Below are positions 1 through 64,000 of a stretch of 64,000 nt of DNA, piece after piece. The notes below the pieces were generated by a model, which saw nothing but the letters and a program-made list of their open reading frames with translations, did not search any database and was not told the DNA's origin. Positions within the stretch are counted from its first letter, which is position 1; every line of letters starts with the position of its first letter. Location: the NCBI GenBank assembly GCA_018806915.1, contig JAGKQI010000097.1, forward strand, positions 806,001 to 870,000. Reading direction: 5' to 3'. Made by a program: the position numbers and the translations under genes. Source of the DNA: Phytophthora colocasiae. Lineage: Eukaryota; Oomycota; Peronosporomycetes; Peronosporales; Peronosporaceae.

Positions 1-173
1 TTCTGGAATCTAAAGAATAAAGTCGACTACTGCTCTGGCCAAGCAGACGTGGGCTTCAACCCAGGTGACCTCGAGAGGAAATCTCGGGCACTACAAAACT
101 GAATTAAGACTTTCTCTGTACAAGTGCTACCAAACTATCTTCTAGCTCACAAGTGAGCGAGAAGATTGCGACA
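1..173 (+). repeat. Gypsy-1 5' LTR (3' part only)
   Basis: Bases 1-173 are repeated at 5634-5806 and end in GCGACA. The start of the LTR lies outside the window. Confidence 0.93.
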
Positions 174-191
174 TAGTAGAACTTGGTAACG

Positions 192-1496
192 ATGCAAGAA
201 AGAAACACCGTGAGAAGGATGTTAAGAAGCGACACAGCTCCGGTGAGGCAACAGTTGGATGGAAATCTCCGCAATGCCGAGAATGAAAGGATCGATCACC
301 TTGAGACAAGGCTGGACGAAACCCATGATGATCTTAGGGCTTTTAGCACTAACATCAACACAACAATAAACAACATGAGTCGCGAACTTCGAGACGAAAT
401 CGCTGCTTTGAACGACACAGTGGTTAATTTGGTACAAGGAATGACAAATTTGACCCAAGGTCTTACTCAAGTACAGCAAATGGCACAAGAAGCGCAGCGT
501 TTGGCTCGTGCCACGCAACAGAACCTTCGTGATGACCAGGCACAACGACAACCCGTCATACCCGCAGCTACAGCTCCAGTGGGAGCTATCCCGGCTATGA
601 ATGACCATCAAGTCGCTGCAGGTGACCGAGCTGGTGGCATCTTCGAGGGACAAAGAGGATTAAACTTGCGGAAAATGGATGTGAAACCACCGATTTTCCT
701 CGGAGAAATCGATGGAGTGAAACTAAACAGCTTCATCTTTCAATTCGAATCGTATTTCCGGCAGAAAGGATACGATTTACTACAACATGATGACTTGCTG
801 ACATTCGAATTAAATCCAGTGTGTGCAAAAGAATGCTCTGGTCTGGTATCAGAGATACATGACTGATGATTCATCGAGTAAGCTGTGGAGTGCGATGAAG
901 TTGAATATGGCAATGGAATTTATGGAGCCCAACTTTATGGAAAAAGTCGGAATCGTTTGCTGACTATCAAACAGACTGGTGGATATACCGGGTATGTAGG
1001 CAAATTTCGAGAGCTTAACCGCATCGTGCAGGTAGATTCTCTCACGGCAATGAATGTGTTTCTCAACGGATTATCGGACGTGAACATGAAACGAGAAATA
1101 CTGCGGAAGAAGCCGGTAGATTTGAACTCGGCAATTCAAGAAGGGTTTCTTGAGTGGGAACTTAAAGAAAAGACAGCAGGAAATAAACCGACGGAAAACA
1201 AGTTCAAAGGCAGAAATGGAGGAAACAATTCGATGCCGAATCGACAATCAAATCCAACTGCACCTGCAGCTCGTAAATCCGGATTTGGAGGCCGTGGTGG
1301 ATTTAATTCGGCTAAGACAGAGAAGAATTGCAGTCATTGCGGCCGTGGACCACATCGAGTTGAAGATTGCTGGTTCAAACACCCGGAAAAGCGCCCCACA
1401 ACCAGCAACCTGAACAAGAAAATATTCGCGATGCTGGAACGACTAGTAGTGGCGGAGAATCAGTCACAAAGTGAAGAAGAGCAGTTAAACGAGTAA
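192..1496 (+). pseudogene. Gypsy-1 gag (frameshifted)
   Basis: This is the capsid/nucleocapsid region of Gypsy-1. The N-terminal part (192-866) is rich in polar heptads (about residues 35-110) and probably forms a coiled coil. The capsid-like part resumes in another frame at 885-1496. The words around the break (YMTDD, LWSAM, FMEPNFMEKV) are spread over two frames between about 826 and 960, so at least two indels separate the halves. A CCHC zinc knuckle, C-X2-C-X4-H-X4-C (CSHCGRGPH...C), lies near the C-terminus and would bind element RNA. I took the ATG at 192; the TTG at 183 is also open. After 1496 the reading continues in another frame to about 1730, joining the protease region. Confidence 0.85.
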
Positions 1497-1755
1497 GCCC
1501 GCTCGATGTTGAGCGATTAAGTGGGCATACTCGGAAGCTCAGTCGTCTAAAGACTCAGGAAAGGTCCGACAATTTCGGCGATCAGACAAAATCAACTGAA
1601 GTCTGTGACGACATTCACAATGTACATCTCCAAATTGAAAACAATAAAAAAGAATTGACGATGTTCGTGGCAGTGCAGAATCAAGTGGAGAAAGTGGAGA
1701 AAGTGGATTTTTCGACACTCTTACTTCTCTAAATACTCCAAATCATTCTAGCGAC

Positions 1756-4700
1756 TTGGAAAGTGATTATTACTGCTTATTGCATACTAACAGTACCGTG
1801 CAATGCACTCGAGATGATTTATTCGTGACAAACTCGAATTTTATCGATAGTGGTGCTACGATTAATGCTGTGAGTCCTGCTTTCTGTCAGCGAGCAGGAT
1901 TGGAAAACAAAATTGAAGACCATGGAGTAGATATTCCGATTACTTTAGCAAACAAACAAGAGATGAAGATTAGGAAGAGGACTTTGCGGATGAACTTGTA
2001 CATTGATTCTTTTCCGACGTACGTGGATGACTTTTGGTACTTCCAGTGCCTGAAGAACAGGATTTACTTCTTGGTATGCCGTGGCTCAAGGCTACCAACC
2101 CAGACATTGATTGGATTAACGAGACTGTCAAGCCTCGTCCTGGATTTGAGCCAAACAGCAGTCCGAAGAAGCGGCAGGGAAGTAAGAAGAAAACAATAAA
2201 ACCGAAGACAACGACGATCCCGTCTCAGCCGGCGACACGAGTCGGAGGGAAACGTGTTGCAGTGGGGAAAATTCAACCCGGGGACGAAGTAGATATTTCC
2301 AACATGGATATTTCTCGGTTACGAGTGGGAAACAAAATACATAACACGCAAACAGTTCAAAAGACTTATGCGAAAGCCCCAAGACATTGAGTGCGTGTTT
2401 GTTGTGAGACCAGTTATCGAGAAAGAGCAAACGGAAACGGCAAAGGCATTGACAACTGTGGAGGACTATAAAGGACATCCTATATACTCCGTGTTAGAGC
2501 GCCATAAAGAAGTTTTCAGGCAGAAACTCCCAAAACGATTACCTCCTCGGAGCCATGGAGTACATAAGATGGAAGTTGATACGAAAGAACCCATTTTCAG
2601 GCAACAATGGCGACAATCACCAGCCCAGGAGCAGGAAATTCGAGCTTGGGTCGATGAAATGTTGAAAGCTGGATTGATCAGGCCATCTTCTTCTCCACAT
2701 GGGGCTCCTACATTTTGCGTCAAGAAACCTGTAGGTTGGCGAATTGTACATGATTATAGGGCGATGAATAACCACACAGTTCGACGGACGTTGCCAATGC
2801 CGCGAAAGGATTGTATTTTCGAGCGCATGCAGGAGCTTATTGGTATAGCTGCATGGATCTACTGAGTGGATATTATCAGTTTCGGATGGAAGATTCGGAT
2901 ATAAAGTACACTGCATTTCAAACCGCGGATGGCTCCTTTGAATATTTAGTGATACCGATGGGGTTGTCTAATGCGCCAGCGACTTTCAACGCAGGAATAC
3001 GCAAATTACTTAGTGATCTGGCTGATTTCTGTCTTTCGTACTTTGATGACATTTATGTGTTCACTAGAGCGAAGGATCTCGATTCTCACCTCGAAGCGTT
3101 GGATAAGGTGCTGGAACGGCTGGAGAAAAATGACTTTTTCGTGAAGTTGAGCAAATGTGTGTTCTGTTCTCCGGAGATTCCGTGTCTTGGTGATTATATC
3201 GGTAGGGATGGAGTAAGAATCGACCCGAAGAAAGTAGAAGTCCTACAAACGTGGCCCCTACCAAAGACAAAGAGTGAACTGCAATCTTTCTTGGGGACAG
3301 CCACATACGTGCAGCGCTTTTGCGACGGATTTGCTAAGGATGCGGGTCCACTGTTTGAGATGTTGAAAGCGAAGGATACTCCAAAGTCTAAGAAGAAGTT
3401 GGATTGGAGCCAGGAGCAAATTCAGCACTTTGAGAGCCTGGAAGCAACGGATTTCAAGCACACCTGTATTAACTGTAGCAGATTTCAATAAACCTTTCTT
3501 CCTCAGGATGGACGCGAGCGACTTTGCGATTGGAGGCGTCCTTTACCAGATAGAAGAAAGAGGGGATGAAAACGTGGAGCGACCTGTAGCATTTCAAGGC
3601 CGCAAATATAAAGGAGCAGAGAAGAATTACTCGATCCGGGAGAAAGAATTGCTTGCTATTTTGTTCGGCCTTCGAGTATGGCGAGTTTACCTGCTGGATA
3701 AACCGTTTGTCGTCGAGACTGACCATAAATCACTTGAGAGTGTATTCGCGCAGAAGAGTATTTCGCGGCGAATAGCACGATGGTATGACGAGCTCAGTGA
3801 ATATCCGGTGACGTTTAAGTACATACCTGGAGGACATAACACCGTGGCTGATGGTATCTCGAGACGAGCTGACTTTCGTGATGAACAAACACTAGAGAAA
3901 GTTGTGGCGGCAAGCATCATTAGGGAAAACGTGGAGATCGGTCTCTCGGCTGTCGTCAAAGAAGCAATTTCGAGATACGACGAAGACCCGCAGACACAGG
4001 CCATCCGACAAGCTCTGTTAGGTGAAGCACCAGACAATGCACCTCGAATTCGACATTTTCATCGATATACACTTGAAGAAAACAAACTGATCTACACAGG
4101 ACCTAACGATGTGGTACCTCGGCTTGTAATTCCGGTTGTTGAGGATCTGATAAACGGAATTTTGTTCGAGTTTCACGATGTGGAATGTTACGGGCATCCT
4201 GGTATTGAACGAACACTACGACTGGTAGAACAACATTACTATTGGCGACACATGCCGAGGAGTGTTAGAGCCTACGTGAAATCGTGTGAGATCTGCCAAG
4301 AACAAAAGCAAGGAATGCAGAAGCCACCAGGGCTACTCCAAAGCCAACCGATTCCTCATGGACGATGGACGCATGTAGCAATGGATTTTATCGTTGCACT
4401 ACCTACAACACACTCGAAGAATGACTCGATACTCGTGGTCGTGGACCAGCTGACAAAGCGAGCACATTTTGTCGCGTGCAATAGTAGGGTGAAGGCAAAG
4501 GAAGTCGCGGAGATCTACCGAGACCACATATTCGTTTTGCATGGTGTTCCTGCGGAAATCCTTTCCGACCGAGACCCCAAATTTACAGCAACTGTATGGA
4601 GAACGTTGTGCGAAATGTTGGGAACCAGACAAAAGCTGACAAGCGCTTTTCGTCATCAGGCAAATGGAATAACTGAGAGGCTGAATCAGACGATTGAAAA

Positions 4701-5454
4701 TTATTTACGAGCATTTTCAAACGGAGCATCTACTGACTGGGATTCCTATCTATCTCTAGCTGAATTCGCGTACAACTCGAGATACCAGCAGTCTATTAAG
4801 ATGGCACCGTTCGAAGCTGACTTAGGCTATTTGCCTTCAACACCAGCAACACTTTTAAGCCAACCTCAAGCGAAGGAGAAAGAGAGCCAACGCCAAGCTA
4901 CAGGGAAGACGTTCCTTGAGCTTCAGGCCGATCGACTCGCTACCGTTCGACGTGAGTTGCAGAAGGCGTCCGATCGAATGAGCACGTACTATGACAAGAA
5001 CAGAGCGGAGCAAACATTCGAAGTCGGGGAGGAAGTGTTGCTGTCGACTGAAAACCTAGCGAACTACCATGCTGGCACCACAAAAGCAAAGCTGGGAGCT
5101 CGATGGATTGGGCCATATCGCATTGAGAAGCGACTTGGTCATGACTATTACGAACTACGACTACCGAAAGGTGTGAAGTTCCACCCTGTGTTCCATACCA
5201 GCTATCTGAAGCCATACATTAGCAGCAAGAAAAGGGAGCAGAAAACATTTAAGGTACTTCTTCCTGACAACACTGAGGGTGAGCTGGTGGAAGACATTGA
5301 GGGCTACAAATGTGTTAAGGGCAAGGACATGTACAAGGTTAAATGGCTCGGACAGGCTAAACGTACTTGGGAACCTCTCGAGAATTTGAAGTATGTGGGC
5401 GACTTGATCACTCGATACCACAAACAGGCAAAATCTACGGAGGCTTTCTCTTAG
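1756..5454 (+). pseudogene. Gypsy-1 pol: protease, RT, RNase H, integrase, chromodomain (frameshifted)
   Basis: The domains are in the usual Ty3/Gypsy order. Aspartic protease has the active-site DSGA near 1850 and LGMPWL after a frameshift near 2030. Reverse transcriptase spans about 2560-3170, with frame breaks near 2380 and 2850, and has the catalytic YFDDI near 3040. RNase H starts DASDFAIG near 3510. Integrase has an HHCC zinc region near 4170-4310, the aspartates of MDFI and SDRDP, and the glutamate of TERLNQ. A chromodomain lies at about 5285-5430 (KVKWLG, TWEPLENL). From 3430 to 5454 the frame is open for 674 codons. The chromodomain places the element with chromovirus-like Gypsy elements, which target chromatin. 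It cannot make a complete polyprotein. Confidence 0.9.
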
Positions 5455-5508
5455 CGGACGGCATGTCACGAGATTATTCAAGAACCTCGTGAGCTAAGGA
5501 AGTCAAAG

Positions 5509-5806
5509 TGTTGCAAGAAACAACTTGTAGCATGTCAACAAGGCTCGAGCAACGGCAATAATCAGAGTGTATGTCAGGAATGCATGTTAACGGAAAATAG
5601 CGGCTAGTGCTAGAGAATGAGCGAGCACGCTCATTCTGGAATCTAAAGAATAAAGTCGACTACTGCTCTGGCCAAGCAGACGTGGGCTTCAACCCAGGTG
5701 ACCTCGAGAGGAAATCTCGGGCACTACAAAACTGAATTAAGACTTTCTCTGTACAAGTGCTACCAAACTATCTTCTAGCTCACAAGTGAGCGAGAAGATT
5801 GCGACA
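5509..5806 (+). repeat. Gypsy-1 3' LTR, about 298 bp
   Basis: The right end (GCGACA) is fixed by the match to the 5' LTR and by the empty-site sequence in units B and C. The left end is inferred from the near-inverted TGTTGC at 5509, which follows a purine-rich stretch (GGAAGTCAAAG) that could be the polypurine tract. An alternative TG start near 5463 cannot be excluded because the 5' copy is truncated. Confidence 0.7.
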
Positions 5807-5815
5807 CTTGAACCT

Positions 5816-6943
5816 TCAGAAAATCTCTTCGAATTCAAACTCGAACTCGTCGTTCTTCAATGCGTCGTCCAGTATCAGACTCTCCATCATGTGTTCAATC
5901 TCTAAATCGTCATCGACTCCCGCTGCTATCGAGAGTTTGATGAATTCTCTCATCGTTTCTTCAGTAGTAACTCCAAACTGCATTGGACTTAAGCGGATAC
6001 AGCTCTGAACAAGTGTCTCCATTTCCATTCCTTCCTTTGGAGTGTGGATAATACACCACCCTGTCTCATCCAAACTGACACCTGGGAAATACTCTCTTGC
6101 ATCGGAAAGACACCTCCATACAACCACCGTTCGAGAACTTTCCACATATCGTTGTGCTACTTGATATGCACGCATAGTACCAAAACCCTGAAACGGAATC
6201 GAATACTGAAACGCGATGGAGTTCCCCGCATCTCTCCATACACTTCGATCCTGCTGACGATGAGGAGCTGCCGCTAGTTTCCACACTGCGTCACAAGTCA
6301 CTTGAAAGGTAAACGGAACTGTCCCCACCCACTTTTTCTCGAAATACTCAGTCTCTCCATCCATTCTTTTTGTTGGCTCTCCGTCAAAAACCTTGCCAAA
6401 ACTCGGGTTTAACCCAACAAAACTGGAGATTTCTTCGTGCTTCCCGTACAAAACGGACAAGCTACCGAGGTAGGCGTCGTAGAACATTGAATTCTCCACA
6501 TCGAGAGAGGGTACCGTGTCAAACTTGATCTCACATCGTAGTGTTCTTCTTAGAGCTTGCTCCAGGTCTTGAATCACAGCTTTTTGGCAGGTTATTGCCG
6601 ATAGAAGGAGCTCTTGCTGATACTCGGACTCCAATCGCTTATCGCATTGCCGCAGTGCAATCGCTTTTAACGCGCCAAGTAGAACTTCATCAGTACGTCC
6701 GTTGTTGTCTTCAACTTGACACTTGCGCTTTTTTAATTGCAACAGCCTCCGACTTAATTCGACCACTTGACGATGTAAAAATGCCGCTTCTTCCTTTCTA
6801 CGTTTACGGTACGTACTGTTGCGCTGTGTAGGTGTCAACTTCTTTCTCTTTCCATTCGATTTCAACTGTGAGGTATTACCAGGAGAGGTCACTATACACG
6901 TGAGCTCTTCACCTTGGTAGAGAAACGACTCGGTTGTCTCCAT
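5816..6943 (-). CDS. bZIP/START-like oomycete protein, copy A
   Basis: This 375-residue protein begins METTESF. A basic stretch at residues 31-52 (GKRKK, then N42 followed by YRKRRK) leads into a leucine-rich heptad segment to about residue 72, which fits a short bZIP DNA-binding and dimerisation region. The rest (about 130-350) has the pattern of a START-like lipid-binding fold (FQVTCDAVWKL, ARVY-like WRCLSDAREY, GWCIIHTP). Proteins of this layout form a large oomycete family, some labelled M96 mating-specific in annotations; that label is from memory and untested here. The C-terminus is acidic and ends FEFEEIF. A SINE inserted 3 bp upstream of the ATG replaces its native leader and promoter. 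Copies B and C differ by only a few residues. Confidence 0.82.
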   Translation of the reverse strand: METTESFLYQGEELTCIVTSPGNTSQLKSNGKRKKLTPTQRNSTYRKRRKEEAAFLHRQVVELSRRLLQLKKRKCQVEDNNGRTDEVLLGALKAIALRQCDKRLESEYQQELLLSAITCQKAVIQDLEQALRRTLRCEIKFDTVPSLDVENSMFYDAYLGSLSVLYGKHEEISSFVGLNPSFGKVFDGEPTKRMDGETEYFEKKWVGTVPFTFQVTCDAVWKLAAAPHRQQDRSVWRDAGNSIAFQYSIPFQGFGTMRAYQVAQRYVESSRTVVVWRCLSDAREYFPGVSLDETGWCIIHTPKEGMEMETLVQSCIRLSPMQFGVTTEETMREFIKLSIAAGVDDDLEIEHMMESLILDDALKNDEFEFEFEEIF

Positions 6944-6946
6944 TGA
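6932..6946. repeat. SINE target-site duplication, left copy
   Basis: Identical 15-mer to 7387-7401. It contains the start codon of bZIP-like copy A, read as CAT on the plus strand at 6941-6943. Confidence 0.88.
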
Positions 6947-7386
6947 GGGGGGGGGGGGAAGGGAGGTCTCGAACCCCTTATATTAGGTACTTATTTCGAA
7001 GCCTGTTAGAAACAGGCGCATTGACGTCTAAGCAAGGTTACTCCTAACTAATTTCCTACGGCTACTCGGTTACCCTTAGTCTATGACCGGTACGCTTGAA
7101 TTTCTTGGGAATTTTGCCCAATGGGCCACCGTTGATGAGCCCCCAGCTGGTGCCTGGCCGGGTAGAGTACTGCGACCGCGCCAACTCCTTGAGTCTTGTC
7201 TCCGTGTTAGTTGTGCCTTGATTGGTCCCGATGTCTTAGAGAAGAGCTTGTGAGTGATGGGAAATGAACAGAGAAGGGCAGCGGTGAGAGAGCAGAAGTC
7301 GAAAAAGGCGACGGAGGCGGGGCTCGAACCCTCGGTCAGTTCGTGGATCAGCGGATGCTAACCCACTGGGCCACCGGCGAGCCCTT
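6947..7386 (-). mobile_element. tRNA-derived SINE, about 440 bp, in the leader of bZIP-like copy A
   Basis: The insert is flanked by a 15-bp direct repeat (GGTTGTCTCCATTGA at 6932-6946 and 7387-7401) and is absent from the matching sites of units B and C. On the minus strand its head has RNA polymerase III promoter boxes: an A box TGGCCCAGTGG near 7373 and a B box GGTTCGAGCCC near 7330, spaced as in a tRNA. A second A-box-like TGGCCCATTGG near 7125 and B-box-like GGTTCGAGACC near 6970 suggest a dimeric or composite SINE. The distal end is a run of C on the minus strand. Confidence 0.82.
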
Positions 7387-7401
7387 GGTTGTCTCCATTG
7401 A
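7387..7401. repeat. SINE target-site duplication, right copy
   Basis: Right copy of the 15-bp duplication. It is followed by the same sequence that lies upstream of bZIP-like copies B and C. Confidence 0.88.
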
Positions 7402-7419
7402 TATGCTGGAGATGCTGCA

Positions 7420-7760
7420 AAACTGAAACTGATGACGAGAATTGTGATGATGACACAGTTGTAGTGTCACTCGTGGTTTTCTAAGCCGATTACGAAGGAA
7501 TTGATGATGGCACGGTCAAACAGGATACAGGTAGTAACATTAGCGAACATCTTGTACTATCCACATTAGTAGTACTACATGTAAACACGTGAGCTCTGAA
7601 ACTGATGACGAGATTGTGAGTTGTCACTCGTGGCTTTCTAAGCCGATTACGAAGGAATTGATCATGATCATGGCACGGTCAAACAGAGTAAGCCACAATA
7701 GTCACATTAGCGGTACATGTACAGTACTATCCACATTAGTACTCTTACGAACAGCGAAGT
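7420..7760. repeat. Spacer with a diverged direct duplication of about 170 bp
   Basis: The head-to-head spacer holds two related segments. Both contain CTGAAACTGATGACGAGA, a TGTCACTCGTGG block, TTCTAAGCCGATTACGAAGG and GCACGGTCAAACAG. The first starts near 7424 and the second near 7597. The same pair occurs in the spacers of units B and C/D. Short ORFs here are not conserved in a protein-like way. The spacer presumably holds both divergent promoters. Confidence 0.75.
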
Positions 7761-7824
7761 ACATCCTAGCGATCGACACTTGACCTCCTCCATAGGATTC
7801 GAATCCCTCGAGCGCCACCCAAAA

Positions 7825-7845
7825 GCTCACTTCACTCCGACTTTT
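7825..7845 (+). promoter_or_regulatory. Candidate oomycete Inr/FPR-type core promoter of GH17 copy 1
   Basis: GCTCACTTCACTCCGACTTT lies about 50 bp before the ATG and resembles the oomycete 16-nt core (consensus recalled as GCTCATTYYNCAWTTT). Identical copies precede the other two GH17 genes, near 22678 and 54992. Confidence 0.45.
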
Positions 7846-7893
7846 ACCTTGTGAGCACAAGACCCCCCACTACTTCCAGTATCGATATCACCA

Positions 7894-8757
7894 ATGGTTT
7901 CTTCACTTCCGTTAGTCTTCGCGCTAGTCTCCACATTCATCGCCAGTGTGGCTGAAGCGAGACAGCTTTCAACCGGTGTCTGCTACGCTCCATGGCACCA
8001 CCCGTACATCAATTGGGACATCCTCGCCAAGGATATGGCACAAGTGGCTCAGCACTTCTCCAGTATCCGCACGTACGAAGCCCGTTTCAGTGGTGTCAAT
8101 GTCGTCGATATGGCCGCTGCAGCAAACCTCCGCGTTGCAATTGGCGTGCAACTGGGCAATCCACAGCAGATTGACGCGGAAATCCAAGCGGTTTGTGACG
8201 GCTACGGCAGAAATGCTTGGGCCGTGGAAGCAGTTTACGTCGGTAACGAGAATCTGCAGAACAATGGCTTCGGCACGTACTCGGCTGAGCAACTTGCAGG
8301 TTATATCCGTCGAGTGAAGAGCTGCGTGGGCAACACACCGGTCGGTTCGGTTCAACGTATCAACGAGTGGCTGGGTGCCCCCGGAGCGTGGACCCTCGCG
8401 AATGCCTGCGATGTTATCGGTGTCAACATTTACCCTTTCTTCACGCCTGGGTCGCAGTCTTCATTGAAGAAACTGGAAGCTCAATGGGACCAAATGGTGG
8501 CCAAGTTTGGCCCTAACAAGCTGCATCTAACTGAGACCGGATACCCGTATGCTGGTGAGGCGTATGCTGGTAATGTGCCGTCGATTGGCGCAATGACGCA
8601 GTACTTCTGGGACTACGTGTACGGCTTTGCTGGTGGCAAGGGCCAGTCATACTGGTTCATGATGTATGATACGACTGTGAGTTACTCCGGCAAAAACTAC
8701 GAAAAGCACTTTGGCCTATTTGGAACGGATAAGGCGCAACACATTAGCCTCCCGTAA
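7894..8757 (+). CDS. Secreted GH17 beta-1,3-glucanase, copy 1
   Basis: This 287-residue protein belongs to glycoside hydrolase family 17, which hydrolyses beta-1,3-glucan and in oomycetes acts on the organism's own wall or on host callose. Residues 1-22 form a signal peptide (hydrophobic core [11 protein letters not shown], cleavage likely after AEA). The catalytic pair is visible: acid/base Glu119 in YVGNEN and nucleophile Glu214 in LTETGYP. No C-terminal GPI signal or carbohydrate-binding domain follows, so it is probably released outside the cell. The gene has no intron. It is head-to-head with bZIP-like copy A, about 490 bp apart once the SINE is removed. It ends 35 bp before an inverted fragment of a related gene. 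Confidence 0.93.
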
Positions 8758-8792
8758 ACTCGCGTTAAAGCAAAAGTAAAAGTTTGCAAACG

Positions 8793-9092
8793 TTATTGTA
8801 AGTGCTCTCTAACACCTGGTAAGCTAATGTGCTGCGATTTATCCGTACCAAATAGTCCAAAGTGCAACTCATAGTCCTGGCCTGAGTAGCTCACAGTCGG
8901 ATCGTACATCATGAACCAGCACGACTGGGTCTTACCAGGGCACCAACCGTACACGTAGTCATAGAAGAACTGCGTCATAGCACCAGTGGTAGTAATGAGC
9001 ACCTCGAATCGAGTTGCTAACGCAGTCCGACGTTGCGGACGACGGCCCCGTCCATTTTCCGCTATTGAATTTGAAGTAGCTTCGTCAGTCAT
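8793..9092 (-). pseudogene. Inverted, truncated GH17 fragment (unit B)
   Basis: An ORF of 99 codons on the minus strand contains about 55 residues clearly homologous to the GH17 C-terminus ([41 protein letters not shown]). Both catalytic glutamates are absent, so it has no glucanase activity. About 35 unrelated residues precede the homologous part. It diverges visibly from the adjacent intact gene, so it derives from another paralogue or an older duplication. Its orientation makes an imperfect inverted repeat with the 3' end of GH17 copy 1. The same fragment is at 23646-23945 and 55960-56259. Confidence 0.85.
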
Positions 9093-9320
9093 CTCGCTGA
9101 GCTGTAGCCGATGTTAAAGCTGAGGTATCAAAAATCGTCGAGCTGCTTATGGCTCCAGGTCGGCCAGCAAAAGCAAAAGCACGAGCAGACTCGTTGACCA
9201 CGGGGAGTCTGAGGCTCAGCATAATCTATCTCCGAAGGTAACAATTCGGAGACACCACCGGTACCCAAACGATCCGCTTTTACAACCGGTAAGTAATTTT
9301 TCTCTGTTGTTCGCTGCAAT

Positions 9321-9946
9321 ATGAGCTCAATTCGATCTAGAACGAACGTATTAGTGTGCCGATATGAAGTAGCTCTAGATCAGCGCGTTCGAGTCGTTCT
9401 AGACTTCCCAGTTAAACCGATCAGCAAACTTCCGCCTGGTACTTCACGTGAAGTAGTCGCTACTGCTCTAGGGGTTTCTGCTACTGGAATTCTGGACATT
9501 CAATTAGCGTTAAATGACGTGATTGTCCGTGTGGACAAGGAAACATTCTCGGCACTGAAGCCAGACTTCAACCGTCTGTCAAAGATCGACACTGGGTGAG
9601 ATTTCTTGCAGATTTTTTTTATTGATTTTCATGAATTTACTTCGATTTCATTGACTGTAGCAGGTTTGCAGTAACGACTGAAGCTCTATTTGACGTTGGA
9701 GACTTCCAGAGCCGATTTTTCGCGCCACGGATTGGGATTAATGAAGATCCTGTCACTGGTAGCGCTCACTGTGGACTTGGACCTTACTGGAGTTCCATTC
9801 TAATCAAGAAGACGCTTGTCGGATACCAATCGACTCCAACTCGTGGAGGTTTTATCGAAATGCATCTGAACGAAGAATACCCAGACCGTGTACAGCTCAA
9901 ATGCGAAGGTGTCGTCGTTGGTCGTGGAATACTGACGGTCTTGTAG
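9321..9946 (+). pseudogene. PhzF-like protein, 5'-truncated, two exons (unit B)
   Basis: Exons 9321-9595 and 9664-9946, joined over a 68-bp intron (GTGAG...CAG), give about 185 residues. The second exon carries the PhzF-family C-terminal signature RFFAPRIGINEDPVTGSAHC followed by PYW, and the first has LDFPVKP. PhzF-fold isomerases/epimerases are normally about 290 residues. The N-terminal half, including the conserved catalytic glutamate region, is not recognisable upstream. A start-like segment at 9149 (MAPGRPAKAKA...) ends in a stop and may be a leftover. The stop codon is 21 bp from the convergent bZIP-like stop codon. It is probably non-functional. Confidence 0.72.
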
Positions 9947-9967
9947 CAACTCGAATCACTTGAACCT

Positions 9968-11092
9968 TCAGAAAATCTCTTCGAATTCAAACTCGAACTC
10001 GTCGTTCTTCAATGCGTCGTCCAGTATCAGACTCTCCATCATGTGTTCAATCTCTAAATCGTCATCGACTCCCGCTGCTATCGAGAGTTTGATGAATTCT
10101 CTCATCGTTTCTTCAGTAGTAACTCCAAACTGCATTGGACTTAAGCGGATACAGCTCTGAACAAGTGTCTCCATTTCCATTCCTTCCTTTGGAGTGTGGA
10201 TAATACACCACCCTGTCTCATCCAAACTGACACCTGGGAAATACTCTCTTGCATCGGAAAGACACCTCCATACAACCACCGTTCGAGAACTTTCCACATA
10301 TCGTTGTGCTACTTGATATGCACGCATAGCACCAAAACCCTGAAACGGAATCGAATACTGAAACGCGATGGAGTTCCCCGCATCTCTCCATACACTTCGA
10401 TCCTGCTGACGATGAGGAGCTGCCGCTAGTTTCCACACTGCGTCACAAGTCACTTGAAAGGTAAACGGAACTGTCCCCACCCACTTTTTCTCGAAATACT
10501 CAGTCTCTCCATCCATTCTTTTTGTTGGCTCTCCGTCAAAAACCTTGCCAAAACTCGGGTTTAACCCAACAAAACTGGAGATTTCTTCGTGCTTCCCGTA
10601 CAAAACGGACAAGCTACCGAGGTAGGCGTCGTAGAACATTGAATTCTCCACATCGAGAGAGGGTACCGTGTCAAACTTGATCTCACATCGTAGTGTTCTT
10701 CTTAGAGCTTGCTCCAGGTCTTGAATCACAGCTTTTTGGCAGGTTATTGCCGATAGAAGGAGCTCTTGCTGATACTCGGACTCCAATCGCTTATCGCATT
10801 GCCGCAGTGCAATCGCTTTTAACGCGCCAAGTAGAACTTCATCAGTACGTCCGTTGTTGTCTTCAACTTGACACTTGCGCTTTTTTAATTGCAACAGCCT
10901 CCGACTTAATTCAACCACTTGACGCTGTAAAAATGCCGCTTCTTCCTTCCTACGTTTACGGTACGTACTGTTGCGCTGTGTAGGTGTCAACTTCTTTCTC
11001 TTTCCATTCGATTTCAACTGTGAGGTACCAGGAGAGGTCACTATACACGTGAGCTCTTCACCTTGGTAGAGAAACGACTCGGTTGTCTCCAT
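9968..11092 (-). CDS. bZIP/START-like oomycete protein, copy B
   Basis: This copy has 374 residues and the same architecture as copy A, with one asparagine missing near residue 23 and His57 replaced by Gln. I start it at METTESF (11092). An upstream ATG at 11155 is open in this copy, but its leader reads differently in copy C because of a 5-bp indel, so the longer form is unlikely to be conserved. Convergent with the PhzF-like fragment. The native upstream spacer is kept for 348 bp, then broken by the MULE. Confidence 0.82.
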   Translation of the reverse strand: METTESFLYQGEELTCIVTSPGTSQLKSNGKRKKLTPTQRNSTYRKRRKEEAAFLQRQVVELSRRLLQLKKRKCQVEDNNGRTDEVLLGALKAIALRQCDKRLESEYQQELLLSAITCQKAVIQDLEQALRRTLRCEIKFDTVPSLDVENSMFYDAYLGSLSVLYGKHEEISSFVGLNPSFGKVFDGEPTKRMDGETEYFEKKWVGTVPFTFQVTCDAVWKLAAAPHRQQDRSVWRDAGNSIAFQYSIPFQGFGAMRAYQVAQRYVESSRTVVVWRCLSDAREYFPGVSLDETGWCIIHTPKEGMEMETLVQSCIRLSPMQFGVTTEETMREFIKLSIAAGVDDDLEIEHMMESLILDDALKNDEFEFEFEEIF

Positions 11093-11431
11093 TGATACAG
11101 TATGCTGGAGATGCTGCGAAAGTGAAACTGATGACGAGAATTGTGATGATGACACAGTTGTAGTGTCACTCGTGGTTTTCTAAGCCGATTACGAAGGAAT
11201 TGATGATGGCACGGTCAAACAGGATACAGGTAGTAACATTAGCGAACATCTTGTACTATCCACATTAGTAGTACTACATGTAAACACGTGAGCTCTGAAA
11301 CTGATGACGAGATTGTGAGTTGTCACTCGTGGCTTTCTAAGCCGATTACGAAGGAATTGATCATGATCATGGCACGGTCAAACAGAGTAAGCCACAATAG
11401 TCACATTAGCGGTACTATCCACATTAGTACT

Positions 11432-11440
11432 CTTACGAAC
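11432..11440. repeat. MULE target-site duplication, left
   Basis: CTTACGAAC, identical to 22597-22605. Unit A has one copy at the same place. Confidence 0.88.
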
Positions 11441-11500
11441 GGACGGCGTTACTACAACCTAATACCGACAAGACGACACGTCTTGCAGCAACATATGGAG
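11441..11500. repeat. MULE left terminal inverted repeat
   Basis: Matches the reverse complement of the right end over about 55-60 bp with substitutions. The shared core is TTACTACAACCTAAT, then AGACGA.ACA and a GCAACATA-like word. Confidence 0.78.
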
Positions 11501-11654
11501 GACTTATGACTTAACAAGCGACTTAACAAACAACACAAGATTGATGAATAGAGCCAGTGGCGTAAAATATTCTTGAAGATATTAGTGCAACATTGAAAGT
11601 TACCGATTGTAAACGTGAATTTTGCAAATACCTGAGAGCAGCTGTTTCAAAAAC

Positions 11655-11903
11655 TGTTGGTATTGAGCTTGTGGTGTTGGTGGCAAATGCCGAAGTGAGT
11701 AGATTAAAGTTAACAAAACCTGTTCTACTCGTCCTGTCCTCCTAGTAGCTCCACCTTGTTGTGTCCTTATTGTCGCTCGAACTTAGCCGAGTGTCCTCAC
11801 ACGCCGACCACCCAAGTAAGGTTCCTCTTCTTTAGCCAATAGGAGAGCGGTTCCGTTGAACCGTTCCAGTGAACCGTGCATGAGACGGTGCACCGGTCCA
11901 ACA
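11655..11903 (-). repeat. Copia-1 3' LTR
   Basis: Begins TGTTGG and ends CCAACA (perfect terminal inversion). On the minus strand it is preceded by a purine tract, GGTGAGTGGGAG. Confidence 0.93.
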
Positions 11904-11916
11904 CTCCCACTCACCG

Positions 11917-13701
11917 CTAATGCACGGTAGCCTTGCCCTTGATTCCGCTTGCCTCACGCAGATACTTCAGCGTCTTGGTTCCAAGTGCCTTCGTCAGCAA
12001 GTCAGCCAGCTGCTGCTTCGTGTCAATATAGTCGACCTGAACCGTTCCGTTCTCCACATTCTCCCTCGTGAAGTGATGCTTGATGTCCACATGCTTCGTC
12101 CTTGAGTTGTATCCAGCGTTCTTAGCTAGTGCAATTGCTCCTTGGTTGTCTTCCCAAATCTGCGTAGCGTTCTCCTGCTCGTGCCCCATGTCTTTTAGCA
12201 TCACACGCATCCAAAGTACCTCCTGCACGCACAAACTCAGCGCCATGTATTCCGCTTCCGCCGAGCTGAGTGCAACCGTTCGCTGAAACTTCGACTTGAA
12301 CACTACTGGAGCGTTCCCCATCAGCACCATAACACCGGACACGGAACGCCTATCGTCAATGTTCGTTCCCCAGTCCGCGTCCGAGAACGCTTCAACCGTT
12401 ACACCACGCCCACCGTGGTATACGATTCCGTGTTCACGAGTTGTCTTCAGATACCGCAGCACACGAATAGCTGCTTTCCAATGCTGCTGCCCCGGGTTCT
12501 CCAGAAAACAGAGACAGCTGTGTTACCACGTAGGCAACATCCGGGCGTGTACATGTCGTGATGTAAAGTAGACACCCGATGAGAGAACGGTACGGTCTCG
12601 ACCGCATCTCAGCACGCTCCACATCCGTTCCAGGTGACTGTTCCTTGGACAGTTTCAGTCCTGATGCGCACGGATTATCCACCGTCTTAGCGTTCTGCTG
12701 GCCAAACCGTTCCGTGACATCGTCAATGTACCTGGTCTGCTTGATCATGAGCGTTCCGGCCTCCAGGTTGTGATCAATCTCCATGCCCAAGATGAACTTG
12801 GCTGCCCCAAGCTCCTTCATCTTAAATTCCGCTTTGAGAGAGTCCTTAACCTCCTGAATTTCACCGGCAGTCTTGGCAGCAATTATCATATCGTCGACGT
12901 ACAGGCACACGTACACATAACCGTTCCTGGAACGCTTCACGTAGACACACTGGTCTGCTCCACAGCTCTTGAAACCATTCCTCAGAAACACGCGGTGGAT
13001 CGTCTTGTTCCATGCCATTGCAGCTTGCTTCAAACCGTAGATGGCCTTCCCAGCAAACACACTAGATCGTCATCACCCGTAGTACCGTCCGGCATCTCCA
13101 TGTAGACACGGTCCATCAAGACACTGTTTAGGAACGCTGTGTCCGCGTCCAACTGTTCCATGATGTACTCCAACGCAACGCACACTGCTAGAACTACTCG
13201 GATTGAGTTCATGTTCGCCACAGGTGAGTATGTCTCAAAGAAGTCGACACCATACTTCTGTTTGAAACCCTTCGCAACCAACCGTGCCTTGTAACGGATA
13301 ACGCAACCGTTCTTATCACGCTTCTTGGCGAACACCCAGCGACAACCAATGGTACGCTTCCCTTCTTCACGTGGAACCAATGTCCATGTAGCGTTCTTCT
13401 CGTGGGACCGTAACTCTGCCTCCATGGCACTTCGCCACTTCGCTGCTTCTGGACTGGCCATTGCTTCCGCGTACGACGTCGGCACATCCGCCGCGTCGAC
13501 AATATTCGCCACGTACGCCATAACAGCTTCAGCAATCAGTCCTTCCTCATCGATCCGAGCACGCTTAGGGGATGGTGGACCGTCACTTCCTTCGGACTGT
13601 ACGTAATCACCTCCATCCGGAACCGTTCTCCAGCAGGAACACCGGCTCCTGAGGTCGTCGGGACCGTTCCACTTCTGGTTGAAATACCAGACGCTCCTCA
13701 C
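11917..13701 (-). pseudogene. Copia-1 reverse transcriptase and RNase H (frameshifted)
   Basis: Three overlapping frames make up the domain. 13701-13030 has the RT N-terminus (TWTLVP, GCRWVFAKK, YKARLVAKGF, QLDADTAFLN). 13060-12434 has IYGLKQA and the catalytic YVDDM. 12462-11917 has RNase H (DADWG, SSAEAEYMAL, EDNQGAI, TKHVDIKHHF, LADLLTKAL). Frame changes near 13040 and 12450 mean no single protein can be made, though the catalytic residues themselves are kept. Confidence 0.9.
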
Positions 13702-15082
13702 GGAACGCTTGAGGCTGCGAACGGTACGCTTCTATTTCTCGTTCTGTTGACCCCGGACGGCCTGGCAACTGTAACTCCAGCGCTTCCATGTCTGGTTCAT
13801 GCTCTGCCTCATTCATCTCAATGTCTGGAACGGTTTCTTCAGTCTCCTCCATTGGTACATCCGGAGTATGCTGGCGTTCCACGCTTGTTGGTACCGTTCC
13901 ATCATCCTCGTCCTTGGTCAAATTAATAACCGTTCCGTGGGGCTGTAACGAGGGTGACTCATATATTCCTCCCACTTCACGCTCGTCCAGCTTCACCGAC
14001 CGTGACACCTTGACCGTCAATGCATCCAGGTCGTAGACACGATATCCCTTAGCGTTCTCAGCATATCCGAGGAACATACACCTGAAGCTCTTGGGTTCGA
14101 GCTTCGTACGCTTCGCGTCGTCGACATGAGCGTACCCCTGGGACCCGAACACTCGCAAGTGTTCCATCTGCGGTTTCACCTTGAAGCCCAGCTCGTATGG
14201 AGTCACATCCGTGTGTACGCTGCAGGCGGAACGGTTAATCAAGTACACTGCCGTACTCACCGCCTCTGCCCACCACTCCGTCGACACACCCTTGTAGTAT
14301 AGCATGCTTCGAGCTTTCTCCATGATGGTACGGTTCATGCGTTCCGCAACACCGTTCTGCTGTGGACTGTATGGAACGGTACGTTGATGCATGACACCGT
14401 TCCGGCGGCACAGTTCTGCAACCGTCTTGTTCACGAACTCCGTTCCATTGTCCGAGCGCAGACACTTCAAGCGTTCCCCCCATTGATTCTCATAGAACGC
14501 CTTGAACTCCTTCAGTTTGCTGGCTACCTCGCTCTTTTTCTTCATGAAGTACACAGCAACACACCTCGAGAAATCGTCCACAAAGGTCAGAATGTACCTT
14601 GCACCACCTTTCGAGAGCGTCCTCATAGGCCCCATCACGTCCGTGTGGACCAGTTCCAGCACACGTGAAGTCTTCGTCGTTGACCGTACCGGGAACGGTT
14701 CAACCGAATGTTTCCCCTTCATGCAACCACCGCATAAAGTTTTGACGGAACGGTTCACAGGTGGCATACCGTTCGTAGAACGCTGCGTCTTGACCATAGC
14801 GTTCTCACTGGAGTGTCCCATGCGAGCGTGCCATAGCTCCCACTGACTATGAACCCCGGCATACTCCACGAAGCACGCCTCTTCCTGCTCACAGTCTAAC
14901 CAGTACGCCTTGCCGACCTTCTTTCCTGAAGCAATCGTGCAAGTCTTTCCCCAAATAATACACGAGGAACGCTGGAACTCCACGGTTAAACCGTTCTCCG
15001 CAAGCTTCCCCACCGACAGCAACCGTCTGTCGAGTCCCGGGATGTAAAGCACCTCCATCATCTTGATGCGCTTACCGTTCAT
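13607..15082 (-). pseudogene. Copia-1 integrase region
   Basis: An open stretch of 491 codons. The GAG-pre-integrase zinc region (WHARMGH, CGGCMKGKH) is followed by the integrase core with aspartates in HTDVMGP and RSDNGTEF and glutamate in QQNGVAERMNRT. A linker rich in acidic residues and proline follows before RT. It is joined out of frame to the protease segment upstream (near 15080) and to RT downstream (13607-13701). Confidence 0.9.
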
Positions 15083-16006
15083 ACCCGTCAGCTTGACCGT
15101 TCCTTTCCCTGCAACACGTAGTTTCTTCCCGTCTGCAATCGTTACCTCGATCCCCGAGACCGTTACTTCGAAGTCGAATAGGTCTCCACGATGTCGGCGT
15201 CATGTGCGATGTCGCACCACTGTCAATTAGCCACCCGGCGAGGCGTTCCTCGCCCACGGCAAACACTTCGTCATCCGTGTCACCGTTCTTCCTCGGACAG
15301 TCCCGCTTCATGTGCCCGACTTGGTCACACCTGAAACACTTGCCCTTAAAACCGTTACCGTTATGTCTTGAACCGTTACCCTTGCGACCGTTCCCTCGGC
15401 CTCCCTTGAACCGTTCTGCGTTACCGTTCACCGGAACGCTTTCTCCGTGGTTTCCTTCTTCTGTAGTCGCTCGTATTCCTTGAGCAACTTCTCCTTGAAC
15501 TCGATCAGCGTGATATCCTTCGTGTTCTCCACGATCGACGCGATCAGCTCGTACTCAGGTGGAAGGCTGCTGAGCAGCACCACTAGCTGCCGCGCCTCGT
15601 CCACCGGTTCCCCCAACGTCTGGAGACCCACCACCAGCTCGTCGAATGCGTCCAGATGCTTCGACATAACCGTTCCTTCCTCCATCTTGAACTCGTGCAG
15701 GCGCCGTGTCATCGCGACACGGTTGTGCAGCGTGGTACGGTTGTAGTACTCCCGAAGAGTGTTCCAAGCGTCCATCGCACGGACAGCGGAACGGATCTTC
15801 GTCTGGTGCTGCAGCTCGACGCCCTGCGCGATGATAGCCAGTGCCTTGGCGTCGTTCATCAGCCACGCTTCTGTAATCTCGTTCTCTGGCTTGACGACTT
15901 GAACATGAGCGAGCAGCCCCTTCCTGGCGAGCGTCATTCTCATGTTGTACTCCCAGTGGAAGTAGTTTCCACTACCCAGGAGGACTTCGGCGCGCTTGGT
16001 CGTCAT
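15072..16006 (-). pseudogene. Copia-1 gag and protease
   Basis: Gag (16006-15428, 192 residues, starting MTTKRAEVLL) is of the UBN2 type, with YFHWEYNMRM, RLHEFKM and LLSSLPPEYE. A frame change near 15430 leads to a CCHC knuckle (CFRCDQVGHMKRDC) and the protease active site WLIDSGATSHMTP. The following frame break is near 15080. Confidence 0.9.
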
Positions 16007-16053
16007 CTCTTGAAGCGTTCTTGGAACGGTTGAGCGTGTTGCGGCTGTTAACC

Positions 16054-16302
16054 TGTTGGTATTGAGCTTGTGGTGTTGGTGGCAAATGCCGAAGTGAGTA
16101 GATTAAAGTTAACAAAACCTGTTCTACTCGTCCTGTCCTCCTAGTAGCTCCACCTTGTTGTGTCCTTATTGTCGCTCGAACTTAGCCGAGTGTCCTCACA
16201 CGCCGACCACCCAAGTAAGGTTCCTCTTCTTTAGCCAATAGGAGAGCGGTTCCGTTGAACAGTTCCAGTGAACCGTGCATGAGACGGTGCACCGGTCCAA
16301 CA
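16054..16302 (-). repeat. Copia-1 5' LTR
   Basis: Same length and ends as the LTR at 11655, followed by the second AAAAC duplication. Confidence 0.93.
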
Positions 16303-16311
16303 AAAACAAAC

Positions 16312-16686
16312 ATGAACGAAGATACCACCAGAGGCTGCGCCAGCCCTCGTGGTCCTGAAGATAATACAGCGATCCCAGACCCACAGGCAACTGCGAGCGC
16401 TGAACCAGACGCCCCTCGAAGCCACCGAGCAGCTATTTGCCACCGGCTTTTGCGGTCCCGACTTCAACACCTTTCAGAAATGGAAGAAAAGCTCGAGAAA
16501 ATGTCGAAGTACTCGCTGAAGATTCTTAATGCGCATGATGAGTTGGCTATGCTAATTTCCCGAGAGAAACAAGAAACAACACGCATCACTACCGCAGCTG
16601 GCGTCCCAATTCGCAGCGCAGGCTATATTATGTCTTACCCTATAGCGCTGGAGGAATCCTGCAACGCTTTACTAGACGAAAGTTGA
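16312..16686 (+). CDS. Small MULE-borne ORF, function unknown, 5' part separated by Copia-1
   Basis: This ORF of 124 codons from an ATG is disordered at the N-terminus and has a likely coiled coil at about residues 50-90 (LSEMEEKLEKM, LKILNAHDEL). No family is recognised. In the same frame the open reading continues leftward across the Copia-1 insertion: about 30 codons at 11563-11654 join through the AAAAC duplication, which suggests Copia-1 interrupted an exon. It is convergent with the transposase gene and its stop codon is 35 bp from the transposase stop. It could be an accessory MULE gene or captured host sequence. Confidence 0.4.
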   Translation: MNEDTTRGCASPRGPEDNTAIPDPQATASAEPDAPRSHRAAICHRLLRSRLQHLSEMEEKLEKMSKYSLKILNAHDELAMLISREKQETTRITTAAGVPIRSAGYIMSYPIALEESCNALLDES

Positions 16687-16720
16687 GCCAATATGTATGT
16701 TGAGACGAAATTCAATTTTC

Positions 16721-17631
16721 TTAAGTGGGTACCGTCGCCAAGAGTTCAATGTCAGTCCCAGCAACTTCTCTAGCAACTTTGTTTGCCCTCGTGCTAACCT
16801 CAGGCAGCTGTAAAATCATCCACATAATTCGTAACCGCATAATAGCTACGTCGTTTCTCGTTACAGTGGTTCTCGAGAATTGGAAGCTCTTCTTCAGCAT
16901 TGAGTAAACTTGGGCGATCACCAAGACTCCACATGAACTTCCATCTGGCTGTTTAGGCCCAGTTATCCACGCACTTTTTTCTACCACAGGATCATCTTCA
17001 TCTGACATGGAATTAGCATGCCAGTCCTTCAGGAATTTTCCCACAACGCTTTTGTACGTCGATTCCATTGACGCTCGATATGAGGTAGAGCACAATGGCT
17101 CATAGAAATATGGTGTAATTGTCGGTGTCGTCGTAGCGTACGAAAAGCTGGCGATGATGACGCCCCAATGAATATCGGACAGGTGTACAGGCAGCACAAC
17201 GCTCTTGTAGCTTGATATTGGAGCTTGTGGCGGCGGAGGGCAACCCAATGTCGGTGCAAACGGACTTAGCACATAGCAACCGCCAATTGATTCAGCAATG
17301 CATCGAATTCCGAAATCAAGAACGGTATCGTTCAGCATACAGTCGCGAGCTAGCCTTCCCACCAAATTATCCACCATAACAGCACACTCTCCTCCACTTA
17401 ACCGATAGATTGAGCTCAAGCAACATCCACTCAAGTGTCTTCACGACATCATCAGCCAATTGTTGATGTTGCGTCGGTACAAAGTGAGGCTTTTTTAACG
17501 CCGCGGTTTCCGTTTCTTCATCGAATAGCTCTGGGTGCGAGCGAATATCACCCCAGCTTGTCGACCGGACCCACTCGACGTCTGCAATCCAAGCCCTGAG
17601 CTTCCGCATTATATTATAGTACTGTGACATC
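16721..17631 (-). other. Ulp1/SENP-like C48 cysteine protease domain of the MULE protein
   Basis: This is the last exon. Family landmarks are LNDTVLDFG (exosite-like start), the catalytic histidine in DIHWGVIIAS, a position where C48 enzymes usually have Asp but here YFYEPL gives Glu, the oxyanion glutamine in PKQPDG and the nucleophile cysteine in SSCGVLVI. Ulp1 domains cut SUMO-like conjugates and are known as fusions in some plant MULEs. A frameshift near 17410 separates the N-terminal 70 residues from the rest. Confidence 0.8.
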
Positions 17632-20600
17632 CTGTAGACTGCTGCACTGTATCAACATAACAAGCAACACAAGCGGTTAGCAACAAAACAAGCAACACAG
17701 CATACTACTAACCTGGTAAAACGTGGCGAACCACCTGGAATAAAAGCGATGACTTCTTCTGTTGTACCTTCAGCGTGCTCTTCTTCAGCATTAAAGAACA
17801 TTGAATTTGGACATGTTTTCTTCTCAGTTTCCACCACAGCTTTCAACTTGATGACAAGTTTGTGGGGGATCACGAAGTTGAATTCGTAGTCAGCACTTGA
17901 AACAAATTCACGTTTGCTCTTAGCGTCACGTGCAGCTATGAATTCGTCGTCCATAATCAAAGGATAGTTTTGCGAGGATTTCCCTGACGTGATGAGGATC
18001 AACCATGTGACTGGTCCACTCCAACACACGGGGCAGAGAAGGTATGCGTTTGTCTGGAAGCGAGATGGCAGCTAGTTTTCGTGGTTTCGCGCTCTTGTCT
18101 ATTGTGCCTTGTTTCAGTTTCTTCCGCTGGTTGTGGCGAGGCTTCCGTTGCGGCAATCGAATCACTTCGACTCCAGTAGACATGTCATCTTTTGTGCTTG
18201 CAAAGTTTTGCGGTGTTGCGCCTGTGTCAGACTCGTAGGTAATACCTTGGGCAGGCAAAGCTGGTTCAGATGGCGCTTTTTCACTCTCCAATCGTACTGT
18301 TTCCGCTGGCGAAGGAATTTCGCTACGTTGCTCCATTCCCTTGATCAAATGCATGGTATCAATAAGTTCTGCAGGTGCAATTTCCGATTCAGCATCAGAC
18401 GAATTTGACCTATCTGTTTCGTCAACTGCTTCGGTAATGCCCGAGACATCAACTCCAGCTCCACTATGTTCACGCAGTCCATTTCGCACGGTTTCCTTCC
18501 AGGTGCGAAGAGCAGACAAAAACGCTGGGCTGGACAACCCAGATAAATACTCCATGACTGGCTCAAATACCGCTTTAGCGTAGCAATAGTTTTCCTCAGC
18601 AGACAGAACAACTACATTGGCTCGCTCTCGACGGCGGATTTTCACGTAAACAATGCCGCGTTTGGTCTTGTGTCGTTGAATGCTGCGCTTGGGGCTCCTA
18701 GAAGTACATTTGTTTCGGTCCTTTATCAGTGTTGCTGTTTGGGTTGCTTCAAATGTTGCTTCTTGGGTTGCTTCAAATGTTGCTTCTTGGGTTGCATCTG
18801 TAGCGTCTTGGATTGTTAAGGTCCGCGGTGATTCTTCAACTCTCTCGTTAGGAACGCTAGGTTGCGTTAAACCGTCATGAGTAAATGAGTCGACAGCTAC
18901 TTTCATCGTGTCTTGAACGTCTACAAGTGAAGAAATGCCTTCAACGAACTTGTTCTCCATGTCGGCCATTGCCAGCATATCCCACCGCAAAGCAATTGTA
19001 GACGGCGGTAGATTTTCAAATCGATGGACACACTGGGCAATATACATCAGGCACTGGCATGGCAGGTGGTGGCTACAGTAGAACAGACAGCCACTGGAAG
19101 TCATTACAGGTGTACGTATGGCCCCGCGTACAAATTTTCCACTCTCCCAAAACTCCACTGTTCTTCGTGCAAACTGTATCCGCCAAGTACACCACGAAGT
19201 AGTCCCATTGGAAACGAACTTTAGCCATGCAATCGTCACTCCAGGTGCTTCGATACTCGTACCAGGAATTCCGGAATGCTGTCGGCCTGTCGCGTAGAGG
19301 TTGAATGTTTCCTTATATATGCGAGAAGTTGTCGAATTATTGTTGTTTGGTGAGCCATAAGACCGCTGATTGTTGCATCCAGTCGTGGACGTTTACCCAG
19401 CAGTAGCTTCACTTGATTCCAATTGGATTCGATCCGGTTTGTTGTGGTGTTTCCCGCAGAAAAGTATTTGCCCCTGATGTAATTTGCCCACATGGAGTCG
19501 CAAGTTTTCCAATTTGCTGTGAAATACTGGAGTAGTTGAGGAGACTCCTTTTCGCAAGCTCTTGTAAATGCTTCCAACTCCAAGTTGAACGATCGCTGTG
19601 TTTCGCTATAGGTCAAGTTTCATTGAAGCAACATAGTAAGCAACATAGCAAACAACATAGTAAGCAACAAAAGCAGCAACATAATAAGCAACACCTACCA
19701 GTAGACGAGCTTAGCAAATGCTGCTTCCATCAAATCTCGTTGTGACACCTTTAAATCGAACTTGGATCGGCGACAAACTTTCCTCCAGTACGTGATGGCA
19801 TGGAACTGACAAAGAATGATCTTCGTACCAGGGAAGGAAGCCTCTAATACGCGCCATTCGACAAAATCTTTGTCGATAACGACAGTTTCAATCTTACCCC
19901 AGGTCGGATTATGCCGCTTGAAGAAGTCAATAATTGTCTCCATGGTTGTAGCCTTCTTATCCAAGGCAAGAAACTCAATAACAGGCACCCCTCGTCCTGT
20001 AGCTGATGTCACGAGAAGGCTGCCTGAAAAAGTTTAAACAGTGTTAGTCCAGGATAATAGTAACGATAAATAAAACGCCCTACCTAAGTGGTACCCCAAG
20101 TTATTGGTACCGTGAGTCCAGTCCATCACTAACGTGTCTCCCCACTGTCCAAAACAGGTATTTTGTTCACGTGTTTGAATTGCAATGACACACGTGATGT
20201 CCATCTGATCTTGGACAAAAAGCACATCATTGCCTTCCACTTCAGCAAATGAATCCAGCAGTACTTTGACTCTCTCAGTTGTTGAAGCCCCCAATAAGTG
20301 CCGCATCATGTTTCGTGTTTGCTGTGGAGTAATTGTCATGTCTGTTTCGTAAAGAGACGTTCACATCAAGTTTCAATTAAAAGTAAATACACATGAACAA
20401 GAAGCACTAGTCTGCTACCCACCCAGTTTATCAGAAAGATAGCGATTCACATCAGCTGTGCTTGTCTTCATTTCAGCAAGGAGACCGAGATCTTGACGGA
20501 CTTGGCGTGACAGAGGCATTGACTTGGCACCTCGGTACGACTCAAATATAGTCTTGGTTGTTCGATGGTTGTGTCTGGAAATCTAAGCAACACTGGTCAG

Positions 20601-21485
20601 AAAATGATTATCATAAATATCATCTCAGAAAAGTTTACTTGTACCTCCTTTTCACGATCAATGCAAACCTTCCATTTTGCAATGCCACCTTTCAAAACCT
20701 TCACCACACGAGCAACAAAGCTTGCTTCACACCCCGTATAACGCTGGTCATGACTACGCCGACCTGCACCACGACCTTTCTGTGTGGCGGCGTGACTACA
20801 CCACAAACGCTTGTAGCTGTGCGAAAAATAATCTGGGATCTTTGCGATGCCATCGTGGGTGCTAAAATATTAAAGCAACATTGACAAACAACATACGATG
20901 CAACATACGGAGCAACATTTTGAAGCACCATATGAAGCAACATATGAAGCAACAGAACAAACAACATAGTTATCAGTAGTAGTGATCCAACTCACGAAGC
21001 AGTCTACATCACCTGTTGAACTTGGCGCACGTTTCGGAGCTACGAATCCGGTAGTGGAGGAAAAAGTTTTGCTCGTATTCCTTGAGCATCGTGTGAAACG
21101 CTTCCCATGTATCGAACGTATCCTGTGGAAGTTCAGGCACCAAATTTTCGACTGGGTTGTGGGACTTGAGCAACTTTTGCGATCTTCCCACGTTTTACTT
21201 TTGCGGCGAGAAAGTTTTCGTATCGGAGACCCAGCAAAATCGGCAGAAGTATTGGGCTCACAAGTCCTGCTCCGCCTCGACGAAAGATCCACCTCATCGC
21301 TATCTGTATCCACTTCTTCTTGAACTGGTCGAGGTCTCTTTTTCTCAAACGGTATTTCAGCAACGTTGTTTGTAGGATATCGCGGTGGTAAAATAGCCCT
21401 CTTCGCCTCTGTAACTCGATTTTCCATAGACTATATTAGCAACAGTAGCAAAAACTCAAACAACACAGCAAGTAACACAGCATAC
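17632..21485 (-). repeat. TGTTGCTT-type degenerate repeats confined to MULE introns
   Basis: On the gene's sense strand the introns at 21431-21485, 20862-21012, 19606-19698 and 17632-17712 consist largely of TGTTGCTT, TGTTGTTT and TGTTGCTAA words spaced about 8-14 bp apart. The intron at 20583-20644 ends TGTTGCTTAG. The exons lack them. Confidence 0.75.
19605..20341 (-). other. MULE transposase DDE core segment
   Basis: Exons 6 and 7 and the start of exon 8. The first acidic residue is in MDWTHGT (20095-20130) and the second is probably in VVIDKDF (19870-19890). CQFHAITYWRKV fits the conserved C..H block of MULE transposases. The 60-bp intron between exons 6 and 7 splices Gly-Ser in frame. 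Confidence 0.8.
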
Positions 21486-21715
21486 CTTCACGTTTTGTTG
21501 CAGAATCAAGCGACCTGTCGCTGGTCCTCTCACTCTCCGACAAGTTGTCCAACGTAATGTTGCTTTCACTCTTGCCGACCTCTTTCTCGTATTCCTTCTC
21601 GTCTTCACGCGCCTTCTCTTGGATGCTCTTCTCATTCTTCTTCTTCTCTTCATGCGCCTTCTCTTCGATGTTCATATCTTTGTTCTTCTTCTCGTCAAGC
21701 GCCTTTTCTTCGATG

Positions 21716-21773
21716 TTCTTCTCTTCGTTCTTCTTCTCTTCGTTCTTCTTCTCTTCGTTCTTCTTCTCCCCAT
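21716..21773. repeat. 15-bp coding tandem repeat in the MULE N-terminus
   Basis: About four copies of a 15-bp unit, read on the minus strand as KKNEE repeats. Diverged copies extend to about 21590. Confidence 0.8.
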
Positions 21774-22534
21774 GCGCCTTCTGCTCAGCACTCCCCAAGC
21801 TGAAATTGTTGTCAGTAATGTCTGGTGTGTAGTGTTGACGTTAGCCACTACGTTCCCCGTGTCTACAGTATTCTTAGTAACGTTCAGCGCCGCGGCAACA
21901 CTCCCATCATTGCCTAATCCGTCAATATCATCGTTGCTAGAGCTCAACTCGTTCATACAGACCTCTTTAGCACCGTCCACGGCCTCTCTTTCTTGTGTAG
22001 CTACCTCGAAAGCTCCACCATTTGCGTCGTCGATTAGTACACCACCATTTTCTTCTTGGGGCGCTTCGTTATCCCTGGAGCCGGGCTCAGCTTCCTGAAC
22101 AGAGTCTAACGATCCATCCGATCCATCAATGTAGTCTTCGTCATTTAGATTGTCCTTTGTGATGCCTTGGTTAGCCACCAGATAGTCAATGCGCCCCCGA
22201 GGGCGCGAACTGGCACGACGTTCTGTAACCAAGAATTAGCACTTATACTACTATTGACTGGTGTTGCTGTAGCTTACCTGCGTTACCCACATTGTCCGCC
22301 TGTGGCTTCTTCTTTCCCTTCATATTAGGTATGACTTGGGTCTGTTGCTGCTTGTACAGCTTCCCCATGGCAGCGCCAGACGTGCGATCCTTCTCCCTTC
22401 CTCGGGTTATGGAGAAAATGGGAGGCAGTCCCTCGTCGTACTTAAGAACAACCGACAAATTTGAATTTCAAATATTTTGAATGAATAGCTTACCAGCAAA
22501 ATTTACATGAATAGCTTACCCAGCAACATAAATC

Positions 22535-22596
22535 TGCTTTGCGTTGCTCTCAGTGATGTATCGTCTAGTTGTAATTAGGTTGTAGTAATGACTCCC
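22535..22596. repeat. MULE right terminal inverted repeat
   Basis: Reverse-complement partner of 11441-11500. Next to it inside the element, a segment containing GAATAGCTTACC occurs twice (22482-22520), which doubles a possible 5' splice site on the minus strand. Confidence 0.78.
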
Positions 22597-22605
22597 CTTA
22601 CGAAC
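22597..22605. repeat. MULE target-site duplication, right
   Basis: Right copy of the 9-bp duplication. The host spacer of GH17 copy 2 resumes after it. Confidence 0.88.
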
Positions 22606-22677
22606 AGCGAAGTACATCCTAGCGATCGACACTTGACCTCCTCCATAGGATTCGAATCCCTCGAGCGCCACCCAAAA

Positions 22678-22698
22678 GCTCACTTCACTCCGACTTTT
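22678..22698 (+). promoter_or_regulatory. Candidate Inr/FPR-type core promoter of GH17 copy 2
   Basis: Identical to the element before copy 1 and about 49 bp upstream of the ATG. The MULE ends 82 bp further upstream. Confidence 0.42.
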
Positions 22699-22746
22699 AC
22701 CTTGTGAGCACAAGACCCCCCACTACTTCCAGTATCGATATCACCA

Positions 22747-23610
22747 ATGGTTTCTTCACTTCCGTTAGTCTTCGCGCTAGTCTCCACATTCATCGCCAGT
22801 GTGGCTGAAGCGAGACAGCTTTCAACCGGTGTCTGCTACGCTCCATGGCACCACCCGTACATCAATTGGGACATCCTCGCCAAGGATATGGCACAAGTGG
22901 CTCAGCACTTCTCCAGTATCCGCACGTACGAAGCCCGTTTCAGTGGTGTCAATGTCGTCGATATGGCCGCTGCAGCAAACCTCCGCGTTGCAATTGGCGT
23001 GCAACTAGGCAATCCACAGCAGATTGACGCGGAAATCCAAGCGGTTTGTGACGGCTACGGCAGAAATGCTTGGGCCGTGGAAGCAGTTTACGTCGGTAAC
23101 GAGAATCTGCAGAACAATGGCTTCGGCACGTACTCGGCTGAGCAACTTGCAGGTTATATCCGTCGAGTGAAGAGCTGCGTGGGCAACACACCGGTCGGTT
23201 CGGTTCAACGTATCAACGAGTGGCTGGGTGCCCCCGGAGCGTGGACCCTCGCGAATGCCTGCGATGTTATCGGTGTCAACATTTACCCTTTCTTCACGCC
23301 TGGGTCGCAGTCTTCATTGAAGAAACTGGAAGCTCAATGGGACCAAATGGTGGCCAAGTTTGGCCCTAACAAGCTGCATCTAACTGAGACCGGATACCCG
23401 TATGCTGGTGAGGCGTATGCTGGTAATGTGCCATCGATTGGCGCAATGACGCAGTACTTCTGGGACTACGTGTACGGCTTTGCTGGTGGCAAGGGCCAGT
23501 CATACTGGTTCATGATGTATGATACGACTGTGAGTTACTCCGGCAAAAACTACGAAATGCACTTTGGCCTATTTGGAACGGATAAGGCGCAACACATTAG
23601 CCTCCCGTAA
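22747..23610 (+). CDS. Secreted GH17 beta-1,3-glucanase, copy 2
   Basis: Same 287-residue enzyme as copy 1. The only residue difference I found is Met for Lys in NYEMHF near the C-terminus. Signal peptide and both catalytic glutamates (119 and 214) are intact. Its upstream spacer keeps only 141 bp of native sequence beyond the MULE duplication, so the divergent partner gene (bZIP-like copy B) is now 11.7 kb away. The candidate core promoter near 22678 is retained. Confidence 0.93.
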
Positions 23611-23645
23611 ACTCGCGTTAAAGCAAAAGTAAAAGTTTGCAAACG

Positions 23646-23945
23646 TTATTGTAAGTGCTCTCTAACACCTGGTAAGCTAATGTGCTGCGATTTATCCGTA
23701 CCAAATAGTCTAAAGTGCAACTCATAGTCCTGGCCTGAGTAGCTCACAGTCGGATCGTACATCATGAACCAGCACGACTGGGTCTTACCAGGGCACCAAC
23801 CGTACACGTAGTCATAGAAGAACTGCGTCATAGCACCAGTGGTAGTAATGAGCACCTCGAATCGAGTTGCTAACGCAGTCCGACGTTGCGGACGACGGCC
23901 CCGTCCATTTTCCGCTATTGAATTTGAAGTAGCTTCGTCAGTCAT
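23646..23945 (-). pseudogene. Inverted, truncated GH17 fragment (unit C)
   Basis: Nearly identical to 8793-9092, with Arg for Gly in HFRLFG. It lacks both catalytic glutamates. Confidence 0.84.
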
Positions 23946-24173
23946 CTCGCTGAGCTGTAGCCGATGTTAAAGCTGAGGTATCAAAAATCGTCGAGCTGCT
24001 TATGGCTCCAGGTCGGCCAGCAAAAGCAAAAGCACGAGCAGACTCGTTGACCACGGGGAGTCTGAGGCTCAGCATAATCTATCTCCGAAGGTAACAATTC
24101 GGAGACACCACCGGTACCCAAACGATCCGCTTTTACAACCGGTAAGTAATTTTTCTCTGTTGTTCGCTGCAAT

Positions 24174-24779
24174 ATGAGCTCAATTCGATCTAGAACGAAC
24201 GTATTAGTGTGCCGATATGAAGTAGCTCTAGATCAGCGCGTTCGAGTCGTTCTAGACTTCCCAGTTAAACCGATCAGCAAACTTCCGCCTGGTACTTCAC
24301 GTGAAGTAGTCGTTGGGTGGAATTGTGGACATTCAATTAGCGTTAAATGACGTGATTGTCCGTGTGGACAAGGAAACATTCTCGGCACTGAAGCCAGACT
24401 TCAACCGTCTGTCAAAGATCGACACTGGGTGAGATTTCTTGCAGATTTTTTTAATTGATTTTCATGAATTTACTTCGATTTCATTGACTGTAGCAGGTTT
24501 GCAGTAACGACTGGAGCTCTATTTGACGTTGGAGACTTCCAGAGCCGATTTTTCGCGCCACGGATTGGGATTAATGAAGATCCTGTCACTGGTAGCGCTC
24601 ACTGTGGACTTGGACCTTACTGGAGTTCCATTCTAAGCAAGAAGACGCTTGTCGGATACCAATCGACTCCAACTCGTGGAGGTTTTATTGAAATGCATCT
24701 GAACGAAGAATACCCAGACCGTGTACAGCTCAAATGCGAAGGTGTCGTCGTTGGTCGTGGAATACTGACGGTCTTGTAG
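24174..24779 (+). pseudogene. PhzF-like fragment with an extra 20-bp deletion (unit C)
   Basis: Matches 9321-9946, but about 35 bp of the unit B sequence are replaced by 15 bp near 24311-24325, which shifts the frame inside exon 1. The intron and the exon with EDPVTGSAHC are kept. The stop at 24777 is 21 bp from the convergent bZIP-like stop. This copy cannot encode even the truncated protein of unit B. Confidence 0.75.
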
Positions 24780-24800
24780 CAACTCGAATCACTTGAACCT

Positions 24801-25928
24801 TCAGAAAATCTCTTCGAATTCAAACTCGAACTCGTCGTTCTTCAATGCGTCGTCCAGTATCAGACTCTCCATCATGTGTTCAATCTCTAAATCGTCATCG
24901 ACTCCCGCTGCTATCGAGAGTTTGATGAATTCTCTCATCGTTTCTTCAGTAGTAACTCCAAACTGCATTGGTCTTAAGCGGATACAGCTCTGAACAAGTG
25001 TCTCCATTTCCATTCCTTCCTTTGGAGTGTGGATAATACACCACCCTGTCTCATCCAAACTGACACCTGGGAAATACTCTCTTGCATCGGAAAGACACCT
25101 CCATACAACCACCGTTCGAGAACTTTCCACATATCGTTGTGCTACTTGATATGCACGCATAGTACCAAAACCCTGAAACGGAATCGAATACTGAAACGCG
25201 ATGGAGTTCCCCGCATCTCTCCATACACTTCGATCCTGCTGACGATGAGGGGCTGCCGCTAGTTTCCACACTGCGTCACAAGTCACTTGAAAGGTAAACG
25301 GAACTGTCCCCACCCACTTTTTCTCGAAATACTCAGTCTCTCCATCCATTCTTTTTGTTGGCTCTCCGTCAAAAACCTTGCCAAAACTCGGGTTTAACCC
25401 AACAAAACTGGAGATTTCTTCGTGCTTCCCGTACAAAACGGACAAGCTACCGAGGTAGGCGTCGTAGAACATTGAATTCTCCACATCGAGAGAGGGTACC
25501 GTGTCAAACTTGATCTCACATCGTAGTGTTCTTCTTAGAGCTTGCTCCAGGTCTTGAATCACAGCTTTTTGGCAGGTTATTGCCGATAGAAGGAGCTCTT
25601 GCTGATACTCGGACTCCAATCGCTTATCGCATTGCCGCAGTGCAATCGCTTTTAACGCGCCAAGTAGAACTTCATCAGTACGTCCGTTGTTGTCTTCAAC
25701 TTGACACTTGCGCTTTTTTAATTGCAACAGCCTCCGACTTAATTCGACCACTTGACGCTGTAAAAATGCCGCTTCTTCCTTTCTACGTTTACGGTACGTA
25801 CTGTTGCGCTGTGTAGGTGTCAACTTCTTTCTCTTTCCATTCGATTTCAACTGTGAGGTATTACCAGGAGAGGTCACTATACACGTGAGCTCTTCACCTT
25901 GGTAGAGAAACGACTCGGTTGTCTCCAT
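24801..25928 (-). CDS. bZIP/START-like oomycete protein, copy C
   Basis: This copy has 375 residues with the basic/zipper segment at 31-72 and START-like C-terminal part, as in copies A and B. Small differences include Arg for Ser in RLRPMQFG. The start at METTESF (25928) is the one shared by all copies; the open frame extends upstream to 26000 but reads differently from copy B. The leader keeps 125 bp before the Copia-2 insertion. Confidence 0.82.
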   Translation of the reverse strand: METTESFLYQGEELTCIVTSPGNTSQLKSNGKRKKLTPTQRNSTYRKRRKEEAAFLQRQVVELSRRLLQLKKRKCQVEDNNGRTDEVLLGALKAIALRQCDKRLESEYQQELLLSAITCQKAVIQDLEQALRRTLRCEIKFDTVPSLDVENSMFYDAYLGSLSVLYGKHEEISSFVGLNPSFGKVFDGEPTKRMDGETEYFEKKWVGTVPFTFQVTCDAVWKLAAAPHRQQDRSVWRDAGNSIAFQYSIPFQGFGTMRAYQVAQRYVESSRTVVVWRCLSDAREYFPGVSLDETGWCIIHTPKEGMEMETLVQSCIRLRPMQFGVTTEETMREFIKLSIAAGVDDDLEIEHMMESLILDDALKNDEFEFEFEEIF

Positions 25929-26053
25929 TGATATGCTGGAGATGCTGCAAAACTGAAACTGATGACGAGAATTGTGATGATGACACAGTTGTAGTGTCAC
26001 TCGTGGTTTTCTAAGCCGATTACGAAGGAATTGATGATGGCACGGTCAAACAG

Positions 26054-26229
26054 TTTTGAGTTGTTTTGAGTTGTTGTGGTGAAGCTGGAATGTTTTCGAG
26101 TGAGCAGATAGTTTGATAGGCATCATGTTGCCAGTCCTCGACCATTATTAGGTTCGAGGACGCTAGACTACTTCAGCTTTGACAGATGCTGTTGCTTCGA
26201 TGCTCTGAGCAACCTAACCTATTTCAATA
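26054..26229 (-). repeat. Copia-2 3' LTR
   Basis: Fixed by the match to 54521-54696 and the AACAG duplication. On the minus strand it starts TATTGAAATAGG and follows a tract ACGGGGGAG. The ends are TATTG...CAAAA rather than TG...CA. Confidence 0.85.
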
Positions 26230-26586
26230 CTCCCCCGTGATCAGCAGCATCGATGATGTAAGTCTAACAGTATGCTCCCCCGTGATTCAGGTGCTGCTCA
26301 GTCTTGTGACTGAGAGTTCGTCAGTATCGTTCGCTTTTTCAGATACGTTATCAGCGGTGTTTCTTAGTCACTCCCGCCAACAAAGTTGCTTGACAAGCCG
26401 CCGTGCTTGTTGGAACGCAAAACGAGTGTTGGTATGTACTATAACTACAACATGTCGGAATACACCGCTTCGGTAGAATTGACTACCACGCTGACATACA
26501 CAGTCTGCGTTCGAATAGCTCCTTCGGTGGTTCCACCACCACGCCGACAGTCATCGTCAGCGTCACCATTATGCGAACTCAGCTCG

Positions 26587-27825
26587 TCACTCTCGCTTCC
26601 GCTTTGGTTTTCGTACTTGATCGCGAGATATATCGCTCACACGATCACCAATCGCTTTCACTCCAAGCTTGGCGCGCAGCGATTCCATAACATCATTCGA
26701 CACTGCTTTGGTCAGCAGGTCTGCGATATTATCTTTTGTATTCACGTACTCGGTCGTGATCTCCTCAGCAGCAATCCGCTCACGCACAAAGTGATACCGC
26801 GTGTCAATATGTTTCATTCGAGAGTGCTGGACCGGGTTGCTTGCTACGGCAATAGCCGACTGATTGTCAACATTAACAATAGTCTGGCGTTGGGTCCTCC
26901 CAAGCTCACGCAGCAGTTCACGCAGGAAGATGACTTCTTTTGTTCCGTGAGCCAACGCCATATATTCTGCTTCAGTCGACGATAAAGCCACCGTCCGCTG
27001 ACTCTTGCAGGAGTATGTCACTGCGCACTCACCAAGCTGCATAACATAACCGGAAACGGATCTTCGGGTGTCAATGTCCTTTGCATTGTCAGAATCAACA
27101 AAAGCCTTGAGCTGTAGAGCATCACGACTTCGACCGTTAACAACCAGTCCATAGTTTTGAGTCCCTTTCACATACCGCAAAATCCGTTTCGCTGCATTCC
27201 AGTGTGTGAGACCAGGATTGTTAAGATACTTGCTCACTGACATCATAGCGAACGCGATATCGGGCCTTGATCCCGTCATTAGATACATTAAGCTCCCAAC
27301 CAGACCTCGATAATCCTTAGCATGCATTTGAGCTCGGGCAGCTTCTGTTTGAGGGCAATCCGCTTTTGTCAGCACCACACCAGCATCACAAGGTGTCCGA
27401 GCGGGATTCGCGTGGCTGAGATTAAACTTTTTCAGAGTATTGTGTGCATACGTGCTTTGATCAATGCTGAGGGTCCTGGCATCCCGGTCACGGCAAATAC
27501 GAAGCCCCAGAATGTAGTGTACTTCCCCCATGTCCTTGCAGTTGAACTCGGAGACTATCATCAGCTTCATTTCGACAATACCAGCCTTCGAATCTGAGAT
27601 CAGCAGCAAGTCATCGACATAAATTCCAATGATCGAGACACATCCTTCCCGAAATTTCACGTAGATGCAGGCGTCGCTATTCAGTTTCTCATACCCTTTC
27701 TTCTTTAGGAAATCCGTGAGTCGTTTGTGCCACGCCCTAGGAGCCTGCTTCAAGCCGTACAGAGCTTTCACAAGTTTACACACCATGTCTTCTTTTCCGG
27801 GTACTTCCAGACCTTCCGGCTGCAG
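26587..27825 (-). pseudogene. Copia-2 RT C-terminal part and RNase H
   Basis: After the Gypsy-2 insertion the frame resumes at LQPEGLEVPG. It continues through VKALYGLKQAPRAWH, the catalytic YVDDLLL and the RNase H signature (SSTEAEYMALAHG, VDNQSAI, MKHIDTRYHFVRE, IADLLTKAV), and ends in a basic tail, KPKRKRE. There is no frame break within the segment. Confidence 0.92.
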
Positions 27826-27829
27826 CATG

Positions 27830-29143
27830 TGTGGTGAAGCGCGAATAAGAAATCCGAGAAAAGGCAACGTCAGGCCCTAAGAGAGTCGGATCAAGCGACA
27901 GGGGCCTCTGGCGAAGCAAGATGTCAGTTGATGACCCCAGATTGCGCGAACGATGGCTGACGAATGGATCCAGATCGATGTTCGTCTGGATCTCGCCAGC
28001 GATGAATGGATGGCGTCTTGGTCAAGTGAGACTAAGTGATTGGAGAACCCGTCGTGCGGTCCCGCGTGGCGGCTCAGGGTCGGAGGAGAAAAGGGCGCCT
28101 TGCCTGAGGTCGCATGAGAAGGAGATCAAGGCGGCAGAGGGTCGGGATCGGTGTGATCTATGGTGGGCCGGTGACAACATAACCGTGAGATGCTGCCGAG
28201 GGGACCTGATGGCAGTGTTAGTCGCGTGGGGAGTGGTGATCAAGTCTGGGAAGCTCAAGACCTGGAATGTCGACGACGCAGGCACGCGAGATCAAGTATG
28301 AAGGCTGCTGATCGGGATCATTGTTCAAGACGGTGGACCAAGATCGATGACCGAGATGGTTGATCGAGATCGGCTGATCGCCAGATCGGCAGATCGAGAT
28401 CGCGATCAGGGGTTAGGTGAGATCAAGATCGAAGATCGGAAGGGCAGCTGTGTAGCCGGATGTCAGGTAATCGTAGGATAGCAGATGAGGATGGGGCTAG
28501 TAGACATAGGAATAACCATAAACAGAATCGAATTTGCTCTGGACATCACAAGTGCCTTCGTTCAAGACCGGAACTGGGAATTACATTGGCCCCCCGGCAT
28601 CAAGAAGGTAAGGAGAAGAGATCTAGCATAGAGGTTAATTCTGGATAATACATTGGCCAGTTTTACCCTATCTAGTGATCTATCCTTTACGTGCGAACTA
28701 CGGATCGGAAGGAATTGGCTGCTTGGCCTGACGATCTCGTCGACTCTCAACCCATCAAGACACCCGCTATAGGAAGCGGCAAGCATCGTAAAGGAAGGGA
28801 TCAGATCCCCAACATTGGACCTTTGGAAGACCTGGATCGAAGACCAGGTGACCGGATCAAGGCTCGAGAACTCGCCTGTGACCCGGATCAACCCTCCGAG
28901 GTAGAGTGAAGTATTCCCACGCTATCTCACACCCCCTACGTCACCCAAGACATTCTTCTCGTCCCAAGACATCTTCAGAAGTCACCTGGAAGAGCGTAAC
29001 CCGCCTACCGACGGGTACACAAGGTGAACACTACACGCAGCAAGATCACGGATCATCGGGGACCCTCCGTTAGTCGGTGTCTGGGCGCAAGTGGCGATCG
29101 CGATCGGCCTCAACCAGATTTTGGCCAGATCCGCTCCACCACA
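27830..29143 (+). repeat. Gypsy-2 5' LTR, 1,314 bp
   Basis: Starts TGTGGTGAAG and ends CACCACA. It contains a 126-codon ORF (27921-28301) repeated in the other LTR, with no recognisable product. TGGTGCGCGTGCCCGG at 29145 just after it could be the primer binding site. Confidence 0.92.
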
Positions 29144-32100
29144 ATGGTGCGCGTGCCCGGATCTTCTGGTGACTTCGGATATCACCGTGAGTCCCAAGAA
29201 GATGTCAAGATTAAGGATGAACAAGGGGAAGAAGTGCCTACGAATGTTGGATCGGCGGAGGCACCACTGAAAACGGAAAGATCCACAGATCAGCAGAGTT
29301 CTGGGAGGATCTCTACTGACAGGCACGAGGCAGACCTGGATCGCAATCCAGATCTTGAAGAAAAACCTCGAATTCCTCCCAAGGCCCCTTCGAGCCACCG
29401 CGGATCTCGATGAGAATCGAGATCCGCACACGAGCGATAAGGAATCAGCAAAGCTGAAACCTAATCTGCTCACCAAGTCCACTGTTGCCTCAAGATCGAC
29501 CAAGAAAAAGAAGATCAAGAGCACCCGGACGAAATTGAAAGCTCCAGACTCAGAGCCAGAAGACATGATCAGCCCGGGATCGACGATTACCAAGGACGCG
29601 ATCGAGCAGGCCTATTACAGGAAGATGCTAAGTGAGACCTTGCTTAACGACCCCGTTCTTACGATCATACAAGTCCGCCAGATCGGTAACCTCACCGGCC
29701 CAGTGTCGAAACCCCGGACTAGCTCGGACCGCCTGAACGCGGTGAAGATTCTACTTGATCTGCTCCAAGAGGCTGGTTTAGTGGCTGGAGAATTCGACCC
29801 AAACTCTCTATTTGACCTGGAACTGGAAGCGATTCAGTATGCAACCCATGACCTATTCAACTCTCTCAAAGTCTTGGTCGGCGAACGCCCACTGACGCCC
29901 GATCTAGGTTATCAGACTGGATCGTCATGCTACGCGTCAGCGACCTCGGAACCAGATTCCGACAGCCCGAGAAGGCTGCAACGCATGTCGTTAGGCCCCT
30001 CCGGTGCCAAATTCCTGAAATCGCGTATGAAGAAACAAGATACACGATCGATGGCCACGAAACTGGAGGCTAAGACACCTGATCAGCAAGAAAATCGCCG
30101 GACCCGGACAGACCAGACCGCGCCGACGACTAATTCCACGGGATCGAGCAACAAGCTGGACGACTACTTTCAAATGGCGATGGATCGTTTCTTAAAAGAA
30201 CGGAATCTCGCGACACCCCGATCGCCGATCAAAGGGGAGTTGGATGTTGAAATGGAGTCCGTTACGGCCTCGGATCCGGATGCATGGGAATACGATCCAG
30301 ACGACATGGGCATACCAAGTTCCGGTGGACAGACGTCGAGCCGAGCAGCGATCGCATCCGCGGCGATCGGTCAAGGAGAATCGTCAATGATCCAGCGGGT
30401 CCGGATCTCAGCGATCTCGGATCTGAAAGATTTTGCGGGTAAAGATCTGGACGAAGATCGCGCTCGGGCCTGGATCAGTAAAGTCAAGTCAGCATTTCAG
30501 CGCGATCAGGCTACGGAAGAAGAAAAATGCCTCACATTTGCAGATCTGATGGTGGGACCGGCAAAGAACTGGTACAGGCAGCTCAGTCGAACGACGAAAA
30601 CCAAGTGGGCGGATCTGCTGGACAGTTTCCAGACCCAGTATTGTGGGTTGGGTATGTCGGTCGCGTGGCAATACTATCACGCTCGCAAGCGATCGGAAGA
30701 AACTCCCCTTGATTACCTCTACCGGCTCAACGTGGCGGCTTTACGTGCTAGACTGAAGATCAAGGATGGGAGCCCTAAGGCCCGCCGGGAACATGTAGAC
30801 CACTACATCGAGACATTGGGAGATCCGGAGTTAGCTGATCGGCTGACCCTACTCCGACTGAGCGACGTCGATGAACTGGAGGAGGTACTTCGTGCCCGGG
30901 AACGGGCGAAAAGCAGACAACGTAAATCTGCGTTCGGATCGAAGTACAAACAAAAGGCACCGGCCAGTGCCCCGGCGGCACCCACCCGAGCGGTGGTACG
31001 GGCGATCCAAGCCCAAGATCCGAGCTCGGAATCAGAGGAAGTATCCGGATCGGACGGATCCGATTCTGAAGGCGATCTCCGGAGGATATATCTTGCCGCG
31101 TCGGAAGACAAGCAGATCGGCACTGGGGGGCGTTCCCCACCAACAGGATCAGTCGCGATCGCAGGTGAACGCGCAAGATCGAGGCCGGATCGCGGATCGC
31201 AGGGGTACGTCAGACCACGATCGAGGTCGCTGTTCACACTGTGGATCGCGGAAGCATACGGATCTGGACTGCTGGAGACGTCTAACTTGTGAAAAGTGCG
31301 GGAAGAGGGGTCACCCAACGGATCGCTGTCTGTATACCTGCCGTGGTTGTGGGGAGATCCATGAAGCTGGAGAATGCCCCATGGAAGAATTCTACAACCA
31401 GATCCGCAAGTGGTACGACCCGACCCGACATGCCGGATTGTTCCCTCGAGAAGGTGGAAAAGATGTTAAACTAGGACGCTCGCCGGTTTGGAAACCGGTA
31501 CGAGCCGAGCGTTCTGAGTACTGCATCTATGCATATGTGAACAAGAAATCGAGAGATCAAGATAGGGAGAATTCGGATCTGCGCGGTAATACATGTAAGT
31601 TGCATTCGTATACTGCTAAGATCGCGAGTCTTCCCCGGATCGATGAGTTCTCTCGATCTGGTGCGGAAGTGGCTCTGGATCTCAAGGAAGGAGAGTCCAG
31701 GGGGTATTGGAAATACCACGCACCCGGAAAATGGTTCCGCCAAGCCAAGATCTCAGGCAAGATCAATCACGAAAGAGCGATCTTGCTCCTGGACACTGGC
31801 GCCGAGGTATCCATCTTGGATACCGCCTTTGCTCGTAAGGTTGGGTGCCACTTTGACACTAGTCAGAGACAGGAGTGTGTTGGGATCGGTGATAATGTGT
31901 ACACCACCGAGGGAAGAACGAGGATCAAGATCACGCTTGCAGGATACCTGGTCTACTTTTTTCGATATTTGGATCGGGGATCTATCCGGGCAAGATGCGA
32001 TCCTGGGTATGGATTTCATGATCCCGGCTGGGGTCCGGATGGATCTTGCGAAGGGATCGATGTGCTTACCTAATGAAGTGGGGATCCCACTTAGTGGTCG

Positions 32101-32173
32101 CAAGAGATTATACGGGGAGAAGGTAAGATCGGTAAAATTGAGGAAGATCTACATATCCCAGTTGGGGATCTGA
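29144..32173 (+). pseudogene. Gypsy-2 gag and protease (frameshifted)
   Basis: Open reading begins at the ATG at 29144 and shifts frame near 29400. The capsid region (about 30390-30960) has DFAGKDLDEDRARAWI, ADLMVGPAKNWYRQL and a gag-like helix pattern. After another shift near 31250, three zinc knuckles follow: CSHCGSRKHTDLDC, CEKCGKRGHPTDRC and CRGCGEIHEAGEC, the last with one residue fewer before His. The protease has LLLDTGAEVSILD (about 31790), a frame change near 31970, then GQDAILGMDFM. The triple knuckle is unusual among the elements in this window. Confidence 0.87.
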
Positions 32174-32766
32174 AGAGATCGCATCGAGAGTGAAATTATC
32201 GGCGACAGAAAAATTGTGGGTGACCAGAGGCGACCAATGGGTACCTACAGTGGTGAATGGACCCGGCCGAACTCGGTACTTAGTGATCACGAATTTGAGC
32301 GAGAAGATTTTACGACTGGATCACAGATTACATGTTGGAATGGTACTTGATCAGGAAAAAGTGCCTCGATTCCCCGGGTTTGTGTCGATCGGATCCCGAC
32401 GTTACATGGAGTGGCAGAATCTAGCTCTAGAAGCGACTGTGGACGCAAGACCAGAACCTCAGGAATCCGTGGAGATCCCTTACCGTCGGTCGAACGGCCG
32501 ACCTACGTTACGCCGCGATCCATACTCCGCCGAGGTGGGGCAACCAGGACCGACCCTGATCCTGCACCAATATCGACACCGGAACCGCGATCACCAACCG
32601 ATACAGCCGAAGTCAAGGTCGCATTCATCGATCCCCAACCGGATCCCATGGATACCCCACCGATCACGATCAGTTCCGACAAGACCCCGAGTGGCGAAGC
32701 TGGGGGCGGTGAGACTGAGACGAATGAGAGCTTGCCAGATCAGGCCCCAGATCGGACAGATCGGAC

Positions 32767-34720
32767 ATGCGAAGAAGAGATCGAGGAAAAACAGAAAAAC
32801 CAGATTTTCAAATCGAGATCAAACATGAATCCGACGCCGATGCCGTCCCCAGGGTTAAAGACACCCCGATCTTGACAGCCAAGGACGATAGGCTGCGTGA
32901 TCAATCAACGGATGAACCGGATCCGACATCTCCTGAAGGGATCGAGAACGCTGATCAGACCCACTTACACGAAAGTGGTGATTTTTCGACCGAAGATCTA
33001 GCCGATAATCTCGCAGTAGTACCAGAGATCCAGATCTCCACCACCGAAGAAGTCAGGATTGAAGATCTGCAAGTAGGGAATCCGGGATCGGCTACCCCGG
33101 AGGAGATCGAGAAACTTCGACAGATTATTTGGAAGAAGCGACATCTCCTGATCGGAAAGGGAAACGCACTTCCTCCAGCGGCCAAGGGTGTTATATGCGA
33201 TATCGACGTGGGTGATGCAAAGCCGATCGCACAACGAGTCCGAAAGGTGGCGCCACAGTTTCGCGAGAAAGTATCGGATCTTATCAAAGGACTCCTAGCT
33301 GCCAAGATCATTCGGCCATCGACATCGCCATGGGCATCTCCGATCGTGGTGATCATCAAGAAGAACGGTGTAGACATCCGACTATGTATCGATTATCGGC
33401 TGGTGAACGGTCTCACAAGGCTGATGATCTACCCGATGCCTTTGATCAATGACCTGTTAGAAGATCTTGACAAGGTTCTGTGGTATTGTTCATTAGACAT
33501 GGCGAGTGGATTCTGGGTCGTATCAATGACCGATCGAGCTCGCGCGATCTCGGCTTTCATCACTCCATTTGGCCTTTTCGAGTGGAATCGCATGCCGTTC
33601 GGGCTGAAGAACGCTCCTCAGATCTATCAACGCCTTGTGGACAATGCCCTATATGGATTTCTGAAGATCTCCCAGTCCGGAGATGTGGAAGGCTCTGCGG
33701 ATGTGTTCGAATCAGGGATCCCGGAAGATCCCGGTCGCCCGTCGGTGCTAGGACGGAGATCATACATCGACGATATCTTGATCACGGCTGGATCATGAGA
33801 TCAAATGTGCGATCGGGTGGAAGGCCTATTGGAGGCCTGTGATAAGTGGAATCTCTCGATCAGTGTGGCAAAGAGCTTCTGGGGCATGGATAAGGTGGAA
33901 TATCTCGGACACAAAGTGTCGATCGATGGATTGGAGGCAAACCCGAAGGACCTGAAGTCTCTGACGGATCTACCATTCCCTGGATCACTCCGATCCATGC
34001 AATCGTTCCTTGGAAGTTTGAATTACTATAGTCGGTTCATCGAGGATTATGCGATCTATGCATCGGTCCTATATGAACTACGTGAGGTGGAGTTCGCAGA
34101 ACTGAAGAAGCGACCAGATCTACGAAAGATCATGGATAGCATGGACCTGATCACTCAAGATCCCGTCGCGCTTAAGTCGGATCGGGATAGATCGCTAGAT
34201 ATCCCGACTCAGTACAACGGATCCTGACTTGGGGGCGATGTCTTCACCCTGTTCAAGCGAGATCGGAACCAACCTGGGCCTAAAGACTGGTGACGAGAGG
34301 TGGGGTAGGGCATACAGGGCGTTTACAGCCTTGAAGACCAAGATCGCGTCGACCCCGATCCTTCGCCACTTCGACACGACGAAGTTACCCGTGGTGATCG
34401 TGTACGCTAGTGACTGGGCGATTTCCGCCGCACTAATGCAGGAACACGACCAGATCTACCACCCGGTCGCGTTTGCCAGCCGAACCTTGAAGACCAACGA
34501 GCTGAATTATAATGTTGCCGAAAAGGAGGTGTTAGCTCTACTTCGGATCTTGGATCTACACTACACCTTGTTGGTGGGACGTCGGATCAAGGTCCTAACC
34601 CGACACTCGACGCTTGCCTGGCTGTTCATCTGCCGGCCTCCAAGGACGTCTGGGACAATGGTCTGCTCTTCTGTCCCCGTGGACACTCGAGATCACGAAG
34701 TGTACGAAGGGGGAGGATGA
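32767..34720 (+). pseudogene. Gypsy-2 reverse transcriptase and first RNase H
   Basis: RT runs through IIRPSTSPWASP, CIDYRLVNGLT, SLDMASGFWVV and MPFGLKNAPQIYQRLVD, then an insertion of about 40 residues before the catalytic YIDDIL (about 33765). A TGA at 33796 stands where TGG would encode a tryptophan, and the same frame continues at 33799 into the thumb (VEYLGHKVSI, SFLGSLNYYSRFI). After a frame shift near 34225 the first RNase H follows (VYASDWAISAALMQ, ELNYNVAEKEVLALL). The element cannot make active pol without suppression. Confidence 0.88.
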
Positions 34721-35901
34721 AATACTGGGGGCGATCGCAGCTAACATAACGCCCCGATCGGAGATCGACGAAGCTCTGATCGCGATCGCGCCGCGAAAGG
34801 AGCCAAAACGTCGGATCCAGATGCCGATCCCCACTGTAGACCCAGATGAGGAGTTGTGGGTTATAAGTTTCGACGGATCGGCACGCGTGAAACGAGGAGG
34901 AGGCGCTTTCAGCGCGATCGTGTGGAGTTTACCAGAGTGGAAGGTGATCAAGGCTAGATCGGATTATGCTGAAAGCCTCACTGTCAATGAAGCGGAATAC
35001 CGTGGACTCTTGCTAGGTCTTGGCATGATCGCACAGTTAGAACGCCGCCGTTTGGTCGTTTGTGGCGATTCGAATCTGGTAATCCGACAAGTCCGGGGCG
35101 AGATCGACTGCAAGGCGCCAGGATTGACGCTACTGAAACAGAAGGTGCTAGATCACTTGCGGAATTGGGGAGATCACGAGCTGGTCCATGTGAAGAGAGA
35201 CTGGAATGGGAGCGCAGATAGCTTGGCGAGTGCCGCGCTGCAGCGAGGAAGCGGGATCGAAGTCCACGATGAGACAGATCGATGCGATCTGATCACCCTG
35301 AATCGGCTTAATGAGGTGTTGATCCCTCGAGTTGAAGATCGATCTGTGCAAGTGTCGGCAGTAGCCACGCGTGCAGCCCGAGCGCGACCTGGCGCCGCTG
35401 TCTTGCGAGAGGAACTGATCCGGGAGATGCGGGTTGATCGGATCAGGCGAGCCCAGGACGAGGAGGTCTGGATCGCAGGACTAAAGAAGTACCTGGCTGG
35501 GCAGATCGCGGATCTTACTCGAGCCGAATCCGGATCCTACGCCAAGATCGCCTCCGAGTACGAGGTAGATGAACAAGATTTGTTGTTTTACTGCCCACCA
35601 GGGCCGAGATCAAGAGGTGATCGCGATCGCCTGATGAGACTTGTAGTTCCAGAAACGCTACAGCAGGATGTCCTCCACCACTATCATACGACTCTGGAAG
35701 GAGGACATCAGGGGATCGGACGCACTTATCAGCGGATCCGAGATCATTTCCACTGGAGGGGATTATATCGGAGCGTGCAGCGATACGTAGGCGAGTGTGT
35801 AGATTGTGAGACCGGGAAGGGGAGACCCCACGATCCGGGGCGAGTCGCCGGGGAATCTGCAGGCGACATACCCATTCCAGATCATAGCAATGGATCACAT
35901 A
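34614..35901 (+). pseudogene. Gypsy-2 second (archaeal-type) RNase H and integrase zinc region
   Basis: About 34855-35260 encodes a second RNase H fold: SFDGSARVKRGGGAFS, then NEAEYRGLLLGL, CGDSNLVIRQV and RDWNGSADSLAS, giving the Asp-Glu-Asp-Asp set. It differs from the first RNase H. After a linker, the integrase HHCC zinc domain (HHYHTTLEGGHQG, CVDCETGKG) leads to the core start MDHI, where the Tc1 element is inserted at TA 35900. A second RNase H is known from plant Tat elements and from some oomycete Gypsy elements. Confidence 0.85.
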
Positions 35902-36103
35902 CAGTGCACGCCGGAATTATAAACGCACCAGAAAATTGACTTTCCTGAAAACCATCTTCAGTGTTTCCAGCCGAACCAACCCTTAGAGACTACTGGACGA
36001 CAACAGAAAACGTATGCAAAACGGAGAAATGGAAAAGCTGGTGTCGTTCAAGAGCAATCGGCAAAAAACATGTTTTGGCTCGGGTCAAAAGTATAAACGC
36101 ACT
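35902..36103. repeat. Tc1 element left inverted repeat
   Basis: Reverse complement of 37267-37468, near identical. TATAAACGCAC lies at about 35918 and 36092. Confidence 0.92.
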
Positions 36104-36234
36104 GGTCAGTTTTTTATTACGGGCGGTAATAAACGAAATATAAGCGGTCTTATTGGTAATAAATGAAACAGATGAATAGCGGTTTGAAAAACGTTTCAGA
36201 TACCACCACTTGTTTTTTTGGGGAGGCGACAACC

Positions 36235-37242
36235 ATGCCTCGCGGCAAGCAGTTAAGCCAGGAAGAATGCATGAAGATAAACAAGCTGCTAAGAGAGGGA
36301 AAAAGCAACAGAGCAGTGGCAAATGAGATTGGACGCAGTGAGACGGCTATAAGGAACTACTTAAAGCGCGGCAGTGCTTCATTAGTGACCAAGAGAACCG
36401 GGAGAAGGCCAAAATTGAATGACCGAGAGTCGAGGCGTGTTGTTTGGCTGGCTGTAGCGCGAAATCTATCAGCTTCCCAGATATCTAGTCAATTGCCATG
36501 CCGTCCTAGTAAGTCTACCGTGCTCCGTGTGCTGCGTAAAAACCGCTACATCACATTTGCTAAACGCAAACTCACTCCAACCATCAAGCCTCACCACAAG
36601 AAGGCTCGAGTGGCTTTTGCGGAACGTTACCGTGGCAAACGCGTATTCTGGCGGCGCGTGGTGTTCACAGACGAAAAGAAGTTCAATTTGGATGGCCCTG
36701 ATGGGTTCCGTTACTATTGGCATGACATGCGAGCCGAGCCGAAATACATGTCGAAGCGGGTGAACGGTGGGGGAAGCGTCATGATTTGGGCAGGGGTGAA
36801 CTGGTACGGCAACACCGAGATCGTCTTTTTGAAGGGCAAGCAAGGTGCTAGCAACTACACTGAAACTCTTCGCAGCAGCTTGCTACCTTACATGAGAGAA
36901 CTTAAGTCGAATATTGGCGATTTGGACCCAATATTTCAGCACGATAACGCGTCCATTCACTCGGCAAGACTCACGAAGGACTTCCTCGCGGTGAATAACA
37001 TTACTACGCTACCGTGGCCGGCGAAGAGCCCCGATCTCAACATCATAAAGAACGTTTGGGGACTTCTGGCTCGCAAAGTATATGCAAACGGTCGCCAATT
37101 TGAGAGGGCCGCCGATTTGATCAAACAGATCAAGTTAGAGTGGTCTCGAATTGATCCAACGTACATTAAAAAGTTAGTTAGTAGTGTTCCTAAGCGACTG
37201 GAAGCGACACGGTTGCTAAAAGGCGCGAAGACTCCCTACTAG
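36235..37242 (+). CDS. Tc1-like transposase with third catalytic residue replaced
   Basis: 335 residues from MPRGKQL; an in-frame upstream TTG/ATG at 36163 is less likely. N-terminal helix-turn-helix regions (ECMKINKLLREGKSNRAVA, SASQISSQL, STVLRVLRKNRY) would bind the repeat ends. The DDE core has Asp146 (FTDEKKF) and Asp237 (FQHDNASIHSA). The third acid, expected as Glu in SPDLNPIEN, is Lys272 (SPDLNIIKN, codon AAG at 37048). Spacing between Asp237 and Lys272 is 34 residues, as in D34E enzymes. The full-length ORF is thus probably catalytically dead. Confidence 0.9.
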   Translation: MPRGKQLSQEECMKINKLLREGKSNRAVANEIGRSETAIRNYLKRGSASLVTKRTGRRPKLNDRESRRVVWLAVARNLSASQISSQLPCRPSKSTVLRVLRKNRYITFAKRKLTPTIKPHHKKARVAFAERYRGKRVFWRRVVFTDEKKFNLDGPDGFRYYWHDMRAEPKYMSKRVNGGGSVMIWAGVNWYGNTEIVFLKGKQGASNYTETLRSSLLPYMRELKSNIGDLDPIFQHDNASIHSARLTKDFLAVNNITTLPWPAKSPDLNIIKNVWGLLARKVYANGRQFERAADLIKQIKLEWSRIDPTYIKKLVSSVPKRLEATRLLKGAKTPY

Positions 37243-37266
37243 AGCCCAACCAATTTTGGCAAGTAG

Positions 37267-37468
37267 AGTGCGTTTATACTTTTGACCCGAGCCAAAACAT
37301 GTTTTTTGCCGATTGCTCTTGAACGACACCAGCTTTTCCATTTCTCCGTTTTGCATACGTTTTCTGTTGTCGTCTAGTAGTCTCTAAGGGTTGGTTCGGC
37401 TGGAAACACTGAAGATGGTTTTCAGGAAAGTCAATTTTCTGGTGCGTTTATAATTCCGGCGTGCACTG
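37267..37468. repeat. Tc1 element right inverted repeat
   Basis: Partner of the left repeat. It ends GTGCACTG before TA. Confidence 0.92.
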
Positions 37469-38615
37469 TACCTTCTCTGCCCAGATCCAACAAAGGCAAC
37501 ACCGAACTACTGATCTGGGTCGATCTGTTCACGGGATATGTGATCGCAAAGGCCAGTTCCTCCCGGCCCAGACCGTCGCGGAATCTTATGAAGAATGCGT
37601 GTTCCGCAGATTTGGTGCTAGCGAGATGATCAGGCACGATCGAGAACCGGGTTTCATGTCCGACTTCTTCAGATCGTTCAATAAGATCCTGGGGCAGCGA
37701 CAACGGGCGACGATGGCCTACCGGCCGCAAGCCAACGGGACTGCGGAACGGATGGTGCAAACGGCGACTAGGGCGATCAAGATGTATGTTCAAGATCTCG
37801 ATCAGAAGGACTGGGATAAATACGCGGAGAGACTGACGTTCGCCATTAATACGGCTCACGATCGGGTTCGGGGAGATACCCCTCATTACCTGGTACATGG
37901 ATGGGATCCGAGATCGACGTTGGAGGCAACGATCCCGATCGGATCGACCAGACGCCACGATCGCGATCCAAGACGGTGGAGGTATCGGGTTCAGAGATAC
38001 TACCAGCAGTCGCGAGAGCAGGTCAACGCTAGACTACGAGAGGCGATTGCAGATCGAGCCAATCGGAACAATGAGGATGTCGATCCGCATCAGATCGAAG
38101 CTGGATCACGAGTTTGGCTATACCTAGATCGTGTGAAGGAAGGGTATGCACGTAAACTCGCTCACCTTTGGCACGGCCCGTTCCGTGTTGCAGAGAAGCT
38201 CAACGAATTCACGATCAAGCTGGAGATCGCGGGATCTGATTACCATATCTTTCCAGTGGTCCATGTTTCTAAGCTAAAGCTGGTGCGGAATTTTCCGGAT
38301 CGACCGCGGGTCGAGTTGACTGTGGATGAAGCAGATCGGCTAGATTTCGATGAGATCCTCCTTCCGGAGGACAGTTGGGTCCCAGATCTGGATGCCGACG
38401 AGTACGAGGTCGAACGGATCTCGGACATGCGAAGTGGGAAACGGACTCGCTACGGCCGGATCTATCGTGAATTCCTGGTGCACTGGGTCGGTTATGATGA
38501 ACCAACTTGGGTCGACGAAGCTGATCTTAACTGTGGAGCCATACTGAGCGCGTTCCTACGTGATCATGCTAACCGAAATCGGTTTGGCGTGATGCAGTCG
38601 CACGAAGAGGTGTAG
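37469..38615 (+). pseudogene. Gypsy-2 integrase core and chromodomain
   Basis: Continues after the Tc1 insertion. One frame change near 37580 separates LFTGYVIAKAS from QTVAESYEECVF. The second aspartate is in IRHDREPGF and the glutamate in QANGTAERMVQ. A GPY/F-like region (LWHGPFRVAEKL) and a C-terminal chromodomain (VERISDMRSGK, EFLVHWVGYDEPTWVDE) follow. Between 38616 and 38989 I see no coding signal apart from a duplicated TGGAGATTTTATATTTTTC. Confidence 0.88.
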
Positions 38616-38989
38616 ACGCAGAGAAGGCGACGTGACCGGGTCACAACGCCGAGATCGCGGATGCTGATCTGGATGTCTATCTGGATCGGATGTGGAGATT
38701 TTATATTTTTCGTGGAGATTTTATATTTTTCTTGTATATGCATGTGAAACCGGAGTGATTGGATGGAAGGTGTGGAGATTTCGAAGATGCTAAGTGGGAT
38801 CGAAACTGTGGAGTAAGTATGGAGAAGAACGCTGGTTTTTGAAGCTGGAAAGATTACGTGGAATTGAAAAGAGGCTAGGCTGGAGTCAGGATCGCGTGGC
38901 GAAGTACCGGATCGTGATAGAGGATATGTAAGCGTGCTGACCGACTCCGGGCTCAGCTGATCACCTCCGGACTGGTCGAGATCGCGGGA

Positions 38990-40647
38990 TCAGGGAGTCC
39001 CAGGAGGTGTAGGTGGAGCAGGCGGGTTAAACTTGTTTTCGAGCCGTGGGATCTGCCGGGACGGGTGATCTGCCGGCCGATCGCGGTAATGGTTGCGCCA
39101 AGGGTCCTCCTGATCGCATTCTGCCAACGCAGAGATCAGATCGGTGGGCTCCGGTCGGTTCAGGGTCGGCTGGGCCAGGTTAGCCATTCGGGAGGCCGAT
39201 CCGGGGTACCAGTATACCCGATCACGGATAGTAGGGAAGTGCAGGAAGTAGGGATCGAGCAGAAGATCGATGTCCGCCCACATCGCCCTCATCATGGGCA
39301 GGAATCGTCCCAACAGCAGCCGCCAACGTTCTCCGGTACGGCTACGCCGTTGCCGACGCTCGAGGTAATACCGACGGAGATCAGGATCAGCTTCATACAT
39401 CGCCTTCGTGATCTCGAGATAATGGGTCGATTCCCAGTAGGCCTGCAGGTGATCTGACTCGAAGGCGGCGTAGGCATCCGCGATCTGCCCCAGCATGGTT
39501 CCAGCACGACGATGTAGACCGAGATCGAAGGTGAGGGGGGCCGGTCGGTTGCGGAGCACCTCCCAAGGTCGGGTAGCAAGTAGGGCCTGCACATTGGGCC
39601 CAGTGATCAGGCTAGCCAACCAACCGACCCCGGCTCGGGAAGGGCGATTAGCCGGTGATCTCGCGGGGTAGAGGAATCCGGGAGGTAGCAGCAGCCTCTT
39701 GGACAATGTGGAGAGGATCATACCGACGATCGCCAAAGTTCCGACGAACATCGGATCCCACGGGAAGACATCACCAGCCGCAAACTGCCGGACGTTCGCA
39801 TACCCGGGAATAGACGAGCTGATCGCGAACAGGGGAGGGTGCAGCTGGGGGCGTGGCGAGCCGCCGGGAGAGCCGCCACCCGGAGATCCCCCACCGGGAG
39901 GGCTCCCGCCAGCTGGACTACCCCTCGGGGACCCCTGAGGAGAAGTGATCGGAGTCTGTGGGGAACTGCCGCCCGGAGGTGTCGGCTGCGCCGGAGGCGT
40001 CGATGGAGCAGGCCCCCCTTGATCGCCGGATGCTGGAGGAGGATTTCCATGCCGGCGGTGCCACGACAGCGATCGGAGTATCGTAGCCCGAAGAGCGTCG
40101 TCGGATCCAGCGCCAGAATCCTCCGCGTCATCGTCATGCTCTGGATCGGGTTTACGTTTGGACCGATCCGAGCCAGGGAAGGTGCTTCCACGGTCACTTG
40201 CGAGGTGGCCTGGGTGCGATCTGCTTCCTCCGCATCCGGCCCAGTCGGGATCGCGGGTTCAGGACCCAGATCGAAGGGGTCTGGGCTTTCCTCGTGCTTT
40301 TCTTCGAGCTCGGTCGCCTGGGCCTGGCCACCGGGTTGGTCTCCAGCGGGAACATCAGGTGGGGCCGCGTCGTGATCGGCCGGGGGAGGCTCCGTCCGCG
40401 AGGTCTTGTGCGGGGGCGATGTAGCAGGAGATGGGGGCGGACTGAGAGCACGTTTGACCCCCCGTTCATCTTGAGCAGCGCGGAGCCGAGACACCATTTC
40501 GGTCAGGACGTTGGTGGTCGCCATTACGTCACCTTCTGCCTGATCGTAGTTCTCCTGCAATGCCTGAAGACTCGCTTCTAACTCCTGCACTTCGGCATGG
40601 GTACCGATCAGATCATCCTCTACGACAAACAGAATATGAGTGATCAT
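38990..40647 (-). CDS. Gypsy-2 antisense ORF 2 (frameshifted), unknown function
   Basis: Starts MITHILFVVEDDL. The first part has heptads (VQELEASLQALQENYDQ), then a proline/acid-rich stretch to about 40130. A frame change and a Pro-Gly-Ser-rich stretch (about 39870-40000) lead to ORF 39751-38990 with a hydrophobic segment (GTLAIVGMILSTLS) and a well-composed C-terminal domain (WEVLRNRPAPLTFDLG, LQAYWESTHYLEITKAMYE, YYLERRQRR). No family is recognised. It lies antisense between integrase and the 3' LTR, where plant Tat/Grande elements also carry antisense ORFs. At least one indel breaks it here. Confidence 0.6.
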
Positions 40648-40664
40648 GGTCAGGTGGAGGGGAT

Positions 40665-41566
40665 CTAGACTATATGCGCACCTAGACGAGTGGATCGTTG
40701 TCGCTCGGCGCTGAGATCCGCCTGTGCTCTGTCACGATCTGCGAACGCTTGGTCTCGTTCCACGAGTAGGCGATCCCGCTCCGAAGTGACTCGGTTCAGT
40801 TCGGAGTTAGCGTGGGCGAGTTGATCGGTGGCTGGGTCACGTTCACCAGCGATACTGGTCAGGAAGCGATCGCTCGGGCGGAGTCCGCCAAGGCTCGATC
40901 TCGCTCAGCCAGGGCCAATCGGGTGGGAGCCCCTGTCGAAGGCGTGGGGCTGGAATCCAGTTGGAGATGTGCAAGATCAGCCGAGATCCGGTTGTAGCTG
41001 GCCTTGGCAGTGATGGAGTCTTGCTTCGCCTCAGCCAGATCGCAAGCATGGATCCGGGCTTCCGCCTGGAGATCCTGGATCTCGTTGGTGGCTTGTTCCA
41101 CCTCTTCGGTCAGACGATCCCTGTCCTCTGTAGCTCGATCTAGGTCTGCCTGGGCAGAGTTGAGACGCCGCGCGAACTCGTCGCGTTCCGATCGGAGCTG
41201 GTGAACCTGCATACGCAATCCATCGAGATCAGAGGCTTCCTCCGCGAGATCAGCGATCTCGCGCTCCAGACGCGCAATCTCGCCCTGCTGGTCTGCCCGG
41301 AACCGCTCCATGGCGTCGACATGCGCCCGAAGTTCCATGGCTTCACGACTTAGTTGATCACGTTCGCGCACCAGGCGATCCCACCCTGGACTGCCCGGCA
41401 TCGGCCCAGCCTCATCGGATGAGAGCGGGCGTGCGTGGTCTGGAGCCGGACCCGACGAACGTCGCGAGATGTCGGAATGGGGAGATGGCGGACCGTCGGG
41501 GGATCTTGGGGAATCGGGAGGTGTAGGCAAATAATCGCTCCCGGGATCACTTCCTTGCTGGCTCAT
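40665..41566 (-). CDS. Gypsy-2 antisense ORF 1, long coiled coil (one frameshift)
   Basis: Starts MSQQGSDPGS at 41566 with a Pro/Ser-rich N-terminus (about 50 residues), followed by near-continuous heptads with repeated RDRL, EERD and ARLERE words over more than 180 residues. A frame change near 40865 is needed to reach the end (ELNRVTSERDRLLVERDQ) at 40665. The ATG of antisense ORF 2 follows 17 bp later, so both could be read from one antisense transcript starting in or near the 3' LTR. Function unknown; a structural or nucleic-acid-packing role would be a guess. Confidence 0.6.
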
Positions 41567-41692
41567 GGAGATTCGAAGGGATCCGTTGGTGGTGGTCGAA
41601 GTGTTGTCGGGGTGACTTGTGCCTTGGGCTGAAGATTGGAGAATGAGACCTGAAGTGGACCGAGACGGACCAACTTGCAGGCTGGGGGCGGA

Positions 41693-43042
41693 TGTGGTGA
41701 AGCGCGAATAAAAAATCCGAGAAAAGGCAACGTCAGGCCCTAAGAGAGTCGGATCAAGCGACAGGGGCCTCTGGCGAAGCAAGATGTCAGTTGATGACCC
41801 CAGATTGCGCGAACGATGGCTGACGAATGGATCCAGATCGATGTTCGTCTGGATCTCGCCAGCGATGAATGGATGGCGTCTTGGTCAAGTGAGACTAAGT
41901 GATTGGAGAACCCGTCGTGCGGTCCCGCGTGGCGGCTCAGGGTCGGAGGAGAAAAGGGCGCCTTGCCTGAGGTCGCATGAGAAGGAGATCAAGGCGGCAG
42001 AGGGTCGGGATCGGTGTGATCTATGGTGGGCCGGTGACAACATAACCGTGAGATGCTGCCGAGGGGACCTGATGGCAGTGTTAGTCGCGTGGGGAGTGGT
42101 GATCAAGTCTGGGAAGCTCAAGACCTGGAATGTCGACGACGCAGGCACGCGAGATCAAGTATGAAGGCTGCTGATCGGGATCATTGTTCAAGACGGTGGA
42201 CCAAGATCGATGACCGAGATGGTTGATCGAGATCGGCTGATCGCCAGATCGGCTGATCAGCTGATCGCCAGATCGACAGATCGGCAGATCGAGATCGCGA
42301 TCAGGGGTTAGGTGAGATCAAGATCGAAGATCGGAAGGGCAGCTGTGTAGCCGGATGTCAGGTAATCGTAGGATAGCAGATGAGGATGGGGCTAGTAGAC
42401 ATAGGAATAACCATAAACAGAATCGAATTTGCTCTGGACATCACAAGTGCCTTCGTTCAAGACCGGAACTGGGAATTACATTGGCCCCCCGGCATCAAGA
42501 AGGTAAGGAGAAGAGATCTAGCATAGAGGTTAATTCTGGATAATACATTGGCCAGTTTTACCCTATCTAGTGATCTATCCTTTACGTGCGAACTACGGAT
42601 CGGAAGGAATTGGCTGCTTGGCCTGACGATCTCGTCGACTCTCAACCCATCAAGACACCCGCTATAGGAAGCGGCAAGCATCGTAAAGGAAGGGATCAGA
42701 TCCCCAACATTGGACCTTTGGAAGACCTGGATCGAAGACCAGGTGACCGGATCAAGGCTCGAGAACTCGCCTGTGACCCGGATCAACCCCTCCGAGGTAG
42801 AGTGAAGTATTCCCACGCTATCTCACACCCCCTACGTCACCCAAGACATTCTTCTCGTCCCAAGACATCTTCAGAAGTCACCTGGAAGAGCGTAACCCGC
42901 CTACCGACGGGTACACAAGGTGAACACTACACGCAGCAAGATCACGGATCATCGGGGGACCCCCTCCGTTAGTCGGTGTCTGGGCGCAAGTGGCGATCGC
43001 GATCGGCCTCAACCAGATTTTGGCCAGATCCGCTCCACCACA
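41693..43042 (+). repeat. Gypsy-2 3' LTR, 1,350 bp
   Basis: Matches the 5' LTR except for an extra GATC-rich stretch of about 33 bp near 42255 and a few small indels. Confidence 0.92.
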
Positions 43043-43046
43043 CATG

Positions 43047-43892
43047 TACACCTCCTCCTCCATGTCACCGTTGAGGAACGCAGTGTCGACGTCAGTTTGA
43101 TGACACTCCCAATCCATAATTGCAACAAGTGCCAACAGAACACGTAGTGATTCTAGTCGAATTACAGGAGCAAATATTTCGTCATAGTCGATGTATTTAA
43201 CCTGCTCAAAACCTCGGATCACCAACCTTGCCTTGTATCTTTCAACGTTTCCGTCAGCATCATACTTAATTTTAAAGATCCACCGCGAAGTCAAAGCCTT
43301 CTTACCATTCGGTAGATCCATAAGTTTCCACGTGCCGTGCGATATTAGAGACTGGCCTTCTTTGTCGATCGCCTTCCTCCAGTGTAGTGCATCGGCACTC
43401 GCCATTGCAGCTTGATACGTCTTCGGTTCCACAAGTACGCCGAGCTCGGAAATCTCACTGTTCTCCATCTTACTAATCAGGTTTTCTGTTGCCACCAATG
43501 CTTCAGCATGTAGTTGCTTCTCCGAGAGCGTATTTCCAGCAAACATGGTAAGCGCTTGTAGCTGAGATCCATGGCCTTTGTCCTGCGATAGCACCTGATC
43601 ACCTCCCCTTCCATTGTACGTGCTAATGTCAGGAAGATTTACTATCTCTTGCTGGAGGCCATGTACGTCAAATTCCCGGATAAATTCATCTAAGTGGTGA
43701 AGCTCATCATGTGTCACGGAGCTATCATCATTATCTGAAATTGGTTCTGCATAAAACACCAAGTCAGGTACTGATGCTGCAATACAGCTTGGCTGAATAT
43801 ACTCCAACGAAAGTCGTCTACCCAAACGAGCAAGCTCCAGCTGCCGAAGCTCCATTGTACTGTAGCTATTTGATTCATCGAAAATAGCATGA
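43047..43892 (-). pseudogene. Copia-2 RT N-terminal part
   Basis: The segment between the two Gypsy insertions. It carries HAIFDESNS and the acidic linker after integrase, then RT words WKLMDLPNGKKAL, SRWIFKIKYD, YKARLVIRGFEQV, DVDTAFLNGDMEEEVYM. At the end it breaks exactly at the Gypsy-2 CATG duplication. Frame is intact throughout. Confidence 0.92.
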
Positions 43893-43897
43893 CAAGT

Positions 43898-44213
43898 TGT
43901 AACGGGGTTACATTGAAGAGTGACTTTAGTCACTCTTCCGAAGTGGATACATTTGGTGTGTCACACATCATGGTGACACGTGGCAGGTGGCTCCGCAGCC
44001 ACCTATCACCTTCTATATAGGTTACACTATAGATATCTTTTAGTTTGTATTGCAGGCCAAGCTAACAAGTATCTATAATATATTCAGTCTTAAATCTACC
44101 TAATCTTTAGTTAGTCTCCCCAAGTCTTTGGGGACCGAGTGAACTGCCGTTCACTAGGAGTTTGTATACTCCAAGCCTTCCTCTGTGTGAAGTGCTGTGT
44201 GACCCCCGTCACA
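43898..44213 (+). repeat. Gypsy-3 5' LTR
   Basis: Contains stem-loops, for example 43915-43938 (11-bp stem, 2-nt loop), 43985-44004 (8-bp stem) and the terminal GTGTGACCCCCGTCACAC. TGGTAGCACTTG just inside may be the primer binding site. Confidence 0.93.
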
Positions 44214-44297
44214 CTTGGTAGCACTTGTAGTCAATCCTACGCCTACGCGGGTAGATTGATTACCTGAATCCTCTGTGGCCAGAAGTAGTTGGCCACC

Positions 44298-45302
44298 ATG
44301 GATCGAAGTGAGTTTCCTCACTTGACCGACTCTCAGTTTGAGTCGGCCCGGAAGATGGCGGGCATCTTTGGGATGGATGCCTTCCGAAGCTTGGCGGCGG
44401 CGACGCCGGCCGAGCAGGTCGAACGCGTGGCGGCGTTCGACATGTACGAACGTGGGCTCATTGAGCACGTTCGAGGAACCTTTGAGGCTCCTGTGGTTGA
44501 ACCGAGGCCGGTTCAACCCAAGCCTTTAAGACTCAAGGTTCTTCCCTATGAAGGGAAAGAAGGTGAAAACCTTCACTTCTGGATCCGAGAAGTTGAGCTC
44601 GCCATGGAGGCGGCTCTCATCTCGGTGGAGCGACTTCGGGTCGCTTTCGCGCTGTCTAACCTCGGGGGTCGAGCGAAGACATGGGCGTACACGCGCGAAG
44701 CGACGTCGCCTGGATGTTTTACATCCTGGGCCCAGCTGTGCGAACAGCTTCGGGCCGCATTCCTCCCGGCGAACTATGAGTATCGCCAGCGGTCACGCTT
44801 CCTAGCCTGCAAGCAAGGGAAACGTGACCTGCACGAGTACATCCAAGAGATGCGCGTTCTCGCGGCATCTCTGGTAGGGAACCCCCTACCTGAACACATC
44901 CAAGTAACTGTGTTCATGGACGGCTTAAGAGTAAGCCCGGCCCGCACGCAACTGTTCCGCGTGCAGGTCAACACGATGGAGGAGGCGATTCAAGTCGCGC
45001 TCCAGGAGGAGTACAGCCATACACAGGCTCAGACTCCTGCCTCTGCGTGACAAGGTCACAGCGGGCCGACGACGGCGTCGGCCAGTGCTCCTGGGAATGG
45101 AGCAGGCTCGGGACCAGCCCCTATGGACTTGGGGCTCGCCGAGCAGAAACGCATCCGCTGTTTCGAGTGCGGGCGTTTCGGACACTTCGCACGTGTCTGC
45201 CCCTCTGGGGGGCAATGGAAGAGGTCTTCCAAGCCTCAAGGCTCTAAGGGCCGCTGGAAGAAGCCGGCGCCCAAGAGTCAGGGGAACTCCGGGGACCAGT
45301 AG
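44298..45302 (+). pseudogene. Gypsy-3 gag with in-frame TGA
   Basis: Starts at the ATG in GCCACCATGG (44298). The capsid-like region has LPYEGKEGENLHFWIREVE, LGGRAKTWAYTR, LRAAFLPANYEYR and LHEYIQEMRVLA. A TGA at 45048-45050 interrupts it after 250 codons. The same frame continues to TAG at 45300 and encodes the CCHC knuckle CFECGRFGHFARVC and a basic tail. The knuckle in the same frame argues that the TGA is a nonsense mutation or a readthrough codon. Confidence 0.85.
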
Positions 45303-45303
45303 G

Positions 45304-45900
45304 GGCGGGGCGCCCTACTGGGGAAACACTAAGTCCCCATGCGGGTGGTGCGGGAGGCACACGCAGTGGAGACTTAGCCCCAGAGAGTCTTGGGACTCTC
45401 AAAGCGGAGAAGGGCAGCGGTGGGCTGCTGGTGGTACACGCGAGTGTACGGGGTTTAACAACCCCTTTAGAGTCTTGATAGACTCTGGGGCGAGCAAGAA
45501 CTTTGCTCGCCGACAAACTGTCGCAAGGAATCGCGGCAAGTTTGAGGACGCTCTACGTGAGAGCGAGGGAAGTGGGCTAGTCGCCGTACGACTAGCCGAT
45601 GGTACGGTGGTGGAAGTACCAAAGGTCCAGGTGGACCTGGCTGTGAAGTTTGAGGACTTCGACAGCGTGGAGTCGTTCATTGTCCTCGAGATGGACAAGT
45701 GCGACTTGATCCTAGGGATGCCGTGGCTTGAGAAGCACGAGCCCTGGATCGATTGGCGCGGCAAAGCCATTGGGGCTAGCCGGCCTGCAGTCTCTGACAG
45801 AGCTTTGGTGAGTCATGTTCCCACCTCTGTCAGGACTAAGGGCGTTCGCTGGAACCGCCAGGACGCGGCAGCGTCCGAGGAGTATTTGGGGCTGGTGTAG
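45304..45900 (+). pseudogene. Gypsy-3 protease region
   Basis: Frame +1 relative to gag. It encodes an aspartic protease with FRVLIDSGASKNF (active-site DSGA), ADGTVVEVPKVQVDL and CDLILGMPWLEKHEPWIDW. It ends at TAG 45898-45900. The pol reading continues directly in the same frame, so protease and RT are separated only by this amber codon. Confidence 0.86.
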
Positions 45901-48900
45901 TCGGTGCTACATCGCCCCACACGAGAAGTGATCGTGGGCCATGGATGGCCGGGGCAACGGGCGGAGGCCCTTGCCCTACGTGTGGAGTCTGCAACGATAG
46001 CAGGGCCCCACGCACGAAGTCGCAGCGACGTACAGGCTGCGACTGTGGTAGTGCCCGAGAGCACTAACCAGGTGGGTAACTTAGGTCCACAAGCGGATCA
46101 AAGAGTTCCGCAGGAAGCCAAGATGGCTCGCGATGCCGAAGTAGTGGCATCGCCAGGCGTACGAGAAGTAGTTCGACGCCAGGTCGCTCAGACCATAACT
46201 GATGCGGGTAACAGAGTTCCGCATGGAGCCACGAGGGCTCGTGATGCCGAAGTAGTGGCATCACCAGGCGTGAGAGAAGTAGTTCCACGCAAGGTCGCTC
46301 AGACCATAACTGATCAGGAAGACACCAAGGGTGCTTCCGATGCGGGTAACGCAGTTCCGCACGGAGCCATGAGGGCTCGTGATGCCATCGTAGTGGCATC
46401 ACCTTGCGTGGGTAAGTTAACCCCACGCCATGGTCGTAAGCCGGGGTTGGTAGAATACCATCCCGAAGAAGTCCACGAGGACTTGGGACAGGAGCTAAAG
46501 GCTCCTAGGTCACAGTCGGTCGAAGAATGCTATCACATCTTCGACGGCGTGACCGGGCATCGCGTGAAGGCGGGGGCCATCGAGTTGGCACCCCTGCCTG
46601 AGGTATCAGAGCTATTGAACCTCGAGGAAGTCGCGATGGAGGACTTTCTGGCCGAGTTGAAGGCCGGGGAGATATCGGAGATGGTTCTCCTTAGGCCGGA
46701 GCCCACTCCAGAGGAGTTGAACTCCTCCTCAGTGATGGACGAAGACGTCCTGGAGGAGTTCCGGAAGCAACGTGCGTCGCGCACGGGCTCCGAGATTCTG
46801 AAGAATCCAAAGGATCCGCTGTATCCTTTAGTGAAGGAGTTTGAGGACGTGGTGTCCAAGGACCCACCCTCAAAGCTCCCACCAGACCGAGGGATCAGGC
46901 ACGAGATTGATCTCGTGCCAGGCACAAAGTATTGTGTCACGCGTCAATGGCCCCTGCCCCGAGAGCAGAGCGACGTCATTGACGCGTTCTTCGCCGCTAA
47001 GGCGAAAGCGGGAATGGTGCGGGAATCGAAGTCCCCGCACTCGACGCCAACCTTCTGTGTTCGCAAGCCGAACGGGAAGTGGCGTCTGGTTCATGCTTAC
47101 AATAAGCTGAACAGCGCGACTGTGCCAGCACAGACGCCGATCCCTCGCAAGGATGTGTTGTTGAACAACATGGCCGGCTGCACGCTGTATAGCGCGCTGG
47201 ATCTGGTGGATGGATACTACCAGATCCTGATGCGGGAGTGTGATATCCCGCTCACGGCCGGGAGCACGCCGAGCGGTATGCTCTGGGAGTGGCTGGTAAT
47301 GCCACAAGGTCTATCCAACGCACCAGCGACCTTCAATCGCTTGGTCACACAGTTGTTTAGACCTTTGCGTGCGTTCACGCAGACGTACTTTGACGATATA
47401 TTCGTCCATAGCCGTGCCGAGGGAGGCAAGACGGCTATAGAGGTGCATCGAGAGCACCTCCGTCGAGTGTTTGAGGTCATGAGAGCTAACAAGCTCTATG
47501 CCAACATCGACAAGTGCGTCTTCGCAGCTGAGGAGATTAAGGTCCTCGGCTGCTTCGTCAGCAGCGTCGGGGTCCGAGCGGATCCTGACAAGGTCAAAGC
47601 CATTGCGGCATGGCCTGTTCCTCGGTCACAGAAGGACCTGAGGAAGTGGTTGGGCTTAGCCAACTACTTGCACAAGTACAGTGCTGGCTATGCGGGACTC
47701 GCAAAGCCTTTGTCGGACCTTCTGAAGAAGGAGGCCGAGTGGTGCTGGGAGCGCCAGCACCAGGATGCTTTTGATAGCATCAAGGCGAGCTTGCAATGCG
47801 CGCCCGTCCTGGCGTTGCCGGACGATGCCAAGTCGTTTAGCGTTGTCTGTGACGCTTCCGACTATGCAATTGGCTGTGCGCTATTGCAACAGGACGATGA
47901 GGGACGAGATAGGGTGATCTCGTTCCAGTCCAGGCAGCCGAAGGCTGCCGAACGGAATTATCCCGTTCACGACAAGGAACTCTTGTCGATGAAGTATGCC
48001 CTTGTCAAGTTCAGGGTGCATCTTCTGGGCTCAAGGCCCTTTGTGGTCTATACGGACCACGCGTCCTTGCGGACAGCCATCCATACGCCGCATTTATCGC
48101 AGCGGATGGCGCGTTGGCTGTCATTCTTCGCGGAGTATAACTTCCGCGTTGAATACAAGCCTGGCAAGCTCACCACGCTTGCCGACGCTTTGTCGCGCAG
48201 GCCCGACTATGAGTTCGCTCATATTAGTCGGGCCACGACGGATCTTTACGATCGAATACGCTTGGCGTATCGGGACGATGACGCCCTCGCCCCTATTGTG
48301 CGGTATTTGTCCGCTGGCACGGATGCCAAGGTCGAATGGCTTACGCCTCGACAGCGGGCACGGCTCCACCGCTATGAGTGGGCCGATGGCCTGCTCCACT
48401 ATCGGGTGGAGCCCGGGGATCCTCCGCGGGTCGTTGTTCCGAACGACGAGGATCTGAAGTATGATATACTTCACGAGGCACACGATGTGCCTTCGAGTGG
48501 CCACTTGGGCCGAGAGAAGACCTATCATGGGGTCTCTCTGATGTTTTGGTGGGCCCACATGTACAAGTGGGTGGCCAAGTACATCAAGACATGTGAAACA
48601 TGTCAGCGCGTGAAGCCAGCGGGGCACGCGTCGGCTCCGCTGCAGAGCCTGCCAGTCCCACTGGACTGCTGGAAGTCGATGAGTCTCGACTTTGTCTTCG
48701 GCCTTCCGGCCGATGACCAGAAGAACACCGGCATTGTGGTGTTTGTATGCCGGTTGAGCAAGATGGTGCATCTTGCTCCGGTCTCTGAGACCATTACCGG
48801 GGAACAAACTGCGAAGTTGTTCCTTGATAGCGTCTTCCGCTATCACGGGTTGCCTGAGACTGTTGTCTCTGACCGCGACCCGCGGTTTACCGCTGCGTTT

Positions 48901-49278
48901 TGGAAAACGCTGTTCCAATTGCTTGGAACACGGTTGACGATGTCAACAGCGGACCATCCGCAGACCGATGGTCAGACTGAGCGCGTCAACCGAGTGGTTG
49001 AGGACGTGCTGCGCAGTGTTTGCGCTGAGGCGCCGCGCTCTTGGTCAGCGCAGCTGCCTATGGTTGAGTTTGCACTCAACAACGCGGTACACGCGTCAAC
49101 GGGGTTCACGCCGTTCTACTTGAACGGGCTTCGAACCCCAGGTGCCGCTCACACTGGGTGGGGCACCGCGGCTTCGAGTAAGTGGGGAGAGGCTCGGAAA
49201 GAGCTTTCCTCCCAGGTTTCCGTGTGGAACCAGCCGCGTTGCGGAAGAAGTTGTCGACATTTGTCGGCAACAGGCTGA
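45901..49278 (+). pseudogene. Gypsy-3 pol: RT, RNase H, integrase
   Basis: An open frame of more than 1,120 codons. An N-terminal spacer holds three copies of a 40-45-residue repeat (about 46080-46420). RT has VRKPNGKWRLVHAYNKLN, ALDLVDGYYQI, MPQGLSNAPATFNRL and catalytic YFDDIF (47386). RNase H has VCDASDYAIGCALLQ. Integrase has the HHCC zinc region (SSGHLGREKTY, CETCQRVKPAG), core aspartates in LDFVFGLP and SDRDPRF and glutamate in TDGQTERVNRV. The usual VDRLS reads VCRLS (Asp to Cys) just after the first strand. The frame breaks near 49195. Confidence 0.9.
46080..46420. repeat. Three coding tandem repeats of about 120-145 bp in Gypsy-3 pol
   Basis: Each unit encodes a variant of VPxxAxxARDAEVVASPGV followed by VAQTITD. 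Each contains the hairpin GATGCC...GGCATC. Confidence 0.88.
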
Positions 49279-50384
49279 ATGTGATCAGCCGGGTGCGAGA
49301 TGCAATGGCACTCGCACAGGACAAGCAAAAGGAGTACTCAGACCAACATGGGAGAGGAAACTTAAGTGTATTTAATGTGGGTGACTTAGTGCTACTCGAC
49401 ACTAGGAACCTACCTCTTAACACTGTTAGCTCCACGGTGAGCAACAAGTTGAAGCATCGCTTCATTGGACCCTTTAAGGTCCTGAGTAGGCACGGTGCTG
49501 CCTACACGATCGACTTGCCTAAGTCGATGACGACCCACCCGACGTTTTATGTGGGTCGTCTGAAGCGGTACCATGACCCTCAGGGTCATGCGGCCCCTCA
49601 AAAGGTTGAAGGCGGCCGCGAGGAGGAGAGTGAACCTCCTCGACGCGAGGTTGAGCGTCAGGCGCCGAGCGCCCCAGGTAATAGGGAGTTTGGTGACTCC
49701 CAGGGGCGAAGCCGTACCCCGGCGGAAGGTACGAGCGGTGTGAATACACCGAGGGGCCAAAGGAGTAGGCCCCTAGGCGAGAGTCGAACGACGACTGGGA
49801 GTACGCGTACGGTTGCGACTCCCGGCGAGACATCGTCGCCTGAAGGTCGTAGACCTCTTGACGAAGAGAGTCAAGTGCCCGCGAAGGGGCACTACGGTCT
49901 ACACGACCATGAAGATCCTGCATCGCGAGACGCAGGTCTTCCAACTGGCGCAAGACACCAGGCAGGTCGGCTGCAGGGGCAGCTTGGCCGCCATGCTCAA
50001 GACCAAGAGCACCCTCAAGCGCAAGGACACGCGCTCGGAGGAGACGGATCTCCTCCTGTTGCTCAGCAACAAGTTGGTCAAGAGGCCCAGTCGAAGGCCT
50101 CTGAGTCCCCAACGTCGGGGACGGCTCGAAAGAGCAGTCGAGCGAGGCCTCCTCCGGCTTTGCTTGACCGGAACGGAGAACGCCACTACCATGTGGAGCG
50201 GGTTCTCCAGGAGCGGCGTCGCGGTGGGAAGCGCCAGCTCCGAGTGAAGTGGCGCGGGTACCCTGCGTCGCAGAGTACCTGGGAGCCGATTGAGCGGCTC
50301 CAGGTTGACTGCCCGAAGGCTGTCGCGTGCTGGGAAGAGGCACGGCGGCAGCCTCGTAAATGTCCGCGGCTTCTTAGCCGCTGA
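49182..50384 (+). pseudogene. Gypsy-3 integrase C-terminus, low-complexity linker and chromodomain
   Basis: Continues integrase after the frame break: LSTFVGNRLNVI, FNVGDLVLLDTRN, KHRFIGPFKVLSRHG, HPTFYVGRLKRYHDP (GPY/F module). A linker of about 190 residues rich in Gly, Ser, Arg and Gln follows, then a chromodomain (HYHVERVLQERR, LRVKWRGYPASQSTWEPIERL). The linker's composition is probably constrained by the antisense coiled-coil ORF on the opposite strand. Confidence 0.85.
49519..50343 (-). CDS. Gypsy-3 antisense ORF, coiled-coil part, overlapping the sense chromodomain ORF
   Basis: An open frame of 274 codons directly opposite the pol linker and chromodomain. Its middle forms a regular coiled coil (LDQLVAEQQEEIRLLRARVL, LRQLEDLRLAMQDLHGRV, LDSLRQEVYDLQATM), and the C-terminal part is rich in Tyr, Ser and Pro. 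Heptad quality is better than chance antisense translation would give, so I treat it as a probable coding region. Two frame changes (near 50340 and 50960) would link it to the antisense ORFs upstream. Confidence 0.5.
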   Translation of the reverse strand: MPLPSTRQPSGSQPGAAQSAPRYSATQGTRATSLGAGASHRDAAPGEPAPHGSGVLRSGQAKPEEASLDCSFEPSPTLGTQRPSTGPLDQLVAEQQEEIRLLRARVLALEGALGLEHGGQAAPAADLPGVLRQLEDLRLAMQDLHGRVDRSAPSRALDSLRQEVYDLQATMSRRESQPYAYSQSSFDSRLGAYSFGPSVYSHRSYLPPGYGFAPGSHQTPYYLGRSAPDAQPRVEEVHSPPRGRLQPFEGPHDPEGHGTASDDPHKTSGGSSST

Positions 50385-51702
50385 ACGGGGTTGGAACACA
50401 GATGTATGTGTTCCATACCCGCGCTCATTGTGAGCGCTGGACTGAGACTCAGTTCTCAGTCGCTCCATCTTATGATGGAGCTGCCGTTTGCCTACGAGGT
50501 GGGCAAACTGGACACGAAGGTCCCGGAGGCGGAGGATGTCCTCCAGGTGATCTTCGTCACGGAGTTTGTGGTACTCCTGGGTTGACTTGACTGTCAACCG
50601 GACCCATTGCCAAAAGAGGTCCTCAGCGTCGACCCACGACGCAGTGTTCTCTGGGAGAACCCATGGGTAACCCCATGTGGGCTTGAGACCACCCTTAGTC
50701 TCAGGCTTCTTGCGAAGCGAGGTGAATTCCTTGAGAGGAATTCGGTGCTGTGCTAGAAGCACGCACCTGGCAACAGAGAGGTTGCCTTGAAAGAGAGGTT
50801 CTTTCTGAACCAAGGCCCGCTCATAGGCGCCTTTGGAGTGTATGGCCCCTATGAGAGGACGTGGGTCCTGGAGCTGCTCGAGATACGCAGCAGCTCGAGC
50901 CTTGATCGGGCGGGTAGTATCCCCGCTGGTGGGCAGAGTCCTCATCGTGTTGATGAGACTCACGTGCGACCGTTGGTGCGGTGCGCATTGGCTGTTGAGC
51001 AGCCTGAAAGAGCTCTTGCTGCTCATCGAGATCGTTAGTGATCTCTTGGGGCTCATGGATGAGCCCCTCCTCCTCATCGGCGTCATCGTCGACGTCGTCG
51101 GGGCCGAAGATCTCTTCGAGCTCCCTTCTCCTTGTCATGTCTTGACAAGGAGACTGTGAAGCATGACGCTTCTTGGAGTTGGTGCTGGGCACCTTCTCCT
51201 CTGCCAGAATGGCCCGGGCGCGTTCGCGCCCTTCAGCAAGTGTCAGATGTCTGACAGGTGGTGGCGTAGTGTCGCCACCACGGCCGCTGGTGTTGTCGGG
51301 AGACTTGGACGCGGTGTCCTTGTCTCCATGGTGCTCCTCCGTGGTTGGAGCACCCGCCGCAGGCTTGCCCTCGGCGTCGCCGTTGTCGCTCTCGTCGCCC
51401 GAGTAGCTGACAAGAGTCGCTTCCTGTTCGGAAGGACTCCAGGAACCGGGACTATGGTCCCTATACTCGAACCGAGGATTCGGTCGAGTATCAGGCGGTA
51501 GGGACGGAGACCTACTGCGCCTTTGGCTAGGGCTAGCCGTCGCAGCAGTGCTGCTGGGCGAGCTAAGAGCCCTGGAGGCCACATCGGTGGCCTCATGAAG
51601 TGCCGAAGCCTTGCCGCGAGGCTTGGCTGGCTTGGAAGTTGGCTTTGCAGCCTTCTTCCGTGAAGACGCTTGCGCGTCTGGGTTTGCACCCTTTGCAGAC
51701 AT
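50340..51702 (-). CDS. Gypsy-3 antisense ORF, N-terminal and middle parts
   Basis: Starts MSAKGANPDAQ at 51702. It begins with a Lys/Ala/Pro-rich then Ser/acid-rich disordered region, and an acidic stretch (DDVDDDADEEEG). After a frame change near 50960 comes a well-composed region with LEQLQDPRPLIGAIHSK, ERALVQKEPLFQGNLS, LKPTWGYPWVLPENTASW, LFWQWVRLTVKS, RLRDLRVQFAHLVGKRQLH. No family is recognised. The sense strand here has no long ORF, so this 1.4 kb is explained only by the antisense frame. It ends facing the pol gene. Confidence 0.6.
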
Positions 51703-51884
51703 GTTGCTGGGCTTCCAAGGAAGCCTGGTACGCGTTGGCAGTGCGCCCTGTGCTCTGTGAGAGCAGAAGCCGCAGCGATAAGAGCTGGCGGCAGGTCGAT
51801 CGATTTCGACATTGAAGAGAGAAATGTGAAAGGGATTTTCTCTCTTCTCTGATTGGACGAGAGTCGAATCTAAGTGGGGGAGGA

Positions 51885-52203
51885 TGTAACGGGGTTACAT
51901 TGAAGAGTGACTTTAGTCACTCTTCCGAAGTGGATACATTTGGTGTGTCACACATCATGGTGACACGTGGCAGGTGGCTCCGCAGCCACCTATCACCTTC
52001 TACAGTATAGGTTACACTATAGATATCTTTTAGTTTGTATTGCAGGCCAAGCTAACAAGTATCTATAATATATTCAGTCTTAAATCTACCTAATCTTTAG
52101 TTAGTCTCCCCAAGTCTTTGGGGACCGAGTGAACTGCCGTTCACTAGGAGTTTGTATACTCCAAGCCTTCCTCTGTGTGAAGTGCTGTGTGACCCCCGTC
52201 ACA
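51885..52203 (+). repeat. Gypsy-3 3' LTR
   Basis: Differs from the 5' LTR by a 3-bp insertion near 52003 (CTACAGTATAGG against CTATATAGG), so this is a fairly recent insertion. Confidence 0.93.
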
Positions 52204-52208
52204 CAAGT

Positions 52209-54494
52209 GCTCACAATTTTACCTGTACCACACAGCAAAACCCGCCACGCCTTTTGTGTGTCCGCGTATCCAACAAATATTCCTCGTAAACTTCGATTAT
52301 CCAATGTTTTTCGCTTTCCGGGTGTCGCTGTTGCCTGCAGCGATTTCACGTGTGTCTCCGTCACGTACGTGTACGCAATTGAACCAAACACTCGAAGTAA
52401 ACTGTAGTCAGGCGCCGTACCATGCCATCTTTCGAAAGGAGTCACTTCACTTCGATGTAGGGGGCTACGGTTTGCTACGTACACCGCCGCATGAACGGCT
52501 TCACCCCAGAACTGTTTCGGTAGCTGAGCAGCAATCAACATCGATCGGACTTTGCGGAACAGTACCCTGAATCGCACCTCCGCGCTGCCATTCTGCTCTG
52601 GTGTACGAGGTGTAGTTGTCCTACGAGCAATTCCTTTCTTGTTACAGTATGCGATCCAGGCGGGAGAAATGAACTCACCCTCGTTATCTGAGTTTACACC
52701 AATGATTCCTCGTCCGTGCTTGTTTTCAGCTTGTTCTACGTATTCCTGAAACTTTTGGATAGCTTCCGATTTGTGCCTTAACAAGTACACAGTCATATAT
52801 CCACTCCAGTCGTCAACGATGAGATGTACATAGCGTTTTCTTCCAAATGAATCCACTTCAATGGCTCCTTTGAGATCTGTGAACACCAATCCGTTAACTT
52901 GCTTGGCATGATCGGTATTCGTGTTTTTGAAGGACGCCCTTTGTTGGTTTGCTCTTATGCATTCGTCACACACTGGAAATTCTCTTAGTTGGCGATCAGA
53001 AATTTGAATCCCTGTTGTGCTCCTTTGTTTAACCAACCTCGCAATATTCTGATAGCCCAAATGACCCAAGCGAGAATGCCACAGCTCAATAGTACTCTGA
53101 CCAACTCCAACGTAAGCGTGAACTTCAGATGTATTCTTTTGATTATGTTCAAACAGATACAGATCCACGTTCGGGTCAATCACCGACCATACAGTGATTC
53201 CATCCTTTTTGAGTGTTGCTCGATCTTCATACGTCTCCAGATCACTTCGGATGCCCTTCTTCCGTAGCTTCCGAACGCTCAACAAATTCTTGGCCAGTGC
53301 AGGTACAAAGTAGCAATTCGAAAGCTCCAATGTCACAAAACCGCCGTTTTCGTCCTGCAGTATTACTTCAGCAGTTCCGACACCGCAGACTTTCACAGCT
53401 GAATCGTCTCCAAGCTGCACATTCGTGTCCATCTCCTCAATTGTACGGAAGTATGACTTTTCACTCGTCATGTGATGCGTAGCTCCGCTGTCCAGCACCC
53501 AATACTGCTTTTGGAGTGTTGCTTTACCACGTTGATCCACATTGAGAATCGTTCCGGTTACCTTTGGGATGATTGCGACGGCTCCCCATTTGACCTCCCT
53601 AGTAGCCTCAGCTACATTTGCACTAGCTGTCTTGTTCGTGTCTGTTTCTCCTCGTTCTTCGTCATGCCGCTGTTTCATGGGGCATTCTCGTCGAAGATGA
53701 CCTTTCTCACGACAGTAGTAGCACACAGAGCTCTTGTTACTGCGTTGTTGGTAGGGATGGCTATGTCGCTGACGGTTGTTCCAGGGATGTTGTTTGGACC
53801 TTTGTTCGAATCCATTTGTCCCTACAGTCGTCGTATTTGCCACAGCCAGCGCTTCATTAAACTTCGCTGCTGCGATATTGGCTCCAACAATCTTTGAGGA
53901 ATTTGTCCCGGTCTTCCTGGTGTCCGCCTCGAGTAGAAGCTTTGCCTGAAGTGTTGGCCAGGTTAGACTCTCTTGGTTCTGGCAAACGGTGACCAGATTG
54001 CTCCACGTACTTGGTAGCGAGTCCAGCATTTGTAGACACTTTTCAGCGTCATCGATCGGTCTCTGAAGTCTTGATAACACCTCTGCTTTGTCTTCGAGCT
54101 CGTTAATGTGACTCTGCATGTCCGATCCGTCTTCGTACTGTAGTGAAATGAACTCTTTGCGCGCCCTAGCAATACTGACTGTACCACTTGCAGCGTACAC
54201 GCGCTCCAAGTGTTCATACACCAGCCATGACCTGTCGTATTTCTTGACTGCTTTCACGGTTGCATTGTCCAGAGAGCTAATCAAGAGGTGAAGTGCCCGC
54301 TTATCGCGTCGAATGAAGTCGTCCTGGTCCCTTGGATGCCAGCGGTTATCGAATCGTTGAGTACTGGTTACAATATCCCAGACACCTTCGGTTTCGAGTA
54401 ACGTTCGGATGCGAATCTTCCACGCTTGATAATCGGGCGTCCTAGAGTCGAAATTCCAGTTTTCCTTCCACGATGATTGCTTCTGCGCATACAT
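52209..54494 (-). pseudogene. Copia-2 gag, protease and integrase
   Basis: Starts MYAQKQSSWKEN at 54494. UBN2-type gag (DYQAWKIRIRTLLE, LISSLDNATV, LDSLPSTWSNLV), CCHC knuckle CYYCREKGHLRREC, protease WVLDSGATHHMTS, GAG-pre-integrase (LWHSRLGHLG, CDECIRANQQ), and integrase with FTDLKGAIE, VNSDNEGEF and PEQNGSAEVRFR. The reading is open without a break until the Gypsy-3 CAAGT duplication. The gene is inactivated only by the nested insertions. Confidence 0.92.
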
Positions 54495-54520
54495 CTTGCG
54501 TTGTTCTTGGGCTTATAACC

Positions 54521-54696
54521 TTTTGAGTTGTTTTGAGTTGTTGTGGTGAAGCTGGAATGTTTTCGAGTGAGCAGATAGTTTGATAGGCATCATGTTGCCA
54601 GTCCTCGACCATTATTAGGTTCGAGGACGCTAGACTACTTCAGCTTTGACAGATGCTGTTGCTTCGATGCTCTGAGCAACCTAACCTATTTCAATA
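54521..54696 (-). repeat. Copia-2 5' LTR
   Basis: Partner of 26054-26229. The polyprotein ATG (54494) lies only 26 bp inside it. Confidence 0.85.
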
Positions 54697-54991
54697 AACA
54701 GGATACAGGTAGTAACATTAGCGAACATCTTGTACTATCCACATTAGTAGTACTACATGTAAACACGTGAGCTCTGAAACTGATGACGAGATTGTGAGTT
54801 GTCACTCGTGGCTTTCTAAGCCGATTACGAAGGAATTGATCATGATCATGGCACGGTCAAACAGAGTAAGCCACAATAGTCACATTAGCGGTACTATCCA
54901 CATTAGTACTCTTACGAACAGCGAAGTACATCCTAGCGATCGACACTTGACCTCCTCCATAGGATTCGAATCCCTCGAGCGCCACCCAAAA

Positions 54992-55012
54992 GCTCACTTC
55001 ACTCCGACTTTT
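54992..55012 (+). promoter_or_regulatory. Candidate Inr/FPR-type core promoter of GH17 copy 3
   Basis: Same sequence and spacing as before copies 1 and 2. Confidence 0.42.
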
Positions 55013-55060
55013 ACCTTGTGAGCACAAGACCCCCCACTACTTCCAGTATCGATATCACCA

Positions 55061-55924
55061 ATGGTTTCTTCACTTCCGTTAGTCTTCGCGCTAGTCTCCA
55101 CATTCATCGCCAGTGTGGCTGAAGCGAGACAGCTTTCAACCGGTGTCTGCTACGCTCCATGGCACCACCCGTACATCAATTGGGACATCCTCGCCAAGGA
55201 TATGGCACAAGTGGCTCAGCACTTCTCCAGTATCCGCACGTACGAAGCCCGTTTCAGTGGTGTCAATGTCGTCGATATGGCCGCTGCAGCAAACCTCCGC
55301 GTTGCAATTGGCGTGCAACTGGGCAATCCACAGCAGATTGACGCGGAAATCCAAGCGGTTTGTGACGGCTACGGCAGAAATGCTTGGGCCGTGGAAGCAG
55401 TTTACGTCGGTAACGAGAATCTGCAGAACAATGGCTTCGGCACGTACTCGGCTGAGCAACTTGCAGGTTATATCCGTCGAGTGAAGAGCTGCGTGGGCAA
55501 CACACCGGTCGGTTCGGTTCAACGTACCAACGAGTGGCTGGGTGCCCCCGGAGCGTGGACCCTCGCGAATGCCTGCGATGTTATCGGTGTCAACATTTAC
55601 CCTTTCTTCACGCCTGGGTCGCAGTCTTCATTGAAGAAACTGGAAGCTCAATGGGACCAAATGGTGGCCAAGTTTGGCCCTAACAAGCTGCATCTAACTG
55701 AGACCGGATACCCGTATGCTGGTGAGGCGTATGCTGGTAATGTGCCATCGATTGGCGCAATGACGCAGTACTTCTGGGACTACGTGTACGGCTTTGCTGG
55801 TGGCAAGGGCCAGTCATACTGGTTCATGATGTATGATACGACTGTGAGTTACTCCGGCAAAAACTACGAAAAGCACTTTGGCCTATTTGGAACGGATAAG
55901 GCGCAACACATTAGCCTTCCGTAA
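55061..55924 (+). CDS. Secreted GH17 beta-1,3-glucanase, copy 3
   Basis: Same 287-residue enzyme as copy 1. Thr replaces Ile in QRTNEWLG; Lys is kept in NYEKHF. Signal peptide, Glu119 and Glu214 are intact. Its spacer is native for 364 bp back to the Copia-2 LTR, including the second half of the spacer duplication and the candidate core promoter near 54992. Confidence 0.93.
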
Positions 55925-55959
55925 ACTCACGTTAAAGCAAAAGTAAAAGTTTGCAAACG

Positions 55960-56259
55960 TTATTGTAAGTGCTCTCTAACACCTGGTAAGCTAATGTGCT
56001 GCGATTTATCCGTACCAAATAGTCCAAAGTGCAACTCATAGTCCTGGCCTGAGTAGCTCACAGTCGGATCGTACATCATGAACCAGCACGACTGGGTCTT
56101 ACCAGGGCACCAACCGTACACGTAGTCATAGAAGAACTGCGTCATAGCACCAGTGGTAGTAATGAGCACCTCGAATCGAGTTGCTAACGCAGTCCGACGT
56201 TGCGGACGACGGCCCCGTCCATTTTCCGCTATTGAATTTGAAGTAGCTTCGTCAGTCAT
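55960..56259 (-). pseudogene. Inverted, truncated GH17 fragment (unit D)
   Basis: Identical in protein sequence to the fragment of unit B. After it, module similarity fades from about 56380 and is lost by 56430, so the PhzF-like and bZIP-like genes are missing from this last unit. Confidence 0.84.
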
Positions 56260-56429
56260 CTCGCTGAGCTGTAGCCGATGTTAAAGCTGAGGTATCAAAA
56301 ATCGTCGAGCTGCTTATGGCTCCAGGTCGGCCAGCAAAAGCAAAAGCACGAGCAGACTCGTTGACCACGGGGAGTCTGACGCTCAGAATAGTCTATCTTC
56401 AAAAGTAACAACTCGGAGACATCACCGGC

Positions 56430-56641
56430 CCGCTGCAAGTCTTTATCCACACGTGATGAAGCACACTATGTCAGACACTGAGCATATCGCGATGCAAAAC
56501 TCAGCTCTTTGTCCGCAATTATTAGAGATCTCGTTTTGCTGAATAATCTTACGATACCAAACCCGTTTGGCTCATTATGAACGAGGAATTAAAATACGAT
56601 GTTCAGGAGAAGTAAGTGTTTTGAAACCGAGTCGAAGGGAT
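56430..56641. other. Unassigned sequence between the module array and Gypsy-4
   Basis: AT-richer than the module. No ORF, repeat or RNA gene recognised. It is probably the original flank of the tandem array. Confidence 0.5.
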
Positions 56642-57553
56642 TGTGACGTGCTCACGATTTGGGAGCTGGAACTGTAAGCCAACGTGTATTGCTTGTTGCT
56701 TGTTGATCCCAAGGTAAGTTGGAAAGTGATCTTCCTACTCTAGTTTTCAGAGCGCACTCGCCTACCATGCTAGTAGTACAGGGAGAGCGCCCTTGTACAT
56801 TGCGTCACTTGCATGCACGAGTGCAAGTGCAAGTGCAACCAGCTGTAGTCCTTGTCCTCTGAGGTGCTAACAGTTGGAGATCAGCTTAACTATAGTTTCA
56901 CACAGGTAGAGCCAACTACGTTGGCTGCGGGTTGAAGGCAGGGATAGGAAAAATACAATATCATACGGATTGGAGGCCTTTATCCAAGCCAATAAATAAT
57001 TGAGTTATTGCCACATTTTTCGACAATGTCAACCAAGTCAGTAGGTCACATGAATTGTGACACTATGTCGTCTTTTCTCATGAGTACTTTTGAACGAGTT
57101 GGTTGCTGTCGATGCGCGTGGATTCAGGAGGGGGGTTACCTCGAGAACCCTCCCACCGCGTCCAACCTCTCCGACCAACACACACAAGTCATAGCCCGAT
57201 TTCCTCGACATCATACATACAACACACAAATCAACTGATATAATATACTACAGTAGTATTTCAGTTAGGAAATGACAAGCAACTGTAATAACCCGTGTGC
57301 CCTGTGTGCAAACGTGGCCACACCACCCGTTTGGCGATAGTTCTCGCTACCATCCATTGCCAAAACAACCACACATGTCAACGACATTTGGCTATAGCCA
57401 AGATTGACCTGTGTAAAAAATTGCATGTTATTGGGGTTGAGGAGCAATAAATTATGGCAATATGATATTGCCAATATCGGCAATAGTTACGGAAAATTAC
57501 CAAACCTTGGTTGAAGGAGCTGGCGTGTGAGCTGTGAGCTTGCATTTACAACA
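56642..57553 (-). repeat. Gypsy-4 3' LTR, interrupted by a MITE
   Basis: Matches 62608-62941 on both sides of the insertion at 56939-57509. Confidence 0.82.
56939..57509. mobile_element. Non-autonomous hAT-type MITE, 571 bp
   Basis: Flanked by an exact 8-bp duplication GTTGAAGG (56931-56938 and 57510-57517). The undisturbed LTR at about 62897 has it once. The ends read CAGGGATAGG and, inverted, CAAGGTTTGG, typical of hAT termini. No transposase ORF lies inside. Confidence 0.85.
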
Positions 57554-57939
57554 CTGCCCCCAAGCTCTTCAACGCCTGCTGTGAATCACATCTTGTTGTC
57601 GTTCAGTCGAATTGCCTCGTTGCATTTATTGCACAGCCAGTCCACCATCTTCAACGTGTTGCAGTGTTACCGGTTGGTATCCGCAAGATTTGCACCAATT
57701 CAATTTCAGCCAATCAGATCTCGATTTGAAGAGTTTCAGCCAATTATAATCCGGGGTTTCTTTGAGCGTCGAATGTATTGTCGTTATCCAGGCGATCGAA
57801 TCCAATTTTTTGTAGATGCCCTCCAAGTACCTGTATCCAGCGTGTGTATAGGTCTCGAGTTCACATGAGCCATATTCAATCACTCACGCGTCATGCCTTC
57901 TCAAAATGATGATCGATTTTGGAAGGATGTCGCTATAAC

Positions 57940-59248
57940 TCAGCTTCCAGCACTGCTTGTGACCTCACGCTGCTTGGGTTTGATCATATCAAGCACTGCA
58001 CGCTTGAACAAGGCATCGTCTGAGTCATTAGCATAGTTCCGAAGTAGTTGAGGCACGTCTTCTCCCATTGTCTTTAGAGGTTCCAATGAGTCCTCGATGG
58101 GTTCCAAGCCCATCCATTTGACCTTGACCTCATACGCCCCCATATCTGTGTTCACTCGATGCTCCACGAGCCTCTCTACAGCCAATAGCGTCCCCTGGGA
58201 AGCGACGTGGTCCGTTGACGTCAAGAGAGTCATCTGCGTAGAATTTTAGGCGAGACGGGTGCACATCCATCGTATTGCCGTTCACCAAGTGTTCTACCGT
58301 GAAGTAGTAGTCTGTACTACCCACAATACGGTACGGACCAACCCACATTATTCGCATTTTGTTTGCATGCAGCTTGTCATCGACACGTGACCGTAGCACG
58401 TAGTCACCAATTGAGAAGTTGATCTTTTTTGCATAGTGGGGGCGATCCCGGTACCTTTTGGATTGGCGCTGACGCTCAGCCTCCACAGCCTTGTGCATGT
58501 TCATGACACTTTCTCTCAGATTGGCTAGGAGCTCGTCTATCTTCGGCATTGGCTGAGTCAGCGTGATTACACGTCCTTTTTCTCCGGGAAGGAAAACAGT
58601 GTCCAGAGTGCTGGGGCACGGTAGTCCAGTAAAAAGTTCAATCGGAGCGTGATTCGCTAGTGATCGCATCGGAGAATGGTTGATACTAGACTGTACTAGT
58701 GGTAGAAGGTAGGGCCAGTCTGTGATGCTGACCTTGAACTCCAGAGCCAGGGCTTTCAATACTTGTAGAATGTCCCTGTTCACGCGTTCCACCGAGCCGT
58801 TCTTCCGCGGTGTGTAGGCTAGAACGAACTCTTGACGACCCTTCAGGCGTCGGCTCAATTCGGCGATCACCTTGTTCTTAAAGTGTGAACCCGTATGGCT
58901 CACCCACACTTTCGGTGTGCCAAAGCGGCTATGCCAATCTAGCATACCACTCGCAGCTACCTCAGACGTTGCACTGTCACATGCCACCAGCTCGACAAAA
59001 TGCGTGGCCTCATCCTTGAGGACCAGTGCGTATCGTGACGTTCCGAACGATTCGCCAAGAGACAAAAAGTGCCAGTGCAAAGATGCATTGCGTTCGTAGG
59101 TGTGGTGTGTTTCGCTGTATGGTCGAGGTATCACATTCCCGCCTTTGACGTGTAGGCAAAGTAAACACTTCGAACAGAAGTCACGTACGAGCTCACTCAA
59201 ACCTCCAATCGAAAACAAACGCTTGATGTGATTCTGCATGACGTGCAT
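57940..59248 (-). pseudogene. Gypsy-4 integrase and chromodomain, both catalytic Asp replaced
   Basis: After the zinc region (FCSKCLLCLHVKGG) the core reads LHWHFLSLG and WVSHTGSHF, where this integrase type normally has Asp in place of the fourth-position and central His (codons at 59069 and 58895). The glutamate of NGSVERVNR is kept. A GPY/F-like part (IMWVGPYRIVGS) is followed by a frame change near 58215 and the chromodomain ERLVEHRVNTDMG, VKVKWMGLEP. With both aspartates lost, the enzyme should be inactive. The 3' region 57554-57939 carries a short ORF also present in the sister copy but no recognisable domain. Confidence 0.85.
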
Positions 59249-61875
59249 GCCACGATGTCCGTTCTGTCCGCAATGAGCATGATCATCAGCCGCTGAGTTA
59301 GCGTAGTTGCCTTACGAGGTATCCAAATTCGTCCGTCCACTTGCCACAAGTCATCATCGCGTAGAGAAGCACCCTCTGGAGCAGTGTGCAGCGCTTGCTG
59401 GCTGCCAATCTCCTCTAAAGTAGGCCACACAAACTCTTCGTCGTCAAGTGGGCGTAACCTTACCACCTCAACACTCCTCGTTGTCTTAGAGTGTTTCTGT
59501 TTCCCACGGGTAAATCGCTTAGCAGAATGTATGCGTGCTGTAGGTTGAAATCCCCCACCCCACCGCGAAATCAGATCTGCCCAAACATTATGCACACCTT
59601 CAATGTGCTCGATCGTGTACCGGTATTCCACAAGCTTAGTAGACCACCTTAGCAATTTGCCGCGTACATGTTTCTTCAACGCCTTGCTGGGGCTGAACAG
59701 GTATATGATGTTCCTGTGGTCACAGTACAGCTTGAACCCCTGTGGCCGTAGTAACAGGTACTCCAACCTTTCGCACGCGTGAACGATTGGGTATGATTCT
59801 TTCTCGATGACACTCCAATTCAGAGCTGAGCCAGTGAAGCTGCCTCCCATGCACACCAGAAGTTCATGTTGTTGCTCATGGATGGGTACGTTGGGCTGCC
59901 ACTCATTCACTTGAGAGACTACAAGCCCCCATCCGTAGTCCGAGGCGTCACTGAGGACGCAAAGCTGCTTCGTAGGGTCGGGGAAGGTTAGCATAGCTGA
60001 GTTACCAAGCAGTTCCTTCACAGCATTAAAACTCGCAGCTTCATCTGGAGTCAGGTCCAGTTTGACTCCTGCAGCCGCTCGTTTGGTCTTCTTTGTACCT
60101 GTCAGTGCGGCATCAAGGCGTTCTTGCAAAGGTCTGGCCACCCTCGCATAATCCACTAGACCAGCCCTCATCCAATTACTGGCACACAGAAACTGTTGCA
60201 AGGCGGCGGCGGTGGTTGGTAGCGGCATGTCTCGCAAAGCCTGAATCCGCTCTGGATCATGTCCGATACCATGCCGATTAATGATACGGCCACACCACCG
60301 TACTTCAGTTAAAAACAATGCGCTCTTTTTCGGGTTGAGTATGAGCCCATGCTCATCCAGTTTCAACAGAATCGCCTCTATTGCGCCCACTAGCTCCTCT
60401 GCAGTGTCCGCAAAGGCCAGCAAGTCATCTATCCACACAATCACGCAAGTGTTCACCAAATCACCTAACACCATTTCAATCGTAGCCTGAAAATGCAGTG
60501 CAGCATCCGTGCTACCCTGCGGCACTCTGGTCGGTGTAAACACACCTCGGTCTGTCATGTACGAGAGAATTTCCTGGCAACACTTTGCCAAAGGTAGCTG
60601 CCAGAAACCTTTTAGAAAGTCGAAAAGTGCATAGAACATCTTGCCTTTACAATGCTCAAGAGCCACCTCAAGGCTGGGCATTACGCCAGCAATGGGTTCA
60701 GTCACTGCATTCGTCGGTCGATAATCCACTGTCTGCCGAAATTCACCTGTAGTGGGCTTCTTCACCGGTAAAGCAGGGCAACACCAGCGGCTTTCCCTAT
60801 TTTCGTATACCCAGCCGAGTGACACGAGCTTCTTGTTGAACTCTGCCATGAATTCAGACTTCTCAGGGCTATACTGTCGAACTTTGCAGCGATAAGGTGT
60901 TGCATTAGGCTTCAATCTGATCTTTAGTGGGGGTACACGCGCAGGAGGATCATCGCCAAGCTCCAAACGCCATCCACCGTACTTTCGAACGACCTCATAC
61001 AATCGACTAGTTGTATACTCGTCAATAGAGCCGCTGTCGATAGCATCTCGCACTAAAGCATCAACGACATTCGTCACAATGTCACCAACGACAGGTTTCG
61101 CGCATGAGATTCCCTCCGAGTCGCTGTACGGATCATCATCTTCGACTTCCCGCGTCGCTAGATATTCCAATTGTTGATCCACATCAATTCCAAGATCGGC
61201 CAGTAACAATTTCCCGACAATGAATTCATCTTCATCCGCCTCGACAACTAGACATTGCTTAGTATCTTGACATCTGACAGGACCAGCCGCCGTATTTAAA
61301 GTCAGTCGGACGTTAATTGCATGCGTCGAGGTGAGCATAGCTCCACCAACGGCTCTCGAAATGATTGGTGCATCCAGTTCGACAAGCGCTACAGTCGCAT
61401 CCTGCTCGCAGAGCAGATCGACGTGCTTGCGCGAAATGATGTTCATATCCGAGCCGCTATCTGCACAATAGGGAATGTCGAGCAATCCGTTGATCACCAC
61501 TGTTAGGGAGTTCCTCCTATCTCCCGTAGACGGTGCATCAACACGCTTCGACCTGAACTTCTTGTTTTTGTCATTGCTGGCTGACCGTTTTGCTTTTCGC
61601 TCGGCCAAAAGTTTGTCCTTTTCAGCCTCGTCCAAATCCGGGCACTGGCTCAGCCAGTGGTCTTTACCACATTGAAAACAACCAGTCCGTGGCTTGCTTT
61701 GTGTCGCAGCAGGCGGCTTCGGTGCTGCCTGCGTAGGCACAGGGCGAGAATGCCCAGGAACACGCTGGACCTTCCTGTCCGTGTTAGACCTATTGTTGTC
61801 TTGCCTAGTTGCGCCCGGCTTGGTGCTAGTAGCAGCACGAGAGTCATTGTGTTGGTGCTTCCGTTTTGCCAGCAA
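59197..61875 (-). pseudogene. Gypsy-4 zinc knuckle, protease, RT and RNase H
   Basis: 892 open codons. The zinc knuckle is C-X2-C-X3-H-X4-C (CFQCGKDHWLSQC), one residue shorter than usual. Protease YCADSGSDMNIIS. RT has FRQTVDYRPTN, ALFDFLKGFWQLPL, RVPQGSTDAALHFQ and the catalytic WIDDLLAFA with Trp in place of the usual aromatic Tyr. RNase H has LSDASDYGWGLV, NWSVIEKESYPIV and YCDHRNI. It breaks to another frame near 59265 at the integrase zinc domain. Confidence 0.88.
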
Positions 61876-61889
61876 CTGATAGATCCTCT

Positions 61890-62579
61890 CTTGCTCCAGC
61901 GCCTTGTCTTCACCAGCGAGTATAATGTACTCTCATCTGATTTGCAGCTTGCGTCTACAATGCGGAGATGTGTATCAACAGCCTCTCGCAATGCTGCAGG
62001 CTCAAGATGCTTCCTGAGGATGTTACATTTTTCCTTCACCCCCGTCTCAGTGGAGAAAATAGTAGCCATGCCATGTTGTAGGATGATCTCGTCGCAGCGC
62101 ATGAAATAGTTAATTACACGCGCTTTCACATCACGCTCACGTAGGTCCATCTTCGGTTCGTCATTAAAAATGGCATCAACGTTTAGAATCGCGTCATTCA
62201 TGACAGTGCCGATTATCTTGTCCAACTCTTCGATGATACGCTCTTCCGTAACGGCTTCAACAGTCGTGCCCCACTCAAACTTGCACAGAGTGGTTAGCAA
62301 CTGTCGATTAAACGAGTTCTTGACACTCCGCAAAGCCTTCCCTCTATCTTCAACAGTGACATCACATCGAGCTTCAATTGCCTCCTCGTACTCTTGTCTT
62401 TCACGCTTCCATTTGACCAAGGAACTGTGAGAGATACTCGTCACGTACGGTGGCGTAATAGATGTCGATGTCACGGGAATAGAGGTAGATATCGGTGCGT
62501 CGTTGTTTACTTGAGCAGCAGTCGCATCAGCAGGTGCTCTTTGAGAGCCTTGGTTGGTACGGCCGCTGCGAGTCCGCAT
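61890..62579 (-). pseudogene. Gypsy-4 gag
   Basis: Starts MRTRSGRTNQG at 62579. A disordered Thr/Ser/Pro-rich N-terminus is followed by a helical capsid-like part (SLVKWKRERQEYEEAI, RQLLTTLCKFEWG, VINYFMRCDEIILQHG, LRKHLEPAALREAVD). A frame change near 61925 separates it from the downstream zinc-knuckle frame. Weak similarity to known gag; assigned mainly from position. Confidence 0.75.
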
Positions 62580-62607
62580 CGATTGCACGATAGACTAAAG
62601 TTAACTT

Positions 62608-62941
62608 TGTGACGTGCTCACGATTTGGGAGCTGGAACTCCCGTAAGCCAACGTGTATTGCTTGTTGCTTGTTGATCCCAAGGTAAGTTGGAAAGTGATC
62701 TTCCTACTCTAGTTCTCAGAGCGCACTCGCCTACCATGCTAGTAGTACAGGGAGAGCGCCCTTGTATATTGCGTCACGCATGCACGAGTGCAAGTGCAAG
62801 TGCAACCAGCTGTAGTCCTTGTCCTCTGAGGTGCTAACAGTTGGAGATCAGCTTAACTATAGTTTCACACAGGTAGAGCCAACTACGTTGGCTGCGGGTT
62901 GAAGGAGCTGGCGTGTGAGCTGTGAGCTTGCATTTACAACA
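62608..62941 (-). repeat. Gypsy-4 LTR shared between two tandem copies
   Basis: Serves as 5' LTR of the 56642-62941 element and as 3' LTR of the remnant to its right. It has small indels relative to the left LTR (an extra CCC near 62640, a missing TTG near 62777). Confidence 0.82.
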
Positions 62942-63328
62942 CTGCCCCCCAAGCTCTTCAACGCCTGCTGTGAATCACATCTTGTTGTCGTTCAGTCGAA
63001 TTGCCTCGTTGCATTTATTGCACAGCCAGTCCACCATCTTCAACGTGTTGCAGTGTTACCGGTTGGTATCCGCAAGATTTGCACCAATTCAATTTCAGCC
63101 AATCAGATCTCGATTTGAAGAGTTTCAGCCAATTATAATCCGGGGTTTCTTTGAGCGTCGAATGTATTGTCGTTATCCAGGCGATCGAATCCAATTTTTT
63201 GTAGATGCCCTCCAAGTACCTGTATCCAGCGTGTGTATAGGTCTCGAGTTCACATGAGCCATATTCAATCACTCACGCGTCATGCCTTCTCAAAATGATG
63301 ATCGATTTTGGAAGGATGTCGCTATAAC

Positions 63329-63622
63329 TCAGCTTCCAGCACTGCTTGTGACCTCACGCTGCTTGGGTTTGATCATATCAAGCACTGCACGCTTGAACAA
63401 GGCATCGTCTGAGTCATTAGCATAGTTCCGAAGTAGTTGAGGCACGTCTTCTCCCATTGTCTTTAGAGGTTCCAATGAGTCCTCGATGGGTTCCAAGCCC
63501 ATCCATTTGACCTTGACCTCATACGCCCCCATATCTGTGTTCACTCGATGCTCCACGAGCCTCTCTACAGCCAATAGCGTCCCCTGGGAAGCGACGTGGT
63601 CCGTTGACGTCAAGAGAGTCAT
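63329..63622 (-). pseudogene. Chromodomain fragment of the truncated Gypsy-4 copy
   Basis: 97 codons identical in protein sequence to 57940-58233 (VERLVEHRVNTDMG, VKVKWMGLEP). No upstream pol remains. Confidence 0.85.
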
Positions 63623-63670
63623 CTGCGTAGAATTTTAGGCGAGACGGGTGTACATCCATCGTATTGCCGT

Positions 63671-64000
63671 GTTATGCCACTACCACTACACGTGTAGACA
63701 ATTTGAGGCCCCGCAAAACAAATGAATGCTAGTTAACCATTTGTTAAAGTGCGAGTTGCGTACACCGTTGTAAAGAGGGAAGTCTCCTCTATCTCTTGAG
63801 GGTCTCAAATAATTTTTCCATTCAGCCGTTTCAGAGAAAATGACATTGAAAAAGTTGCCTCGGACTCGCCGAAGAAATATTTTTTATTGGTCAGATTAGT
63901 GCAAAATTTCAAGCGGAATCGATTGGTGCTATTTATAGCACTCAATTCACAGTCCTTCTGTGTTAAATTTGTAACTGAACTTTTGAATTTTCGGATGTAT
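63671..64000. other. AT-rich sequence without recognised gene
   Basis: No ORF of useful length, repeat or RNA gene is visible. TTCCATTCAGCCGTTTCAG near 63826 faintly resembles an oomycete Inr, but no gene follows inside the window. Confidence 0.4.

Follow-up and report, generated by a model that had tools for sequence, protein, structure and literature searches.

A Ty3/Gypsy LTR retrotransposon in the analysed window (the whole stretch of DNA, 64,000 nucleotides) carries a chain of short perfect hairpins along its entire length. Counting perfect stems of at least 6 bp with loops of 2–12 nt yielded 175 inverted repeats in 43898–52203 (21 per kb), compared with 18.5 ± 4.3 in 30 dinucleotide shuffles, which bears out the hairpin-dense element claimed in the first-pass annotation. 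The best explanation, to which we give a probability of roughly 55%, is that hairpin folding itself is selected in retrotransposition, with the hairpins built mainly at synonymous sites.

The host genome is Phytophthora-like, and the element, a Ty3/Gypsy retrotransposon that carries a chromodomain, has been active recently. Its LTR pair and target duplication are accompanied by gag, RT, RNase H, integrase and the chromodomain, in this order (Table 1). The LTRs, gag, RT, RNase H, integrase and chromodomain are common to it and the oomycete chromodomain Ty3/Gypsy elements outlined in the abstract of PMC5348765, from which it differs by an extra antisense ORF and by the hairpin chain, on which that abstract is silent. 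Relatives of the antisense ORF are named in several Phytophthora species. Both ends of the 5' LTR form perfect hairpins (43898–43912 and 44197–44214). A search of Rfam with 43800–52300 gave no matches at gathering score, and a literature search for a retrotransposon precedent of the hairpin chain found none, with most subscription papers outside its reach.

Table 1. Features of the retrotransposon, in positions of the window
Feature	Start	End	Strand	Remarks
Ty3/Gypsy LTR retrotransposon	43898	52203	+	hairpin-rich end to end
Target-site duplication, left copy	43893	43897		CAAGT
Target-site duplication, right copy	52204	52208		CAAGT
5' LTR	43898	44214	+	boundary good to about 1 base
3' LTR	51885	52203	+	differs from 5' LTR by a 3-nt indel
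gag frame	44289	45302	+	family's stop is TAG at 45300–45302; this copy, interrupted by an in-frame stop, is open to 45050
Heptamer GGGGAAC	45281	45287	+	candidate slippery site for -1 frameshift
Hairpin over gag stop codon	45296	45321	+	9-bp stem, loop GCGGGGCG
pol ORF	45904	49278	+	RT, RNase H, integrase
ORF with SH3-like domain and chromodomain	49182	50384	+	
Hairpin chain example	50392	50508	+	five consecutive: 50392–50415, 50421–50437, 50440–50461, 50462–50481, 50486–50508
Antisense ORF	50821	51702	-	without Pfam match

The inverted-repeat count per kb goes up and down at the boundaries of the element, with 2.7 per kb to its left and 3.6 per kb to its right, and such stems (loop up to 14) hold 29% of its bases compared with 4–5% outside. 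The longest perfect stem is 11 bp. In each of the four coding regions, the observed number of perfect hairpins exceeds the maximum of 200 synonymous-codon shuffles: 19 vs 3.2 (max 8) in gag 44289–45050, 64 vs 11.4 (max 22) in the pol ORF, 22 vs 4.0 (max 10) in the chromodomain ORF and 17 vs 2.7 (max 7) in the antisense ORF. The density is present in coding and non-coding sequence alike, as had been claimed. Neighbouring elements had been described as lacking the trait, and other stretches of the window are indeed at or near chance, the one exception being a weak excess of 5-bp stems in the gypsy element at 57557–63245 (35 vs 20.5, z 4.5; 4 bp, z 2.8). All eight hairpins listed in the first-pass annotation are present, several of them longer than stated (8 bp at 44447–44473, 45064–45083 and 50462–50481; 10 bp at 44495–44518). 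Its spacing of one hairpin every 15–30 bases was overstated, as 154 non-overlapping hairpins of at least 6 bp lie in 7987 nt with a median centre spacing of 30.5 nt, and where it saw about ten in a row (48240–48500), five with a stem of at least 6 bp were counted.

Only 19 overlapping hairpin pairs were found, compared with 66.8 ± 8.1 expected, and gaps of 0–2 nt occur 33 times compared with 11.2 expected, so that the hairpins tile side by side. Third-to-third codon phases are scarce (28 of 105, vs 678 of 1830 in synonymous shuffles). Two functional readings were rejected: DNA-binding palindromes, as the element has no stem of at least 6 bp with a loop of 0 (the fourth family described below has seven of at least 7 bp), and motif-bearing packaging loops, as the 15 three-base loops comprise 11 sequences and the 35 four-base loops 31.

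The same trait was found in 20 further copies of the element and, with other stem lengths, in related families of the same genome. Stems are mostly 6–8 bp in the element, about 5–6 bp in a sister gypsy group, 9 bp in a fourth family and 7–9 bp in a third clade with a sparser chain; the earlier reader was unaware of these related families. In two of its parts, the sister element has a stem ceiling at 5 and 6 bp. Most hairpin positions differ between the element and the sister. Density is high in the conserved integrase and gag and moderately lower in RT-RNase H, and amino-acid divergence from the sister shows no excess at stem codons (0.259, compared with 0.264 in others). Searches of viral and genome contig collections confirmed no relatives, and those in other Phytophthora species are known as proteins only. 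P. ramorum, P. idaei, P. cactorum, P. citrophthora and Globisporangium have homologous families.

Comparison among copies of the element bears on whether stems are maintained. Private variants, each present in one copy, are equally frequent in stems and outside them (0.112 vs 0.118 per site), on which ground stem repair in resident copies was rejected. Shared variants, in contrast, are less than half as frequent in stems (0.0153 vs 0.0346 per site, p 5e-5). The ratio of stem-breaking to stem-creating variants falls from 185:44 among private to 32:22 among shared variants (p 0.002), and with stems defined in a third copy, stem divergence is 0.71 of the level outside. The private/shared contrast is not significant when stem-affecting variants are counted without direction (p 0.18–0.29), is weaker with stems taken from any copy (p 0.013) and disappears when gag and pol are taken by themselves (p 0.58). 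None of ten comparisons in the third clade shows significantly lowered stem divergence, and one shows it raised (p 0.03). The first-pass annotation had proposed selection for ordered structure or a palindrome-writing template-switch process; the former is favoured by the shared-variant deficit, the tiling, the density in conserved parts and the absence of a stem-codon excess, although parts of this evidence are weak.

Among the alternatives, the idea that base composition, codon usage or protein sequence produces the hairpins as a side effect has a negligible probability and is refuted by dinucleotide and synonymous shuffles that fall 5–10 fold short, even though a few hairpins sit on conserved motifs and recur at the same place in other families. 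Alternatively, only the sense RNA could be under selection, for its packaging or stability, as in positive-strand RNA viruses; strand symmetry would then follow from Watson-Crick stems as a by-product. Genome-scale ordered RNA structure is marked by folding energies that exceed, throughout the genome, those of composition-preserving shuffles, by a sense strand that folds better than the antisense, by use of G-U pairs, and by structures shown to form with an effect on fitness or sensing. Folding of this extent was found along the element, where on each strand 41 of the 42 200-nt windows fall below z -2 and values are about -4.8 for sense and -5.4 for antisense, with controls near 0. The element shares with phage MS2 (sense z -4.05) a local folding that exceeds composition all along the genome, genes included. 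This speaks for selection on the sense RNA, as do loops poor in C (0.19 vs 0.27 in the remainder) and the gag-stop hairpin described below. The sense-strand signature, however, is absent: the antisense of the element folds better (-5.37 vs -4.77, p 0.015), whereas in MS2 the sense does (-4.05 vs -3.36 for antisense, p 0.045). G-U pairs make up 6.3% of predicted pairs compared with 13.7% in shuffles, a reduction to 0.46 of the shuffled level vs 0.77 in MS2; interior mismatches (G-U vs A-C, 5 vs 3 in the element and 6 vs 3 in MS2) are low-power counts. Compared with MS2, perfect stems of 7–11 bp are present in large excess, those of at least 7 bp reaching 16 times chance in the element and 3 times in MS2, which also differs in lacking a family-typical stem length and in not being a reverse-transcribing element of a host genome. 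Taken together, selection confined to the sense RNA seems quite unlikely.

A mutational origin is rather unlikely. In this scenario, template switches within one strand, made by the element's reverse transcriptase or by a host polymerase, would perfect imperfect inverted repeats, so that hairpins would pile up passively, with the protein acting as filter. Pairs nearly all of the Watson-Crick kind, the strand symmetry and the preference for perfect over near-perfect stems would fit it, as would the turnover of positions between families, and PMC8794818 describes template switching as able to create and repair perfect Watson-Crick stems in RNA genes. Its footprint there, clustered one-arm rewriting, was not found in the element: of 155 multi-base clusters in comparisons of copies, 1 was compatible (0.65%; random changes 0.25%), eight pairwise comparisons gave 4 positives in 374 cluster tests vs 4.7 expected, and none of 36 shared pair-level variants changed both arms. 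These counts give no sign of a process that is still writing palindromes, but an old, now silent one may have acted, and the third clade (L037/L038) has 5 double complementary changes in 373 pairs where about one double change of any kind is expected. A mutational origin is further opposed by the density in conserved integrase and gag without raised amino-acid change at stems, and does not by itself predict the ceiling of the sister. Perfect stems are enriched 9–26 fold in the element and one-mismatch stems 2.8–4.9 fold, unlike MS2 (2.5–3.1 and 3.9–5.6 fold), an observation that counts against selected folding. The authors of PMC6649704, who described coding palindromes in Nematomorpha mitochondria, regard such all-or-none identity as the sign of a copying mechanism; those repeats likewise lie in protein genes, are kept perfect, shift between species and have few third-to-third phases, but they are scattered and reach 284 bp, whereas those of the element are very many, abutting and mostly 6–11 bp.

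If hairpin folding is selected, copies whose nucleic acid folds as a compact string of local hairpins would do better in each round of retrotransposition. Hairpins would arise by point changes, mainly synonymous, and breaks would be purged, with the site of each hairpin hardly mattering. With lower confidence, both polarities may have to fold, be it genomic RNA with minus-strand cDNA or sense with antisense RNA, because few G-U pairs are used and folding of the antisense is no weaker than that of the sense strand. The benefit, as a guess, might be an RNA kept compact and shut to sense-antisense annealing and small-RNA targeting. A broader reading, which we hold tentatively and at less than even odds, is an undescribed architecture of an oomycete clade: abutting perfect hairpins fold both strands, each family has a stem length tuned to it (about 5–6, 6–8 or 9 bp), with a cap in the sister, and most positions turn over. 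Selection would act on the fold as a whole, probably for the sake of a stage at which both polarities are single-stranded, either in reverse transcription or when small-RNA silencing targets sense and antisense RNA.

The element shows the extent of structure that coding sequence can hold, and the families related to it, which share a genome but differ in stem length, are natural replicates for testing if such folding is under selection, at what stage and for what reason. Were selection confirmed, ordered structure would extend from RNA viruses to retrotransposons, with shielding from silencing or help to reverse transcription as testable roles; were mutation the cause, palindrome writing would have an extreme example here.

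Finally, one hairpin of the chain belongs to a candidate frameshift site. A programmed -1 frameshift site comprises a slippery heptamer in the gag frame, a short spacer, a stem-loop and a pol open in the -1 frame. Positions 45281–45321 show this anatomy, with a heptamer that departs from the canonical X XXY YYZ, and judged by sequence the hairpin that spans the stop codon of gag resembles a functional RNA element. The same hairpin is found in the sister and in the third clade.

The hairpin observation of the first-pass annotation, which had described the Ty3/Gypsy LTR retrotransposon at 43898-52203 as a chain of short perfect hairpins with coding sequence included, is confirmed, and the trait extends past this element. 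With stems of at least 6 bp and loops of 2-12 nt, the element contains 175 perfect inverted repeats compared to 18.5 ± 4.3 in 30 dinucleotide shuffles, and the count per kb steps at each end of the element, with 2.7 per kb outside on the left and 3.6 per kb on the right. Synonymous-codon shuffles (200 per ORF) yielded far too few hairpins in gag, pol, the chromodomain ORF and the antisense ORF. The excess is confined to short loops, and loops above about 25 nt occur near the shuffled level. Predicted folding energy per 200 nt gave z-scores of -4.75 (sense) and -5.40 (antisense), with 41 of 42 windows of 200 nt below -2 on either strand (the last extends beyond the element), compared to values near 0 in two control stretches (60 windows, means -0.04 to -0.40) and means from -0.16 to -0.46 in two other gypsy elements of the window. 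The earlier statement that neighbouring elements do not show such a chain of hairpins largely stands, as stem-length counts in the remaining stretches were at or near chance; the exception is the gypsy element at 57557-63245, in which stems of 4 bp (z 2.8) and 5 bp (z 4.5) are in weak excess.

The element encodes gag, RT, RNase H, integrase and chromodomain domains, and the best named protein matches of its pol were from P. ramorum (87% identity) and P. idaei (84-85%). Its LTRs differ by a single 3-nt indel and it is flanked by a 5-bp target duplication, indicating that it moved recently. It seems to sit within a Copia element, judging by eye from flanking minus-strand ORFs (42878-43933 and 52101-54494) that resemble two Copia pol halves. 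The antisense ORF had no Pfam match. Its protein is 89% identical to a P. citrophthora protein. A search of the protein collection gave 69 relatives, the named ones from several Phytophthora species and some carrying the source label "ABC superfamily", and the same genome has 148 matches, pieces counted. By eye, a similar antisense ORF is present in a fourth family (L016, 1084-2112).

Features of the hairpin-rich element (window positions)
Feature	Position	Strand	Description
Candidate frameshift module	45281-45321	+	heptamer, 8-nt spacer, hairpin with loop GCGGGGCG
Hairpin over gag stop	45296-45321	+	stop codon within 5' arm
Direct repeats	46093-46452		three imperfect repeats of 111 nt each between protease and RT; hairpins in each
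Antisense ORF	50821-51702	-	downstream of chromodomain

Hairpins in the element avoid one another, with 19 overlapping pairs among 168 hairpins versus 66.8 ± 8.1 by random placement, and often abut, with 33 gaps of 0-2 nt where 11.2 were expected. The most frequent loop is 4 nt, and no stems of at least 6 bp with loop 0 were found. Stem pairs are almost entirely Watson-Crick: G-U makes up 6.3% of predicted pairs versus 13.7% when shuffled, a stronger reduction than in the structured RNA genome of phage MS2 (10.3% versus 13.4%). Perfect stems occur at 9-26 times the shuffled level and stems with exactly one interior mismatch at 2.8-4.9 times, whereas in MS2 the order is reversed (2.5-3.1 and 3.9-5.6 times, respectively). 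Third codon positions face each other in stems more rarely than in synonymous shuffles (28/105 versus 678/1830), and the coding palindromes of nematomorphs are likewise described as having few third-to-third codon phases (PMC6649704). In stems of at least 7 bp (43898-51884), purines predominate in the 5' arms (G 0.368, A 0.236, C 0.226, T 0.169), more weakly so in the fourth family.

Stem length tracks family, since the peaks differ among the related groups. The sister family (about 40 matches, three copies retrieved; RT-integrase protein 72% identical) has 7.9-8.2 hairpins/kb of at least 6 bp. In its copy L030 (loops 3-9, one copy), pol has 76 stems of exactly 5 bp versus 17.5 expected and 8 of 6 bp versus 4.4, and the region around gag has 26 of exactly 6 bp versus 2.7 and 1 of 7 bp versus 0.4. 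The outward next pair is Watson-Crick in only 13/89 (p 0.02) and 2/28 (p 0.03) of cases versus 26% expected, as if the sister avoids longer stems. Lengths in L030 are near-quantised at 5 bp in pol and 6 bp around gag, longer stems being rarer than by chance extension. A third clade (L037-L042), retrieved with protein P0109 (62% identical to the element's pol), has 7.4-8.8 hairpins/kb and 13-23 stems of at least 8 bp per locus; the excess, examined at L037 and L040, lies chiefly at 7-9 bp. In the fourth family (2.5 kb of L016 and 4 kb of L043), excess peaks at 9 bp, with 26 stems versus 0.1 (loops 3-9), and L043 has 45 stems of at least 8 bp. Fourth-family gypsy pieces, even richer in hairpins, lie beside or inside copies of the element (L016 1-2561; L021 from 5763).

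Individual hairpins are mostly not conserved between families. At aligned sister sites, 48% of 337 pairs from the element's pol stems are Watson-Crick (153 of these unchanged), versus 21-30% when slid. Hairpin centres (at least 5 bp in both) coincide for 18/75 sister hairpins versus 6.3 ± 2.4 for shifted alignments, which is above chance yet a minority. In the third-clade loci L037 and L038 (93% identical where aligned), 5 of 9 double changes in 373 pairs are complementary where about 1 double change is expected, and in the reciprocal direction 3 of 4 in 399 pairs (1.2 expected); L037/L040 is near expectation (9 double changes, 4 complementary; 7.7 expected), and between element and sister 9/28 doubly changed pairs are complementary. 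Unbiased stem divergence in the third clade was not significantly reduced in any of ten comparisons and was raised in one (p 0.03).

The element's own family occupies about 30 places at 82% identity or more, and 20 further copies of about 8.5 kb each were fetched, which have 14.7-21.5 hairpins/kb with flanks and nested insertions counted in. The window copy served to define stems and the other 20 supplied the variants. Those found in a single copy were equally frequent in stem (256 in 2293 sites, 0.112) and non-stem sites (696 in 5920, 0.118), and variants in at least two copies were scarce in stems (35 variants, 0.0153, versus 205, 0.0346; p 5e-5). This indicates that mutations after insertion ignore stems and that those passed on through retrotransposition are rare in them. 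Defining stems in one copy somewhat depresses the shared count in stems, as the reference may carry the breaking allele, but we judge this too small to account for the deficit. Private variants broke versus made stems of at least 6 bp at 185:44 and shared variants at 32:22 (p 0.002; 1023 variants included, 174 left out for want of a clean window). Regardless of direction, the private/shared contrast in stem-affecting variants was not significant (p 0.18-0.29), so mis-assigned polarity could account for part of this difference. Accepting stems from any copy weakened the contrast (p 0.013), which disappeared when only gag and pol were considered (p 0.58). When a third copy was used to define the stems, divergence within them was 0.71 of that outside.

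Two causes had been proposed, selection for ordered structure and a template-switch process that writes palindromes. Template switching predicts the rewriting of one arm, but among copies only 1 of 155 multi-base clusters had its complement within 60 nt (0.65%; 0.25% for random changes), 4 of 374 cluster tests in eight pairwise comparisons were positive versus 4.7 expected, and none of 36 shared pair-level variants was two-sided, giving little sign of ongoing writing. Hairpin density (loops 3-9) is highest in integrase (20.4 per kb) and gag (19.8), lowest in RT-RNase H (11.9), and 15.3 in both the LTR plus leader and the antisense part, so it follows protein constraint only loosely. Amino-acid divergence from the sister in stem codons (0.259) is not above that elsewhere (0.264), as it should be if the stems were built at synonymous sites. 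Together these favour selection, which would act on the overall fold, mainly through changes at synonymous sites.

Under such selection for overall fold both polarities may matter, either in reverse transcription or where sense and antisense RNA coexist, because G-U pairs are sparse and predicted folding is no weaker on the antisense strand than on the sense strand. The element behaves like genomes with genome-scale ordered structure but without their sense-RNA signature, and is therefore placed apart as a variant. Protection from silencing as the benefit is conjecture; Phytophthora 25-nt small RNAs are described as arising primarily at transposable-element loci (PMC3804510), and fibroblasts as sensing structured viral RNA poorly (PMC3950689).

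The hairpin over the gag stop likely has a job of its own, with -1 frameshifting the candidate. Its loop, GCGGGGCG, is conserved although inner stem pairs vary. The heptamer upstream is GGGGAAC in 16 of 17 matched family members and GGGAAAC in the other, GGGAAAC in 3/3 sister copies, and AAAAAAC in all 5 third-clade loci with a match. The motif search succeeded for 25 of 30 sequences, the exceptions being L012, L016, L020, L025 and L039. In long-frame copies, the hairpin's TAG ends gag, and the -1 frame of pol stays open for 1200 codons in L013 and for 1577 in L031. Heptamer, spacer, hairpin and -1 pol frame together have the layout typical of sites for programmed -1 frameshifting, which makes this a putative one. 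The candidate gag-pol module is common to three related groups, represented by the window copy and L013, the sister copy L031, and L037-L042.
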